DNA of 64,000 nt from [Chlorobium] sp. 445 (lineage in GTDB: Bacteria; Bacteroidota; Chlorobiia; Chlorobiales; Thermochlorobacteraceae). Shown here one piece after another: positions 1 to 64,000 of this stretch; the first letter of the stretch is position 1; each line of letters opens with the position of its first letter. The stretch covers positions 62,001-126,000 of the forward strand of contig NSLH01000002.1 in the NCBI GenBank assembly GCA_002763895.1, given 5' to 3'. Both the position numbers and the translations under genes were made by a program. Below the pieces are notes generated by a model. The model did not search any database, was not told the origin of the DNA, and saw nothing but the letters and a program-made list of their open reading frames with translations.

Positions 1-354
1 GCGTAAGCGTGCTGAAAATACACGCAAACTGGCTGACTTGTGAATGAAATCATCAGCCCCAACTTCAAGGCAGACAACCTCGTTGGACTCACCTTCTTTG
101 TTGGTAAAAATAATGATAGGTAGGTATCGCCATTCAGGCTGCATGCGAAGTTTGCGGCAAAGGTCAAGTCCAGATGATTGCCCACGCATGAGATCGACAA
201 CCACAGCATGGGGTTTGGCAGAAATTTTTGCCATTGCCTCAGCTGCATTTTGTGCCCAAATAACCTGGTATCCTTCCTTTTCTAAATGAGCACGTAAAGA
301 CGACACATAATTTAATTCGTCATCGGCGATGAGGATAGTTTTATGGTTTGACAT
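1..354 (-). CDS. Response regulator receiver-domain protein (partial)
   Basis: The reverse strand encodes a protein starting at 354 whose first ~118 residues form a CheY-like receiver domain; the gene runs off the left edge. Visible features are the acidic pair in the N-terminal IADDE motif, the phospho-acceptor Asp in VVDLMRG, the Thr in IIIFTNKE and the conserved Lys in DFIHKSAS. Any output domain lies outside the window, so DNA binding or enzymatic output cannot be judged. A 307-base gap separates it from the next gene, so it is probably transcribed on its own. The receiver assignment is secure; its partner kinase is unknown. Confidence 0.88.
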   Translation of the reverse strand, partial: MSNHKTILIADDELNYVSSLRAHLEKEGYQVIWAQNAAEAMAKISAKPHAVVVDLMRGQSSGLDLCRKLRMQPEWRYLPIIIFTNKEGESNEVVCLEVGADDFIHKSASLRVFSARLR

Positions 355-661
355 ATTGTTTTGGTTTGTGTTGTATAAGTTTGTTTCATTCGTTCAGATA
401 ATTAGAATGTTCTCTGCTTAAAACAACATAAAGAGCATAACTAAGAGAACCTCTAAAGAACTCGGGGCAATATGCAAGTCTAAACTTATTTGCGACGCAG
501 CAACCACTGTGTTGGTTGCTCTACAAACTTTGAGCCTTGCTGACTGGAAGGCTCTTTCTACAGGGAGAGGAAACAAGTTCAGTCATACAAATATAACAAA
601 AACGCAACACACTTGCAATCGATATGTTGAATGAACTTGATTTGCTGTGTTAGAGCTGTGT
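355..661. other. Intergenic region with two short inverted repeats
   Basis: No convincing ORF is present. Two perfect inverted repeats stand out: AGCAACCA/TGGTTGCT (499-506 and 513-520, 6-base loop) and GAGCCTT/AAGGCTC (532-538 and 548-554, 9-base loop). They lie 100-160 bases beyond the end of the minus-strand gene at 662 and may form its 3' hairpins, but neither is followed by a clear T-run on the minus strand. The right-hand part next to 354 should hold the promoter of the response regulator gene; I cannot pick a convincing box. Confidence 0.4.
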
Positions 662-1405
662 TTAGAAGCGAGCAGAAAGTGAGAGCATCAAGCCTTCTGT
701 GCGTAAGGGAAGTGTAGTAAATGCGTGAGACGAAATTAAGATGTTAGAGCCAAGTTTGCTTTCTTGCCCTTCATTTACAAGTCTTACTGCGTTAATTGCA
801 CTAAGCAATCGGTTGATGCCCATAGCAGCAATGACATAATAACTTGACTGAAATGCAGTTTCGCTCGATACCCAAATCTCACGGTAGCGCTGGCGATGCA
901 GATTGCTTTGCCATTGCCAATCATCGGCAACTTCATAAATAGCACCATATTGACGCCGACGCAAGCGTGACTCATTAAATGCAGCTCGGCTTTGCCAGTC
1001 AGCAATATCGCGCCAAAACTCGCTACTCTTGTTTCCATCAGCTACATTAGCATACAATCGCGCAAAAGTTTGATAATCTTCACGTTGGATATTGCCATAG
1101 ACGGTGAGTGTCGTAACGCCAAGAATCAGAGCCGCGTCAGCCGCTAAGAAATACTGTCCACTCTCAAAACGCCCTGCATACAATTCTCCCAAGCCGGGCA
1201 GAATAAAAGAAAGCAACGCAGCAAGCGCTGGCGATTTTGTAGGCGGTGCGCTCTCAATATCTAAAGTAATCGGGCTTAAAGAGTCCTTGATGTGAAGCGT
1301 AGACGGTGCATTAGCAAAAATTTTAGGCGAAAGTAACTTCTGTGCGAGCAAAAGTTGAGGTGTTAGGCTAAAGATAATGGTCAGTAAAATCACTGCTAAT
1401 TGCAT
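662..1405 (-). CDS. Exported/membrane protein, DUF5683-like
   Basis: A 247-residue protein. It opens with a signal-peptide-like segment (MQLAVILLTIIFSLTPQLLLAQ). Around residues 55-105 is a pair of hydrophobic segments with the pattern SPALAALLSFILPGLGELYAG, typical of the DUF5683 family of Bacteroidetes/Chlorobi membrane proteins, which often carry a Pro-Gly-(x)-Gly-(x)-x-Tyr turn. The rest is polar and rich in Arg and Gln, with a hydrophobic SSYYVIAAMGINRLLSAINA segment before the C-terminus. Function is not known. It starts 10 bases after the ccmF stop and is probably cotranscribed with the ccm genes, but nothing in the sequence shows a role in cytochrome assembly. Confidence 0.6.
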   Translation of the reverse strand: MQLAVILLTIIFSLTPQLLLAQKLLSPKIFANAPSTLHIKDSLSPITLDIESAPPTKSPALAALLSFILPGLGELYAGRFESGQYFLAADAALILGVTTLTVYGNIQREDYQTFARLYANVADGNKSSEFWRDIADWQSRAAFNESRLRRRQYGAIYEVADDWQWQSNLHRQRYREIWVSSETAFQSSYYVIAAMGINRLLSAINAVRLVNEGQESKLGSNILISSHAFTTLPLRTEGLMLSLSARF

Positions 1406-1415
1406 ATCTTATTGC

Positions 1416-3771
1416 TTATGAAGAAGTAATCAAAGATTCTTTTGCTTTTGACGGCTCGGTAGCGCCAGAGAATTCATTTGGCAAGGCTTTGTGCGAAACA
1501 CTAAGCTGACGCTCTTGCCAACGACGATAAATCGAGAGACAGAAGCCGAAGAATACAATGTAAGTGCCAAGCCAAAGCACATTGATAAAGGGCTTAACAC
1601 TGGCTTCCACGATCAGTGTTTCAGCAGGTAATGAAGAAGGTGAAAGACCCTGTACTTCAATCATCACTTTGCGGTTGTTGGCATCGATGTTGATGAGAGA
1701 GACTTTTATTGAGGAATTGCTTTGAAGCGAAGCTGGTTGAAGCTCGGGAGCAGTGCCGGCTTTAATCGTCAGCGTAGGCTCAAGGCGCTCAACCATATTG
1801 TCTTTGCTGACTTCCAAATACGCCCCAATCTTTATAGGCTGCGAGCCATCTGGACTTAGTGAATTCGGATCTTGATACATCTTAAAGCCAGTGAATTTCA
1901 CACTGTAGCCTTGCAGGGTTTGCACTTCATCTTTAGCTAATACCAAACGTTCGCCAGAGGGACGGCGCATCAAATTGACAGGAGCGATATAAAAATCTTT
2001 GGTAAGATAGTGCAAGACCTCAGGGTTTTGCACGGTCATTCGGCGCGTTTCATACATCACAGGCATAGCAAGATATTCTTTTCCATCATCCTTGACTTGA
2101 ATTTTGAAGCCATTTTTTGCACCATCGATTTTTTCCACACCTAAGTATGTCATCTCTTTGCCGAAGGCTTGAACAGGATGCCCGATAGGCAATTCCACGA
2201 ATTTACTTTCATCATACTTGCCCGAACCAATAATACCAAGTAACATCAAAGCTAATCCCACATGGGTCAGTGAGCCACCTGCAAAGCGCAGGTTACTTTT
2301 TGCGACTTTCAGGAATACTTGTGCGTTTGCAAAGAGCGAAAATGAAGCAGTTAGGGAAAGGAGAATCATGCCCCAGTCTGTCATACCAAAAACGATCAGT
2401 ATGGATGTAAATCCCATAGCCAATGCGACAGGTACCGCAAGATTTTTGACAAGATTGTCGCGATCGATTTTTTCCACCAAATCAGTTGACCAATTGCTGA
2501 AAGCAAGCCAATCATGATAGCAAGGGGAAGTGTGGTTTTGTTGTAAAACTCTGGCTCAATTTTAGTAAGCGGTCGTCCTAAAATTTGATCAATGAGAGGT
2601 GTAGATGTGCCTGCAAGCACTACGAAACCGATGAGCATGAGCACAAGGGAGCCGCTGAAGAGGAAAAATTCGCGTGAGTAGAGAGAATCGGCGTATTGAG
2701 CAGATTGAATACTTCGGAAGCGCCAGAAAAGCAACAGAAGTCCACCGCCGAAGAAGACGACACAAAATGCGACAAGTTGGTTGTAAAGTCCAAGGTCGGT
2801 GAAGGAATGCACGGATGTATCGCCCAGTACGCCGCTGCGTGTAAGAAAAGCGCTATAGAGGATGGCTGAGTAAGCAAGAATGGCAAGAAAGAGGTTAAAG
2901 CGTTTGAGAGAGCCGCGTTTTCTTTGCACGAGGGTGGTATGCAGCAGGGCCACAATCATCAGCCAGGGTACAAGCGAGGAATTTTCTACAGGGTCCCAGC
3001 CCCAATAGCCCCCCCAACCGAGAACTTTTATATGCCCAGTAGCCGCCCATCATAATGCCTGTGCCGAGTGTCATGGCGCTGAAGAGAATCCACGGCAAGG
3101 CTGGACGTACCCAGTCATCATATTTATTTTTCCACAGTGCAGCAATGGCAAAACTAAACGGCACAATCAGTGAAGAAAAGCCCAAGAAAAGTGTTGGAGG
3201 GTGAATCACCATCCAAGGATTTTGCAGCAGGGCGTTGAGTCCATCACCTTCTTGAGGAGGCTCACCGAGCACTAATGCAAACGGATCACTGCCAATGACC
3301 CCAATACCGGGCACTTGAATACCCATGATCATGGAAAGCAAGAACACTTGCGAGAGCGTTAGAACTGTCATCACAGGAGCTTCATAGTCTTTTGCAGTGC
3401 GAATTACAAAGAGCCCCAAGAGCGCACCGTAGAACATCCATAGCATAAAACTGCCCTCTTGACCGGCATAAAAAAGTCGAGATGAGGTAAAAAAGCTCGA
3501 GTGTGGTGTCGCTGTAGCTCTTGACATAGTTGTACTGGAATTGATGCGTGAGAATAAGGTAGAGCAGATGCAAGCCATTGATGACGATAGCAATAAACAT
3601 GGCAAGGAACGCATAGCGTCCCATTGAGAGCCACTCGCGCTGAAGTGACCAATCATGCTCAGACTGTGCAGCTTTGAAATAGGCTACTACAGCAACAAGT
3701 GCAGCAACAAAGCCAATGATGGTAATAAATTTTCCAGTGAGAAACTCCATGAACAGGGCGTCGGTAGGCAT
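1416..3771 (-). CDS. ccmF: Cytochrome c haem lyase subunit CcmF (three frameshifts)
   Basis: A polytopic membrane protein of the System I cytochrome c maturation machinery that helps attach haem to apocytochromes at the outer face of the inner membrane. The pieces join into one CcmF: an N-terminal membrane block, the AGQEGSFMLW segment, the Trp-rich haem-handling motif read as GWGGYWGWDPVENSSLVPW near 2970-3030, and a C-terminal part ending at 1416. Breaks occur near 3472 (T6 on the coding strand, one extra), 3030 (A4, one extra) and 2480 (A6, one missing). Correcting each restores conserved sequence, so sequencing error is more likely than decay. Start at 3771 is the first ATG; MEFLTGKF at 3750 is an alternative. 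It follows ccmE by 50 bases. Confidence 0.92.
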
Positions 3772-3821
3772 ACTACTTTGAAGCGGTTAGTGTAATTAGA
3801 AAAAAAAGAAAGCCAAGAGAC

Positions 3822-4221
3822 TTAAATCTTCTTGGCTTTATCGGCTTCTTCGGATTGATACTTTGATGGACACTTGACGAGAATATCTTTGGCGTGCAGC
3901 GTACCGTCTTCATACTTGCCCTGCACCACAATACTTGTGGCTTGCTCGAAATTGTTTGGCTTACCGTTGGGGTAAATTACACGTGTCTCTTTGCCCGATT
4001 CATCTTTCATATAAAAATGTGAAAACATTCGCATTGGTTTCAGTGGGTTTCTCTTTCACCCAGTAGCCTTTGATATAGCAGACTTTTTTCGTCTTTGAGG
4101 CTTCATCAAGGTCGGCATAGCCGATGGTGCTGTTGCCCCATTCTTGTGCTGTAAAAGCTAGCCAAGCAAGCACGGCTACCAAGATTGCACCGCCAGCCAG
4201 CATTTTTGGATTCTTGAGCAT
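3822..4221 (-). CDS. ccmE: Haem chaperone CcmE, Cys-type variant (one frameshift)
   Basis: A membrane-anchored periplasmic haem chaperone. Residues ~8-24 form the N-terminal anchor (AILVAVLAWLAF), followed by an OB-fold domain ending ATSIVVQGKYEDGTLHAKDI and then LVKCPSKYQ. At the haem-binding site the usual His-x3-Tyr is replaced by Cys-x3-Tyr, the variant known from some archaea and Desulfovibrio. A frameshift near 4020 lies in a run of five T on the coding strand; removing one joins NVFTF to YMKDESG. The protein is about 135 residues, normal for CcmE. It lies between ccmD and ccmF, all on the minus strand. No CcmA, B, C, G or H is visible in the window. Confidence 0.9.
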
Positions 4222-4336
4222 GTTTAGAGATAATTTATCTTTTAGTGATTTGATGTGCTGTGATTTGCTATTCTATTTTCTGCGTGCAGTGGCTTTTCTT
4301 AGCCTTTTCAATTTACGCTATTTCTGACTCTGTTTT

Positions 4337-4362
4337 AAACGCTAAAGCGTGCCTTAGCGTTT
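4337..4362 (-). terminator. Hairpin overlapping the ccmD stop codon
   Basis: A perfect 9-base inverted repeat, AAACGCTAA (4337-4345) and TTAGCGTTT (4354-4362), with an 8-base loop. It covers the ccmD stop codon and lies ~115 bases ahead of ccmE. The T-run (TTTTT) is on the plus strand, so it is not a textbook terminator for the minus-strand operon. It may be a partial terminator or a processing/stability hairpin between ccmD and ccmE. Confidence 0.45.
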
Positions 4363-4512
4363 TTGCTGAGTGTCATCTTGCTCAGAGAATTGCTGCTCCA
4401 ACGCGGTGAGTTTTTTTTCAAGACGCAAGAGATAGATGAATAATCCTGTGAAGATGACCAGGACAATGACTAGAACTACATAGATTGAATTTTGCGTGAA
4501 GAACTCTTCCAT
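4354..4512 (-). CDS. ccmD: CcmD-like small membrane protein
   Basis: A 52-residue ORF read directly from the reverse strand. It starts MEEFFTQNSIYVVLVIVLVI, has one transmembrane helix (about residues 10-29), then a positively charged and coiled segment LLRLEKKLTALEQQ and a hydrophilic tail. Size, single helix, Arg/Lys flank and place ahead of ccmE fit CcmD, the small protein that helps release holo-CcmE from CcmC in System I; sequence alone is too short to prove this. Its last codons lie within an inverted repeat at 4337-4362. Confidence 0.7.
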   Translation of the reverse strand: MEEFFTQNSIYVVLVIVLVIFTGLFIYLLRLEKKLTALEQQFSEQDDTQQKR

Positions 4513-4677
4513 TTTTGGAGCTTTTTCATTTTGCGCTTTTTCGTTTTGCGCTTAGCGTTGCGCTCAGCTTTCAAAATAGCAAAAGGCGCATAAACGTTTT
4601 TAGGCGATGCCCTTGTGAAAAGTGCAGTTATGATTACTTTCGAGGAAATACGCGAACCGCAAAAAAAGCATTGCGCT

Positions 4678-5440
4678 ATGAGACTTACGCCGATTGACAT
4701 CAAGAAACAGACATTTAACAAATCTTTGCGTGGTTACGAACCAGAAGAAGTGGAAGCTTTCTTAGGTACTGTGTCAAAGCAGTGGGAAGAGCTCTTAGCG
4801 GAGCAAGATGCGCTCAAACGTCGACTCTATGAGCTTGAAGGGCAGGTGCAAAAGTTCAAGGAAGTCGAAAGCATGTTGCACCAGACACTGGCGCAAGCAC
4901 AGCAATCGACGGCAAGTGTGGTAGAGAATGCCAGGCGTGAAGCGGAACTAATTCGACAAGAAGCACAGATGAAAGCAGCGCAGATTTTGGAGCGCGCGAA
5001 AAAGTGATGCAATAGCATTGAACGATGATATCGAGCGCCTCAATGCACAAAAACATGAGATTATTAGCAAACTGCGCCTCTTGCTTTCCTCTCAACTCGA
5101 GCTACTGAATTCCTTTAGTGCAAATGAAGATAGCTACATTGTAAATCAAATTGCGGCGCGCAAGCAACTGCGCGTCCAAACTCAGCACGGCTTAGCGGCA
5201 AGCGAAGGCACAACTGCAGCACCGAAGCTCAATGACGCTGCCGACCAGAGCACAACTTCAACCATGGCGCCGGCAACTACTCAACCTGCGCCATCAGCAT
5301 CGCCTGCTGCGCTCAATGCTGATGGTGCAACGCCGTCTGTAGAGAAAACTACACGCTATGAAGTGCCTGTTGAGACTTACAAAAGTTCTCTCAGTACGCG
5401 CAAAGCCAACATTGATGAAATTCTCAATAGCTTAGAGTAA
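4678..5440 (+). CDS. divIVA: DivIVA-domain cell division/polarity protein (one frameshift)
   Basis: DivIVA proteins are coiled-coil scaffolds that bind curved membrane at poles and septa. The N-terminus MRLTPIDIKKQTFNKSLRGY followed by EPEEVEAFL is the DivIVA membrane-binding signature, followed by a coiled coil (residues ~30-150) and a low-complexity Ala/Thr/Pro tail. The ATG at 4678 is chosen because conservation begins there; an upstream ATG at 4615 adds unconserved residues. The frame breaks near 5003 in GCGAAAAAGTG; removing one A of five gives RAKSDAIALNDDIE and restores the ORF to 5440. The gene heads a plus-strand group with the aminotransferase 17 bases downstream. Confidence 0.85.
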
Positions 5441-5457
5441 CCAAATTACCCTGCACC

Positions 5458-6689
5458 ATGTCAGCACGCTATCAGCCTGCAAAGCGCACGCAGAATTACA
5501 AGTATGCAATTCGTAATATTGTTGCAGAAGCAAAAAAAATCGAAGCGCAAGGACGCAAAGTCATCTACCTCAACATCGGCGACCCTGCACTCTATGGCTT
5601 TCAACCGCCTGAGCCCTTGCAAGAAGCTATCACCAAAGCTGTGCGTGAGGGTTACAATGGCTATTCACCATCTGTTGGTATCACTGAAGCGCGCGCTGCA
5701 GTCGCTGAAGAAGCGTACCGACGCGGCATCAAAACCACGCCTGATGATGTCATTTTCACTTACGGTGCATCAGAGGCAGCGGATTTAGTCTTCACGGCAT
5801 TGTTAGAGCCGGGCGATGAAGTACTCGTACCTGCGCCGGGCTATCCACTCTACACAGCAATTGCAGCAAAACTAGGTGCAGTGGAAGTCAAGTATCACCA
5901 AAACCCTGAACGCAACTGGCAACCCGACGCAGATGAACTGCGTGAGAAAATTACAGCGCGCACGAAACTGCTGGTGATTATCAACCCAAATAATCCAACT
6001 GGCGCACTGTATTTACCTGAAACACTCAAAGCTATGCTCAATGTTGCACGCGAGCATGGGCTGATTGTAATTGCTGATGAAGTCTATCACAAACTGATTT
6101 TTGAAGGTGCTCATGTGCCAATGGGCAGTCTGGCTGGTGATGATTTGCCTGTAATTACGATGGAATCGCTGTCCAAAAACTACCTTGCACCGGGCTGGCG
6201 CTTGGGATGGATGACCGTAACAAATGCACATCTGATTGCTGACCTGATGGCAGCGATTCGCAAACTAGCTGACGCTCGGCTCAGTGCCCCAATGCCAGCG
6301 CAGCATGTCATCAAAACGGCAGTGTCGTTAGCGACGTCTTATCTTGACGACACAATGCAGCGATTGCGTGAGCAGCGCGATATCACTTTTGAGATGCTAA
6401 ACCAAATCAGTGCAATAAAATGCAATAAACCCGAGGCGCCTTCTACGCTATGGCACAGATAAACCTTGAAAACGGCGAGCTGGGTACAGATGAAGAGTTT
6501 GTCTTAGGGCTACTGCGTGAAAAAGGCGTACTCTTTGTGCATGGTTCAGGGTTTGGTACGGATCCAAAAGATGGATTTTTTAGAATCGTCTTTTTGCCTG
6601 ATGCCGAAACACTGCGCGAAGTCTATTCACGCGTGGCGGATTTTGCGGTGCAATTTCGTGAAGCAAAACTTGCCGCCAGCATAAAATAA
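5458..6689 (+). CDS. Class I/II PLP-dependent aminotransferase, AlaA/AspC-like (one frameshift)
   Basis: A fold-type I aminotransferase that transfers amino groups between an amino acid and a 2-oxo acid using pyridoxal phosphate. Visible marks are the IINPNNPTGALY segment, IADEVYHKL, and SLSKNYLAPGWRLGW with the PLP-binding Lys and the substrate carboxylate-binding environment. The frame breaks near 6436, where GAGGCGCC is missing one G; restoring it gives EGAFYAMAQINLENG and continues to 6689, for about 411 residues, normal for the family. Sequence character is closest to alanine-type (AlaA) transaminases, but substrate is not certain. Confidence 0.85.
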
Positions 6690-6775
6690 CAGGCAGTGCA
6701 ACATGCAGTTTCTTTGTCTGCAAACATTGTTGAGCATCAACTCATCTTTAAGACGCTCATAAAAAACTGGTAAAA

Positions 6776-7597
6776 ATGACTGACCTGCGCAAAAAAATCA
6801 CCGAAGCACACGACTTTATTCGAACCAAGACCACCGACACTTATCCTGTGGGTATTGTGCTTGGCACAGGACTTGGCGGACTTGCTAAAGAAATTGAAAC
6901 GCAACTTGTCTTAGAATATGAACACATTCCGCACTTTCCACTTTCGACAGTAGAATCGCACAGCGGACGGCTAATTTTCGGAACGCTCAGTGGCAAAAAG
7001 GTGGTCGCTATGCAGGGGCGTTTTCATTACTACGAAGGCTACTCCATGCAAGAAATTACCTTTCCAATTCGTGTGATGAAAACCTTAGGTGTCAAAACGC
7101 TGTGCATCTCAAATGCTTGCGGTGGGCTAAATCCGCTCTATCGCAAAGGTGATATTATGATTATTGACGACCACATTAACCTTATTGGCGACAATCCGCT
7201 GATTGGAAAAAATGATGACGAACTCGGTCCGCGTTTCCCCGACATGAGTGAGCCGTACTCGAAGCGTTTGATTCAGTTAGCAGAAGAAGCGGCACTTGAG
7301 CTAAAAATCAAGGTGCAGCGTGGTGTCTATGTGGCACTCTCGGGTCCAAGTTTGGAGACGCGTGCAGAATACCGAATGCTGCGTCTGCTTCAAGCTGATG
7401 TGGTGGGCATGTCCACTGTGCCTGAAGTGATTGTTGCAAATCATCAAGGCACAGAAGTGTTAGGCATCTCAATTATCACGGATGAATGTTTTCCTGAAAG
7501 CCTCAAGCCTGTTGATGTAAAAGAAATCATCGCTGCAGCAAACGAAGCCGAGCCGAAGATGACCGCTATCTTCAAACGTGTAATTGAAAAGCTATAA
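6776..7597 (+). CDS. punA: Purine nucleoside phosphorylase, type I
   Basis: Cleaves purine (deoxy)ribonucleosides with phosphate to base and ribose-1-phosphate in purine salvage; cytosolic and usually trimeric. The 273-residue protein shows GIVLGTGLGGL at the phosphate-binding N-terminus, VESHSGRLIFG, the Arg/His phosphate site MQGRFHYYEGYS, ISNACGGLNP, and the purine-binding region GPSLETRAEYR followed by VGMSTVPEVIVA, as in the PNP/MTAP family. Glu in LETRAE and the region near ITDECFP fit PNP rather than MTAP. The length is normal and the frame intact. The start ATG follows an 86-base gap after the aminotransferase. Confidence 0.93.
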   Translation: MTDLRKKITEAHDFIRTKTTDTYPVGIVLGTGLGGLAKEIETQLVLEYEHIPHFPLSTVESHSGRLIFGTLSGKKVVAMQGRFHYYEGYSMQEITFPIRVMKTLGVKTLCISNACGGLNPLYRKGDIMIIDDHINLIGDNPLIGKNDDELGPRFPDMSEPYSKRLIQLAEEAALELKIKVQRGVYVALSGPSLETRAEYRMLRLLQADVVGMSTVPEVIVANHQGTEVLGISIITDECFPESLKPVDVKEIIAAANEAEPKMTAIFKRVIEKL

Positions 7598-7652
7598 GCC
7601 CGCGCTTACAGAGTTTGCTCAAAGAACCACAACCACACCTAAAGCCTAAGAA

Positions 7653-8024
7653 ATGAAAACTGTGTTGATAATTGGCGTGGGCAGTTTTATCGGCGGCACA
7701 CTTCGCTATCTTGTTGCACAGCAAGTGCAAAAGAATTTTCTGTCGACTTTCCCGTTTGGTACGCTAAGCGTCAATATCGTAGGGTGCTTTTTGATTGGGC
7801 TCGTCTTTGCGCTAAGCGATAGAGGTAATCTGTCTCAAGAGTGGCGACTCTTCTTGGCAACGGGCATCTGCGGTGGTTTTACAACTTTCTCGGCATTTTC
7901 AAATGAAACCATTGCTTTGCTGCGCGATGGTCAATTTCTCTATGCAGGGCTGTATGTAACCAGCAGCGTTACACTTGGACTGGTAGCGACATTTTTGGGA
8001 TACATGATTTTGAAAGGGCTATGA
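7653..8024 (+). CDS. crcB: Fluoride ion channel CrcB/Fluc
   Basis: A 123-residue four-helix membrane protein that forms dual-topology dimers exporting fluoride. Typical motifs are GSFIGGTLRYLVA in helix 1, PFGTLSVNIVGCFLIG in helix 2 with the pore-lining Asn, and GICGGFTTFSAFS in helix 3 with the conserved TTFS break. The stop codon overlaps the ATG of the next gene (ATGA at 8021-8024), so the two are translationally coupled. The 55 bases upstream are too short and lack the conserved bases for a fluoride riboswitch. Confidence 0.94.
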   Translation: MKTVLIIGVGSFIGGTLRYLVAQQVQKNFLSTFPFGTLSVNIVGCFLIGLVFALSDRGNLSQEWRLFLATGICGGFTTFSAFSNETIALLRDGQFLYAGLYVTSSVTLGLVATFLGYMILKGL

Positions 8025-8376
8025 TTGAAAAAATCCTGATGCAAAATTGCTGCGCATCTTCGTGGGTGAATCTGATAAACATGGCGCCATTCCACTCTAC
8101 GAATCCATTATCTTTGAGGCAAAAAAATACGGGCTCGCTGGTGCCACCGCCATGCGCGCTGTGATGGGCTTCGGTGCAAATTCCATTATTCACACCGCAA
8201 AACTGCTCGAGATTTCTTCTGACTTGCCAGTTGTTATCGAAATTGTCGATGTCGAAGAAAAAGTGCGCAAGTTCGTCGAGCATGTAGAAGAACTCTTCGA
8301 GCAAGCAAAAGCGGGCGGGTTAATCACGATTGAGAAAGCCGAAGTGATTCGCTACAAACCCGGTCAGAGAGCCTAA
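8021..8376 (+). CDS. DUF190 (PII-like) protein coupled to crcB (one frameshift)
   Basis: A ~118-residue protein of the DUF190 family, small proteins with a PII/ferredoxin-like fold often encoded next to crcB. Conserved stretches are LLRIFVGESDKHG, PLYESIIFEAKKYGLAGAT, MRAVMGFGANSIIHTAKLL, and LPVVIEIVDVEEKV. The natural start is the ATG at 8021, which overlaps the crcB stop. It leads into MIEKI and, after restoring one C in ATCCTGATG near 8036, into PDAKLLRIF, matching the usual DUF190 N-terminus. Function is not established; a sensor or modulator of the fluoride channel is an inference from gene order. Confidence 0.85.
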
Positions 8377-8461
8377 CTGGCGCTACATGCTCGACTTTTG
8401 GGAAACCCTTACTTGGCGCTTTGCCTCATGTTGCTGCGCTCTACTATTGCCTGAACATGGT

Positions 8462-9933
8462 TTAGTCTTCTCTACCTACAACGCTGGTCAGCACCTCAGC
8501 GGGGCGCTGACGGGTTTGAAACTCCGTGATGTTGATGACACGCAGAATGGCAATAGCGACAAAGAGCAGAATCATCTCGATGGAAAATGCGGTGGCGTAG
8601 CCCACATAGTGGCTGCTCGATAGCCAAAGTGAGACATCACGAATGGCGCCGCCTGTGGTATTCGCCACGAAATTTGCTAAGGCTTGTGCAGCGCCCCATG
8701 TGCCCATGAAGACGCCCGCATTTTTCTTTCGTGGTCATATCCATCATAATCGTCAGCGTGCCGACGGTGAGCGCACCATTGCCAACACCCAAGAGAAAGA
8801 CACCTGCCTTAAACATAGCCATATCAGCCAGCGGTGAGAGGCATATTACGAAGAAACCAACGGCAGAAGTGATGCAACCTAAGTAAGTGGTGCGCTTCTT
8901 ACCGATACGATTAACGAAGAAAAGCCCCAGCGTGAGGATACCAAGCATAGTGCCCATGCCCCAGAGTTGTGTCAGTTTGGCAGTCTCGGAGACGCTCATG
9001 CCGAAAATTTCCGCACCGAATGGCTCTAAGATCACATCTTGACCTTGAATGGCGACCACAGTAATGAACATGAAGAGGAAAAATTCATATACGGTCTTAT
9101 TGGCAAGCAGCGTCTTGATTGCCACTCTGAAGCTCGTATCGCTTTTCTTATTTAGGACGATTTCATGAGCTTTGGCGAAGCGTTTTTTCTGTGCCCAGCA
9201 TTGCCAGCCAAGTAAAGAGAATCGCAAATGCACTACCAATCCAGAAAAGATCAATCAAGCGCTCATCAGAAAAATCTTTGAGATAAGCACTGACCAGACC
9301 CGAAACTAAAATCACGCCGAAGATGAGTACAAACCAGCCTACGGTTACGGCTTTAGCTTTATGTTTTTCACCGGCGCTATCGGCAAGGAGTGCATAGAAC
9401 ATGGTACCAGTGATATTGATGCCTAAGCCATAGAGTGTGAAGGCGATGACAATCAGCCCGATGCCCATGGCATAGTTGCCCTTGACGAGCATCAACCCGT
9501 AGACGGAGAGCAAGACACCGAAGACCAAGATAAGGTTGCCCACAATGACGTGCGGTGTGCGCCGATAGCCAAAGAACAGATGTGTATCGGAGTAGTAGCC
9601 AATGAACGGACGAATCCCAGCCAGCAGATTATGCAAGCCAATCAGTACGCCCACAATCCATGCATCGATTTGATATTCGACAATCATCACGCGGTTGAGC
9701 GTGCTGTTGAGCAAGACGAAGACAATAGCTGTGGAAAATTGCAAGAGACAGATTTGCAAGACGCGTGGCAGCGGAATTTCACGCGAGAGCGTCTCGAGCG
9801 CAAAGCCTTGCGAAGGTTCTGCATTGTTAAGGTTGCCCGCCGATGCACTAACGGCAAAGTTTGCAGCTGGGCGAACCTCGACTGCTCTTGTGTCTAATAA
9901 ACTTGGCTTGGACTGCATTTGAGACATACTCAT
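8462..9933 (-). CDS. BCD-family (PucC-like) MFS transporter (two frameshifts)
   Basis: A 12-helix major-facilitator protein of the bacteriochlorophyll delivery (PucC/LhaA) family, linked to assembly of pigment-protein complexes in phototrophs. The ~60-residue N-terminal extension precedes LNRVMIVEY, the loop GIRPFIGYYSDTH and the GYRRTPHVIVGN motif characteristic of BCD proteins. The C-terminal half includes MGTWGAAQALANFVA. Breaks are at 9183-9188 (A6 on the coding strand; A5 restores EKRFAKAHE) and near 8716-8720 (A5; A4 restores TTKENAGVF). The ATG at 9933 has an AAGAAAGGGG ribosome-binding site. It is the clearest phototrophy marker in the window; the exact cargo is unknown. Confidence 0.87.
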
Positions 9934-10095
9934 ATTCCCCTTTCTTCAATTGCAAGAAAACTTTCTCGACCTGCCGCAATTTATTTTTCACTTTGTTTTC
10001 GCTGCGATGAGCTGGTCGTTTTTTTAGAAGAAGGATGGACGAGACGGTCGTTTTGCGCTTTAACCGTTGAGAATTTTATGTGTTAGAGCAATAAG

Positions 10096-10118
10096 CCCTG
10101 TGAAGCGAAAGCACAGGG
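10096..10118 (-). terminator. Hairpin downstream of purB
   Basis: A perfect 7-base inverted repeat CCCTGTG/CACAGGG with a 9-base loop, just beyond the purB stop on the minus strand. No T-run follows on that strand, so it is a weak candidate terminator for purB. Confidence 0.4.
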
Positions 10119-10122
10119 TGAG

Positions 10123-11448
10123 TTATGTTTTTTTCTTATGCTTGTCTAAGCCAGCTCGCCTGAAAATGTAGTCGATGTTTTTCTTTATTTTCTTCATCAA
10201 TGCATCGTGCGAGAAAAGTTGATGAATGTCTTGTTCAGAGAGCTGTGCGCGAATGTCAGCATCATTCAAGATAAGCTCTTTGAGTTGGATTTTTTCTTTC
10301 CAGCTTCGCATGGCATTGCGCTGCACGAGCGCATAAGCCTCTTCACGCGTTAAGCCTTTTGTGGTCAGCGCAAGCATGACGGATTGTGACGCAATAAGCC
10401 CAAAGGAATGCTCAAAATTTTTCAGCATGCGGTCTGGATAGACAATGAGTTTCTCGATGGCGTAAGAAAATTCTCGCACGATGTAGCACAGTGCAATGGT
10501 AGAATCGGGCATGATAATGCGCTCGACAGAACTATGCGAGATGTCGCGCTCATGCCAAAGTGCTACATTTTCTAGGCTAGCCATGGCATTAGCGCGAATG
10601 ACACGGGCTAATCCAGTCAGACGCTCGAAAGTAATCGGGTTACGTTTATGCGGCATCGCAGAGCTGCCTTTTTGTCCTTCACTGAAAAATTCTTCAGCTT
10701 CTAAGACTTCGGTGCGCTGCAAGTGCCGGCATTCAATCGAGAATTTTTCAATCGAGGCGGCAATGACCGCAAGCGTACAAAGGTACTCAGCATGCCGATC
10801 GCGCTGGATGACTTGCGTTGCAATAGGTTCAGGTCTTAAGCCTAATTTTTTGCAAACATATTCCTCAACTTTCGGAGAAAGGTGCTCAAATGTGCCGACT
10901 GCACCGCTGACTTTACCGACACTGACGATTTCAATGGCTCGCTTTAACCGCTGCCGATTGCGCTGCATCTCTTCGTGCCAGAGTGCAAGTTTCAAGCCAA
11001 AAGTAATTGGTTCGGCATGTACGCCATGTGTACGTCCGATTTGCAAGGTGTACTTGAATTCTTTGGCACGGCGGGCAAGCACACGCATTAAGTGCTCAAT
11101 ATCGGCTAAGATGATTTTGCCAGCATCGCGCAGTTGCATCGAAAGAGCAGTGTCCAAGACATCACTTGAGGTCATGCCTTGATGAATGTGGCGCGAGGCT
11201 GTGCCGACATGTTCAGCAACGTTGGTCAAAAACGCAATTACATCGTGCTTGGTCGTCTTTTCAATCTCGAGCACACGTGCCACATCGAACTTTGCTTTGC
11301 GTTTAATTTCTTCATAGTCTGCTTCAGGCACCTCGCCGAGTTTGACACGTGCCTCAACAGCGGCAAGTTCAATTTCAAGCCAGCGCTGCATTTTGGCTTC
11401 TTCAGTCCAGAGAGCAGCGATATCTTGCGGTGAATAACGCGGTATCAC
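10123..11448 (-). CDS. purB: Adenylosuccinate lyase
   Basis: Acts twice in purine synthesis, splitting SAICAR to AICAR plus fumarate and adenylosuccinate to AMP plus fumarate. The fumarase/aspartase-family signature [12 protein letters not shown] is present, as are [11 protein letters not shown] and [14 protein letters not shown] with the catalytic His region. The GTG at 11448 begins [14 protein letters not shown], where family conservation starts (usually MIPRY). An in-frame ATG at 11490 would add 14 unconserved residues and begin right after the sbtB stop, so I prefer GTG, although the ATG cannot be excluded. About 441 residues, a normal length. It lies downstream of the bicarbonate genes on the same strand. 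Confidence 0.93.
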
Positions 11449-11492
11449 AAGCGCTTGAGTGTTTTTATGAACGACACAAAAATACAGCAAAC

Positions 11493-11795
11493 TTAAATAA
11501 ACTTTTCGCCGCGTAAGACTTGCACATCGGAGAGATACGCAATGATACTGTATTTGTCGAAGTAATCGCGTGCAAGTCTATCTAAAATTTTTTCAGCAAG
11601 TTCTGCGCTGATGAGCAGCTCCAATCGAATGTTTTCGCCTTCCCATGGACTGATACGACCACCGCTGTCGCCTTCGCCGTAGGCTTTCTCGAGCGTGTAG
11701 CCTCTTGCGCCGAGCGTTTTGACATCTTCAATAAGCCGTCGTTGCAAGGCTTCATCGGCGATAATGGTAAGCAGTTTGAGTGATACCGTTTTCAT
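11493..11795 (-). CDS. sbtB: PII-like regulator SbtB
   Basis: A 100-residue PII-superfamily protein. It has the ferredoxin-like order [20 protein letters not shown], the segment [17 protein letters not shown] leading through the T-loop region to [10 protein letters not shown], then [33 protein letters not shown], matching SbtB from cyanobacteria. It lacks the C-terminal CGPxGC redox loop found in many cyanobacterial SbtB. Known SbtB proteins bind adenine nucleotides and gate the bicarbonate transporter SbtA. It starts 9 bases after sbtA, which supports that pairing strongly. Canonical GlnB is less likely because the T-loop and uridylylation Tyr pattern do not match. Confidence 0.85.
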
Positions 11796-11804
11796 GAGCC
11801 CTCC

Positions 11805-12845
11805 TTATATGCCGTATAAAAGTTTTGCAAAGTAATGATAAAGCGGCAATCCGATGATGATATTGAACGGAAAGGTAATCGCAAGCGACGCCGTGAGGTA
11901 ATAGGTCGGCGAGGCTTGCGGCAGCGCGACACGGCACGCCGCAGGTGCCGCAATGTAGGAAGCACTTGCCGAGAGCACGCCCAGAATCGTTGCGCCGCCG
12001 AGCGAAAGCCCCGCGAGCTTACCAAGATAAATGCCTAACACGGCATGCAGAATTGGCATCACAATGCCAAAGCCGACAAGAAAGCCACCGACTTTCTTTA
12101 AGTCGCCCAGACGCCTGCCTGTTACTAAGCCTGCCTCGAGTAGAAAGAGCGCGAGAATACCACGAAACGGCAAATCAAAAAATGGTGCCACTTGCTCCCA
12201 GCCGCGCTTGCCTGCAATAAATCCGACCAATAAGAAGCCTAACATCAGCAGGTTGCTTTTGCTTGCAATCAGTTCTTGCATCACTTTTCCGAGCGAGGCT
12301 TCACCGTTTGATTGGGAAGATTTTCCTGCGGCAATGCGCGCCGTGAGAATTGCTATGATGATGGCAGGAAATTCCATAATCGTCAGCAAGCCGGGCATAA
12401 AGCCTTCATAGACGCCACCCGTAAGTTTCAAGGCTTCTTCGCTCATCTGTGGATTTTGCTCAAGCAGAGCTACCTTGAGATTATCGTGAAAGGCAAGCGC
12501 TTCACCAAAGGTTACTGCCGAAACCGAGCCGTAGTGCGCTGCAATCGCTGCCGAGTTTGCAATATCAAACTTGCCCAGACGCAAGAGAATTTGATACGAC
12601 CAAATCGGAATGATAATCCCCAACACCAACGCCGCAAGTGCGGGATAAATGAATTCAGAAAACGGCGTTATCGACAACTTGTAGCCACCTTTCAAGCCGA
12701 TAGCAACAAGCAGGTAAATCGTGAGCGAAGTGTAGAGTTCTTCAGGAAATTTTAGGTCGCTTTTCATGGCTGTGGCTACAATACCAAGCACGAACGCCAA
12801 GACCATTGGCGAAAGAAGCGACACAACCAAGGCTTGTATTTCCAT
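11805..12845 (-). CDS. sbtA: Sodium-dependent bicarbonate transporter SbtA
   Basis: A 346-residue polytopic inner-membrane protein of the SbtA family (Na+-dependent HCO3- uptake), about ten hydrophobic segments. Recognisable are the N-terminal LLSPMVLAFVLGIVATAMKSDL, LYTSLTIYLLVAIGLKGG, the repeat-like centre AHYGSVSAVTFGEAL and the C-terminal half AAPAACRVALPQA leading to SLAITFPFNIIIGLPLY. These are hallmarks of the two inverted five-helix repeats. The central hydrophilic loop contains AAGKSSQSNGEAS. It sits between a carbonic anhydrase gene and sbtB in one minus-strand operon with short gaps (21 and 9 bases). Role inferred: inorganic carbon uptake for carboxylations. Confidence 0.9.
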   Translation of the reverse strand: MEIQALVVSLLSPMVLAFVLGIVATAMKSDLKFPEELYTSLTIYLLVAIGLKGGYKLSITPFSEFIYPALAALVLGIIIPIWSYQILLRLGKFDIANSAAIAAHYGSVSAVTFGEALAFHDNLKVALLEQNPQMSEEALKLTGGVYEGFMPGLLTIMEFPAIIIAILTARIAAGKSSQSNGEASLGKVMQELIASKSNLLMLGFLLVGFIAGKRGWEQVAPFFDLPFRGILALFLLEAGLVTGRRLGDLKKVGGFLVGFGIVMPILHAVLGIYLGKLAGLSLGGATILGVLSASASYIAAPAACRVALPQASPTYYLTASLAITFPFNIIIGLPLYHYFAKLLYGI

Positions 12846-12866
12846 TTTCGTTGATTGAGTTCTGCG

Positions 12867-13553
12867 TTAGGGTTTGAGTGTTTCGGGAAGAAATTCCACA
12901 ACGCCGGTTGCAAGATGATAGATTGCACCGACGATTTTGATTTCTCCTTTTCGAACGGCATCGGCAAGAATCGGCTCTAAATTGCGCAGTTGCTCGACCT
13001 GCATTCGTACATTTTCACGTACAGTGGCATTGACGAACTCCTCTTGCTTGACTTTCCCAGCTTTTACTTGTGCTTCAACGCGCAAGGCTGCAGGCTTGAT
13101 GGCGTTGACCAATGCGATGATGTGCCCCGGCACGGCGTTTTGATAATTGCACGACGCTCCAACGGCACCGCACTCCGTATGCCCAAGCACGACAACGAGG
13201 TTCGCGCCTAGCACGGCTTGAGCAAATTCAATACTGCCAAACGAGGCGGCAGCAGACACTTGCCCAGCTGTGCGCACGATGAAGAGGTCGCCCAAGCCTT
13301 CATCGAAGATGATTTCATTTGGCACACGGCTATCAGCACAGCCGACGATAATGGCATAAGGTTTTTGTCCTTTTGCAACTTCACGAATGCGCTCAGGACT
13401 TTGGCGTGGGTGAATGGTCTTGCCTTCCACGAAGCGCTTGTTACCTGCTTTCAGTCGCTCTATGGCTTGGTCGGGAGTGATAGGATTGCGTGTTTGCGCC
13501 GAAAGTGGCAGCGCAAGAAGAATAAGCGATAGAATAAAAAGTATCTTTTTCAT
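12867..13553 (-). CDS. Exported beta-class carbonic anhydrase
   Basis: Interconverts CO2 and bicarbonate at a zinc site. The 228-residue protein starts with a signal peptide (MKKILFILSLILLALPLSAQ), so the enzyme is probably periplasmic. Zinc ligands and dyad are visible: Cys, Asp and Arg in VGCADSRVPNE, then His and Cys in GHTECGAVGA. GLGDLFIVRTAGQV is the family core. It is the first gene of the carbonic anhydrase-sbtA-sbtB operon. Placed in the periplasm it could supply bicarbonate directly to SbtA, an inference from gene order. A long AT-rich upstream region (13554-13640) is the likely promoter site. Confidence 0.93.
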   Translation of the reverse strand: MKKILFILSLILLALPLSAQTRNPITPDQAIERLKAGNKRFVEGKTIHPRQSPERIREVAKGQKPYAIIVGCADSRVPNEIIFDEGLGDLFIVRTAGQVSAAASFGSIEFAQAVLGANLVVVLGHTECGAVGASCNYQNAVPGHIIALVNAIKPAALRVEAQVKAGKVKQEEFVNATVRENVRMQVEQLRNLEPILADAVRKGEIKIVGAIYHLATGVVEFLPETLKP

Positions 13554-13694
13554 ATTCTACTTAATTTTATTATTAAAAAAAGTTTAACAAAAGTTTGCTG
13601 CAATGATATAAAACTTTGGTTTAGAAAACAAAATCTTTTTTTTAAGCGCATTTGGGGCTTAAGTGTGAGAGGTTTGGCTCAAAAATAGGATTGC

Positions 13695-13722
13695 AAAAGC
13701 AAAAAGGGCGCACAGGGCGCCC
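13695..13722 (-). terminator. Rho-independent terminator of the radical SAM gene
   Basis: On the minus strand, GGGCGC, a 5-base loop and GCGCCC (13722-13706) are followed directly by TTTTTGCTTTTG. A GC-rich 6-base stem plus T-run 50 bases after the stop at 13774 is a classic intrinsic terminator. Confidence 0.85.
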
Positions 13723-13773
13723 GAACTATTCTAGATGCAGTTATGCTGTTACAGAAGTTGCACGCAATGAGCG

Positions 13774-15333
13774 TTAAGCACTCATGGTCAGTTCCGTTTG
13801 TGCCTCAGATTTTTCTTTGGCGGCTTTTTCAAGCAGATGTTGAATTGGGGCTTTCTTGCCGCTAAGCACGCTTTGAAGCTGATCTTTAAGATTGCGCTTG
13901 AAGATGAGGCTAGTTACCAAGTTAATCATTTTGTTTGGATTGAGGAGCACACGCTTGATGATGGTGGACCATTTGTAGAAGCCCAAGAAGTGGCGCATGT
14001 ATTGAATTTGATATTCGAGCGGGTCGTATTTGTCGCAGCGAATGACAAGGTTGTGAGCCGTGTATTTGTCCCAGTCCTCATCGACAATCAGACCTTTGGC
14101 TTTGTATTCTTTATACATCGTGGTGCCAGGATAGGGCGTGAGAATGGAATAAATAGGCATCATGAGGAGATTATCATCAACGAATTTTTCGACGGCAGTC
14201 ATATCTTCGTAGGTATCAATGGCTGGATTAGTGAGGAAGTTACCTTGAATGTTTAAGCCCATCTGGCGGCACTGCTTAATGATTTGGGCATATTTTGCTA
14301 CGTTGTTCATCTTCCACTTATCATATTGGTCAACGGTTTCTTGATTGACCGATTCAAACCCGACGAGCGCCATAGCGCAGCCAGCATCAACCAACTTTTT
14401 GACGGCTTCTTTGTCTTCCAGAAAATTTATACTGATGAAAGAGCTAAACTTGATGTCGCACTCTTTGAGCACGTCCATAATCTGAAACATTTTGGCTTTG
14501 TTTACGCCAAGGTTTTCATCGGTGAACATAAACCACGGTTTCTTGCCATAGCGTGAGGGTTTGAACCAGACGCGCTTTGCGGTTTCAATTTGCTCTTTGA
14601 TGGTCTCGACAGATTGAACGCGATAGAGCCGTCCGGTGAAGTTTGGTGTTACACAAAATGTGCAAGTGTAGGGGCAGCCGCGTGTCATGTAAATTGGAAT
14701 CGATTTGCGTGCATCGACTTTATCACGTTTGCTGGCTTTGAAGATACGCTCATAATCAATCATGGGTACTTCTTTGACAGGCGGGAAATCTGTGGCATTG
14801 TAGCGCGGTTGCAAATTACCCATTGCCACATCTTGCAGGACATAAGCCCAGAGGTTTTCGGCTTCGCCGCACACAACAGAATCACAGTGCTGAATGGCTT
14901 CGTCGTAGTTGAACGAGACATGGACGCCGCCCATAATCACTTTCTTCCCGCGTCGACGAAATTCATCGGCGATGTCATAGGCGCGCGTGACATTCATCGT
15001 GCGTGCTGTAATCCCAACAAGGTCGTAGTCGCCATTGAAGTTGATTTCATCACCAAAAAGCTCATCGACGAGTTCAATTTCATGTTGCGGTGGTGTGATG
15101 CTGACAAGCACTCCAATTGCCATAGAAAAAAGTGCTTTCTGGCTTGTGTCTTCTTCTTTTTTGCCCTTCGGCGTGATAAAGAGAATTTTTAGCGGTCGGA
15201 TGCTCTCAGGCGGCAAGAGATCGTTGCGCATGCCAGCACTGGGTAAGACAGGCAAGACATCATCATGATGAGCGGCACTGTTGTGTGCAACGGCGTAGGC
15301 GTTACTGCGGTAAGACGAATTGCGGCCCGTCAT
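13774..15333 (-). CDS. Cobalamin-type radical SAM protein (BchE/BchQ/BchR/HpnP-like)
   Basis: A 519-residue enzyme with an N-terminal B12-binding-like domain (residues ~48-170, including DLVGITARTMNVTRAYDIA and KKVIMGGVHVSF) and a radical SAM domain with C220-x3-C224-x2-C227 in RGCPYTCTFC for the 4Fe-4S cluster. The DxHxxG lower-ligand motif of B12 is not seen. Relatives include the bacteriochlorophyll cyclase BchE, the BchQ/BchR methylases of green sulfur bacteria and HpnP. Given the BCD transporter nearby, a pigment or lipid methylation role is plausible, but I cannot choose among them. The first ~45 residues are polar and may be a later-start artefact. The gene is monocistronic, with a terminator at 13695-13722. 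Confidence 0.75.
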   Translation of the reverse strand: MTGRNSSYRSNAYAVAHNSAAHHDDVLPVLPSAGMRNDLLPPESIRPLKILFITPKGKKEEDTSQKALFSMAIGVLVSITPPQHEIELVDELFGDEINFNGDYDLVGITARTMNVTRAYDIADEFRRRGKKVIMGGVHVSFNYDEAIQHCDSVVCGEAENLWAYVLQDVAMGNLQPRYNATDFPPVKEVPMIDYERIFKASKRDKVDARKSIPIYMTRGCPYTCTFCVTPNFTGRLYRVQSVETIKEQIETAKRVWFKPSRYGKKPWFMFTDENLGVNKAKMFQIMDVLKECDIKFSSFISINFLEDKEAVKKLVDAGCAMALVGFESVNQETVDQYDKWKMNNVAKYAQIIKQCRQMGLNIQGNFLTNPAIDTYEDMTAVEKFVDDNLLMMPIYSILTPYPGTTMYKEYKAKGLIVDEDWDKYTAHNLVIRCDKYDPLEYQIQYMRHFLGFYKWSTIIKRVLLNPNKMINLVTSLIFKRNLKDQLQSVLSGKKAPIQHLLEKAAKEKSEAQTELTMSA

Positions 15334-15660
15334 AGCTTTCTCCTAATGTTCAGATTGACAAGTTTTTTCTAAGATACTTTTCGCCTCAAGAGATTCCAAA
15401 TTCTAACTATCGATTCTATCTTTTCTTAGCAATAGAGCATGCGGAAGAGACTTTCGTGCATCATGAAAAGTGCAAGTAGAGCGCAAGTTGTCACTACAAA
15501 GTGGCAGGGCTTGTGTGCGGCGGCATTGTAGGATTGATATTTTTTGTCTATGTTTGCAGCACATTGAAAATGAACTGTTGCGCTGCACGGCTGTTCTTTG
15601 CATACCCTACATTTGCCGGCTGCGCTTTTTATGACCGAAAAAGAAAAAGGAGTAAAGACT
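15334..15660. other. Divergent intergenic region between radical SAM gene and korA
   Basis: No convincing gene. A 33-codon ORF (from 15439) lacks any family resemblance. The region should contain the promoters for both flanking genes; the best candidate for korA is listed separately at 15526-15556. Confidence 0.5.
15526..15556 (+). promoter_or_regulatory. Candidate Bacteroidetes-type promoter of korA
   Basis: TTG at 15526-15528, a 20-base spacer, and TATGTTTG at 15549-15556 fit the TTG-N19-21-TAnnTTTG promoter pattern known in Bacteroidetes. It lies about 105 bases before the korA start. Whether this lineage uses that consensus is not shown. Confidence 0.4.
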
Positions 15661-17517
15661 ATGAGTGAGGTTAAATCCGTGCGCCTTGAAACCAAAGAGG
15701 ATGTCACGATTTTATTCGCTGGAGATTCTGGCGATGGCATGCAACTTACAGGCACGCAGTTCAGCGAAACTGCAGCAATTTTAGGCAACGACCTCAACAC
15801 CTTCCCAAACTATCCTGCTGAAATCCGCGCTCCTGCTGGCACTCTGCCAGGCGTGTCAGGCTTTCAAGTTCAGTTTGGTAGCAAAGAAATCTTCACGCCG
15901 GGCGACCAAATTGATGTGCTTGTGGCAATGAATGCTGCGGCACTTAAAGCCAATATCAAGAATCTCAAAAAAGGAAAGTTCATCATTGCTAATGCTGATG
16001 GCTTCGATGCAAAGAACTTGGAATTAGCAGGCTACAAGACAAATCCACTGGAAGACGGCTCACTCAACGATTACCATGTCTATAAAATTGAGATTTCGCG
16101 CCTGACACAAGCGGCACTTGAGGGCTCGGGGCTAAGCACCAAAGACATTGACCGATGCAAAAATATGTTTGTCTTAGGGCTGCTCTACTGGCTCTATTGT
16201 CGACCAATTGCTCCAACGATTAAAAATATTCAAGAAAAGTTTAAGAAAAAGCCAGAGATTGCCGAAGCCAACGTACGCGCAATCAAAGCCGGGTATAACT
16301 ACGGAGAAATGACTGAGCAATTTACCACGCGCTTTGAGGTCAAGAAAGCGAAGTTACCTGCAGGCACATATCGCCATATCATGGGCAATCAAGCTACAGC
16401 GTTCGGACTGATTGCAGCCTCAAAGAAATCTGGGTTGCCGCTTTTCTTGGGCTCGTATCCTATTACACCAGCCTCCGACATTCTGCATGAATTAGCCAAA
16501 TACAAAAACTTTGGGGTGCGCACGTTCCAAGCGGAAGATGAAATCGCGGCGATTTGTGCAGCAATTGGCGCAAGTTACGGCGGGCATTTGGCAGTAACGA
16601 CCACGTCTGGTCCGGGCATGGATCTTAAAGCGGAAGCTATGGGCTTAGCCATGATGCTGGAATTGCCGCTTGTGATTGTCGATGTACAACGTGGCGGACC
16701 CTCAACAGGGCTGCCAACAAAGACGGAACAATCTGACCTCTTGATGGCAATGTTTGGTCGACATGGTGAAGCGCCACTGCCAATTATTGCAGCGCAATCG
16801 CCATCAGATTGCTTCGATGCGGCTTTTGAAGCCTGCAAACTGGCGATTCAATTCATGACTCCGGTCATCTGCTTGACCGATGGCTACATTGCAAATGGCT
16901 CTGAGCCTTGGCGCTTCCCACAGACAGTAGATTTACCCGATATTCCTGTTCAATTTGTGCCAGCACGTGAAAAAGACGACGCGCCATATTTGCCCTACAA
17001 GCGCAATGAACACCTCTCTCGCTCGTGGGCAATTCCCGGAACGAAGGGACTGGAACATCGTGTCGGTGGCTTAGAGAAGCAAAATGAAACGGGCTACATC
17101 TCTTACGATGGTGAAAATCACGAATTGATGGTAAGATTGCGCGCTCAAAAAGTCGAGCGTATTGCTGATGTCATTCCCCTGCAAACCATTGACAATGGCG
17201 AGTCGAGCGGCAAATTGCTGGTGCTCAGTTGGGGCTCAACATTTGGGGCGGTCAAGACCGCCGTGCGCGATTTGCGCAAAGAAGGCTACCAAGTCTCGCA
17301 CGCACACCTGCGTTATCTGAATCCCTTCCCGAAAAACTTAGGTGAGATCATCTACGGCTTTGAGAAAATTCTCATTCCTGAACTCAATTCAGGGCAGCTG
17401 GTTCGCCTCATTCGCGACAAGTTTCTTGTGCCTGCAGTGGGATTCAGCAAGGTACAAGGATTGCCATTTTCAGTGGCGGAACTCAAGAGTCGAATTTTAG
17501 AAATGCTTAACCAATAA
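15661..17517 (+). CDS. korA: 2-oxoglutarate:ferredoxin oxidoreductase, alpha (gamma-alpha fused) subunit
   Basis: With KorB, catalyses reversible 2-oxoglutarate + CoA + oxidised ferredoxin to succinyl-CoA + CO2 + reduced ferredoxin. The ~618-residue protein has an N-terminal gamma-type domain ([20 protein letters not shown]) followed by the alpha domain with [37 protein letters not shown], and [16 protein letters not shown]. The ATG at 15661 is chosen because AAGGAG lies 8 bases upstream; upstream in-frame starts add unconserved sequence. The frame is intact. It lies 14 bases before korB. The enzyme can serve the reductive TCA cycle or a ferredoxin-linked oxidative TCA; this window cannot decide the direction. 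Confidence 0.94.
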
Positions 17518-17531
17518 GGAGAGAAGTAACT

Positions 17532-18594
17532 ATGTCTGCATTAGACCTCACGGGAAATGGTGTCGCACACAAGCCCGCATTGTCCGTGCTCACCGCAAAA
17601 GATTTTGTCTCGGCGCAAGATGTACGCTGGTGTCCCGGCTGCGGCGACTATTCCATCTTGAAGCAAGTGCAAACCGTCTTGCCTGAACTGGGCATTGCAC
17701 GTGAGAACTTTGTTTTTGTCTCTGGCATCGGCTGTTCGTCGCGCTTTCCGTACTACATGGAAACATTTGGCATTCACGGCATTCACGGTAGAGCAGCAGC
17801 CATTGCTTCAGGCTTAAAGATGGCGCGTCCTGACCTCGATGTCTGGGTTGCCACAGGTGACGGCGATTTGCTCTCAATTGGTGGCAATCACTTTCTACAT
17901 GTTCTGCGGCGCAATATCAACCTGCAAATTTTGCTGTTCAACAACGAAATCTATGGGTTGACAAAAGGACAATACTCGCCTACAACGAAAGAAGGGTTTG
18001 TGACAAAATCATCGCCCTTCGGTGTGATTGATCATCCTATCAATCCTGTTGCATTGGCGCTTGGTGCGGAAGGCACATTTGTAGCGCGCACAATGGATAG
18101 AGATGTCAAACACTTGCGTGAGATGCTCAAGCGGGCTCATCAACACAAGGGCACATCGCTTGTGGAGATTTATCAAAACTGCGTCATCTTCAACGATGGA
18201 GCTTTTGAAGCCTTCACAGAAAAAGCCACCAAAGCCGAAAAACGACCTCTTCCTCGAACATGGCAAGCCGCTCATCTTCGGCGCAAAGCAAGACAAAGGC
18301 ATTCGTCTCGATGGCTTCAAGCCAGTGGTCGTGAAGCTCAATGATGGAAGTGTCTCAGCAGACGACCTCTGGATTCATGATGAGACAGACCGCGTCAAGG
18401 CAAGCATCTTAGCACGTTTCTTCGACACACCGGGCTCTGAGAACTATCTACCACGTCCGTTTGGTGTGTTCTATCGTGAAGAGCGAGCCTGCTATGAAGA
18501 CTTGATGCAGGAGCAACTCAATGCAGCACGTGCCAAAGGTGAGGGCGATTTGGATGCGCTGCTACGCGGCAATGAAACTTGGGTGATTGATTAA
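17532..18594 (+). CDS. korB: 2-oxoglutarate:ferredoxin oxidoreductase, beta subunit (one frameshift)
   Basis: The thiamine-diphosphate-binding subunit. Visible are [14 protein letters not shown] near the N-terminus, [13 protein letters not shown], the ThDP/Mg motif [20 protein letters not shown] and [15 protein letters not shown]. Near 18239 the frame breaks in GCCGAAAAACG; reducing the five A to four gives [15 protein letters not shown] and continues to VID at 18594, about 353 residues, normal for KorB. An AAGGAGAG ribosome-binding site precedes the ATG. Two hairpins follow, the second a good terminator, so korAB is a two-gene operon. Confidence 0.94.
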
Positions 18595-18615
18595 CGGCGC
18601 TCAAAGTTTGTCTGA

Positions 18616-18641
18616 AGGTGCTTGCAGAAGGTGAAGCACCT
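18616..18641 (+). terminator. First hairpin after korB
   Basis: Perfect 8-base inverted repeat AGGTGCTT/AAGCACCT with a 10-base loop, 20 bases after the korB stop. No T-run of its own; it probably acts together with the terminator immediately downstream or stabilises the transcript end. Confidence 0.45.
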
Positions 18642-18646
18642 CCGGC

Positions 18647-18686
18647 AAAGGGAACGATGCAGTATGGGTCGTTCCCTTTCTTTTCT
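18647..18686 (+). terminator. Rho-independent terminator of korAB
   Basis: Perfect 11-base inverted repeat AAAGGGAACGA (18647-18657) and TCGTTCCCTTT (18669-18679), 11-base loop, followed by CTTTTCTT. It ends the korAB transcript before the convergent gene whose stop is at 18711. Confidence 0.88.
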
Positions 18687-18710
18687 TGTGCCAGTCTTAT
18701 GCGAGCTTCG

Positions 18711-20618
18711 TTATTGCAACTGTGTAATTGTGCCTTTTTGAAATTTCATCACATTCATTCTCAGATTGACATTGCCGCCACCAAAGAAAATTTCAGAGCG
18801 ATGAGCACGGTAGGGCGGCGCTGAACGAATCGCACGTGCAATGTCTGCACGCGCAGTTATGCCTTTCTCAAGCGTAGTAGCAATGATAAAATCCATTGCG
18901 TCGTAGCCAAACCAAAATTGCAAGCTTGGAGAAATGCCCCATTGCGCTTTGAAGGCATCGGTAACACGCTTAGTTTCTGGTGCGTCAGGTAAAATGTTGC
19001 TATCGATAGCATAAATCACGCTGTCGCCAATAGCACGATATTGACTAAGCAGGAGAGGATCGTGCCAATCGCCAGAGCCAATAATGCGGGTTTTAATGTT
19101 GTAGAATTTGAGTTGCTCTACGGCAATTGCAATAGCTTCGAAGTTTGACATCGGAATATAGACTGCATCGATAGCGGTTTCGGGAAACCCTTTTTTGGGG
19201 TCCGCCTTAAGTTTGAGAGGGGCAAGTGCTTCAGCAATGCCCCGCAGTTTCGTAGGCAAAATGCCGTAGAATTTGATTTCGCCACCTGCTGCCAAGACAG
19301 CATCACGGAAGCCTTCTGCCATGAGCTTGCCGTAGGTGCTATCTTGCGCAAGCACACCGAAGGTTTTCGCTCCAAGCGATTGAAGGAGAAACTCGGCGAT
19401 AGCTTTGCCGCGAACAGCATAAGTAGGATTGAGTTGGAAACTGGTAGGAATGTCGCGCGTGATCTCTTCATCTGTTGCTGTGGGCGTAAGCATCGGCACA
19501 CCTTTTTCAGCACAAATACGCGAGACATGGATGGCTTGGCGGCTATAGACCGGACCTAAAATCATATTGACCGAGTCATGTTCAATGAGGTCTGTAAGCA
19601 TAGTGTGCAGTGTCAGCGAGTCGTCTGTTGCACAAGAGCGAATGAGCACATCCATACGGCGACCTACAGCAAGTTGATGATATGCGGTTACAGCTTGAAT
19701 GATGCCTTGCATCATTTTCTCGCCGAGGCTTGGCAAATCGGAGCCATCGAAGATATCAATCGTAAAAGGCAACAAGACCCCGACCTTAAAGCGTGCGGCA
19801 CCTGAACGTGCAAGCAAAAGGCATTGCTGAATGCTTGCAAGTGTCGTGCGGTACGCTGGTGCAAGTGCTGCGGCATGTTTGGTTTCAAGTGCCTGTACAA
19901 CAAGTGCTAGACTATCCACAGCCGGGTGCTCACTTGCTAATTCACGTCGCAAAAATGCATCAAGCAGCAAGATACTGAGGTGTGGATTTTCTGCAGCAAC
20001 AAGTAGCTCAATAAGTTCACTGCGTTGCAAGAAGGCATTGGCGAGTGTGTAGAGATGCATTGCCGCGCGGCGAGCCAAGCCATCATTGTCTGTAGGAGAC
20101 CAAGATGCACCAACAACGGTCATAAATATTTTAGCGGCACTGAAAAATTGACCTTCTTGGTATTCCAATGCAGCGGCATCAAAATCTGCTTCACGGCGAA
20201 TAGTCTCGCTGCTGAACTCTAAGCGTGCTTTCGCTAATGCTGCCTTTGCCGCACTGACTCTGCCTAATTTGACCTGAGTTTTAATTTGCATCAGTTGTGC
20301 TTGCTCGCGTCGCATGAGCGGTTCATTTTGCAAGAGAGAGCCATACAGCACAAGCAAGCTTTCTGCCACCGCATAGTTTTCGCCCTGATATTGTGCAATT
20401 GCTAAATTCAAAATTTGGTCAGGGTTCTTGAGCAGTTCTTGTTGTTTTTGCTTGGCAAGTCGGTTGACATCAATAGGCTTAGTGGATTTTACAGTAGCAG
20501 GCGATTGTTCCATTGGCTCAATAGCTTTGCGTTTGCGCGGCTGAGCGTAACTTGCTTCCGCAAAGAAAGACAGCGCAGCAGCGGCGCAGCATAGCCCGAG
20601 AAACAAAAGCGTTCTCAT
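18711..20618 (-). CDS. Periplasmic binding-fold protein with TPR-like N-terminus (LpoA/penicillin-binding protein activator-like)
   Basis: A ~635-residue exported protein. The ATG at 20618 starts a signal peptide (MRTLLFLGLCCAAAALSFFA, then EASYAQ); the longer in-frame ORF to 20789 overlaps the upstream GNAT gene and has no signal. Residues ~40-280 are helical repeats resembling TPR, and the C-terminal ~340 residues form a type I periplasmic-binding fold (KVGVLLPFTIDIFDGSDLP, ILGPVYSRQAIHVSRICAE, TFGVLAQDSTYGKLMAEGF), as in Leu/Ile/Val binding proteins. TPR plus this fold is the LpoA/YraM layout, so cell-wall synthesis control is one option; amino-acid binding is another. No transporter genes adjoin it. 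Confidence 0.7.
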   Translation of the reverse strand: MRTLLFLGLCCAAAALSFFAEASYAQPRKRKAIEPMEQSPATVKSTKPIDVNRLAKQKQQELLKNPDQILNLAIAQYQGENYAVAESLLVLYGSLLQNEPLMRREQAQLMQIKTQVKLGRVSAAKAALAKARLEFSSETIRREADFDAAALEYQEGQFFSAAKIFMTVVGASWSPTDNDGLARRAAMHLYTLANAFLQRSELIELLVAAENPHLSILLLDAFLRRELASEHPAVDSLALVVQALETKHAAALAPAYRTTLASIQQCLLLARSGAARFKVGVLLPFTIDIFDGSDLPSLGEKMMQGIIQAVTAYHQLAVGRRMDVLIRSCATDDSLTLHTMLTDLIEHDSVNMILGPVYSRQAIHVSRICAEKGVPMLTPTATDEEITRDIPTSFQLNPTYAVRGKAIAEFLLQSLGAKTFGVLAQDSTYGKLMAEGFRDAVLAAGGEIKFYGILPTKLRGIAEALAPLKLKADPKKGFPETAIDAVYIPMSNFEAIAIAVEQLKFYNIKTRIIGSGDWHDPLLLSQYRAIGDSVIYAIDSNILPDAPETKRVTDAFKAQWGISPSLQFWFGYDAMDFIIATTLEKGITARADIARAIRSAPPYRAHRSEIFFGGGNVNLRMNVMKFQKGTITQLQ

Positions 20619-20661
20619 CGCTTTGGTTTTTTGCCTATTTCGTTTGTGATGCACGTTAGAA

Positions 20662-21171
20662 TTACGGAATTTTTCGAAGATGGCAAAGTGAGGCTGACTT
20701 CGATGCAAGTTCGTCAAGCGCTTTGCCAGTAACTCGGAAAATCGTCCACTCCGACATTGGTACTGCACCCAGTCGCTTGTAAAACTCAATAGCAGGCGTA
20801 TTCCAATCCAGCACTGCCCACTCTAAGCGACCACACCCGCGCTCTTGAGCAATCTCAGCCAGACGCGCCAGCAAAGCCTTGCCATGTCCACGACCGCGGT
20901 ACTCGGGTTTGACAAACAAATCTTCCAGATAAATGCCTCGCTTGCCCAGAAAAGTGGAGTAATTATGAAAAAAAAGTGCAAAGCCGACCGCCACATCATC
21001 TTCATAGGCCAAGAGCACTTCGGCAGCAGGCGCGTCGCCAAAGAGCGTCTCGCGCAGACGCGCTGCAGTGGCTTCAACTTCACTTGAGAGCTTTTCGTAG
21101 TGCGCAAGTGCTTGAATGAAAGCTAAAATTTGTGGCACATCTTCTACCGTAGCAAAACGAATGCGACGCAT
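20662..21171 (-). CDS. GNAT-family N-acetyltransferase (diamine/thialysine type)
   Basis: A 169-residue GNAT enzyme using acetyl-CoA. The core is MRRIRFATVEDVPQILAFI, AVGFALFFHNYSTFLGKRG, the acceptor strand IYLEDLFVKPEYRGRGHGKAL with the R-G-x-G-x-G/A CoA-binding loop, and LEWAVLDWNTPAIEFYKRLGA. FHNYSTFLGKxGIYLEDLFV is typical of the spermidine/thialysine acetyltransferase subgroup. The substrate is not proven; a polyamine is possible. It begins 4 bases after the stop of the ABC-F gene, so the two are probably cotranscribed. Confidence 0.85.
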   Translation of the reverse strand: MRRIRFATVEDVPQILAFIQALAHYEKLSSEVEATAARLRETLFGDAPAAEVLLAYEDDVAVGFALFFHNYSTFLGKRGIYLEDLFVKPEYRGRGHGKALLARLAEIAQERGCGRLEWAVLDWNTPAIEFYKRLGAVPMSEWTIFRVTGKALDELASKSASLCHLRKIP

Positions 21172-21175
21172 AGCC

Positions 21176-23117
21176 TCATGAAGAAACCTTTTCCCATTCG
21201 CGATAAAGCGATTCTAACTGCGCACTCACCGCACCATATTTTTCAATAACCGATTTGGATGTGGTGTGTTTGTAGAAATCTTCTTTTGCCATCTCCGTCT
21301 CAAGCAAAGATTTTTCGCGCTCGAGCAATTCAATTTGCGACTCGAGTTTTTGCAGATGCTGCTTCTGAACTTTTGGGTTCGATGTTTTAGCCTTTGCAGC
21401 TGCAGCTGCTTTTTTGATCTCGGCTTTCGAAGCACTTTGAGCGGTGACTTTCGCCGCAGCGGCTTGTGCTTCCTCCTGCTCCAGTTTTTCTAAAAACTCA
21501 GCATAACTGCCAAGATATGTGCGCAGCTTTCCATCGCGCAAGTAAATGACCTTGTTGACAAGACCGTCAAGAAAATAGCGGTCGTGAGAGACAATAATCA
21601 GCGTGCCATCGTAATTTTCAAGCGACTCGATCAGCATATCTTTTGAGCGCATATCAAGATGGTTCGTCGGTTCATCGAGCACAAGAAAATTTGAGGCTTG
21701 TAAGAGCATTTTAGCCAGCGCCACACGCGATTTTTCGCCGCCAGAGAGCACGCCAATTTTTTTATTGACCGCATCGCCAGAGAAAAGAAAACAGCCCAAA
21801 AGGTCGCGCACTTTTTGCGAGCTTCTGAATCAGGCGCCTGCTCAAGCATCTCGTCGAGAATCGTGTTCTGCTGATTGAGCATCTCAGTTTGGTGCTGACC
21901 AAAGAATGCTAAACTGACATTATGCCCCAGTGTGCGCTTGCCTTCAAAATCAATTTCACCTGCAATGATTTTGCACAGTGTGGATTTGCCTGCGCCATTT
22001 GAGCCAACCAGCGCAATGCGTTCGCCACGCTCAATTTCTAAATCAATGTTTGAAAGTACGCGCTTTGTGCTGTGGTCGGGCAGGGTGTAACTCTTTGAGA
22101 CGCCTTCAAGCGTAAGCACGACTTTGCCCGATGGTGCCGCCTTCGGAAAACGAAAAGAAATTTGTGAAAGGTCTTGCTCCGGGGCTTCTAACTGTGCTTG
22201 CAGTTTTTCCATCATGCGCACACGACTTTGCGCTTGCGACGACTTCGTAGCCTTGGCTTTAAAGCGCTCAACAAACCGACGCAACTCAGCGATTTTTTCA
22301 GATCATTTTCATACTTGGCTTGCATTTGCTCATAGCGCAGGGCTTTTTCGCTTTCGTAGAATGAATAATTGCCCTTGTATTCAGTGATGCGCTTGAAACT
22401 AATTTCCAGTGTTTTAGTGGTGAGTTTATCGAGAAAAAAGCGGTCGTGCGAGATAATCACATATGCGCCATCGTAATTTAGCAGATAGTTTTCTAACCAG
22501 CGCAGCGAATCAATATCAAGGTGATTGGTAGGCTCATCGAGCAAAAGGAGCGTGGGCTTTTGCAGCAAAAGTTTGGTGATGAGCAAACGCATTTGCCAAC
22601 CACCAGAAAACTCCTTTACCTTTTTGTGAAAATCCTCTTGCAAAAAGCCAAGACCTGTCAAGACTTTTTCGGCATCGGCTTGCATTTTGTAGCCACCCAG
22701 ACGCTCAAATTCGTGTGTTGCTTCGGAGAATTTCTCAATGAGTTTGCTATAGGCTTCGCTTTCGTGATCGAAAGGTAAGGTTAGTTCGACTTCCATGCGA
22801 GCAATATCACGCGAGAGTGTGTAGAGTTGCTCGTTGGCTTGCATGGCATATTCGAGCGCCGTTTTTTCCAGATCGCCCTCAAAGGAAATTTCTTGTGGCA
22901 GGTAGCCAATCGTCGTGTCTGAAGATTTGAGAATTTGTCCTTCAGCATGCAAGGTGTGTTCATGCGCTAAGCCGGCAAGGTATTTGAGCAGTGTAGATTT
23001 GCCAGCGCCATTTAAGCCGACGAGTGCAACTCTATCGCGGTCACCAATTCTGAACGAACTCTCAATCAAGAGTTCTTTTGTACCAATAGTCAGGCTAAGA
23101 TTGCGTGCTTCTAGCAT
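21176..23117 (-). CDS. ABC-F family ATPase (two frameshifts)
   Basis: A cytosolic protein with two ABC ATPase domains and no membrane part, a ribosome-associated translation factor family (EttA/Uup/YkpA). The first domain has [27 protein letters not shown] and [13 protein letters not shown]; the second has [28 protein letters not shown] and [14 protein letters not shown] basic coiled coil closes the protein. Breaks near 22300 (A6, one missing, restores [13 protein letters not shown]) and near 21815 (A5, one missing, restores RKKVRDLLG) split it into three ORFs. Reassembled length is about 645 residues, normal for YkpA/Uup type. The exact subfamily is not assigned. Confidence 0.9.
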
Positions 23118-23167
23118 TGTATGGATTCAAAATTAAGCTGCAAAGATACAAATCCTTCCAGATGTTT

Positions 23168-26100
23168 TCAGACTGTAACAGAATTTTGCTGAGTCGATGT
23201 GCCTCGCAATTCTACCCATTCATAGACGGTAGGCAGAATGAAGAGCGTGAGCAGTGTTGAGGTAATCAAGCCGCCAATCACAACGGTGGCAAGTGGGCGC
23301 TGTACTTCTGCGCCATCGCTTTGTGAGAGCACCATAGGCAAGAATCCCAAGCTAGCAACCAGTGCAGTCATGAGCACAGGGCGCAAGCGCACTTTGCAGG
23401 CATCAATAATCGACGAGCGTAGATGATGTGTCTCGGCTTTGCGCCGTGCATTGATGTAAGAGATAAGCACAACGCCATTCAACACGGCGACACCGAAAAG
23501 CGTAATAAAACCGATTGCTGCTGAAACAGACAAGGGAAGTCCGCGAAGAAAAAGCGCCCAAATACCACCTACCAGTGCAAAAGGCAAATTGACTAATACT
23601 AAGACGGCATCACCGACCGACCCAAACGCCCCATAAAGCAAAACAAAGATGATGAAAATGCTCAATGGTACAATCAAGGAAAGTCGCTCCATAGCGCGCG
23701 CTTGGTTTTCAAACTGTCCGCCATATTCCACAAAGTAGCCCGTCTCCAACTTAAGCTCACGGCGCAAGCGTTGCTCTAACTCTGCCACATAGCTTGAAAG
23801 ATCGCGCCCTTCAATGTTGCACTCTACAACAAGGCGACGCATCGTGCGTTCATGGCTAACTTGCGCTGGACCTTCTTGCAGCGTGATTGTAGCTAATTGT
23901 CGCAAAGGCAAAAATGAAGTGGTGTTCGGAATTGGAATCATCACATTGCCAATAGCGTCAAGATCGCGCCGTGCTGAGGGCTTTAGACGCACCACAACAG
24001 CAAAGCGGCGCTGTCCTTCCAAAACCTCAGTTGCAACTTTACCACCAATCGCAGTCTCCAAAACCTGCTGCACATCTTCGACGGCAATGCCGTAGCGTGC
24101 CATTTCTTCTCGATCGAGCGTAATGTTTAGATAGGGCTGACCAGAGACTTGCTCGACCAAAATAGACGCCGTGCCTTTGGTCTCTTGCGCAACTTTCTGC
24201 ACAACTTCTGCATAACGCTTGAGTTTCGTGTAATCTTCACCAAAAATTTTGATGGCAATATCACCCTTTGAGCCAGAGACAAGCTCATTGACACGCATAG
24301 CAATAGGCTGCGTGAAATTCACATACATGGCTTCTGTGTATGGCGCAATTGCCTTGCGCATGTGTTCAATGAGAAGTTGTTTAGAAATCCCTTCTCGCCA
24401 CTGGCGCTTGTCATTTAGAATCACAAACACGTCGGTTTCTTGCACACCCATGTAGTCATTGGCGATGTCAGGACGACCAGTTTTACACACAACGGTTTTG
24501 ACCTCAGGGAAACGCTTTAAGACGGAGGCGACTTTTTCGGCTTGCGCAATGCTCTCAGAGAGCGTGATAGAAGGCAAGCGTTTGAGTTCAATCAAAATGT
24601 TGCCTTCTTCTAATTCAGGTACAAACTCACCACCCATAAAAGGCACAAGAGAGAGTGTTCCCAAAAGTATAGCCAGCGCAATGCCAACCGAGAGTTTGCG
24701 GTGATTCATCACTGCAGCAAGTGCCTTGCCATAACGCGGTGTAAGCCAGCAAAGCAGCGGATTTTCCCACTCTTTGAGTTTGCCGCGCAAGGCAAATGAT
24801 GAGACAAGCGGAATAAAGGTCAGGGCAAGAAACAGGGAGCCCAAGACAGCAAAACTCACTGCAAATGCCATTGGCGTAAAGAGTTTGCCTTCTATGCCTT
24901 GCAGGGAAAAAATAGGCACATAGACCATCATGATGATAAGCACGCCAAAGAAAATCTGGCGCGAGACCTCTGTTGCGCTAGCATGAATAGCTTGAAGTCG
25001 CAACTCATCAGGCTGGTGATGAATGCGCCGAACAATGTTTTCCATCATCACAACCGAGCCATCGACAACCATGCCAAAATCAATTGCACCAAGTGACATC
25101 AGGTTTGCAGAAAGTCCAAGCCAATTCATGCCGATAAAGGTGCAAAGCATGGAGAGCGGAATCACAGCTGCTACAATGAGCGCCGCACGCAGATTACCAA
25201 GCAGCGACACCAAGACCAGCACTACAAGCAAGCCACCTTCTGTAAGGTTGGTAATAACCGTGCGGATTGTGCGCTTAACAAGTTCAGTTTGATCGTAGAA
25301 CGATTCAATGCAAATGCCTTGTGTTTGCAGTGTGGCATTGAGTGCATTTACTTTTTCTTTAATGCGTTCTATCACAGCGCGAGAGTTTTCGCCGCGCATC
25401 ATCATCACAATGCCTGTGACAACTTCGCCTTCATTGTCTCTTGTTACTGCACCTTGCCGAATCTCTTCGCCGATTTTTACTTCTGCAACATCGCGCACGT
25501 AAATCGGTACATTGTCGCTAGTACGAATCAGGCAGTTTTCTAAGTCACGAATTGTGCTGGCTTGACCAAGACCACGAATAATGTATTGCTCTTGATTTTT
25601 TTCAATGTAATTGCCTGATGCAATACGATTGCCACGCTCAATAGCCGCAAAGACTTCGCCAAGTGAGACGCGATAGGCTTGCAGTTTCAATGGATCGACA
25701 ACAACATGATATTGCTTGACAAAACCGCCGAAGGAGTTGACTTCCGTTACGCCTTCCACAGCCTTAAGCTGCGGTTTGATAACAAAGTCTTGAATAGTGC
25801 GAAGTTCCATCGGGGTTTTGCCTTCACCGCGTATTTGGTACTGATAAATCTCGCCAAGTGCGGAAGACATTGGACCGAGCGTGGGTTCAGAGACCGTTGC
25901 AGGTAGAGCTTTGCGTACAGAGAAGATGCGCTCTAGGACAAGTTGTCGTGCAAAAAACTTATCGACATCGTCCTCGAAAACCACAGTAACAACCGAAAGT
26001 CCATACTTGGAAATTGAGCGCAGTTCGAGCGTTTTAGGCAGTCCATTGAGTGCTGTTTCAATAGGAAAGGTAACCAGTTTTTCGACTTCAACAGCTGAAA

Positions 26101-26266
26101 GCCCGCGCGCTTCAGTGATGATTTGCACTTGATTGTTCGTGACATCAGGCAGCGAATCAATAGGAATGCGTCCAAGTGCATAGAGTCCAGCACCAGCAAG
26201 TATGATAATCAAACTTGCCATAGCTAAACGCTCTTTGAGCGAAAATTCAATCAGTCGATTAATCAT
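23168..26266 (-). CDS. czcA: Heavy-metal efflux RND pump, CzcA/CusA family
   Basis: A 1032-residue inner-membrane proton-driven pump of the HME-RND family, intact in frame. It has 12 expected membrane segments with large periplasmic loops. In helix 4, IDFGMVVDGSVVMMENIV carries the D-F-G-x-x-V-D-G signature seen in HME1/HME2 (Co/Zn/Cd or Co/Ni) rather than CusA-type Cu/Ag pumps; metal choice is inferred from this. It is the last gene of the czcC-czcB-czcA operon, 44 bases after czcB. Confidence 0.92.
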   Translation of the reverse strand: MINRLIEFSLKERLAMASLIIILAGAGLYALGRIPIDSLPDVTNNQVQIITEARGLSAVEVEKLVTFPIETALNGLPKTLELRSISKYGLSVVTVVFEDDVDKFFARQLVLERIFSVRKALPATVSEPTLGPMSSALGEIYQYQIRGEGKTPMELRTIQDFVIKPQLKAVEGVTEVNSFGGFVKQYHVVVDPLKLQAYRVSLGEVFAAIERGNRIASGNYIEKNQEQYIIRGLGQASTIRDLENCLIRTSDNVPIYVRDVAEVKIGEEIRQGAVTRDNEGEVVTGIVMMMRGENSRAVIERIKEKVNALNATLQTQGICIESFYDQTELVKRTIRTVITNLTEGGLLVVLVLVSLLGNLRAALIVAAVIPLSMLCTFIGMNWLGLSANLMSLGAIDFGMVVDGSVVMMENIVRRIHHQPDELRLQAIHASATEVSRQIFFGVLIIMMVYVPIFSLQGIEGKLFTPMAFAVSFAVLGSLFLALTFIPLVSSFALRGKLKEWENPLLCWLTPRYGKALAAVMNHRKLSVGIALAILLGTLSLVPFMGGEFVPELEEGNILIELKRLPSITLSESIAQAEKVASVLKRFPEVKTVVCKTGRPDIANDYMGVQETDVFVILNDKRQWREGISKQLLIEHMRKAIAPYTEAMYVNFTQPIAMRVNELVSGSKGDIAIKIFGEDYTKLKRYAEVVQKVAQETKGTASILVEQVSGQPYLNITLDREEMARYGIAVEDVQQVLETAIGGKVATEVLEGQRRFAVVVRLKPSARRDLDAIGNVMIPIPNTTSFLPLRQLATITLQEGPAQVSHERTMRRLVVECNIEGRDLSSYVAELEQRLRRELKLETGYFVEYGGQFENQARAMERLSLIVPLSIFIIFVLLYGAFGSVGDAVLVLVNLPFALVGGIWALFLRGLPLSVSAAIGFITLFGVAVLNGVVLISYINARRKAETHHLRSSIIDACKVRLRPVLMTALVASLGFLPMVLSQSDGAEVQRPLATVVIGGLITSTLLTLFILPTVYEWVELRGTSTQQNSVTV

Positions 26267-26310
26267 GATTGCATGATGTTTTTTGGGGCACAGCGTGATA
26301 GCACATGTGC

Positions 26311-27579
26311 TTACTCTTCTCCCTCACGTGTGCGCAGCTTAGATTTAAGGAAAAACACGCCCCGCGTAACGACTTGCTCGCCTTCGCGCACACCTTCGGC
26401 AATCACAGCCAGATCCTTGGTCTCTTCGGCAACTTTGACCATGCGCGCTTCAAAGAGTGTGTCATGTTTTTGCACAAAGACAAATTTCTCTTCGCCATCA
26501 ATGCCAATAGCGCTGCTTGGCACAAGCAATTCTGGCTGCTCACGCTCAATTGTAATGAGCAGTTCTGCATGCATCGATGGCTTGAGTTTGTGCTCAGGAT
26601 TTTTCAGCATCACGCGCACCGGCAAGGCATGTGTGGTTTCATTGACGACGGCACCTACGCTGTGCACCTTGCCTACAAATCGCTCCGAATGAAATGCACC
26701 GACATAGACTTCCACAGCTTGACCAACATGCACTTTGCCAAATTCAGGCTCAAAGACACTGCCCACAAGCATGACTTCATCGAGATTGACAACATGGAAG
26801 AGTGTCTTGCTTGGCTCGACATATTCACCGAGTGTAACAAACCGCTTAGCTACAGTTCCCGAAATCGGCGCACGAATGATGATAGCAGAGACGGCACTAT
26901 CAGGGCGCGCTTTGAGCCGCTCAAGATCGTGCTTTGAAAAACCAACGCCAATGCATTTAGCTTCAGCGGCATAAAGGCGTGTTTCAGCAAGTTTGCGAGC
27001 CGTTTCCGATTCGAGCAAGACTTTCTCTGAGAGAATGTTCTCGGAAGCAATTGTGCGTTTGCGTTTGTAATCTGCATCGGCAAGTCTAAAAGCAGTGGCG
27101 CTTTCCCAAAGTTCTGCAACAAGCGAAGCAATAGCGGCACTTTCGAGCACAGCAAGCGCCATACCTTGCTTTACTTTATCGTTTTCATTGACAAAAATTT
27201 TTTGAATGCGTCCTGCAAGACTAACCCCCACAAAGGCTTCACTGTTTGGACTTGCAAAGACATCAGCAGGAACTTTCACAGCATAGCGCAGTTTTTCGCG
27301 CTGAACATGATGCACAGCTAAGTCCAAGCGCAAGCGCTGCTCCTGATCGAGCACGACAACATTGGGTTCATGTAATTCTGCTTTTAGCGCATCAAGCTGT
27401 TGCGGCGACTCTGACTTTTGGCATGCACTTAGAATGAGAAGAAGTGCAAGGCAGAGTGCAAAGTCAGCACCGTGTGCAAAGTCTAGCGCTGTCTTTGTGC
27501 GCAGTGTGCTTATGCTTTTCAGCCGAGAAAGCAAGCCTGTAAGTTTTTGCTCTAAGTGCACTAGCATAGTGTTAATCAT
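26311..27579 (-). CDS. czcB: Efflux RND periplasmic adaptor, CzcB-like lipoprotein
   Basis: A 422-residue membrane-fusion protein linking CzcA to its outer-membrane channel. The N-terminal region has a long polar start, a hydrophobic stretch (ALCLALLLILSAC) and a lipobox LSAC, so it is probably a lipoprotein. Barrel-sandwich halves (PADVFASPNSEAFVGVSLAG and IRAPISGTVAKRFVTLGEYV) flank a helical hairpin. A C-terminal beta-barrel (HVVNLDEVMLVGSVFEPE) follows. The ORF begins 8 bases inside the end of czcC, so they are translationally coupled. The real start may be a later Met or alternative codon nearer the signal. Confidence 0.88.
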   Translation of the reverse strand: MINTMLVHLEQKLTGLLSRLKSISTLRTKTALDFAHGADFALCLALLLILSACQKSESPQQLDALKAELHEPNVVVLDQEQRLRLDLAVHHVQREKLRYAVKVPADVFASPNSEAFVGVSLAGRIQKIFVNENDKVKQGMALAVLESAAIASLVAELWESATAFRLADADYKRKRTIASENILSEKVLLESETARKLAETRLYAAEAKCIGVGFSKHDLERLKARPDSAVSAIIIRAPISGTVAKRFVTLGEYVEPSKTLFHVVNLDEVMLVGSVFEPEFGKVHVGQAVEVYVGAFHSERFVGKVHSVGAVVNETTHALPVRVMLKNPEHKLKPSMHAELLITIEREQPELLVPSSAIGIDGEEKFVFVQKHDTLFEARMVKVAEETKDLAVIAEGVREGEQVVTRGVFFLKSKLRTREGEE

Positions 27580-28810
27580 TGAAATTCAAAATTCCAGCGG
27601 CGCGTAGCAATTCAGCTAGGGCGCGCTCTACTAAGAAGTATTTTTCCAGAGCATTTCTTTGAGAGTCGAAGTAAGCGCGTTTGGCTTCAAGAAACTCGAT
27701 ATAGCCGATGTTCCCAGTTTGCAGTTGGCGTTCAGCGGCGCGAAAGGCACGACGAACTGCAGCAAGTTCTTCGGTTTCAGCGCGTCGTGCTTGCACTTTG
27801 GCAGATTCGTAGCGCGCAAAGGCGTTTTGCAGCTCGGTTTCAACTTGTTGTTGCACAAGGCGCATCTTACTTTCTTGAGCACGAAGCAGTGCAGATTTCT
27901 CTTCAATCTCTCCACGCCCATCGAGCCAGAACCATAGCGGCAAAGAAAACGACAACTCACCACCATAAAAATTTTGGAGAGGATTTTCTGCTGGTGCAAA
28001 GCGCTGTTGAAACACTGTCAGCCGAAAGCTGGGCAGCAGCGCAGAGTATGCAGCCGAGCGCGCCATCTCAGCAGATTCCACGCGTGCTTGCATGGCTTTG
28101 AGCATCGGACGATTTTCTAGTGCCTCACGCTGAAGCACTGCAAGGTCAAAGTTTGGAAAAGTCTGACGCAGCGAATCTGAAAGTGTGAAAGCCGTATCAG
28201 CAGGATTGCCCATGAGCAGTGCAACTGTGCGTTTGGCTTCAGCAAGCATCGTGAGGGCATCAGTAAGCGTATTTTCAGCGCGACTAATCTCTACCTTTGC
28301 TCGCAAGACTTGCAATTCCGACACTTCACCTACTTCACTGAGCCGTTTTGAAATGTCATAGAAGCGTTTCGAGATAGCATAGTTTTCTTCAGCAAGACGC
28401 AGCAATGCTTCAGACAAAAGCGCATTGGCGTAAGCAATACGAACCGATGCCGCAATCTCATTTTGCAATTCATAACCTTCGCTCATGAGGGCTGAGGCGA
28501 GCTTAGATTGTGCACGCGTGCGGTAGTAAGTAGAGAGGGGAAACTCAAAGCCTTGCGAGAGTTGCCAGCGCCGCACGACTTGATTTTCCGTAAGCGAATA
28601 GAGCATTTCTTCAAGATAGAACGAGACAACAGGCTTTTCAGGCGAAAGTGTGGTAAGCACGCGCGCTTCCGCACTCTCCCAAAGGGCACGCTGACGTTTC
28701 AAAGCAAAGTTATGCTCCAGCGCGCGCCGAAGAGCAGCGTCTCTTGTCAAAGGTTGCGCCAAGAGATGAGTAGAAAACAAAAGCAAAAAGCAAAGCACGA
28801 AGTAAGGCAT
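27572..28810 (-). CDS. czcC: TolC-family outer-membrane channel, CzcC-like
   Basis: A 412-residue outer-membrane efflux protein with a signal peptide (MPYFVLCFLLLFSTHLLAQP). It shows the duplicated outer-membrane efflux domain: TRDAALRRALEHNFALKRQR with the first long helical block, and a second repeat starting LAVLQREALENRPMLKAMQAR. A conserved LPLWFWLDGRGEIEEKSALL segment near the second beta pair fits CzcC-type channels. First of the three efflux structural genes, overlapping czcB by 8 bases. Confidence 0.88.
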   Translation of the reverse strand: MPYFVLCFLLLFSTHLLAQPLTRDAALRRALEHNFALKRQRALWESAEARVLTTLSPEKPVVSFYLEEMLYSLTENQVVRRWQLSQGFEFPLSTYYRTRAQSKLASALMSEGYELQNEIAASVRIAYANALLSEALLRLAEENYAISKRFYDISKRLSEVGEVSELQVLRAKVEISRAENTLTDALTMLAEAKRTVALLMGNPADTAFTLSDSLRQTFPNFDLAVLQREALENRPMLKAMQARVESAEMARSAAYSALLPSFRLTVFQQRFAPAENPLQNFYGGELSFSLPLWFWLDGRGEIEEKSALLRAQESKMRLVQQQVETELQNAFARYESAKVQARRAETEELAAVRRAFRAAERQLQTGNIGYIEFLEAKRAYFDSQRNALEKYFLVERALAELLRAAGILNFND

Positions 28811-28876
28811 TGTGATTTGAGCATGAGTTCAACTTGGGTTTGGAAAAAACATCGCAAACCGGGCGTTGAACCGCGC

Positions 28877-29236
28877 TCAAATGCGAAGAGGTATGTCAGC
28901 CTTGTTTTGAGGAGGTTGGTCAGGTGGAGATGAATTCGGCAAAATTGCTTCACAGGCAAAATCAAGTCCACGCCAAGAGATGGTGTAGGTAAGACAGAGT
29001 GTTGCACAAAGTTCATCGGAAGCCAGCACGATGCCTTTTTGTAATGGTGTGGTATCGTCTTGTAGTTGATATTGCGCACCGCAAATGGGACAATTGGTCG
29101 CAAAACAGGCGTGGTAATCCGTGAAGTTTTGGTAGGAACGATCAATGTTTTTGTCGTCCAAAATACCGCAGACGGTCGAGACAAGGAAGAGACTTGCAAC
29201 GACAAATCGCACGAGAGTATGTCTGACCTTTGGCAT
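28877..29236 (-). CDS. Small exported Cys-containing protein ahead of the czc operon
   Basis: A 119-residue protein with an N-terminal signal-like segment (MPKVRHTLVRFVVASLFLVS, then TVCGIL). The mature part contains five Cys, including CFATNCPICGAQ and the spaced ELCATLC, with DYHACF just before. The CxxC element and position 66 bases upstream of czcC suggest a metal-linked periplasmic protein, but I do not recognise a family. A metal-binding or metal-sensing accessory is only an inference. Codon use looks like its neighbours. Confidence 0.6.
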   Translation of the reverse strand: MPKVRHTLVRFVVASLFLVSTVCGILDDKNIDRSYQNFTDYHACFATNCPICGAQYQLQDDTTPLQKGIVLASDELCATLCLTYTISWRGLDFACEAILPNSSPPDQPPQNKADIPLRI

Positions 29237-29397
29237 TATTGAAAGAAAATTTTTCTAAAAGTTAAGCACCAGCAACTCACGTTTGCAAGTCCGCAACACT
29301 ATTGAGAATTAGACAAATAATTTTGAAAGCATTAACGTGGCTTGCTTGCGGCAAAAGGGGCATCTATATTTCAGAACAACACACAAGTGCAAAGGCA

Positions 29398-30717
29398 ATG
29401 TCAGAGCTTACGAATATAGCAACCCAAGCAGATCAAATAGACTTTACGCCTGAGTTTTTGGATGCTTACCATTTGATGGAGAAAACTTCCGATTGCCTTT
29501 TCATCACAGGCAGTGCAGGCACGGGGAAGTCTACCTTGCTCAATTACTTTCGAGAAAATACTTCAAAGAATGTGGTGGTGCTGGCGCCAACAGGCATTGC
29601 TGCGCTTAATGTGGGTGGACAGACAATCCATTCTTTCTTCAAATTTCCGCTGGGTGTTGTTACAGCGCAAAGCATCGAGAAAAAAAGCAACCGTGAACTC
29701 TACCAAGCCATTGACACTATCGTCATTGATGAAATTTCAATGGTGCGCGCTGATATCATTGATGGCATTGATTACTTCATGCGAATAAATGGACGAGATA
29801 AGAAAAAGCCATTTGGCGGCGCGCAAATGATTTTCATCGGCGATCTCTTTCAATTGCCACCTGTGCTTTCAACTGAAGATGAAAAAAGCCTCTTTATCTC
29901 ACTCTATGAAACCCCTTATTTTTTTAGTGCAGCGGTTTTTGAAAAACTCTTGCTACGCATCATTCATCTAAATCGAGTTTTCCGTCAGAGCGATAGTGCC
30001 TTCATTGACCTATTGCAAGCGATTCGCACAAACAGCATTGAGCCAGAGCATCTTGCAGCGCTCAACGCTCGCGTGCAGCCCGACTTTACACCACATGAAG
30101 AAGAGTTTTTCATTACACTGACCACAACCAATACTATTGCAAATACAATCAATGCTAATCGACTTGCTTTGCTCAAAGCCCAGCCAAAAAGTTTTACAGG
30201 CACCATCGAAGGCAATTTTGACCGCAGAGTCTTACCTGCCGAAGAGATACTCACGCTCAAGAAGGGTGCACAAGTGATGTTCATCAAAAATGATCCGTAC
30301 AAACGCTGGGTGAATGGCACAATTGGCAGAGTGCATGAGATTCTACCGGATTCTGTCAAGGTAGAAATTGAGCGAAACGGCATTCGAAAAGTGGTAACTG
30401 CAGAGCGTGTTGCGTGGGAAATTTCAAAGTATGACTTGGATGTGAAGACCAAGCAGATTTTTTCTGAGCCCATTGGCTCTTTTATGCAATTTCCATTGCG
30501 CCTTGCATGGGCGGTTACCATTCACAAAAGTCAAGGCAAGACGTTTGATAAGGTGCTTATTGATTTAGGACGTGGGGCATTTGCACATGGTCAGCTTTAT
30601 GTAGCGCTGTCGCGCTGCCGTTCGCTCGAAGGCATCATCTTAAAGACGCCAGTGCGTCGTAAAGATGTCATTGTCGATCAACGCATTGTAAGTTTTATCC
30701 GACAAAATTTAGCCTAA
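29398..30717 (+). CDS. Pif1/RecD-like superfamily 1 helicase
   Basis: A ~439-residue 5'-3' DNA helicase. The Walker A motif is ITGSAGTGKSTLLN, followed by VVLAPTGIAALNVGGQTIHSFF (Pif1 signature region), Walker B IDTIVIDEISMVRADI, GDLFQLPPV, and the C-terminal TIHKSQGKTFDKVLIDLG and YVALSRCRSLEGI motifs. The ATG at 29398 begins the conserved protein; upstream residues from 29302 use a non-ATG start and add unconserved sequence. The frame is intact. Role inferred: DNA repair or replication fork processing. Its stop lies 11 bases from the convergent tenA stop. Confidence 0.9.
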   Translation: MSELTNIATQADQIDFTPEFLDAYHLMEKTSDCLFITGSAGTGKSTLLNYFRENTSKNVVVLAPTGIAALNVGGQTIHSFFKFPLGVVTAQSIEKKSNRELYQAIDTIVIDEISMVRADIIDGIDYFMRINGRDKKKPFGGAQMIFIGDLFQLPPVLSTEDEKSLFISLYETPYFFSAAVFEKLLLRIIHLNRVFRQSDSAFIDLLQAIRTNSIEPEHLAALNARVQPDFTPHEEEFFITLTTTNTIANTINANRLALLKAQPKSFTGTIEGNFDRRVLPAEEILTLKKGAQVMFIKNDPYKRWVNGTIGRVHEILPDSVKVEIERNGIRKVVTAERVAWEISKYDLDVKTKQIFSEPIGSFMQFPLRLAWAVTIHKSQGKTFDKVLIDLGRGAFAHGQLYVALSRCRSLEGIILKTPVRRKDVIVDQRIVSFIRQNLA

Positions 30718-30728
30718 ACACTTGCGCA

Positions 30729-31398
30729 TTATGTAGGAAACCATTGCTCAAGACGATACGCGCTATCCCAAAAAAGCCACTCTAAGCGTGAAGAGTAGAC
30801 AAATGCTTCTTTCATGAGTGCTCTGGTATGCGGTGTTGTATGTTCCGCAATTTTATCGGTCAGCGTAAGCATCTGCTCTACAAGCGCGCTGTATTCTTCG
30901 CTTGAGTACATATCAATCCACTTCTTGTATGGATGTTGTGCATAGTTTGCTTGCGCGCTGGCTTGTGCGTGTATCGCATTGCCAACTTCACGATAAATCC
31001 AAAAGCATGGCAGCAGTGCGGCAACACCTTCTTCATAACTGCGCAGTGCAGCTGTAGCAAGCATATAGTTCGTGTAAGAAAAACACGAAGGTGAATAGCT
31101 TAGGTCAAGTGAAGTGCGATAGAGCGAAAAGTAAAACTCATGCAAACTACGCTCAGCCACAATAGCGTTATCTGAAAACTTGATGAACTGGACAATCTCT
31201 TCGGCACTGCGTGCTTTTGCAGCAAGGACAGCTAAGGCTTTAGCAAAATCCATCAAATAGAGAGCATCTTGCTTGATGTAGAACTGAAATTTTTTCTTGC
31301 GGCAGCACACCCGATTGAAGTTCTTGATTGAATGGGTGTTTGAGAATCTCGGTGTAGATAGGCTCAATGGTGCGCCAAAGTTCATGTGTGTATGACAT
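30729..31398 (-). CDS. tenA: Thiaminase II / TenA-type aminopyrimidine aminohydrolase (one frameshift)
   Basis: Hydrolyses 4-amino-5-aminomethyl-2-methylpyrimidine or thiamin to yield HMP for thiamin salvage. The reassembled ~222-residue protein starts MSYTHELWRTIEPIYTEILK at 31398, with AALLPCFWIYREVG (the catalytic Cys of the TenA family) and the C-terminal RLEWLFWDSAYRLEQWF carrying the family Glu. The frame breaks near 31298 in a run of six A on the coding strand; five restores QEKFQFYIKQDALYL. It starts 4 bases after the thiD stop and lies under the TPP riboswitch, fitting a thiamin role. Confidence 0.9.
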
Positions 31399-31402
31399 AA
31401 GG

Positions 31403-32212
31403 TTAGTTTGTCCAGAGTTTGTAGAAGTGATGTACAGGTCCATGTCCTTTGCCAAGTGTGTAGGTTGCGCCATGCTCAAGTGCGCCTGTCAAATACGCCT
31501 TAGCAAATTTGACTGCTTCGGCAATGTCAAAGCCTTTTGCCAAGTATGCTGCGATAGCAGAAGAGAGTGTGCAACCTGTACCATGTGTGTTTTTGGTCAT
31601 AATGCGAGGGGCATCAAGCCAGTGAGTTGCGCCATCGGCAGTTAGCAAGCAATCACGGCTGTGAGCAGTCTCTAAATGACCGCCTTTGATGAGCACATGT
31701 TTTGCGCCAAGTGCCTGCAAGTCTTTTGCGGCTTGTTTCATCTCATCGGCGCTTTGAATCGGGCGCCCTAAGAGAATGCTAGCTTCAGGTAAGTTTGGCG
31801 TGATGACAGTTGCAAGTGGCAGCAAAGCGTTGCGCAAGGCAACAATAGCGCTTTCTTCCAAAAGTCTATCGCCACTTTTGGCAGTCATCACAGGATCGAG
31901 GACAATCGGTTGTAGCTTGTAGAAACCGAGGCGCTCGGCTACGGTCTCAATAATTTCGGACGTGGCTAACATGCCAATTTTGACAGCATCGACGCCGATG
32001 TCCGTGACGACGGCATCAATTTGTCTGGCAATAAACGCTGTAGGCACACTGTGAATGGCTGTAACGCCCAGCGTGTTTTGTGCCGTCAGCGCAGTGATGA
32101 CCGACATGCCGTAGCAGCCCAGAGCAGAAAAGGTTTTCAGGTCAGCTTGAATGCCGGCACCACCACCCGAATCTGAACCAGCAATCGTCAGAAGACGTGT
32201 GTAAGTATTCAT
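31403..32212 (-). CDS. thiD: Hydroxymethylpyrimidine/phosphomethylpyrimidine kinase
   Basis: Phosphorylates HMP and HMP-P to HMP-PP for thiamin synthesis; cytosolic ribokinase-like fold. Signatures are LTIAGSDSGGGAGIQADLKT, DPVMTAKSGDRLL, the repeated TPNLPEASILLG region, IKGGHLE and KNTHGTGCTLSSAIAAYLA with the anion hole and catalytic residues. The ATG at 32212 is preferred over 32341 because the extra 43 residues would be translated from the TPP riboswitch. About 269 residues, normal for ThiD. Expected to be repressed by thiamin pyrophosphate. Confidence 0.95.
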   Translation of the reverse strand: MNTYTRLLTIAGSDSGGGAGIQADLKTFSALGCYGMSVITALTAQNTLGVTAIHSVPTAFIARQIDAVVTDIGVDAVKIGMLATSEIIETVAERLGFYKLQPIVLDPVMTAKSGDRLLEESAIVALRNALLPLATVITPNLPEASILLGRPIQSADEMKQAAKDLQALGAKHVLIKGGHLETAHSRDCLLTADGATHWLDAPRIMTKNTHGTGCTLSSAIAAYLAKGFDIAEAVKFAKAYLTGALEHGATYTLGKGHGPVHHFYKLWTN

Positions 32213-32280
32213 AGTTGAAAATAAGTTGAGCGCAAGCAAAGCAGGGAAGCAGACAGCGTGAGAAATGCAAGATGGCTTCG

Positions 32281-32380
32281 CCTCATCTTTCCTTGCGTCA
32301 GTATTACCTGCGTCAAGTTCCTCGGGTGTGTTCTCAGCCAATTGTTATTGCCTACAATTAGCACCCCGAAGATGATGGCA
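32281..32380 (-). promoter_or_regulatory. TPP (thi-box) riboswitch upstream of thiD-tenA
   Basis: Read on the minus strand, the order GGGGTGC, then GGCTGAGA, then ACCCGAGGAACTTGA, and finally GGTAATACTGACGCAAGGAA matches the conserved parts of the thiamin pyrophosphate aptamer: the pyrimidine-binding CTGAGA, the GAACCTGA-like element and the TAATACC-GCGTAGGGAA element. A closing stem pairs CATCTT (right end) with AAGATG (left end). It lies ~70 bases before the thiD start. The expression platform is not obvious; sequestration of the thiD start region is possible. Confidence 0.9.
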
Positions 32381-32497
32381 CTTTGGGCATAAAGTTACGT
32401 TGCAAAATAACAATAACCAATTAACCAATTTTGTAGCGTACGCGAAAGGCGTATCTTAACATGTTGAAAAATTCACAACACGCTATTTTGAAACGCT

Positions 32498-34308
32498 ATG
32501 CCAAAACGCTCTAGCAAAACTGCATCGTACTTTACGCGCATCGGTTCGGCGAAAAAAAACGGTGCTAAACTCTCGTCGGCGCTACTTTCTGTGGCTGAAA
32601 AAACAGACTTCAAATCCACTTCCACATACGCCGACGTCCAAAATTTTCTCTTTGAGCTCCGAGCGCTTTCGCATGAAATGACGCTGCACACATTCGGCAA
32701 AACCACTGAAGGGCGAGAGCTTTGGCTTGCGGTCTTTTCGCGTCCGCAAATTTTTTCGCCGCTGCAAGCCGTGCAATCCGACAAGCCCGTTGTACTGCTG
32801 CAAAACAACATTCACGCAGGCGAAGTCTGTCCAAAAGAAGCATCCATGATTTTAATGCGCGACATTGTGCTGGGCGAACTCAATGCATTGCTCGATAAAC
32901 TTATCATTCTTGTTGTCCCTCTCTACAATGCTGATGGTAACGAACGATTCAGCGAGGCAAATCGGCTCTCACAAGTGGGACCTGAAAACGGCGTCGGTAT
33001 CCGCACCAATGCTATTGGCTTAGACCTTAATCGTGATTACATGAAAATCGAAGCCCAAGAAACCGCATGCCTCATCAAAAACCTGTATGTGGCTTGGCAA
33101 CCGGATGTGATTATCGATGGGCACACAACGGACGGCTCACGGCATGGTTACGATCTTACGTTTGGCTTTCCGCAGCATCCAAATGCTCCTAAAAAGCTGA
33201 TTGATTTTACACGTGATGAAATGCTGCCTGCCATTGCCAAAAAAATCAAGCGCGATACGGGAATTGAGATGTTTTACTACGGCGACTTTGTTAATTTCCG
33301 CAAGCCTGAGGAAGGCTGGGCGACCTATTCGCATCATGCACGCTTTGGTGCGGCTTATGGCGGCTTGCAAAACCGCATTGCCATCTTGATGGAAACCTAC
33401 TCCTACATTTCATTCGAGCGACGTATCAGAGCGGCGTATCACTTTATGCGAGAAAATCTCGAATACACGGCACGCCATGCAGCGCACATTAAAAACTTAG
33501 TACGTGAGTGCACAAAAGAGACGATTGCACTGGGCGAGCATTACGACCCCAAGAAAAATTTGATTGCCATTGATGTTGCCAAGGAAGCCTTCGAAAAGCC
33601 TTATGCTATAATTGGCTATGTTGTCAAGGAAAAGAAGCACCGCGATGGCACAGTGTATTACGTGCCGACCAAAACAAAAAAATCTATCATGCGCCCTACT
33701 TCGGGAAATTTACGCCTGTGCGCAGTGTAGCACGTCCGCTGGCATATCTCTTGCCAAAGTCGGAGCGGCGCATCATTGAGAAATTGATGTTGCATGGCAT
33801 TGCCGTTGAAGAATTGCTTAGCGCTTTCAAGGCAACAATAGAGTATTTTGATGTTCAAGATATTCGTGTCTCAGAGCAATGTTTTCAGGGGCATCGGGAA
33901 GTCACGATTAACGTCTTGCGTGTGCAAACAGAGCGAACGTTTGAGCCGGGCGATTTCATTGTGCCGATGAATCAGCCCGCAGCAAATGTGCTTGCAGGTC
34001 TGCTTGAGCCAGATTCGGATGATAGCTTGGCACATTGGAATTATTTTGACAATTACCTGACGGGCAAATTGCGCTTTGAGAAAGATTTTATCACAGAGTA
34101 TGAATACAATTTGATTGATTTGCCGCGCACCAAAGAGATTTACGAGAAACTCATTGAGAAAAATCCGACGCTTTCTGAAGAGAAGCGTGCGCAAGAAAAA
34201 ATGAAGTTTTTCATGACGGCTGTCGGATATGAAAATGAATTTATGAACCGTATTCCGGTGTTTCGTTTAGTTGAAAAGAAACCATACTCAGCGAAAGTTT
34301 ATGTGTAG
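32498..34308 (+). CDS. M14-family zinc carboxypeptidase-like protein (one frameshift)
   Basis: A ~604-residue protein with an N-terminal M14 zinc-peptidase domain. Zinc ligands are visible in NNIHAGEVCPKE (H-x-x-E) and a later His in IIDGHTTDGSR; the catalytic Glu is probably in ILMETYSYISFERR. No signal peptide is apparent, unusual for secreted M14 enzymes. The C-terminal ~200 residues form a separate domain, FTPVRSVARPLAYLLPKS onwards. The frame breaks near 33680 in a run of seven A; one fewer gives KIYHAPYFGKFTP and continues to 34308. Similar proteins are common in Bacteroidetes. Substrate is unknown. Confidence 0.82.
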
Positions 34309-34327
34309 CGCAATAGCCCAGCGGAGG

Positions 34328-34359
34328 CAGCAAGGTAAGGAAACGCTTTAGCCTTGCTG
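34328..34359 (+). terminator. Hairpin after the M14 gene
   Basis: CAGCAAGG (34328-34335) pairs with CCTTGCTG (34352-34359), and the inner TAAG can pair with CTTTA with one bulge, giving a long stem 20 bases after the stop. No T-run follows, so it is only a candidate terminator. Confidence 0.4.
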
Positions 34360-34432
34360 GCTCTTGACGAATGAAAAATGAGGTTGTATTTTCTCGAATA
34401 GGCGACAAATTCAAATACGAGGCGCATAGCGG

Positions 34433-35840
34433 ATGAAATCCTTAAAAGAGAGCGATACTGCCGCAAAAATACAAGTGCTGTTAGAGCGTGCAAAGACACA
34501 GCCTTCAGCGACGCTAAGCCTTGCAGAAATTTTATTGCAGCAAGGTAAAGCTAAAGAAGCACTTGCACACTTGCGTACCATTGAGCCTGATTACCGCAAA
34601 TCTTACCGTTTCAATGTAATTTTGGCACGTGCCTACCATGCTGCTGGCGACATCGCTACAGCCAAGACATTGCTTGAGAAAGCCTGTATGTTAGCTCCTC
34701 AAAATGAAGTGGCTGTGCGCGATTTGCTACGTCTGCAAGCCTCTAGACTGCTGCAACATGCAAGTGTTGCGGCCAGCACAGGCAAGTCAAAGCATGCACG
34801 TACATTGCCAAGTTTTGCATCTATGAAACCTGCTGAAACGGAACCGCCGCTATCGACCCCAGCCGTAGATGTAGTGAGCACGCCTCAAACACAGCCGTCA
34901 GTGCTGCCACAAGTGTCTGATGCGGACCCAAACGAAAAAGACCATGCAGGAAAAGACCATGCAGGCACAGCGGCACAACTACAGCTGGAACATAGTGCAA
35001 GACACTCAAGCCCTGAGACCATAGTAGAGGCTAAAGCGCCTGAACCGCCCAAAGAGGACACGCCAGCCGTAGAAGAAAAAATTGCTAACTGAGGCAGATA
35101 TCTTTGATGAGAAAGGCTTATTTGTTGGCGAATTTGGACCAAACCCGCTAATCAAAGAAATCCCTGAAATTTCATTTATCCCAGAGGTACAACAACCGCC
35201 GAAATACGATAGCGTGCTTGATCTGTCAGAGATTCCTGCACAAAAAGAAGAACCGCCTGTAATTGAACTTGACACGCCCAAAGTATCCTTAGACCGTGCC
35301 AAACTCTCGCAGGTGTTCTCACGCCTTTCGTTTGGAGAAGAGCAGAGTAAAACAGAGAACACAACATCAGCAGCGCCTGCAGCTGAGGGGGCTAAAGCAC
35401 AAAATGCTATTGAGTCAAATGAGAATAGAGCATCGGAGCATGAGCATGCAAATCGAGCACAAATCAGTCATGTAACGAATGTCTTGAAAAGCGAGACCTT
35501 AGACAAATCACAGCCTGTGCTTGTCGGCGAGACTGCACCTGCGCTCAAAGACTCAAAAGAAAGTGTCGATGAAATTGAAGTGCTGGCAGCAGAGCTATCC
35601 AAATTCAAAGCCCCGCCTGTGCAAGAAACCAATGACCCAACACCTCTTTCCGAGCAGCGAAAACCTTTTGATGACGACGAAGAGATCAAAGTGCCAACCC
35701 GACAACTGGCTGAGATTTTCGTGGCGCAAGGGGCATTTGCAAAAGCAATCAAGGTCTATGAAGCACTTGCACAGAAAGAGCCTCACAATGCCTTGCTTTT
35801 CAATATCATCATCAATGGCTTGCGTGCTCAGATGAAGTAA
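34433..35840 (+). CDS. TPR-containing protein with low-complexity centre (one frameshift)
   Basis: A ~469-residue protein. The N-terminal ~105 residues form TPR-like helices (AEILLQQGKAKEALAHLRTI, NVILARAYHAAGDIATAKTL). A long acidic, Pro/Ala/Glu-rich linker follows, including a perfect 15-base tandem repeat at 34936-34965. The last ~45 residues hold another TPR-like unit (LAEIFVAQGAFAKAIKVYEAL). The frame breaks near 35075 in GAAGAAAAAATT; one A fewer gives EEKLLTEADIFDEKG. No signal peptide or membrane segment. Such proteins often scaffold partners; no specific function can be assigned. Confidence 0.65.
34936..34965 (+). repeat. 15-base perfect tandem duplication in the TPR gene
   Basis: The unit AAAAGACCATGCAGG occurs twice back to back (34936-34950, 34951-34965), adding five codons (KDHAG) in frame in the low-complexity linker. 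Confidence 0.9.
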
Positions 35841-36050
35841 CAGACGCTCTGATGAGTCTGAGTAAGATTAGATAGTGTCTAGCTTCAGATAGGACTTTTT
35901 AGAGGTTTTACCGCACTATTTTGAAACATCAGCCTGTGCTAACCGTTTAGATGTGCGTTTTATCACAAAGTTGCATACTTTGCACAACTGAGACTTGGTT
36001 CAATTCAGTAGTTTGGATTGCAAAGCCAGAATTTAAACTCACCATTCATC

Positions 36051-37463
36051 ATGGGAAAGTTGCTACTTGCTGTTTCCTGTTACCTGTGTTTTAGCTCGGC
36101 TTTAGTGCTCGCTCAGACTAATTCTGCGCTGGATACTGTGGAGACGCTTACACTTGAGAGGGCAATTAGAATAGCAATTGATAACGCAATTGCCACACTG
36201 CAAGCCAAAAATCAATATGAACTAACTGGCGCACAACTCCTGCAGGCTTATGGACAATTTCTGCCAGCGGTAACTATCTCGACAACTTATACACCGATTA
36301 ACTCTAATCAGCGCATCAACCCAACCACATTGCCTGGTGGTCAGGTCATCTTTCCACTTTTTGGTCAGCAAACAACCTCCATTGGCTTTAACTTAAACGC
36401 TTCGCTCAATCTCTTCAACGGACTTGCTGACCAAGCGGCATTGCAAAATGCCATTCATGCTCGAGAAGGAGCAGGCTACAGTTTGAAGCGTGCAAAGCAA
36501 GATATTGCGTTCAGCGTGGCGCAAGGCTATTTGCAAGTGCTTCTAAATCAAGAACTCTTGCACATTGCACAGGAGAACTTAAAATCCTCGCAAGAACGTC
36601 TGCGTCAACTTCGTGAACAAGCCCGTTTAGGTGCACGCACCATTGCCGACCTCTATCAACAAGAAGCGCAAACAGTAACTGATGAGCTTGCGGTAATTCG
36701 TGCAGAAAATACCCTGCGCAATAGTAAGCTCGCACTGATTCGTCAAATTCGCTTAGATCCTGCGAAAGACTATAAGTTTGAAATCCCCCCAATTGATACC
36801 GCACTGCTCGGTGCAGAGTATCAAGATGAAAGCAAATTGATTTTGTCGGCACAAGAACAGCGTGCCGACCTCAAGGCAGCACAAGAAAATCTCACTGCGA
36901 CATCTTGGTCCATCACACAAGCGCGTAGTTCCTTCCTGCCGGCACTTAACCTAAACTTCAATCTTTTTACCAATGGGTTTAATGTCTTTCGTCAAAGTTT
37001 TGATGGGAACACAATCCCAAATCCTGTTTTGCCCAGCGTGGTGGAGCAATTAGGCAAACAAATTAGTTTTAACGTAGGGCTGCAGCTAAGCTGGACGATT
37101 TTTGACCGTTTTACCACAAACTTGAGAGCAGAGCAGTCACTGATTAACTATCGCAATCAAGAGCTGCAGTATGAAGATTTAAAGATTCGTGTCGTTACTG
37201 AAGTGCGACAAGCCATTGGGGAGTACAATGCAGCCATCAAGCAACTTGAAAGCTCAAGTAAAGGGCTTGTGTTTGCTAAGCAAGCGTTCGAGACCGTTCA
37301 AAAGCGCTATGAAGTTGGCTCAGCCACATTCGTAGAGGTTACGACTGCCCAAGCAGCACTTGTACGCGCCCAGTCTGATTACGCTCAAGCCTTATTCAAC
37401 TTCACTTTCCAAAAGAAGGTCTTAGAATACTTTTTGGGAACAGTCGATGTCGATGCCTTCTAA
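36051..37463 (+). CDS. TolC-family outer-membrane efflux protein
   Basis: A ~470-residue outer-membrane channel. The ATG at 36051 begins a signal peptide (MGKLLLAVSCYLCFSSALVL, then AQ); the earlier in-frame start at 36018 adds 11 residues ahead of it. Two OEP repeats are visible: LTLERAIRIAIDNAIATLQA with the first strand/helix set, and LSAQEQRADLKAAQENLTAT starting the second; KRYEVGSATFVEVTTAQAAL is the characteristic helix late in the protein. First gene of an export operon with an HlyD-type adaptor (30 bases downstream), ABC ATPase and two permeases. Confidence 0.88.
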   Translation: MGKLLLAVSCYLCFSSALVLAQTNSALDTVETLTLERAIRIAIDNAIATLQAKNQYELTGAQLLQAYGQFLPAVTISTTYTPINSNQRINPTTLPGGQVIFPLFGQQTTSIGFNLNASLNLFNGLADQAALQNAIHAREGAGYSLKRAKQDIAFSVAQGYLQVLLNQELLHIAQENLKSSQERLRQLREQARLGARTIADLYQQEAQTVTDELAVIRAENTLRNSKLALIRQIRLDPAKDYKFEIPPIDTALLGAEYQDESKLILSAQEQRADLKAAQENLTATSWSITQARSSFLPALNLNFNLFTNGFNVFRQSFDGNTIPNPVLPSVVEQLGKQISFNVGLQLSWTIFDRFTTNLRAEQSLINYRNQELQYEDLKIRVVTEVRQAIGEYNAAIKQLESSSKGLVFAKQAFETVQKRYEVGSATFVEVTTAQAALVRAQSDYAQALFNFTFQKKVLEYFLGTVDVDAF

Positions 37464-37493
37464 CTTTACTATCACATCTTCAATCGTCAGGTT

Positions 37494-38888
37494 ATGGCAA
37501 CGGAAACAATTTCACCCGAAACGACCAAAGAGTCTGGCGCTCAAACATCGCCATCCTCACCAAGGAGTTCGCGAAAGAAGAATAGACGAATTATCTTGAT
37601 TGCCTCTGGTATAGGTCTGGTGCTGATATTACTACTGATTTTCTTTGTTGCAGGGCGCTCGAAAGAGGCAAAGCCCATCGTGGTAACTGTGGAAAAAGCG
37701 GCGATTCGCACCATTACACAGGTTGTTTCTGCAACAGGAAAAGTCTATCCGGAAACAGAAGTAAAACTCTCGCCTGAGGTTAGCGGTGAGATTGTAGAAT
37801 TGCCGGTCAAAGAAGGTGATGTAGTCAAGCGCGGTCAACTTCTCTTCAAAATCAATCCTCAACTGACACGCACACAGGTCGATCAAGCGCAAGCAGCACT
37901 GAGTGCGGCAAAAGCAGCCAGCTTGCGTGCCAAAGCTGAAGAACTTCGTACAGCCGAAGAATTTCGTCGCACAGAACAACTCTTCAAACAGAAATTGGTA
38001 TCTGAGACAGAATATCTGGCTGCAAAAACCAGTGCGGAGGTTGCCAAAGCCAACGCTGAAGCGGCTATCTATGATGTGCAGCGCCTTGAAAGCCAGTTGA
38101 AACAAGCTCGCGAGCAACTCTCGCGTACCGTTGTAACAGCGCCAATCAACGGCACAATCACTGTGCTCTCAGCAAAAGTCGGTGAGCGCGTTGTCGGTTC
38201 GATTCAAATGGCGGGAACAGAAATTTTGCGCGTCGCCGACCTCAGCACAATGGAAATACGCGTTGATGTCAACGAAAATGATATTGTCAATGTCAAAATT
38301 GGTGATACGGCACGCGTGAGCATTGACGCTTATCCCAATCGCAAATTCACAGGTGTCGTGCGCGAAATTGCTAACGCTGCCAAAACCAAAGGTTTAGGTA
38401 CACAGGAAGAAATCACAAACTTTGAAGTAAAAATCCGCATCCTTGACCATAATGGCTTGCTGCGTCCCGGCATGAGCGGCAATGCCGATATTGAAACCTT
38501 CACAGCAAAAGATGTGCTGACGGTGCCGATTCAGAGCGTAACCGTGCGTGCATCCGAGAGCGGTATGACTGCTGAAGAACTCTCACGCAAACGCGAAGAG
38601 CAAGTGCGGCAAACTGATGGTAGCGCAGAACTTATCAATGAAAAGATGCGCCAGCAACAAGAAAAAGCAGACCGTGCTAAACTCCTGCGTGTTGTTTTCG
38701 TCAAGAGAGGCGACCGCGTACAAATGGTGCCTGTTGAAACTGGCATCGCTGACAATGCTTACATTGAAATTAGAAAAGGTGATATCAAAGTTGGCGATGA
38801 AGTCATCTCTGGAAGTTACCGTGCCATTAGCCGCGAACTCAAAGATAGCGCGAGGGTGATACTTGAAGTCCCGGGCGCTAAAAAATAA
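37494..38888 (+). CDS. HlyD/MacA-type membrane fusion protein
   Basis: A 464-residue periplasmic adaptor anchored by one N-terminal helix (IILIASGIGLVLILLLIFFV, residues ~33-52). After it come the barrel-sandwich hybrid (VKLSPEVSGEIVELPVKEGD and VVTAPINGTITVLSAKVGER), a coiled-coil hairpin (residues ~130-210), a beta-barrel (DLSTMEIRVDVNENDIVNVK) and a membrane-proximal domain. The order and the following MacB-like ATPase suggest MacA. The region around 350-390 carries an inserted charged segment (SRKREEQVRQTDGSAELINE) that splits the last domain. Confidence 0.88.
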   Translation: MATETISPETTKESGAQTSPSSPRSSRKKNRRIILIASGIGLVLILLLIFFVAGRSKEAKPIVVTVEKAAIRTITQVVSATGKVYPETEVKLSPEVSGEIVELPVKEGDVVKRGQLLFKINPQLTRTQVDQAQAALSAAKAASLRAKAEELRTAEEFRRTEQLFKQKLVSETEYLAAKTSAEVAKANAEAAIYDVQRLESQLKQAREQLSRTVVTAPINGTITVLSAKVGERVVGSIQMAGTEILRVADLSTMEIRVDVNENDIVNVKIGDTARVSIDAYPNRKFTGVVREIANAAKTKGLGTQEEITNFEVKIRILDHNGLLRPGMSGNADIETFTAKDVLTVPIQSVTVRASESGMTAEELSRKREEQVRQTDGSAELINEKMRQQQEKADRAKLLRVVFVKRGDRVQMVPVETGIADNAYIEIRKGDIKVGDEVISGSYRAISRELKDSARVILEVPGAKK

Positions 38889-39030
38889 AGTGCGGCATAA
38901 TTCGCTGCACAATGAGTCGCTTACATAGCGCCGTGCCACAGCAGGCAAACATGAAAAATTGTTCAGCAAAGCAGGTAGCTGTATCTTGCTACAAAAGGTT
39001 TTCAACAGACTTTTAATCACAAAAGAGACT

Positions 39031-39765
39031 ATGCAACCGCGAACGCTGCGACCGACCGGAAAACTTGTCATTCAGATTGAAGATGTAACGAAAGAATACA
39101 GAATGGGTGAGGAAATCGTGCGAGCTTTGCGAGGTGTCTCACTCTCGATTTACCGCAATGAATACGTTGCCATCATGGGACCATCGGGTTCAGGCAAATC
39201 TACTATGATGAATCTCTTAGGGTGTTTGGACACACCGACTTCAGGACGCTATGAATTTAACGGCAAAGATGTGGCAACGATGGAGGACGACGAACTTGCT
39301 GAAATTCGAAACAAAGAAATCGGTTTTGTCTTTCAGACCTTTAACCTATTGCCGCGCAGCACTGCCCTTCAAAATGTCGAGTTGCCTCTGATCTATGCCG
39401 GTGTGCCTGCTCAAGAACGGCGTGAGCGCGCTATGGCAGCTCTTGAAAGCGTCGGGTTAGGTGATCGGATGTATCATAAACCTAATGAACTTTCTGGCGG
39501 TCAGCGTCAGCGTGTGGCAATTGCACGCGCACTCGTCAATAATCCATCAATTATTCTTGCCGATGAACCAACAGGCAACTTGGACACCAAAACCAGTGCC
39601 GACATTATGAACGTCTTTGAAGAGCTTTACGAAAAGGGCAATACCATTATTGTGGTTACGCACGAAGAAGATATTGCTCGCCATGCTCGCCGCATCGTGC
39701 GACTGCGCGATGGACTAATTGAAAGCGATAGGCTAATTGACGAAATGGAATTTGCCAAAGTGTGA
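39031..39765 (+). CDS. ABC transporter ATPase, MacB/LolD type
   Basis: A ~244-residue ATPase. Walker A is [13 protein letters not shown], the Q-loop is [12 protein letters not shown], the signature is [16 protein letters not shown], Walker B is [13 protein letters not shown] and the switch His is VVTHEED. This set, with GNLDTKTS, is typical of the MacB/LolD/FtsE subgroup that works with FtsX-like permeases. The ATG at 39031 is used; the ORF also extends upstream in frame, without conservation. Two permease genes follow. Confidence 0.92.
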
Positions 39766-39803
39766 GCGAGTGAAGCGTTAAACCCATAATTTACAACTGA
39801 GCT

Positions 39804-41053
39804 ATGCGCCGATTTTTTTATGAATTTTCTGAGAGCGTGAAAATTGCCTACGACCAAATTATGGCTAATAAATTGCGCTCGGTTCTGACCGCGCTAGGCG
39901 TTATCATTGGCATTCTTGCCGTGACGCTGATGGGCACTGCTATTAACGGGATCGACAAAGGCTTCGATAATAGCTTAGCTATAATTGGCTACGATGTGCT
40001 CTATGTGCAAAAGTGGCCCTGGTCAAATGTAGATGACTGGTGGAACTATCGGAACCGTCGCCCAATCAAAGTGGAATATGCTGATGAGCTCAACCGCATG
40101 ATTGAGCGCTCGCGCAAAACAGAATTGGTGACAGCAGTTCCGCAAAATGTGCATGTTAAGAATGCAAAGTTTGGCGAAAATCAAGTGCAAGGCGCATTTA
40201 TTATGGGAACAACGGATGAATACCCGCTGGTCTCACGAATCGACCTAATCGAAGGGCGCTTCTTTAGCAGTGCAGAATCTGTTGCAGGTCGACCAGTGTG
40301 TATCATTGGCTATGATATTGCAGATGCACTGTTTCCAAACATATCACCCATTGACAAAACGATTCAAATTGGCAACGCCCAAGCAAGAATTATTGGGGTG
40401 CTGGCAAAACAAGGTAAGTTTTTGGGTCTCTTCAGTTTCGACTCCCAAATTATAGTCCCGTTAGGCTTTTCTAAGAAATACTTTGGTGTAACGCCCAACG
40501 ACCGCATTTGCGTCAAAATTAAAGACAAGACACGTGCCCAAGATGCAAAAGAAGAGCTTATCGGGCTCATGCGACGTGTGCGAGGACTGTTACCGGACCA
40601 GAAAGATGATTTTAGTGTCAACGAACAGGAGGCATTCAAAAGTACGATAGACCCAATTAAGTCGGGCATTGCGCTGGCTGGGCTTTTCATTACAGGGCTA
40701 TCGCTGTTTGTGGGTGCAATTGGAATTATGAACATCACGTTTGTAAGTGTCAAAGAGCGTACAAAAGAAATTGGCACGCGCAAAGCCTTAGGTGCACGAC
40801 GCCGCACCATTTTGATGCAGTTCCTCATTGAAGCGGTCTCAATTTGCTTAGTCGGCGGTGTGATTGGGCTGCTTACCGCTTATGCACTAAGTGCACTTAT
40901 TGCGCTGACTGCGCCTGATTTCCCGATGAGTTTCTCGCTGAATTTGGTACTCATTGGCATGATTACCTCTATTCTGACTGGTATTTTTCAGGATTTGCAC
41001 CAGCTTATTCAGCGTCAAAACTTGATCCTGTGGTCGCTTTGCGTTATGAGTAA
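39804..41053 (+). CDS. FtsX-like/MacB-type ABC permease 1 (one frameshift)
   Basis: A ~416-residue permease with one N-terminal helix (LTALGVIIGILAVTLMGTAI), a MacB periplasmic core domain and three C-terminal helices with the FtsX motif IGIMNITFVSVKERTKEIGTRKALGARR. The frame breaks near 40987: restoring a sixth T in GGTATTTTTC gives GIFSGFAPAYSASKLDPVVALRYE and a stop at 41053, the expected C-terminus of the family. It forms a pair with the next permease, 19 bases downstream. Confidence 0.9.
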
Positions 41054-41072
41054 CATCACGAACGAATAGACT

Positions 41073-42315
41073 ATGCGCTTCTCAGAGGTTTTTTTAATGG
41101 CGATGGTTTCGCTAGGCGCAAATAAGCTGCGCTCTGGACTAACGATGTTTGGCATCACGATTGGGGTCTTTTAGTGTGATTGGGGTGATGACAATTGTAG
41201 GGGCACTACAAAATTCAATTGAAAATGGTTTAGCTTTCCTAGGCTCTAACACTTTTCAGGTCGCAAAGTATCCCTCCATTCAGATATTTGGCGGAAATGT
41301 AAGTGATAAATATGCTAATCGACGCGATATTACCTACGACGATGTGCAACGTTTGGAAAAGTTGATTCAAGGACAATACGCTGCATTCTGCCCCAAAATC
41401 TTTAACAACAATAAACAAGGCACTTACGCTGGCTACAAAACAAATCCGAATATCTCTGTTGTGGGCACCAACAAAGATTTTCTAGCGGTCAATCAGCATA
41501 CGATTGAAGCCGGACGCAATCTGAACGATGAAGATGTGGAGTTTGCTCGCAGTGTGGTGGTGATTGGACAAGACCTAAAGAAGCGGCTTTTCCCGAACGA
41601 CTTTGATGACCCGCTCAATAAACTTATCAAAGTTGGAGGCAAGACCTATCGTGTGGTAGGGATATTGGCGCCAAAAGGCAGTTCGTTTGGCAATAACAAT
41701 GATAACCTTGCCCTGATTCCGCTCACGCGTTATTTCATTGACTATGGCAAATACAACCGCACAATTAATGTGGCGATTCAAGCTAAGTCCCAAGCCGAGT
41801 TTGAGCAAACCATAGACAAAACGATTGGGGCAATGCGTATTGTGCGCGGCTTAGAAGCCGATGAAGAAAATGATTTTGAAATTTACTCCAATGATTCACT
41901 GATCAACACATTTGATCAAATTGCAGGCGTCGTAAAAATCGGTGCATTCATTATCAGTTTTATTGCACTCATTACAGCAGGCATTGGGATTATGAATATC
42001 ATGCTCGTTTCGGTAACGGAGCGAACAAAAGAAATCGGTATTCGCAAATCCATTGGCGCAAAAAAGCGTCACATTCTCATGCAATTTCTCATTGAAGCAG
42101 TCATTCTTTCTGAACTGGGTGGCTTGCTTGGAATTTTACTGGGTGTGATTGGCGGCAATTTAGGAGCCGCTGCAGTGAGTGCTACTGCGATTTTCCCTTG
42201 GGATTGGGCAATTATCGGACTTGTGATTTGCTCACTTATTGGAATTGGTTTCGGATTCTTCCCCGCCATGAAAGCAGCTTCACTTGACCCCATAGAAGCC
42301 TTGCGCTTCGAGTAG
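41073..42315 (+). CDS. FtsX-like/MacB-type ABC permease 2 (one frameshift)
   Basis: Same layout as the preceding permease: starts MRFSEVFLMAMVSLGANKLR at 41073, then a helix, periplasmic MacB core, and C-terminal helices with IGIMNIMLVSVTERTKEIGIRKSIGAKKR and a final PAMKAASLDPIEALRFE. The frame breaks near 41172 in GTCTTTTAG; one T fewer gives IGVFSVIGVMTIVG. About 414 residues after correction. Two distinct permeases suggest a heterodimeric transporter rather than the MacB homodimer. The operon likely exports a peptide, lipid or drug; the substrate is unknown. Confidence 0.9.
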
Positions 42316-42476
42316 TACAGCATCGCTCAAGAAAGACCACAAGATCGCTTTACCTGATTTGCCGACAGGTGTGTCTTGTGAGAAGAAGTGACGGCCAATT
42401 TGGAGTGTAGTTTCATCGTCAAATTGGAGTGAGTGCTGCTCAAAAATTTTTTATTGACTTCTTCAATTGTAAGCAT
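42285..42476 (-). other. Possible small frameshifted ORF between the exporter and the kinase
   Basis: On the minus strand, an ATG at 42476 opens MLTIEEVNKKF; if one T is added to the TTTTT near 42445, it continues EQHSLQFDDETTLQIGRHFF and on to a stop near 42285, about 62 residues, overlapping the end of permease 2 by ~30 bases. The peptide looks more protein-like than chance, and the required correction is the kind needed in real genes here, but I do not recognise it. Confidence 0.25.
42338..42380. repeat. Nested inverted repeat after the exporter operon
   Basis: Outer arms CACAAGA (42338-42344) and TCTTGTG (42374-42380) enclose inner arms ACCTG (42352-42356) and CAGGT (42366-42370). It could form a branched hairpin 3' of permease 2. 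No T-run follows. Confidence 0.45.
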
Positions 42477-42517
42477 GGCAGTCAAGCAACATAGAAAGCA
42501 AAACTAACTACTGCACT

Positions 42518-44056
42518 ATGCAAGTGTCTCACTTTTGGCAACGCTTTCAGGCATTTTTTGTTACTATCCCTGACACACTACAACCAGCATTCTTTGCCGA
42601 ACTTGCTAGACACAATTACTCTCGCGCAATTGTGTTATCATTAGGCTTGATGATTATTCATGTGGGTCTGATTGAACTGAATTTTTCGCAGCGTTATCAA
42701 AATGGAGTATGGCAAAGTGTAGGGTATGAGCAACTGGCGTATCTACACTTTATTCTTGAAGGTGTGCTTGCACTTTGGCTGTTGCTGGTGGTCTTCTTCA
42801 ATCGCAAAACCGCTTCGCCTGCTGTTCAGTATCGTTGGGCATTTGTATTTTCTTTTTTTATGATGATCTGGTGCGCTGCACTGAGCAGTTCGGACCAGAA
42901 AATTCACGGGCAAATCACAGTCTACATTATCGCACTTTTTGGCTTGGCAGCAACACAGTATTATTCACTGCGTGCAAGCCTTGTGCTATACGGCATGCCA
43001 CACACCGCTCTGCTTTTGGGTATTGCCGAGATGCAAAGCGATGCGCAAACAGCCAGTGCACATTATATCAACGCTTCAGTAGCAGCGATTTTGGCATGGC
43101 TCCTGTCTCGCCTTGCTTATGCAAACTTTGCCCGCGAATTTCTCTTGCGCCAGAAAGAAAAAGAACTGCTGCACGAGCTTAGCAAGCAAGCTGAGCACCT
43201 TGCCAAAGAAAAACAGCATACAGACCGCCTGCTGCGCGAACTCAGCGAAGCCAGTTGGGAACTTGCACTGACGAATGAATCGCTACAACGCGCAAATGCC
43301 TTCAAAACTGAACTCTTTGAAATTGCAGCACATGACCTCAAAAATCCACTTCAAGCCATCGTGGGCTTTTCGCATTTGATTGATGAATTCGATGACATAG
43401 CGAAAGTCAAAGAAATGAACAAAGTTATTTATCGTAATGCAGAACGCATGTTCGGGCTCATTTCTGAATTTTTGGAGCAAGCCAACATAGAGCAGCAGAT
43501 GCAGAACTTAGAGAAGAGTTTAACCAACCTCTCATCTCTCACAGAGCAAGTTGTTTCACGCTTTATGCATCAAGCTGCACTGAAGCAGCAGACTATCACA
43601 ACGCACATTGAGCCCAATTGTTTTGCAAAAGTAGACAGTGTTCTGATTCAATCTGTACTTGAAAATCTGCTCAGCAATGCAATCAAGTACTCACCTGAAG
43701 GCAAGACTATTACAGCGAACTGCGAAAAAAGACAAGCCAAAAGTAGACAGCAAGAAACAATAAGTAAAAAGCAAGAAGAAAAAGTGCATGTGCCGCTCAC
43801 TTGCATACGCATCTCTGTTCAAGATGAAGGACAAGGACTTTCAGAGGAAGATATGAAGCAACTGTTTGGCAAGTTCAAGCGACTTTCCGCGACACCCACA
43901 GGTGGCGAGAATTCCACGGGACTGGGGCTCTACCTTGCTCGCCAAATTATTGACCGACATGGTGGACGCATCTGGGCAGAATCGGACGGCAAAGACAGAG
44001 GCGCAACATTTTTCATTGAACTACCTGCCGCTGTAGAAAAAGTCGCAGAAGCATAA
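42518..44056 (+). CDS. Membrane sensor histidine kinase
   Basis: A 512-residue kinase. Residues ~35-200 contain five to six hydrophobic segments with no large external domain, then a coiled coil (~205-265). The H-box is FEIAAHDLKNPLQAI with phospho-acceptor His272. The ATPase domain shows N-box LLSNAIKYSPEG, G1 VQDEGQGLSEEDM with the F-box LFGKFKRL, and G2 STGLGLYLARQIIDRHGG. It therefore sees an intramembrane or cytosolic signal. No response regulator is adjacent, so it is an orphan here. Confidence 0.92.
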   Translation: MQVSHFWQRFQAFFVTIPDTLQPAFFAELARHNYSRAIVLSLGLMIIHVGLIELNFSQRYQNGVWQSVGYEQLAYLHFILEGVLALWLLLVVFFNRKTASPAVQYRWAFVFSFFMMIWCAALSSSDQKIHGQITVYIIALFGLAATQYYSLRASLVLYGMPHTALLLGIAEMQSDAQTASAHYINASVAAILAWLLSRLAYANFAREFLLRQKEKELLHELSKQAEHLAKEKQHTDRLLRELSEASWELALTNESLQRANAFKTELFEIAAHDLKNPLQAIVGFSHLIDEFDDIAKVKEMNKVIYRNAERMFGLISEFLEQANIEQQMQNLEKSLTNLSSLTEQVVSRFMHQAALKQQTITTHIEPNCFAKVDSVLIQSVLENLLSNAIKYSPEGKTITANCEKRQAKSRQQETISKKQEEKVHVPLTCIRISVQDEGQGLSEEDMKQLFGKFKRLSATPTGGENSTGLGLYLARQIIDRHGGRIWAESDGKDRGATFFIELPAAVEKVAEA

Positions 44057-44124
44057 TGGCTAACTTTCATGATGGTGCTAAGTTGCGTTAAGGCAATATC
44101 TCTACCGAGCTTATCTGCTGCAAT

Positions 44125-45002
44125 CTACGGCGGCATCTCAGGTGGAAGAATTTCAACGCGGTAGCGTGCACGAAGGGGATTGCCGTTCGCATCGGTGAAG
44201 GCTTCAATTTCTTCTTTAGTCAGTTTCAATGGCAGCACCGCGTCTGCAGGCGCAAGTTGCACATAGAAAATCTTGGTTGTGCTGTCCAACTGACCAAAAG
44301 ACTGACCAAATCGAGATGGTATATCTGTTCGTATATCTTGTCGATAAGAGACTTCACCATTCAGTGCAATGGTAATTTCTCTCTCTCCTTTGGAGGTTTT
44401 CTGGGTATAGATGCGTGGTGCAAAGAGAGAGGGATCGGCATAGACCGGTGCGTCAATGTAGAAAAGAGGCTTTTGTTGCTCAGCACGATGTGCCTCGAGA
44501 AAATCGCCGATAAGCACAAATTCCTCGCGCGTAATCTCCTTCGGCGAAAGCCACATGGCTCTGCCATACATGGTCGAGACAACATAGCGCGAGATGTCGT
44601 CAAACGGTGTAGACGGATCTGGTGGAGTGGAGTGCGATGCAATCGGTGAGAGATGGCGAATGGCGATAACATGCTGCAAGTCTTCAGGGTGAACAGGCAA
44701 AACAAAGTGCAGTGTATTGCGGAATTTCGGTTCAATTTTCTCACCAGTACCCCATACGTATTTCCCATTGAGTGAGAGCAGCAATTGATGTCCAGTATAA
44801 CCAACATGCGCTTTAGCAAGCTCTTCATAGAGAATACGTGTGCCTCTGAATGTCGTATCAAGCAAGACCTTGCGTTTAGGTGGCTCTATCTCCGTGAGAA
44901 ACGCAAGAACAAAAACAGACCTATGAGGATGATAGGTATAAGGGCGACTGACCCAACAATTACAAGCACTCCAATACCTAAAATTTTGAGGATGCTATCC
45001 AT
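44125..45002 (-). CDS. Membrane-anchored protein of unknown function (one frameshift)
   Basis: The intact ORF begins at 44865, but an ATG at 45002 opens a clear membrane segment (MDSILKILGIGVLVIVGSVA, then LIPIILIGLFLFLRF). Adding one T to CGTTTCTC near 44900 joins it to LTEIEPPKRKVLLDTTFRGT. The ~290-residue product would have an N-terminal helix and a hydrophilic domain containing YGRAMWLSPKEITREEFVL, FYIDAPVYADPSLFAPRIY and a Pro-rich end. I recognise no family. It diverges from the caspase-like gene with 89 bases between starts, so the two may share a control region. Confidence 0.6.
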
Positions 45003-45091
45003 TGTGAGAAATAAGAAGATGTTGTTATACTCCGACACTAACTTATGACAGCAGAAGGTAAAAAAATCTAAATGTCAAAAAAGAGAGAAAT

Positions 45092-48000
45092 ATGAAAAAG
45101 CTGTTACTACTTACTGTGCTAATTATTTCCCCTCTGTCGCTGTATGCGCAAGGAAAGCTGCGGATTGGTTACTCGCCAATACAAAAAGGGACTTATTTTG
45201 AAAAAAGTTTCTTTACAGCGGACGGGAAGCTCCTGGTTAGCCTTACTAAATTGACTCTACAAGATAATTATTCACGGATTTACATTTGGGATGTTGAAAG
45301 TGGAAGGTTCTTGCTATCGCGCTCGACTGAGGACTTAGGCAACATGTATGAAGTTGCAGGCTTTATTCCTGATTACAAAAATGATTTATTATATCTTCAA
45401 GAGCGAGGTGGGGGAGTACGTGATAAGGCAATTAATATGAAAACGTTTGAAGTTGCTTCCTTGCCGAGCAATGTTAAAATAATTATAGAAGAATACAAAA
45501 GAAAAATTCCTGAGCCTTTAAAGCATCCTCATTCTGACAGTGTAAAATTAACTAAAGAATTATTGCAAGATGAGTATTATGTAAGCCATTTTGTTCCTTC
45601 GAGACCTATTGCTGTAGTAAGGAATCTTAATGCGGGCGTAAAGCTTTTTAATTATGAAAAAAAGACCACAATTGATGTTCCATTTAACTTTGCGACGAAC
45701 ACTGACGCTGACGAAATTCTATTTACTCCGGCGCAATCAATTGCAGTTGTAGATGTAGGGATAGGGCGAGTAGCATGGAATTGGGAAACGGGACAAGAAT
45801 ACTATTTGACGGTGCGCGAAGACCTTATAAGCTCGATAGAGGAATTAGAACAATTTAATCTTAATCATTATAATCTTTATTATGAACGTCCGGGTACAAA
45901 AGTCTATGATACTCGGTATATATTTGGCGAACCTCAAGCAGATATTTCTAGTGAATATGGAATTGCTATTGTACATAAATCTGGATCGGGAAATATCGGA
46001 ATTTTTGATTTAAAGAGCTTAGAGTTGAAAGCTCTTTTGCGTCCAGAGGATTATCTTTTGAAGTTTAATAAAAAAGATGAGCCAATATTCTGCGAGATTA
46101 CACATATAAGAGCTATTAATGAACAATTTTCTCTTGCTGTGCTACAGTATCGTATAAAAGTTTCTCAAGTTGATGGTGGTAAACCGCATACTTGCGAAAT
46201 TGTAAAAATCAATAATAAAACAGGAAAGATAGAAGGGCGACTGCTTTTGCCGAAAGATCCACGTATGGAAGCTTTTAAAGTTCCCTACTATAATATCCCT
46301 AATTTTCCAAAATACTACTTTGATTTAACGATGTCTAATGCTCCCTACTTTACTGTCTCTTTTCTGGGAGACAAAATACTGAAAATACCTAATACAATTT
46401 ATATCATAGATGTAAGTTCGCTAAAAATAGCTAAGAAATTGTCAGGAGAGCTAATTACATTGGATTCATTATTATACTACTATGATGAAACGAATATCTA
46501 CTTACTTAATCCAGAAACATCGCAACAGCAAATACTTTATACTGTACCAAAAGAAAGAAAATTAACTAAGGTTTCTATTTCTGATGACAGAAAAAGGATT
46601 GCTTATGCCTTCCCTTATGGAAAAAGTGATCCAAAAATTGGAATTTACGAGCCGCCCGACGCTTATGTAATTGCAGATATCCAGACAAAACAAGATTCTA
46701 TCATTAAACCAGAACCGGGAAAACTCTACGCCAGTAAGCTATGGCCATATATTTCCAAAAACAGTCAGGTTAGCTTTCTTGTGAAAGATCTCAGACTTAT
46801 GAACGATCAATTGAAATACAGCTGGAATGCAAAAGAATATCTCGTATCATCAACTGAAAGTTCAGAAATTTACATTCGAAATTCCACTTCTTCGAAGTAT
46901 ACTGTTAGAAGTGATTCTCGAGCATTAGGAACTACAAATAACGGAATCCAATTTCGTGGACCGCTTGTATTATGGTTTGGAAGAGATGGAAATTTGAAGT
47001 TTTATGACTTGGAAAACAGGTTTCTATATGATTTTATAGTGAACAGATATGCTGATCAATTTGTTATTGTTCGTGAAGATGGATACTATTGCGGCAGTAC
47101 CGAAATGTTACGAAATTACTATATTATTGATGGATTTAAAACTTATGGATTAGAACAATATGATGCTTCACTGAATCGCCCTGACATCATATACAAAGCA
47201 CTACCTTTTAGTCAAGCGACCTTCTTGTCTCTACTGGAGAAAATCGTTTCGGTGCGTCAAAAAATGCTTGCAGTTTCATCAACCTATAACATAACTCAGG
47301 TGGACGAGATTGTCGTACGTGAGCTAAATGTAAAAACTCAACCGAATGGCGACGTCGCTGAAATAACGGTTGCTCCAGCCGAGGGCTCAAATCCGCCAGT
47401 TCTGATTCACGCATTTGCTGACGGCGTGCCAGTATTTGGCAAAAAAGGCTTAAAATTTCAGCCAAATACCGATAATAAAATGAATATATCAGTGCCACTA
47501 TTATTTGGCAATAACAAGATTGAAATCAGTGGTATTGATCGAAATGGAAATGAATCAAGACGACTCGAGTTTGTGGTTCGATCAGGTACTAAGCCAAAGA
47601 ATGCAAAATTGATTGGTATTCATATTGGTGTCTCTACATTCAAGGACTCTACTTTTAATTTAACTTATGCAGCAAAAGATGCTGAAGATCTTTCAAAACA
47701 ATTTAACCTATCGGGCTATGAATCCGAGAAAATTGTGCTGACGAATGAACAAGTAACGACAGAAAATATATCTAAACTAAAACAAAAACTACTTGCGACC
47801 TCTGTTCATGATGTTGTTTTAATAAGTGTTGCAAGCCATGGTGTTCTAGACTCAACGCTAAACTATTATATTGCAACACATGATATGGATTTCATGAATT
47901 CGGCAGTTCGTGGTATTCCATATTCATTGTTCGAAGATTTATTGGATGGAATACCTGCTCGCAGAAAAGTCTTGTTAATTGATGCATGTAATAGCGGTGA

Positions 48001-48428
48001 AAATTTAAATGTTGAAGGGCTTTCAGAAAAAGAAAAAAAGTTTACAAAAAAATACAACTAAGCAAGGCGTGAGAGCGCGTGGTTTCAAAAAAGCTCAAGA
48101 TGCATCTAGTTCCTTTACACAAAATAACGTGCGACGACTTTTTGAATTACTCTTCCCTGAAGTACGCAGAGGAACTGGAGCAATAGTTGTAAGTGCCTCT
48201 GGAGCGCAAGAATTCGCTTTTGAAAGCGCTCAATGGAAAAATGGCGTCTTTACATATGCTGTACTTCAAGGTATTCAAACCATGCAAGCCGACTTAAATA
48301 AAGATAGAAAACTAATGATGCGCGAACTTAAAGAATATGTTTATCGTAAGGTTCAAGATTTGACTAACGGCATGCAAAATCCTACAAGCAGATTGGATAA
48401 CATCCGTTTGGATATAGAAGTAAAATGA
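45092..48428 (+). CDS. Large secreted caspase-like (C14) protein with WD40-like N-terminus (one frameshift)
   Basis: A ~1111-residue protein with a signal peptide (MKKLLLLTVLIISPLSLYAQ). Residues ~20-700 have repeated beta-propeller-like blades (IYIWDVESGRFLLS, VAWNWETGQEYYL, IGIFDLKSLELKALL, VLWFGRDGNLKFYDLE). A beta-rich Ig-like section (~745-845) precedes a caspase domain: IGIHIGVSTFKD, His916 in SVASHGVL, Cys966 in LIDACNSGE, the expected catalytic pair. The frame breaks near 48055 in a run of seven A; six gives TKNTTKQGVRARG and a C-terminal SASGAQEFAFESAQWKNGVFTYA. The gene is far more AT-rich than its neighbours (46381-46440 is 14 of 60 G+C), suggesting transfer. Confidence 0.85.
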
Positions 48429-48590
48429 CAGATTGGCTTTCAGCGTGAAAAAAACTCCAAAAAGTTGCTTGTTACACAGAGACTTTGCTAGAAAAGTTTT
48501 AAATTAACGAAAATAGGAAAGGAGGTTTAAGCGTTAGGAAGGCAACTGAAGTGCTTAAAAACAACATTAGCGAAAAGTAATAAGCAAGCA

Positions 48591-49355
48591 ATGAAAGAAC
48601 AAACAAACTATGCAATACTGTCTTGTCAGGATTGCCTTAATGGTGCAGGTTTATCCTTTACATTTACAATGGCGTTTCAGCCAATTCTCGATGTAAAAGC
48701 AAATTCCGTGTTCGCGTATGAAGCGCTGGTACGTGGTGTAAATGGCGAAAGCGCAGCTAGCATTTTATCGCAAGTAAATGAAAACAACCGGTATCGCTTT
48801 GACCAAGCCATCCGTGTGAAAGCGATTGAGCTGGCAGCGCGCCTTGAGATGACAACACACCTGAGCATCAACTTTTTAGCAAATGCTGTCTATCGTGCAG
48901 AAACCTGTATTCGTGCTACGCTCGAGGCAGCAAAGCTCTATAACTTCCCGATTGAGCGCATCATCTTTGAAGTTACTGAGGGTGAAAGAATTGACGATAA
49001 AGCGCATCTAGCAAGTATCATCAAAGAATACAAGCGCCAAGGCTTCAAGACCGCAATTGACGATTTTGGCGCAGGCTATTCAGGCTTGAACTTACTGGCA
49101 GAGTTTCAGCCCGACTTTATCAAACTCGACCTTGAATTGGTACGACACATCGACCAAGATAGAATCAAGCAAGCAATTCTGCATGGAATTATGACGGTCT
49201 GCAATGAAGTGGGGATTGAGATTATCGCTGAAGGCGTAGAAAGTCAAGCCGAGCATGAGTTTCTTGCGCTGTCAGGTATTCGCTATATGCAAGGCTTCTA
49301 CTTTGCTAAACCAGACATTGAACGCTTGCCACAGCCGCAACTGTTGGAAAGATAG
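48591..49355 (+). CDS. EAL-domain cyclic-di-GMP phosphodiesterase
   Basis: A 254-residue stand-alone EAL protein that would linearise c-di-GMP. All key motifs are present: YEALVRG (E44-A45-L46), SINFLAN, FEVTEGE, IDDFGAGYSGLN, DFIKLDLELV, AEGVES and MQGFYFAKP. No GGDEF or sensor domain precedes it; the ~25-residue N-terminus contains CQDC. The ATG at 48591 follows an AT-rich 160-base gap holding AGGAGG (48522-48527), too far upstream to act as its ribosome-binding site. Confidence 0.92.
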   Translation: MKEQTNYAILSCQDCLNGAGLSFTFTMAFQPILDVKANSVFAYEALVRGVNGESAASILSQVNENNRYRFDQAIRVKAIELAARLEMTTHLSINFLANAVYRAETCIRATLEAAKLYNFPIERIIFEVTEGERIDDKAHLASIIKEYKRQGFKTAIDDFGAGYSGLNLLAEFQPDFIKLDLELVRHIDQDRIKQAILHGIMTVCNEVGIEIIAEGVESQAEHEFLALSGIRYMQGFYFAKPDIERLPQPQLLER

Positions 49356-49701
49356 TACCATGTCATGTGGCACATTGCCCGATGTTGCAAGACTGACTTC
49401 AAAGGAGAAAGCTGCTGCACCATCAGAGGCTTCGACGATAAAAAATGATGGAGATAGCGATGTTTGCCATCTGGTAGCGTGCGCCAACTTGCCCAATAAA
49501 TGTTGGCTTGGGACTTTTTTCTACGCTGGAACAGTAGAGTATTTGTAGGGGCAAGTCTGAATGCAGGACATTGCAAGTGCTTGTTAGCGATACTTGTGCA
49601 GAGCGAGTATGAAGTGTGAGGAGCAGAATATAAATTGCAGAAACAAGTGTAGTAACGCGCTTGTTTTCGTAGCGTTTTGACTGTCACACTCTGCATGCGT
49701 T
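49356..49701. other. Intergenic region, no recognised feature
   Basis: 346 bases between the EAL and MerR genes. ORFs on both strands here (for example minus 49496-49272) have no family resemblance and none has a supported start. No hairpin with a T-run was seen. Confidence 0.5.
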
Positions 49702-50097
49702 ATGAAACCCTTTGAGGCAAAAAAACTTTATTATTCTATTGGTGAAGTCAGTAAGATTACCTCACTGCCAGCATATTTGCTGCGCCATTGGGAGAATGAA
49801 TTTCCACAACTCTCGCCCTCGCGTAATGCCAAAGGTAATCGTGTCTATACCAACAAGGATATTGCGACCGTGCTAACTATCAAAAAGTTGATTTATGACG
49901 ATGGTTACACAATTGAAAAAGCACGTGAGATAATGCAAGGACAAGGCACGACAAACACAGCGCTCAAAGAAACAGACGAATTGCTTCGTCAGCGACAGGC
50001 GACACTCAAAGTTACACACAAGCACAGCGACCAACGACGGCAGACACTGATGGAAATCCGCGCTGTGATAGAAGAACTGCTCGAGAAACTTGGGTAG
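49702..50097 (+). CDS. MerR-family transcriptional regulator
   Basis: A 131-residue regulator. The N-terminal winged helix-turn-helix is YYSIGEVSKITSLPAYLLRHWENEF with the wing NAKGNRVYTNKDIATVL, followed by KKLIYDDGYTIEKAREIM, as in MerR proteins of the short heat-shock/HspR-like group. The remaining ~60 residues form a basic coiled coil for dimerisation; no metal-binding Cys are present. The target is unknown; it lies ~285 bases upstream of the polyamine operon, which it might control, but no operator was identified. Confidence 0.88.
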   Translation: MKPFEAKKLYYSIGEVSKITSLPAYLLRHWENEFPQLSPSRNAKGNRVYTNKDIATVLTIKKLIYDDGYTIEKAREIMQGQGTTNTALKETDELLRQRQATLKVTHKHSDQRRQTLMEIRAVIEELLEKLG

Positions 50098-50381
50098 TAT
50101 CAGTGCATGGCGGAGAAGTGCTGTAAGTTTGTGAGGTGAGTGCTGGTGTGGCATCGTGTTTGTAGTGCACTGTTACGGCGTGCTGCAGAGAGACTGCAAA
50201 AGAGTAATTGCCTTGAAAGTAAGCGCAACTGAACCAGAGGTGCAAACCACGTGCGGCGCATGCAAGGGGTTCATACCTGCTGAAAGAAGCATAACTCAGT
50301 TGTTGGAAAATAAGGGCGCTTCTGCATCTTCATTGATGTCATAAGTATCTTTACACTGACGTATCAACAAAACAAAAAACA

Positions 50382-51504
50382 ATGAAGCGACTCAACACCT
50401 TTATCATTGTGCTCGGCATCATCGCTTTACTAAGCAGTTGTGGTGGTGGAAAAGCTGAAAAAGACAGTAAAGACAGCAAACCTGCTGCAAGTGCGCCCAC
50501 TGATTTTGCTGGCAAGACCCTCAACATTCTTTGCTGGGAAGGCTATGCAGATGTGCTGTTTACCAAGCCCTTTGAAGAAAAATATGGCTGTAAAGTGAAA
50601 GGCACGTATTTTGGCTCTTCTGATGAGTTGATTTCCAAACTGACTGCTGGCGGCGGCGAAGTCTACGATATCGTCTCGCCCTCAGCGGATATGGCGCAAG
50701 CGCTCATTGAGCAAGATTTGGTGCAGACGATTGACCTGAAGAAAATTACGCACTACGACTCATTGGCTCCGAGATTGAGAGCAATGTAGGATGTGGTGAA
50801 AGATGGCAAGAGCTACGGTGTGCCGTTTACTTGGGGACCAGACTATCTTGTCTATAACGCAGATGAAGTCAAGGATCCTGACTCCTGGATGATTTTCTCT
50901 GACCGCAAATACAAAGGCAAAATTGCTCTGTGGGACGATATTTCCAGTCTCTATCTGGCTGGGATCTGGCTTGGTTTTGACAAGCCAGATAAAAGTGCAC
51001 TCTATAACATGAGCGAGGAACAACTTGCAGCTGTCAAAGCCAAACTCTTGGAGCTCAAGCCGCAAGTGCGCAAGTTTTGGGTAACAGCGGGTGAGTTAGA
51101 TAATCTGATGAAAAATTAAAGAAGTCGTAGCTGCAGTCGGCTGGCCCCTGACCCCTGCAACGCTCTCGAAAGAAGGCATGAATGTAAAAGGCATTGTGCC
51201 CAAAGAAGGGGCAACAGGTTGGATTGATCGTCTGATGATTACGAAGACATCGCCAAATGTGGAACTGGCGCATCTGTGGATTGACTACATCACTCAGGCT
51301 GAGAACATGGCAAAGGTGGCGGAAGTAACAAATTATTCAGTAGCTAACCCCAGTGCCGCAAGATACCTTTCGCCTGAGAAACTTGAGCTAACGCAGATGA
51401 ACAACACGGACTACTATTTTGAGCGCATCAACTTCTGGCAGTATGTCAAAAACCGCAAGCGCTACAACGAGGTCTGGAACGAAGTCAAAGGCGGCATGCA
51501 ATAA
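50382..51504 (+). CDS. potD: Polyamine ABC transporter substrate-binding lipoprotein PotD (in-frame stop and frameshift)
   Basis: A periplasmic spermidine/putrescine-binding lipoprotein with lipobox LLSSC near residue 20. Family features are KTLNILCWEGYADVLFTKPF, EEKYGCKVKGTYFGSSDELI, YGVPFTWGPDYLVYN and a C-terminal PKEGATGWIDRLMI. A TAG at 50787-50789 lies in frame between LAPRLRAM and DVVKDGKSYG; a Gln (CAG) would fit. Near 51116 one T too many in AAAAATTAAAG ends the frame; removing it restores KNKEVVAAVGWPLTP and continues to 51504. About 374 residues, normal for PotD. Whether the stop is real or an error is unresolved. Confidence 0.88.
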
Positions 51505-51564
51505 ATTTAAGGCGTGGGGCAGCAGCATACTTTTCCTGCGGCCCTTTGTCATTCATTTTGCGTC

Positions 51565-52426
51565 ATGCAAAGACAACTGAATCCAAACTTTTTTACTGTT
51601 TCTGCCACTGGCAGTGTGGCTAACACTGTTTTTGATATTGCCCTACGTCAGGATATTGGTGCAAAGTTTTTACACGACCAATGACTTTGGGGTTTTGCAA
51701 CCAGGCTTTAGCATAGAATCTTACAAGCGCTTTTTTACCAAAGAACTTTACTACCTGACACTGCTTAAGACTTTCGGTTTAGCAGCAAGCGTTACGGTTG
51801 TGGGATTGCTGCTCAGCATCCCACTGGCGTATTACATTGCGTTCAAGGTTGAAAAATACAAGACCTTGCTATACACAATGATTATCTTGCCGCTCTGGGT
51901 CAGTTACATTGTGCGCGCGTATGCTTGGAAAGTCATTTTAGGCAAGGAAGGCTTGCTGAACTCATTTTTGATGTTCACTGGCATTGTAAGTGAGCCAATT
52001 AGCGCTTTGTTGTATAGTGATTTGGCCGTCTTAATCGGAATGGTGCACATCTACACACCCTTTATTCTGATGCCTGTCTACACTGCCTTTGAGCAAATTC
52101 CAAAGTATCTGGTCGAAGCCTCAAAGGACTTAGGCGCATACCGCACAACCACGTTTTTTAGAGTGGTCTTACCGCTAAGTCTGCCGGGCATTATTGCAGG
52201 GGCAACCTTTGCATTTGTGCTCTCGCTGGGTGATTTTCTGGCGCCAGCTTTGCTGGGAGGCTCAGAGACACTGTTCATTGCAAACATTTTCCAAAATATG
52301 TTTGGTACATCCAACGATAAACCATTAGGCTCTGCAATTGGTATTGTCATGATTATAGTCGTCGCCGTGATCCTAGAAATATCATCGTGGGCTGAAAAGA
52401 AATTCTCATCGCTTCAATCTCAATGA
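51565..52426 (+). CDS. potB: Polyamine ABC transporter permease PotB (one frameshift)
   Basis: A ~287-residue permease with six membrane segments. Conserved parts are LILPYVRILVQSFYTTNDFG, IPLAYYIAFKVEKYKTLLY, PLWVSYIVRAYAWKVILG and the EAA loop EASKDLGAYRTTTFFRVVLP. The ATG at 51565 opens MQRQLNP; one A fewer in CCAAACTTTTTT near 51585 continues TFLLFLPLAVWLTL. Without correction the ORF starts inside the first helix. Second gene of the pot operon, followed 1 base later by potC. Confidence 0.88.
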
Positions 52427-52427
52427 A

Positions 52428-53225
52428 ATGACACTACGATTTGATGTAATAAGCCTTGCAATTGCCTCATCAGCTTTTGCTGTGATAGGATTTATTTACT
52501 TTCCACTTTTAACCGTCGTCATCTATTCGTTTAACATCGACAGCGTCAATGCATTCCCGATATGAGGCTTTTCACTCAAATGGTATGAACAAGCCTTTTC
52601 AAATGAATCACTGTTGCAAAGCCTGCAAGTCAGCATCATAATAGCGATAACAGCGACTGCCTCAGCCTTAGTGATAGGCACGATGGGCGCACTAGCCATG
52701 CACAAATATGATTTTCCCCTCAAACGCCTGTTTGAGAGAGTGATACTACTGCCAATTACCTTACCTGGAATTTTGACAGGCGTGGCAATGCTATCATTTT
52801 TCCCGCTGATTGGTGTCAAACTCTCGCTTACTGCAGTGGTCATAGGCCATACTACCTTCTTAATCAGTATCGTGCTGACGCAGGTGTTGGCACGGCTAAA
52901 ACGGCTGGATCCGTTTTTGGAAGAAGCCGCTGCTGATTTGGGCTCAAACCGCTGGCAAGCCTTCTGGAAAGTGGTGTTCCCTAACATTAGAACGTCTTTG
53001 ATTGGGGCAGCACTGTTAGCCTTTACACTCTCGATCGATGAGATTCCAGTGACCTTTTTCTTGATAGCTCGGGAAAATACCTTGCCTATAGAGATTTACA
53101 CCATGATGCGCCGCGGCATTACGCCTGAAGTAAACGCAATTGCAACTGTGATATTTGGCATTTCTTTGCTGACATTGATCCTTTCGGTCAAACTCGGAGA
53201 ACGACAAGCCTCAACGATAGTATGA
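52428..53225 (+). CDS. potC: Polyamine ABC transporter permease PotC (in-frame TGA)
   Basis: A ~265-residue permease. The start [20 protein letters not shown] leads into the first helix and then NAFPI, an in-frame TGA at 52563-52565, and [16 protein letters not shown]. Related PotC proteins commonly have Trp just before the GF(S/T)LKWY element, so TGG to TGA is the likely change. The rest is normal with [15 protein letters not shown] and the EAA loop [20 protein letters not shown]. The gene overlaps potA by four bases (ATGA at 53222-53225). Confidence 0.87.
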
Positions 53226-54256
53226 GCCTGAAACTGGTCAATATCACCAAATCGTTTGGGAAACATGTGGTAATCCCTAACTTAAACTTAGAAATTCTTG
53301 ACGGAGAGTTCATCACGCTCTTAGGTCCGAGTGGCTGCGGCAAAACGACACTGCTACGCATGATTGCAGGCTTTGAACTACCCAGCGCTGGCACCATTTT
53401 ACTAGATGGAGAAGATATCACGCGCTTGCCGCCTTATCGGCGCAATGTCAATACAGTCTTTCAAAACTACGCACTGTTTCCGCATCTCAATGTCTTTGAA
53501 AACGTAGCTTACGGGCTTGAGCAAAAAGGTATCAAGGGTCAAGAGCTAAAAAATCAGGTGATGCAAATACTGGAGCGCGTCCAAATGGCTGATTTTGCCC
53601 AGCGTAAGCCTCGAGAACTTTCAGGCGGGCAGCAGCAGCGTGTTGCCCTAGCGCGCGCAATAGTCAACAAGCCCAAAGCGTTACTGCTCGATGAGCCACT
53701 TGGTGCCCTTGACTTGAAGCTCCGCAAACAGATGCAAAACGAACTCAAACAGCTGCACCGCGACTTAGGCATGACATTTCTCTTTGTAACACACGATCAA
53801 GAAGAGGCGCTCACGATGTCGGACCGCATTGCTGTAATGAACAAAGGAGTCATCGAGCAACTCTCTGACCCGCAAACACTCTATGACCATCCCAAAACCA
53901 AATTCGTGGCTGATTTTATTGGTGAGAACAACACCTTAATTGGGGAAGTACATGATGGGGTCTTCAAAGGCAAAGGCTTTGAGATCCCAGCTCAAACAGA
54001 GGTTCGTGGCAAAGCCATGTTATTTATTCGTCCCGAGTACATCTTCTTCAACTTGCGCACGCCAGAAGGGATTAAGGTGAAAATCGCAGAAAAAACCTTT
54101 CTCGGAAGCCTGTGGCGAATTCGCTGTGAGACTTTAGGACATGAGTGGGTTGATGTCACGATTAAACCTGATGAAATTGAAAAGCTCAGCGATTTGCACG
54201 AAAGTTATATCGTCTGGAAAAAAGAAAAAGCGAATATCATTCACTACTCGACATGA
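53222..54256 (+). CDS. potA: Spermidine/putrescine ABC transporter ATPase PotA
   Basis: A 344-residue ATPase. Walker [18 protein letters not shown]-loop [17 protein letters not shown], signature [16 protein letters not shown], Walker [17 protein letters not shown] and switch [14 protein letters not shown] match PotA and the wider CUT1 family. A C-terminal TOBE-like domain (residues ~235-335) follows. The frame is intact. Its stop overlaps the ATG of the aldehyde dehydrogenase gene (54253-54256), which ties transport to catabolism. Confidence 0.93.
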
Positions 54257-55729
54257 AACACTATCAAATGTATATCAACGGAGAGTGGGTCAATGCTGCC
54301 GATGCAGGAACGCGCAAAATTATTGATCCTGCAACAAGTGAAGTCATTGCTACCGTGCCAGAAGCAACAGCAGCCGATGTCGACAAAGCCGTCAAAGCTG
54401 CTCGTCAGGCTTTTGACCATACCAACTGGGGGGCAGCGACAATGCCATCAATCGCGCTAAACTGCTGAATATGTTGGCTAATAAGCTACGTGAACATGCC
54501 AGTTTCTTTGCAGAACTCGATACGCGCAACTGCGGCAAACCACTTGTTGAATCAGAAATTGATGTGGCAGACTCTGCCAATTGCTTCGAGTACTACGCTG
54601 GTCTTGCTACAAAAATTATGGGCGAAACCGTCGCTGTGCCCGCAAATATGCAGAGCATGGTTTTGCGAGAACCTGTTGGGGTTTGCGCTCAAATTATTCC
54701 ATGGAACTACCCGCTGCTGATGGCGACATGGAAAGTGGCGCCAGCTTTAGCGGCAGGGTGCACTGTGGTCTTAAAGCCCTCTGAACTGACACCACTTTCT
54801 GCACTTGAACTGGCAAAGTTAGCCCAAGAAGTGGGGATACCAGCAGGCGTGCTCAATGTCATCACAGGGGTCGGAGAAACCGCTGGTGCCGCCTTGGTCA
54901 ATCACCCCGAAATTGACAAAATTGCTTTCACAGGCGGCACAGACACTGGCATGAAAATTATGGCTGCTGCCGCAAAAGGCATCAAGAAGGTAACGCTGGA
55001 ACTTGGTGGTAAGAATCCTGCCATTGTTTTTGCTGACGCCGATTTGAACAAAGCCATCGAGTGGATTGCCTTTGCAGGCTTTGCCAATCAAGGTGAAGTC
55101 TGCTCCGCTGGGTCGCGAATTCTGGTAGAGCGACCGATTTACAACGAGGTAATTGAAAAAGTCAAAAAAATTGCGCAGAGCATCAAACTTGGACACGGCA
55201 CAGACAAGCACGTCAAAATGGGACCAGTGGTGTCCAAAGAACAGTATGACAAGGTGATGCACTACATCAAAAAAGCGATTGAAGAAGGCGATAAGCTCGT
55301 TTGCGGTGGCAAACATCCAGAGGGAGCGCAATACCAAAAGGGGCTATTTATTGAACCGACAATTTTTGCCGATGTGCAGCCAAATCATACCCTCTTTCGT
55401 GAGGAAGTGTTCGGTCCAGTGATGTCTTTTACCCCTTTTGATAGCGAAGAAGAAGCGGTGGCGCTGGCAAATCAAACTGAGTATGGACTGGCGGCAGGAA
55501 TTTTCACGGAAAACATTGCGCGTGCTCACCGTGTGATGAAACAAATTCGAGCTGGGATTGTTTGGGTAAATTGCTACCATCGACCTTCAACGAACTGCCT
55601 TGGGGAGGGTTCAAAAAATCAGGCATCGGGCGCGAGCTGGGCAAATATGGTCTGGACGCTTACTTAGAAACTAAACAGGTCAGTATCAACCTCGACTCGG
55701 GCAAACTCGGCTGGTATGAAACCACCTAA
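54253..55729 (+). CDS. Aldehyde dehydrogenase, gamma-aminobutyraldehyde/betaine-aldehyde type (two frameshifts)
   Basis: An NAD(P)-dependent aldehyde dehydrogenase of ~490 residues. Motifs are [20 protein letters not shown], the cofactor segment [12 protein letters not shown], the catalytic Glu in TLELGGKNP and the catalytic Cys in [13 protein letters not shown]. Breaks near 54429 (six G) and near 55590 interrupt the frame; correcting the second gives [20 protein letters not shown] and a stop at 55729. It is translationally coupled to potA and sits before gabT, so oxidation of 4-aminobutanal from putrescine to GABA is the likely reaction; betaine aldehyde is the main alternative. Confidence 0.88.
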
Positions 55730-55767
55730 CTAATTAGCTTTCAACTATTTGCAAAACATTAGAAACT

Positions 55768-57145
55768 ATGGCAAAGCACGGCATAAAACATGCGCCAAAG
55801 ACTTATACTCGGGCGACCTCATCGACCATCTCCTCGCAAGAACTGCTTCAGAGAAGAAACAAAGTGGTGCCCAAAGCCATGCAAATGAGCGATGCAATTG
55901 ATGCCGCATTTGCAAAAGGCGCACTTTTTTTATTCGCATGATGGGAAAGAATACATTGATTTTTCAGGCGGCATTGGTGTGCTCAATGCGGGGCACTGCC
56001 CACCGGCAGTCGTGAAAGCCATTTCACGGCAAGCACAAAAGCTGATGCATACCTTCTTCAACTTGCTCACGCATGAGCCCTATGTGAGGCTTGCTGAAAA
56101 ACTGATTGAAATTTTCCCGCACGGTTCAGAAACCAAAGTCATGTTGATTAATTCGGGTGCAGAAGCCGTAGAAAATGCGATTAAGATAGCTCGACAAGCT
56201 ACAGGACGCAGCGCGGTCATTTGCTTTACAGGCGGCTTTCACGGTCGCACCTTGATGGGCATGACACTCACTTCAAAAGTCTCTTACAAACAGCATTGCG
56301 GTCCCTTTGCCCCAGAAGTCTATCGCCTGCCTTTCCCAGACTACTACCATAATGCCGCCAAAAACCAGTCGTTGGATGAGTTTGTCGACCAAGAAATCGC
56401 TAAACTCAAAAAGTATTTTAGTTCTGTCGTTGCCGCAAAAGAAGTAGCTGCAATAATCATTGAGCCAGTGCAAGGCGAAGGCGGGTTTTATGTTACGCCT
56501 TATCGCTATATGAAAGCACTCCGAGAAATCTGTGATGAGCACGGTATTGTCTTGATTGTCGATGAAGTCCAATCAGGATTTGGACGTACAGGCAAGTGGG
56601 CGGCTTATGAGCATTACGATATCGTTCCAGATCTGTCGACGTGGGCAAAATCGCTAGGCTCTGGAATCCCAATTGCATGTGTGATGGGCAAAGCCGAAAT
56701 TATGGATAAAGCGGTGCCGGGCACACTCGGTGGCACTTATGCGGGCAATCCTGTAGCCTGTGTAGCCGCATTGGCAACAATTGAGTACATGCAGAAAATT
56801 AACATCAATGCGAAGGGTGAGCGAATTGGCAAAATCATGTTTAACTTTTTCAAAAAACTGCAAAAGCAGTGCCCTGCAATTGGTGAGGTCAGAGGCTTAG
56901 GCGCTATGGTTGCCATTGAATTGGTCAAAAATCAAGATCCTAATCAGCCTGATGCAGCACTGACAGCAAAACTGGTCAAAGCATGTGTGCAACGAGGCGT
57001 GTTCATCATTTCTGCCGGAATCTACAGCAATGTAATTCGCATTCTCTGTCCGCTGGTCATCCGCACAAGCCAACTCAAAAAAGGATTGAACATTTTGGGA
57101 GAGGAACTGCTGCAGCTTAGCACAGCGAACGGTCAAGCACATTGA
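55768..57145 (+). CDS. gabT: Class III aminotransferase, GABA transaminase-like (one frameshift)
   Basis: A PLP enzyme of ~459 residues, closest in appearance to 4-aminobutyrate aminotransferase. The ATG at 55768 leads to LLQRRNKVVPKAMQMSDA; one T fewer in the run of seven near 55925 joins GALFYSHDGKEYIDF to the rest. Motifs are SGGIGVLNAGHCPPAVV, NSGAEAVENAIKIARQATGR, FHGRTLMGM, VDEVQSGFGRTGKW and STWAKSLGSGIPIA with the PLP Lys. Last gene of the pot operon, where it would convert GABA to succinate semialdehyde. A putrescine or other omega-amino transaminase is possible. Confidence 0.9.
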
Positions 57146-57311
57146 ATCCACCGAGCCGCACAAAGCTGCATCGCCATTGCAAAATAAAAAAACGCGCGCA
57201 CAAGGTCGCCCATGCATCACGTGTTGATATAAAACCGTGCAATGCTATAGGCTAAAATCGCGCACTACAAATCTTCTGTCGTAAGACATGTAGCCGTGCT
57301 CACAAGCACCG

Positions 57312-57344
57312 TTGCAATGAAACGCGCACGCTAATGTATATTTG
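57312..57344 (+). promoter_or_regulatory. Candidate promoter of the bat genes
   Basis: TATATTTG at 57337-57344 matches the TAnnTTTG element, with TTG at 57312-57314 (22-base spacer, slightly long). It lies 23 bases before the batB-like start. Tentative. Confidence 0.3.
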
Positions 57345-57366
57345 TAATTTCATTTTCACTACAAGT

Positions 57367-58410
57367 ATGCGCTTTGCTCATCCTGAACATCTCATTTGGC
57401 TTTGGGCGCTCGTGCCTTTGGTCTTGCTAATTGCTTTTGGGCTTTGGGCACGCCTAAATGCCTTGAAAAAGCTGGGCAATCTAGCAATGCTTAACCGGCT
57501 TGCTGCCTCACGCAGTACAGCAAAACTGGTTTGGCGCGCCATTTTTACTTGGGTTGCTGTAGCCGCATTGTTGGTGGCGTTTGCAGCGCCGCAAATGGGC
57601 ACACGCCTCAAAGAGGTCAAAAAGAAAGGGATTGATATTGTAATTGCGCTCGATGTGTCGTACAGTATGCTAGCTGAAGACATCAAGCCCAATCGCTTGC
57701 AAAAAGCAAAATATGAAATTAGCCGTTTGCTGGATAAACTCGGTCAAGATCGTATTGGTCTTGTCATTTTCGCAGGTGAAGCGTTTTTGCAATGCCCAAT
57801 GACGACGGACAAAAGCACACTCAAACTTTTTTTAGATGTTGTCTCCACAAACGCTATTGATCTGCAAGGCACAAACTTTCGTGATGCAATTCTAGAAGCT
57901 GCTCGTGCATTTCATGGCATTGAAACAGGCGCTGCAGCCAGCGAACGCAATCAATCGCGCAGTAAGGTCGTGCTCATGTTCAGTGATGGTGAAGATCATG
58001 AAGGCAATCTTGAAGATGCTATTGAACGCGCGCAAACCGAGCGTATTCGTATCTACTCAATTGGCATTGGCTCTGATAATCCAACACCGATTCCTGTTTT
58101 TAATGCACAAGGCGAGCGCATTGACTTCAAACGCAGCAAAGACGGTGTGGTAACCACGAGCTTCGTCCCCGATCACCTCCAACGCCTAGCAGAAAAAACA
58201 GGCGGTAATTTTTATCGCATTGATGCACAAACCACAGGCTTAGAGCCTTTAATTTCTGAGCTCAATGCACTCCAAAAAGAAGAGTTTGCCTCAAAAGAGT
58301 TTGTAGACTACGACGATAGATTTCAAATTTTTTTACTCATTGCCTTCTCACTGCTGGTGTTAGAATCACTCATAGGAGATTGGCGCAAGGTAAGGCAAAA
58401 GGAGGTCTAA
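57367..58410 (+). CDS. batB: BatB-like VWA-domain membrane protein
   Basis: A ~347-residue protein with N-terminal helices (LIWLWALVPLVLLIAFGLWA and AIFTWVAVAALLVAFAAPQM), a von Willebrand A domain and a C-terminal helix (FLLIAFSLLVLESLI). The metal-dependent adhesion site is complete: D96-x-S98-x-S100 in IALDVSYSML, Thr in LQGTNFRDA and Asp in MFSDGEDHEG. The ATG at 57367 is used because conservation begins there. Bat proteins are linked to stress tolerance in Bacteroides and Leptospira, of unknown mechanism. It is followed 3 bases later by a batC-like gene; no second VWA (BatA) gene is seen. Confidence 0.85.
   Translation: MRFAHPEHLIWLWALVPLVLLIAFGLWARLNALKKLGNLAMLNRLAASRSTAKLVWRAIFTWVAVAALLVAFAAPQMGTRLKEVKKKGIDIVIALDVSYSMLAEDIKPNRLQKAKYEISRLLDKLGQDRIGLVIFAGEAFLQCPMTTDKSTLKLFLDVVSTNAIDLQGTNFRDAILEAARAFHGIETGAAASERNQSRSKVVLMFSDGEDHEGNLEDAIERAQTERIRIYSIGIGSDNPTPIPVFNAQGERIDFKRSKDGVVTTSFVPDHLQRLAEKTGGNFYRIDAQTTGLEPLISELNALQKEEFASKEFVDYDDRFQIFLLIAFSLLVLESLIGDWRKVRQKEV
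58400..58406 (+). promoter_or_regulatory. Ribosome-binding site fixing a GTG start for the batC-like gene
   Basis: AGGAGGT at 58400-58406 lies 7 bases before GTG at 58414, supporting that unusual start codon. Confidence 0.7.
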
Positions 58411-58413
58411 GCT

Positions 58414-59222
58414 GTGCAAGGTCAAAAATTTATTGTGCTCACAGCCGTTGTGATGTTGTCTCATAGTGCAGCATTGGGGCAGTTTTTGGATATTGAGCGC
58501 GGCAATCGCGCCTTTAATCGTGGCGAATACGACGAAGCTAAGCGTTACTACGACAAAGTACTTACGGAAAAAGAAAAACTTGAAGAGAAAAAAGAAGCTC
58601 TCTTTAACAGTGCCAGTGTCGACTACAAGAAAAAAGAGTATGAGAACGCTATTAAACAATTTGAATCGCTGGCGCAAAACAAAGACTTAAGCCAGAGCTG
58701 CGTGCCGATGCACACTACAATATCGGCAATGCACTCGTTCGGCGCGCAAAAGACCTGCCCGTCGAAGAGCAAATGAAGTTCTATCAGCAAGCGCTAAATG
58801 CCTATAAGCAAGCGCTTGAACTAAATCCGCGCGATAGAGAAGCAAAAGAAAATTATGAGTTCGTGCGCTCCATGCTGCGCCAAGAAGAAGAACGCCAGAG
58901 ACAGCGCGAACAAAATAGACGAGACAAAAATCAACAAGACGAAAAACCACAAGACCAGAAAAACTCTGACAACCAGCGCAATCAAAACCGGCAAGATCAA
59001 GAGTCAGAAAAAAACGAGAAGAAAGATGAAAAAGAAAAGCAAAAGGAGTCAGAACAAAATCCAGAACCGAGAGAGAATCGAAACGAACCGATGCCGCAAA
59101 ATTTCTCCAAAGAAGAAGCCGAGCGTATTCTCAATGCCTTGAAAGAACACGAGAAAGAGCTGCTGAAAAAATATCAGATGAAAAAATCTGCTGGCTCTGC
59201 TAAACCTGAAAAGGATTGGTAA
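58414..59222 (+). CDS. batC: BatC-like TPR protein with charged C-terminus (one frameshift)
   Basis: A ~270-residue exported protein starting at GTG with a signal peptide (QKFIVLTAVVMLSHSAALGQ). TPR units follow: IERGNRAFNRGEYDEAKRYY, KEYENAIKQFESLAQ and MKFYQQALNAYKQALELNPR. A long Gln/Lys/Asp/Glu-rich region then a coiled end (ERILNALKEHEKELLKKYQM) matches BatC/BatE proteins. The frame breaks near 58688: adding one A in GACTTAAGCC gives DLKPELRADAHYNIGNALV, with the family AHYNxGNA signature. Operon partner of the VWA gene. Confidence 0.83.
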
Positions 59223-59300
59223 AGCTAACACGCTATTGAGACAAAAAATCGCCTTTTCATAGCAGAGACTAAAACTGATTTCAAGCTATAACTCAATCAA

Positions 59301-60115
59301 ATGTTTGCAGGAAAAACCTTAGGTATTATTGGTGCAGGCAAACTGGGTGAAGCAATCGCACTGGGTTTGCTGAATTGCGGACTTATTGTTCCGTCAGCGC
59401 TATTCTGCAGCGTCAAGCATGAAGATTCAGTTGCGCGTGTGAAAACAAAACTCGGCATTGAGCTACAATGAGCAATCGCGACGTAGCACAGCGCTCTGAG
59501 ATCATTGTGCTTGCTGTTAAACCGCAAAATGTGCAAACGGTCTGCGAAGAAATTCGCGATGTACTGCAGCCCTCACAAGTGCTCATTAGCGTCGCTGCAT
59601 CTGTAACAACAAGCTACATCGAAGAGCGATTGGGCAAACCCATTCCCGTCATACGCGCAATGCCCAATACCCCAGCCGTGATCAACGCAGCGATGACCGC
59701 ACTGTGCAAAGGCAAGTTTGCACAAAAATCTCATCTTGATTTAGCCGCAGAAATTTTTCGCGCAGTAGGTGAAGTAGTCGAACTCGATGAAGCGTTGTTC
59801 GATGGTGTAACGGCACTTTCAGCAAGCGGTCCAGCTTACATGTATGTCGTCATTGAAGCACTCGCTGAAGCGGGCGTCAAACTCGGCATTCCTCGTGAAG
59901 TCTCAACGCTGCTCGTCTCACAAACCATGCTCGGTGCTGCCAAGCTCGCACTTGAAACCAAACAGCATCCTGCCTTGCTCAAAGATAGCGTAACCACACC
60001 TGCAGGGTGCACCATAGATGGACTCTTAGAACTTGAAGATGGCGGCTTGCGTGTAACTTTGATTAAGGCAGTTGTCAGAGCCGCAGAACGCGCAAGCGAA
60101 TTGGTGAAGAAGTAA
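59301..60115 (+). CDS. proC: Pyrroline-5-carboxylate reductase (one frameshift)
   Basis: Reduces pyrroline-5-carboxylate to proline. The ATG at 59301 opens LGIIGAGKLGEAIALGLL, the N-terminal Rossmann motif; the rest is MSNRDVAQRSEIIVLAVKPQ, VIRAMPNTPAVINAAMTALC, the signature VTALSASGPAYMYVVIEAL and DSVTTPAGCTIDGLLELE. The frame breaks near 59465 (GAGCTACAATGAGC); a one-base change there restores one ~271-residue protein. A convincing housekeeping gene. Confidence 0.92.
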
Positions 60116-60247
60116 TGAGCGTGTCCTGCTTGCTGGCGCAACAGACCTTTCGTGATGTGCTGATAGCTGTTCGCGTATGCTGGTCGATACCTGCAGGCAT
60201 GACCGCAAGTGCAAAATAACCGTCCTAGCAGGCATATATTAACGCGG

Positions 60248-61554
60248 ATGTTCAATATGCTTCAATTTTGGCGCGTACTTTATTCGCTGCTCTTGCCGCT
60301 GCTACAGCTTGGTGTGCGTCTTGCTTCACGCTTTTCTCCAAAAATTAAGGCTACGCTGCAAGGTCGAGCGCAACTTTTTGAGAGCATTGAGCAAGCCATG
60401 CAGCGTATCCCAAACGACGGTGCCTTGCGTGTCTGGATTCATGCTGCCTCCGTAGGTGAATTTGAGCAAGCACGACCGATTATTCAAAAGCTGCGCAATG
60501 AATTAGGTGCAAGACTCTTCGTATCCTTTCTTTCAGTGTCGGGTTATGAAGCGCGCAAAAATGATGCAGGCGCCGACCTGGTGTGCTACTTGCCCGAAGA
60601 TACAGAGCGCAACGCCGCGCGCTTTCTGGAACTGATTCGTCCATCACTTTTGCTTGTCATGCGCTATGACTTTTGGTTCAATCACCTTTTCACAGCTCGC
60701 GAATATGGTGTCGAACTTGTGCTGGCAAACGCCTCATTGCGCCACGATAGTGCCTATCTCAAACCCATCGCCAAAAGTTTTTACAAGCAAATCTTCCTAC
60801 TCTTCGATAAAATTTTCACGGTAACAGAAGCCGATAAAAAAAATTTCGAGCAAGGCTTTGGCTTAAAGAACGTAGAAGTCGCTGGCGATACGCGCTACGA
60901 TCAGGTGTTGCGTCGCAGTCAATCCAGAGCAAAGGTGGCGCATCTGGCTTCGCATTTTGAAGACAGAAAAGTACTCGTGGCAGGCAGTGTATGGGAGAGC
61001 GATTTAGCGATTTTATTGCCTGCTTTTAAGCGGTTGCATCAAACCCTGCCGAAGTTGTCTTTAATTCTTGTGCCGCATGAAGTTAGCACTGAAAAAATTC
61101 AGCGTGTGCTGACTCAGCTTGCAAGTGTAGGCTTAGAAAGCGAGCGCATTTCCTCTCTTTCAGAAAATTTTTCAGGTGAAAAAGTTTTGGTAATTGATCA
61201 AATTGGATACTTAGCAGAACTATATTCTCTAGCGGATGTGGCTTACATCGGTGGCGGCTTTGGCGTCAATGTGCATAATGTGTTAGAGGCGGCGGTCTAT
61301 GCAATACCGCTTGTCTATGGCAGCCGAATTCGCAAATCGCGCGAGGCGCAAGAGTTAGCAGAAGCTGGTGGTGGAAAAATCATCAAAACTGAATCTGAAC
61401 TCTTCAAAGCACTCCAAACTTTTTTACGGATGAGACTGCTGCACACACTGCAGGCGAAATTTGCCGCACTCATGTAAGCTCACGCTTAGGTGCTACAGAA
61501 AAGATTTTCCACTATCTCTTGCCGCTCTCAACATCGTCTAATGCATCACGCTAA
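60248..61554 (+). CDS. waaA: 3-deoxy-D-manno-octulosonic acid transferase (one frameshift)
   Basis: Transfers Kdo from CMP-Kdo to lipid IVA, so the cell makes lipid A-type LPS. The ATG at 60248 opens a membrane-anchoring N-terminus (MLQFWRVLYSLLLPLLQLGV). Then come VWIHAASVGEFEQARPII with the catalytic Glu, VMRYDFWFNHL, GDTRYDQVLRR and YIGGGFGVNVHNVLEAAVYA. The frame breaks near 61425 in ACTTTTTTACGG; restoring it gives FTDETAAHTAGEICRTHVSS, then LGATEKIFHYL, and a stop at 61554. The corrected end overlaps the convergent ferredoxin gene by 4 bases. Confidence 0.9.
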
Positions 61555-61934
61555 TTTTTCAGAGGCGTCTTAGGCGGATATGAATGCGCCTTGACATCGC
61601 CGAATACTTTCACTTGGCAGGCAAGTCGCAGCGGGTGACCGTGTTCATCACACTCTGCAAAGCCATGCGCTTTGATTGCCTCGCGCTCAGTTTTACTCAT
61701 CGGTGAAAGATGTTCAGCGCCAGTGTCAATAGCAACAAGGCAACCTGCACAGAGTGCATGACCATAGCAAGCTGAAACCAGCATGGTGCCAGCTGACCAG
61801 GCGCCAAACAACAGCGATGTCCCATAGAGCACTTTCCCAGAGCGACCATCTACCGTTACCGTTACCACGCCTTCATCTTTGTCGCTTTTAGCGACTTTAC
61901 CTTGTCTGCCTGTTTCTGAAAATAACTTCAGCAT
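61551..61934 (-). CDS. 2Fe-2S ferredoxin, adrenodoxin-like spacing
   Basis: A 127-residue electron-transfer protein with cluster ligands C56-x5-C62-x2-C65-x40-C106 (SACYGHALCAGC and LRLACQV), the spacing of vertebrate-type/Isc ferredoxins rather than plant-type C-x4-C. A GGAGGAG ribosome-binding site places the start at ATG 61934 (MLKLFSETGRQGK); an earlier TTG start would overlap that site. Could serve Fe-S assembly or an oxidoreductase; KorAB more often uses 4Fe-4S ferredoxins, so no link is claimed. Confidence 0.85.
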   Translation of the reverse strand: MLKLFSETGRQGKVAKSDKDEGVVTVTVDGRSGKVLYGTSLLFGAWSAGTMLVSACYGHALCAGCLVAIDTGAEHLSPMSKTEREAIKAHGFAECDEHGHPLRLACQVKVFGDVKAHSYPPKTPLKN

Positions 61935-62058
61935 AGTTTTCTCCTCCAAGAATTTCTTTTGCTGCTGTGCTGCAGCTTTTCTTACACTTGAAAATTAGCT
62001 TTTTTCAGAAGCCGAAAAACCGATTTTTTCATTTGTGTAACAAGTGCAAGTTTAGATG

Positions 62059-62066
62059 TAAATTTG
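62059..62066 (+). promoter_or_regulatory. Candidate TAnnTTTG promoter element of xerD
   Basis: TAAATTTG lies 22 bases before the xerD ATG. An upstream TTTG at 62032-62035 is spaced 23 bases away, longer than the usual 19-21. Tentative. Confidence 0.25.
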
Positions 62067-62088
62067 AGTTCGTATTGACTTAATTCAA

Positions 62089-63015
62089 ATGTCGAGTGTT
62101 CAACTTGCGCCACCATTTTCCCAGTATTTGCGTGATTTTCTCAACTATCTTGTACTTGAGAGAAATCTTGCGGAAAACACCAAAGCTGCATACCGCAACG
62201 ACCTTGAGCGCTACCTTGCTTTTATGGCTGAGCGCCATGCATCCTTGCGCACGGTCTCACTATCTGATCTGCAAGATTTTATCAAACTGCTGGGTGAGCT
62301 CGGCTTAGAGTCAGCATCAATTTCGCGCAATATCTCTGCAATTCGTAGCCTGCACAGTTTTTTAGTGGCAGAAAAAGAGCTAGAGAAAAATCTTGCCGAC
62401 AGCCTTTCTTTGCCAAAGTTAGCGCGCTATTTGCCAAACGTGCTCTCACAAGAAGAAGTATTTCGCTTGCTGGATGCGCCACTGCAGCAGGTGCAGACAC
62501 CACTGTCAAAATATCCTTTGCGCGATAAGGCAATTCTGGAGTTGATGTATGCTTGTGGCTTGCGTGTCAGTGAAGCCGTAGCGCTCAGACAGCAAAATCT
62601 TTTTTTTGAAATGGGATTTATTCGCGTTTTTGGTAAAGGCTCAAAAGAGCGTTTGGTGCCAGTGGGGCGTTCGGCAATAGCATGGGTTGAGAAATATCGT
62701 GCAGAGTGTCGTGTAAAGTTGATGAATAAATTTTCCGAAGATGCACTGTTTCTGAATCATCGTGGCAAAGCACTCACGAGAATGTCGCTCTACAACATTG
62801 TGCGTCAGTATGCGCTTGCAGCAGGGATTACAAAACCAATTTCGCCGCATACCTTGCGGCACAGTTTCGCAACACATTTGCTCGAGGGCGGGGCTGACCT
62901 TAGAGCCGTTCAAGAAATGTTAGGACACAGCAGCATCAAAGCCACACAAATCTATACGCATATTGATCGCGCCTTTTTGAAAGAAGTGCACAAAACGTTT
63001 CACCCAAGAGGATGA
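62089..63015 (+). CDS. xerD: Tyrosine recombinase XerC/XerD
   Basis: A 308-residue site-specific recombinase that resolves chromosome dimers with FtsK. The SAM-like N-terminal domain (residues 10-100) is followed by a catalytic domain with Arg159 (ACGLRVSE), Lys183 (FGKGSKERLVP), His254 and Arg257 (SPHTLRHSFATH), His280 (LGHSSIKATQ) and the nucleophile Tyr289 (IYTHID). The set is complete and the length normal; sequence is most XerD-like. No dif-like site was identified. Its stop overlaps the next gene's ATG. Confidence 0.93.
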   Translation: MSSVQLAPPFSQYLRDFLNYLVLERNLAENTKAAYRNDLERYLAFMAERHASLRTVSLSDLQDFIKLLGELGLESASISRNISAIRSLHSFLVAEKELEKNLADSLSLPKLARYLPNVLSQEEVFRLLDAPLQQVQTPLSKYPLRDKAILELMYACGLRVSEAVALRQQNLFFEMGFIRVFGKGSKERLVPVGRSAIAWVEKYRAECRVKLMNKFSEDALFLNHRGKALTRMSLYNIVRQYALAAGITKPISPHTLRHSFATHLLEGGADLRAVQEMLGHSSIKATQIYTHIDRAFLKEVHKTFHPRG

Positions 63016-64000
63016 TGAAAGCACTTGTGTTGATAAGCATAATGATGCTGGAGATGCTAGGGCATCTTGCACTTGCACAGAGTGTACGCTACTATCGCAG
63101 CGCGATGCGAGACGAGCAAAAACTTTTCGTCGGTCGCTTTCCTGTCTCTGAAAAAGACGTGTCAAACTTAGATGAATGTTACCGCTTCACTTACAGCCGT
63201 TCAGGTATTGATTTGCTGGGCGTGGCGTATCTTGAGCGGGGCAAAGTCTCAGCGTCTTTCAATCCATTAGGGGCACCTGAACTGCAGTTTCGATACAACG
63301 CACAGCATCAACTGATCGAAAAAATTACGCTCGATACCGAGCAGCGACGCACATCACTGACGAAGTACATCTACAAAAATTCAAGGCTCATAGAAGAGCA
63401 GATTTTTGATGCGAGCGGCGCACTCAGCTCAAAGATGACCTTGAAATATGATGAAAAGGGACGACTGATTGAACGCGCATATCGAGACGCAAAAAATGCA
63501 CTGCAAAACAATGCTGCCGACTATGCCATGCAGCGCTTCACTTACGACAACGACTATCTCAAATCTGAAACGTATTATGATGCCTCTATGAAAATGTTGC
63601 GGCGCAATGAATTTGTCTACGAAGACGGCAACCGCACACAGCATGCCGTGTATGGCAGCGATGGCAAACTGATTGAAAAACAAACCTTCAAATACGATGC
63701 TAATCGACGCGTGATTGAAACTGCAGACTACGATGAGTATGAGCAACTCAAACACATTCGCCGCTACAAATACGATGCGCAAGGGCGTCTCATTGAGCAG
63801 CGTTTTTTCAATGCCAAAGGCGTGTTGAGCGAAGATTCTTTTGGTGTGGCGATAACTGAGCTATTCTATGATGCAGCTGGTAACCGTGTGCGTGAAGTGC
63901 GCTACGATGCGCTCAGTCGACCTATGATAGACGAGCGCTACAATCAATACGGCAGTCCAGTGTTGCGCTATGTGATGGATGAAAAAGGTAAATCAACATC
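63012..64000 (+). CDS. Exported YD/RHS-repeat-like protein (partial)
   Basis: The ORF starts at ATG 63012 within the xerD stop (ATGATGA overlap) and runs off the right edge, at least 329 residues. A signal peptide-like N-terminus (VLISIMMLEMLGHLALAQ) precedes repeated units of the YD/RHS kind: KYDEKGRLIER, KYDANRRVIET, KYDAQGRLIEQ and FYDAAGNRVREVRYD, spaced ~20-45 residues apart. Such repeats form beta-rich shells in exported proteins. Function is unknown. Translational coupling to xerD is probably positional. No frameshift seen in the visible part. Confidence 0.75.
   Translation, partial: MMKALVLISIMMLEMLGHLALAQSVRYYRSAMRDEQKLFVGRFPVSEKDVSNLDECYRFTYSRSGIDLLGVAYLERGKVSASFNPLGAPELQFRYNAQHQLIEKITLDTEQRRTSLTKYIYKNSRLIEEQIFDASGALSSKMTLKYDEKGRLIERAYRDAKNALQNNAADYAMQRFTYDNDYLKSETYYDASMKMLRRNEFVYEDGNRTQHAVYGSDGKLIEKQTFKYDANRRVIETADYDEYEQLKHIRRYKYDAQGRLIEQRFFNAKGVLSEDSFGVAITELFYDAAGNRVREVRYDALSRPMIDERYNQYGSPVLRYVMDEKGKST

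Follow-up and report, generated by a model that had tools for sequence, protein, structure and literature searches.

Caspases are protein-cutting enzymes that are best known from animal cell death. As for their prokaryotic homologues, a survey of 2012 reported that WD40 is the commonest companion domain and that signal-peptide-like N-terminal helices are frequent (PMC3501461), and caspases are also found in prokaryotic conflict systems (PMC7159879). Experimental work on exported WD40-caspases of the kind treated here did not turn up in the literature searched.

The window analysed here, a stretch of 64,000 nucleotides from [Chlorobium] sp. 445, carries a caspase-like gene at 45092-48428 on the forward strand. 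It consists of two overlapping frames, 45092-48061 (989 residues, N-terminal signal peptide included) and 48009-48428, which when joined give one protein of 1112 residues. Our main reading, to which we give a probability of roughly 0.6, is that this is an acquired, standalone exported protease of the C14 superfamily, belonging to a long-linker subfamily of the Bacteroidota whose propeller-like N-terminus is long and variable, and having the zymogen mechanism proposed below. The features of the gene are as follows:

45092..45151 (+), Sec-type signal peptide, residues 1-20 (MKKLLLLTVLIISPLSLYAQ); hydrophobic core score 3.07
45152..47206 (+), long beta-rich region, residues ~21-705, mostly predicted strands and no WD40 profile hit; putative beta-propeller(s)
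47294..47587 (+), Ig-like beta-sandwich, residues ~735-832; AF2 strands, pLDDT ~60-75
47603..48058 (+), p20 part of the caspase (C14) domain in the first frame; PF00656 at residues 845-970
47837..47839 (+), catalytic His916
47987..47989 (+), catalytic Cys966, in DACNSG
48009..48428 (+), second frame, with the p20-p10 linker and the p10-like caspase part; alignable with the C-terminal end of intact relatives
48026..48052 (+), poly-A tracts with a +1 frame change; the first frame ends at 48061 and relatives align unbroken across
48078..48083 (+), Arg997-Gly998 within RGF of the linker, a candidate site of self-cleavage; R-G-[FVLAI] in relatives

Among described families, the protein resembles Peptidase C14 (PF00656) of the metacaspase/orthocaspase type in the His/Cys dyad of the caspase p20 part, the DxC-SG motif and the p10-like part, here in a second frame, but differs from the prokaryotic homologues of that family in a longer linker (~57-90 residues) with an R-G-[FVLAI] motif and in an N-terminus too diverged for WD40 models. 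The Pfam profile search matched PF00656 with E 2.4e-9 and 37.7 bits (cut-off 21.4), and all 20 relatives compared share His916 and Cys966, none having a mutated catalytic residue; a caspase domain with both catalytic residues, as originally predicted, is thus confirmed. Asp964 is likewise invariant in the 20 subfamily members, and, lying two residues before the catalytic Cys, it may be the acidic residue of the S1 pocket, comparable to D211 of T. brucei MCA2. Beside the catalytic His, the usual Gly of position 915 is Ser in the window protein and two others of the 20, and at position 967 the window protein alone has Asn in place of His; both departures weigh against the main reading. Taken at the level of sequence, an exported caspase which retains its catalytic residues is supported.

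Signal peptide, domain order, catalytic residues and long linker are all shared with a Bacteroidota subfamily (L009, L084, L085, L144-L159), to which the identity is 29-38% over the C-terminal 350-480 residues, although the host of the window protein belongs to another order. The same genome encodes a second, native exported WD40-Ig-caspase (G000:C25, L010), which together with the proteins of its order has the signal peptide, the overall architecture and the C14 domain in common with the window protein, but falls in a separate clade and has a short linker, normal G+C (48.6%) and clear WD40 matches. The best NCBIfam match is the EACC1-associated caspase (NF047832), which the window protein reaches with 52.3 bits against a cut-off of 140, and which the second frame, 48009-48428, also matches weakly.

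The predicted signal peptide is present and, since it lies upstream of the frame change, is unaffected by the break; nearly all full-length relatives start with a similar signal sequence. The WD40-like blades that were claimed for the following region found no direct confirmation: no WD40 or propeller model of Pfam gave a hit at E up to 1, the N-terminus had no match in the PDB, single-sequence hhalign detected no propeller, and the full-length structure model (pLDDT 35) has mostly strands and is otherwise uninformative. A hand-made blade pattern was picked post hoc and is excluded from the evidence, and over most of its length the N-terminus is not alignable to the long-linker relatives. We infer a beta-propeller here because homologues of the same architecture carry unambiguous WD40 domains, residues 52-98 match L158 locally (E 3e-4, 42% identity), and the last blade before the Ig section aligns to L009. 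The Ig-like section fared better in part, being modelled as a beta-sandwich of moderate confidence in an otherwise poor model; the native paralogue has a sub-threshold Big_7 match in the corresponding region. Both structure predictions used a two-row alignment and were poor as a whole (pLDDT 35 and 46.5); Foldseek matches to caspases, a metacaspase and FnIII domains were weak and are not relied on.

Export itself had been regarded as unusual for prokaryotic caspase homologues used in defence, a view that the phylum does not bear out. Of 148 genomes sampled across the phylum, 46 have PF00656, and a simple N-terminal signal heuristic, on which the count rests, flags 35 of the 51 fetched C14 frames, of which at least four are doubtful, leaving about 30 exported. 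WD40 and C14 recur in one exported protein, and the native WD40-Ig-caspases of the sampled members of the order (L010-L014) have signal peptides and a G+C of 0.49-0.54. Judged by such signals, caspase homologues of the Bacteroidota are commonly exported, so that this location is not unusual there; the architecture is common as well, and the window protein joins a known design, with no new system established. Some loci hold several such genes: four exported caspase-domain proteins stand in tandem in L116 (G155:C1:215000-234900), an array of two to three in L109 (G170:C6), and at L084:7799-14432 an exported WD40-caspase adjoins another caspase protein, whose tail weakly resembles DUF4384; the two possibly form a functional pair.

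With regard to origin, base composition gives the first indication. The G+C content of the gene is 36.3% as against 46.6% in the rest of the window, and the low stretch extends from ~44.9 to 48.6 kb. The comparison sample consisted of the window and ~0.4 Mb of further contig sequence (20 stretches, each of 20 kb). Its 802 overlapping 3.3-kb windows have a mean G+C of 47.0% (SD 2.0%), with the caspase gene as the minimum; among 166 long ORFs the gene also has the lowest GC3, 0.284 as against 0.470±0.038. The striking composition that was noted originally is therefore not typical of the contigs but a true outlier. In the same genome, another AT-rich block (L052 ~4000-8500, G000:C15), with GC3 ~0.33-0.35 over three long ORFs, is perhaps also acquired.

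In the trees the window sequence groups, with support of 100/100, with exported caspases from further orders of the Bacteroidota (Cytophagales-type, f18), and the native clade of its own order is separate, again with 100/100. No orthologue other than the native paralogue was found in the sampled family, two congeners included. The transporter genes upstream and the EAL gene downstream are shared with one congener (G001), which between these flanks holds a different histidine kinase and a predicted metalloprotease, presumably of the DUF5117 type, and no caspase. Three independent lines, namely composition, tree position and the absence from the family with different content at the site in the congener, support lateral acquisition well, probably from a distantly related bacterium, which upholds the suggestion of acquisition and means that exported caspase genes can move between Bacteroidota orders. 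Several genes of the donor clade are AT-rich too (29-40% G+C); the nearest relatives are only about 35% identical, at best about 38%, and the window branch is long. The gene edges show no integrase, tRNA, meaningful flanking repeats or Rfam hit. For a phage origin no match was found, and plasmid records yield distant caspases only.

The linker between p20 and p10, counted from the catalytic Cys to the next core strand, has ~57-90 residues in the subfamily. Of 19 relatives, 11 have R-G-[FVLAI] in it, where 2000 shuffles gave a mean of 1.25 and never more than 5. This count is suggestive rather than a formal test, since the motif was spotted by looking at the linkers and the sequences share ancestry. 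The window linker reads RARGF. Self-cleavage after a basic residue is known in metacaspases, and the motif fits, suggestively, such a cleavage. The window protein is most likely a standalone periplasmic protease directed to Arg/Lys and activated by self-cleavage of the linker, and its working might be as follows. Sec would export the precursor, which would stay in the periplasm in zymogen form, as neither a lipobox nor a type IX sorting domain was seen. The putative beta-propeller would then bind a protein partner or a damaged envelope protein. Either this binding or dimerisation would lead the caspase to cut its own linker after a basic residue, for which Arg997 is the candidate, and the active enzyme would cut substrates after Arg or Lys. 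Our preferred guess for the role is surveillance of envelope proteins. Domain order, signal peptide, catalytic dyad, linker motif, tree position, composition and absence in relatives are observations; propeller fold, self-cleavage, specificity, periplasmic residence and regulation are predictions. With the conserved linker Arg, activation of a zymogen outside the cytoplasm can be tested directly. A wider proposal, speculative and in our judgement rather doubtful, is that the window gene and its relatives make up an as yet undescribed subfamily of periplasmic sensor-proteases, mobile between Bacteroidota orders, in which a fast-changing propeller would serve as sensor, a caspase would be activated by self-cleavage at a conserved Arg-Gly of the linker, and the protein would act as a trigger in envelope damage or recognition.

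The two-frame state of the gene, which the original prediction overlooked, has to be weighed against the main reading; the second half of the caspase domain is encoded by the frame 48009-48428. The frame change is +1 and falls in the poly-A tracts ~15-20 residues after Cys966; if it is real, the protein lacks the p10-like part and is probably inactive, and the locus would be a decaying acquired gene, namely a pseudogene of an exported caspase. Such decay would be in keeping with a frame change within the catalytic domain, with the absence of the gene from relatives and with the departure of the flanking Ser915 and Asn967 from most relatives. However, it is the only break in 3.3 kb, and the joined frames align continuously to many intact relatives, the half downstream of the break retaining family motifs (e.g. 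NGVFTY, ADLNKD and LTNG-Q-PTSR, as at the relatives' C-termini); the p10-like C-terminal part is conserved, yet lies in the second frame in this assembly. Moreover, at three or more other sites in the window, conserved genes are interrupted by frame switches or in-frame stops:

40988-41161, frame break in the MacB-type permease pair
50789-51178, frame break in the PotD-like binding protein gene
55600-55667, frame break in the aldehyde dehydrogenase gene

An indel-prone assembly is the simplest reading of these breaks. Since the pieces align unbroken to relatives and no fewer than three further genes of the window are broken, the frame change in the caspase gene appears likelier to be an assembly indel than decay, and we hold the pseudogene to be unlikely. 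Programmed frameshifting was considered as well, but neither a functional reason for it nor a relative sharing the break was seen.

Two further alternatives concern where and on what the protein acts. It might leave the cell, as a surface or released enzyme directed against other cells or breaking down protein for nutrients, for which the Sec signal, propeller-like modules that could bind surfaces and the predicted outer-membrane beta-barrel genes adjoining some relatives may be adduced. On inspection of the alignment, however, the conserved caspase C-terminus is the last part of the window protein, as it is of its relatives, no type IX C-terminal sorting domain is visible, and the neighbours are not conserved, which makes departure from the cell improbable. 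A role in defence or programmed death, suggested originally, would follow the analogy with cytoplasmic prokaryotic caspases; the caspase fold with its catalytic dyad and the known presence of caspases in conflict systems speak for it. Against it stand the signal peptide, the lack of any match of the window protein to PADLOC models up to E 1, a score far under the EACC1-type cut-off, the edges clear of any mobile element, and the neighbourhood. The neighbouring genes that were scanned (histidine kinase, unknown ORF, EAL, MerR and transporter genes) include no EACC1 partner, and the homologue search found no conserved partner gene across 19 subfamily loci. Both an EACC1 conflict system and a defence island were rejected on these results, and a defence or death effector is in our estimation very unlikely. 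The preferred reading, a protease acting by itself, draws on the same comparison: because neighbours are not conserved across the 19 loci, the caspase-like protein probably works alone. Upstream of it, the ORF at 44125-44865 (-) has normal G+C and no Pfam match, and its homologue was found only in G003 (43%), with fragments in G002.
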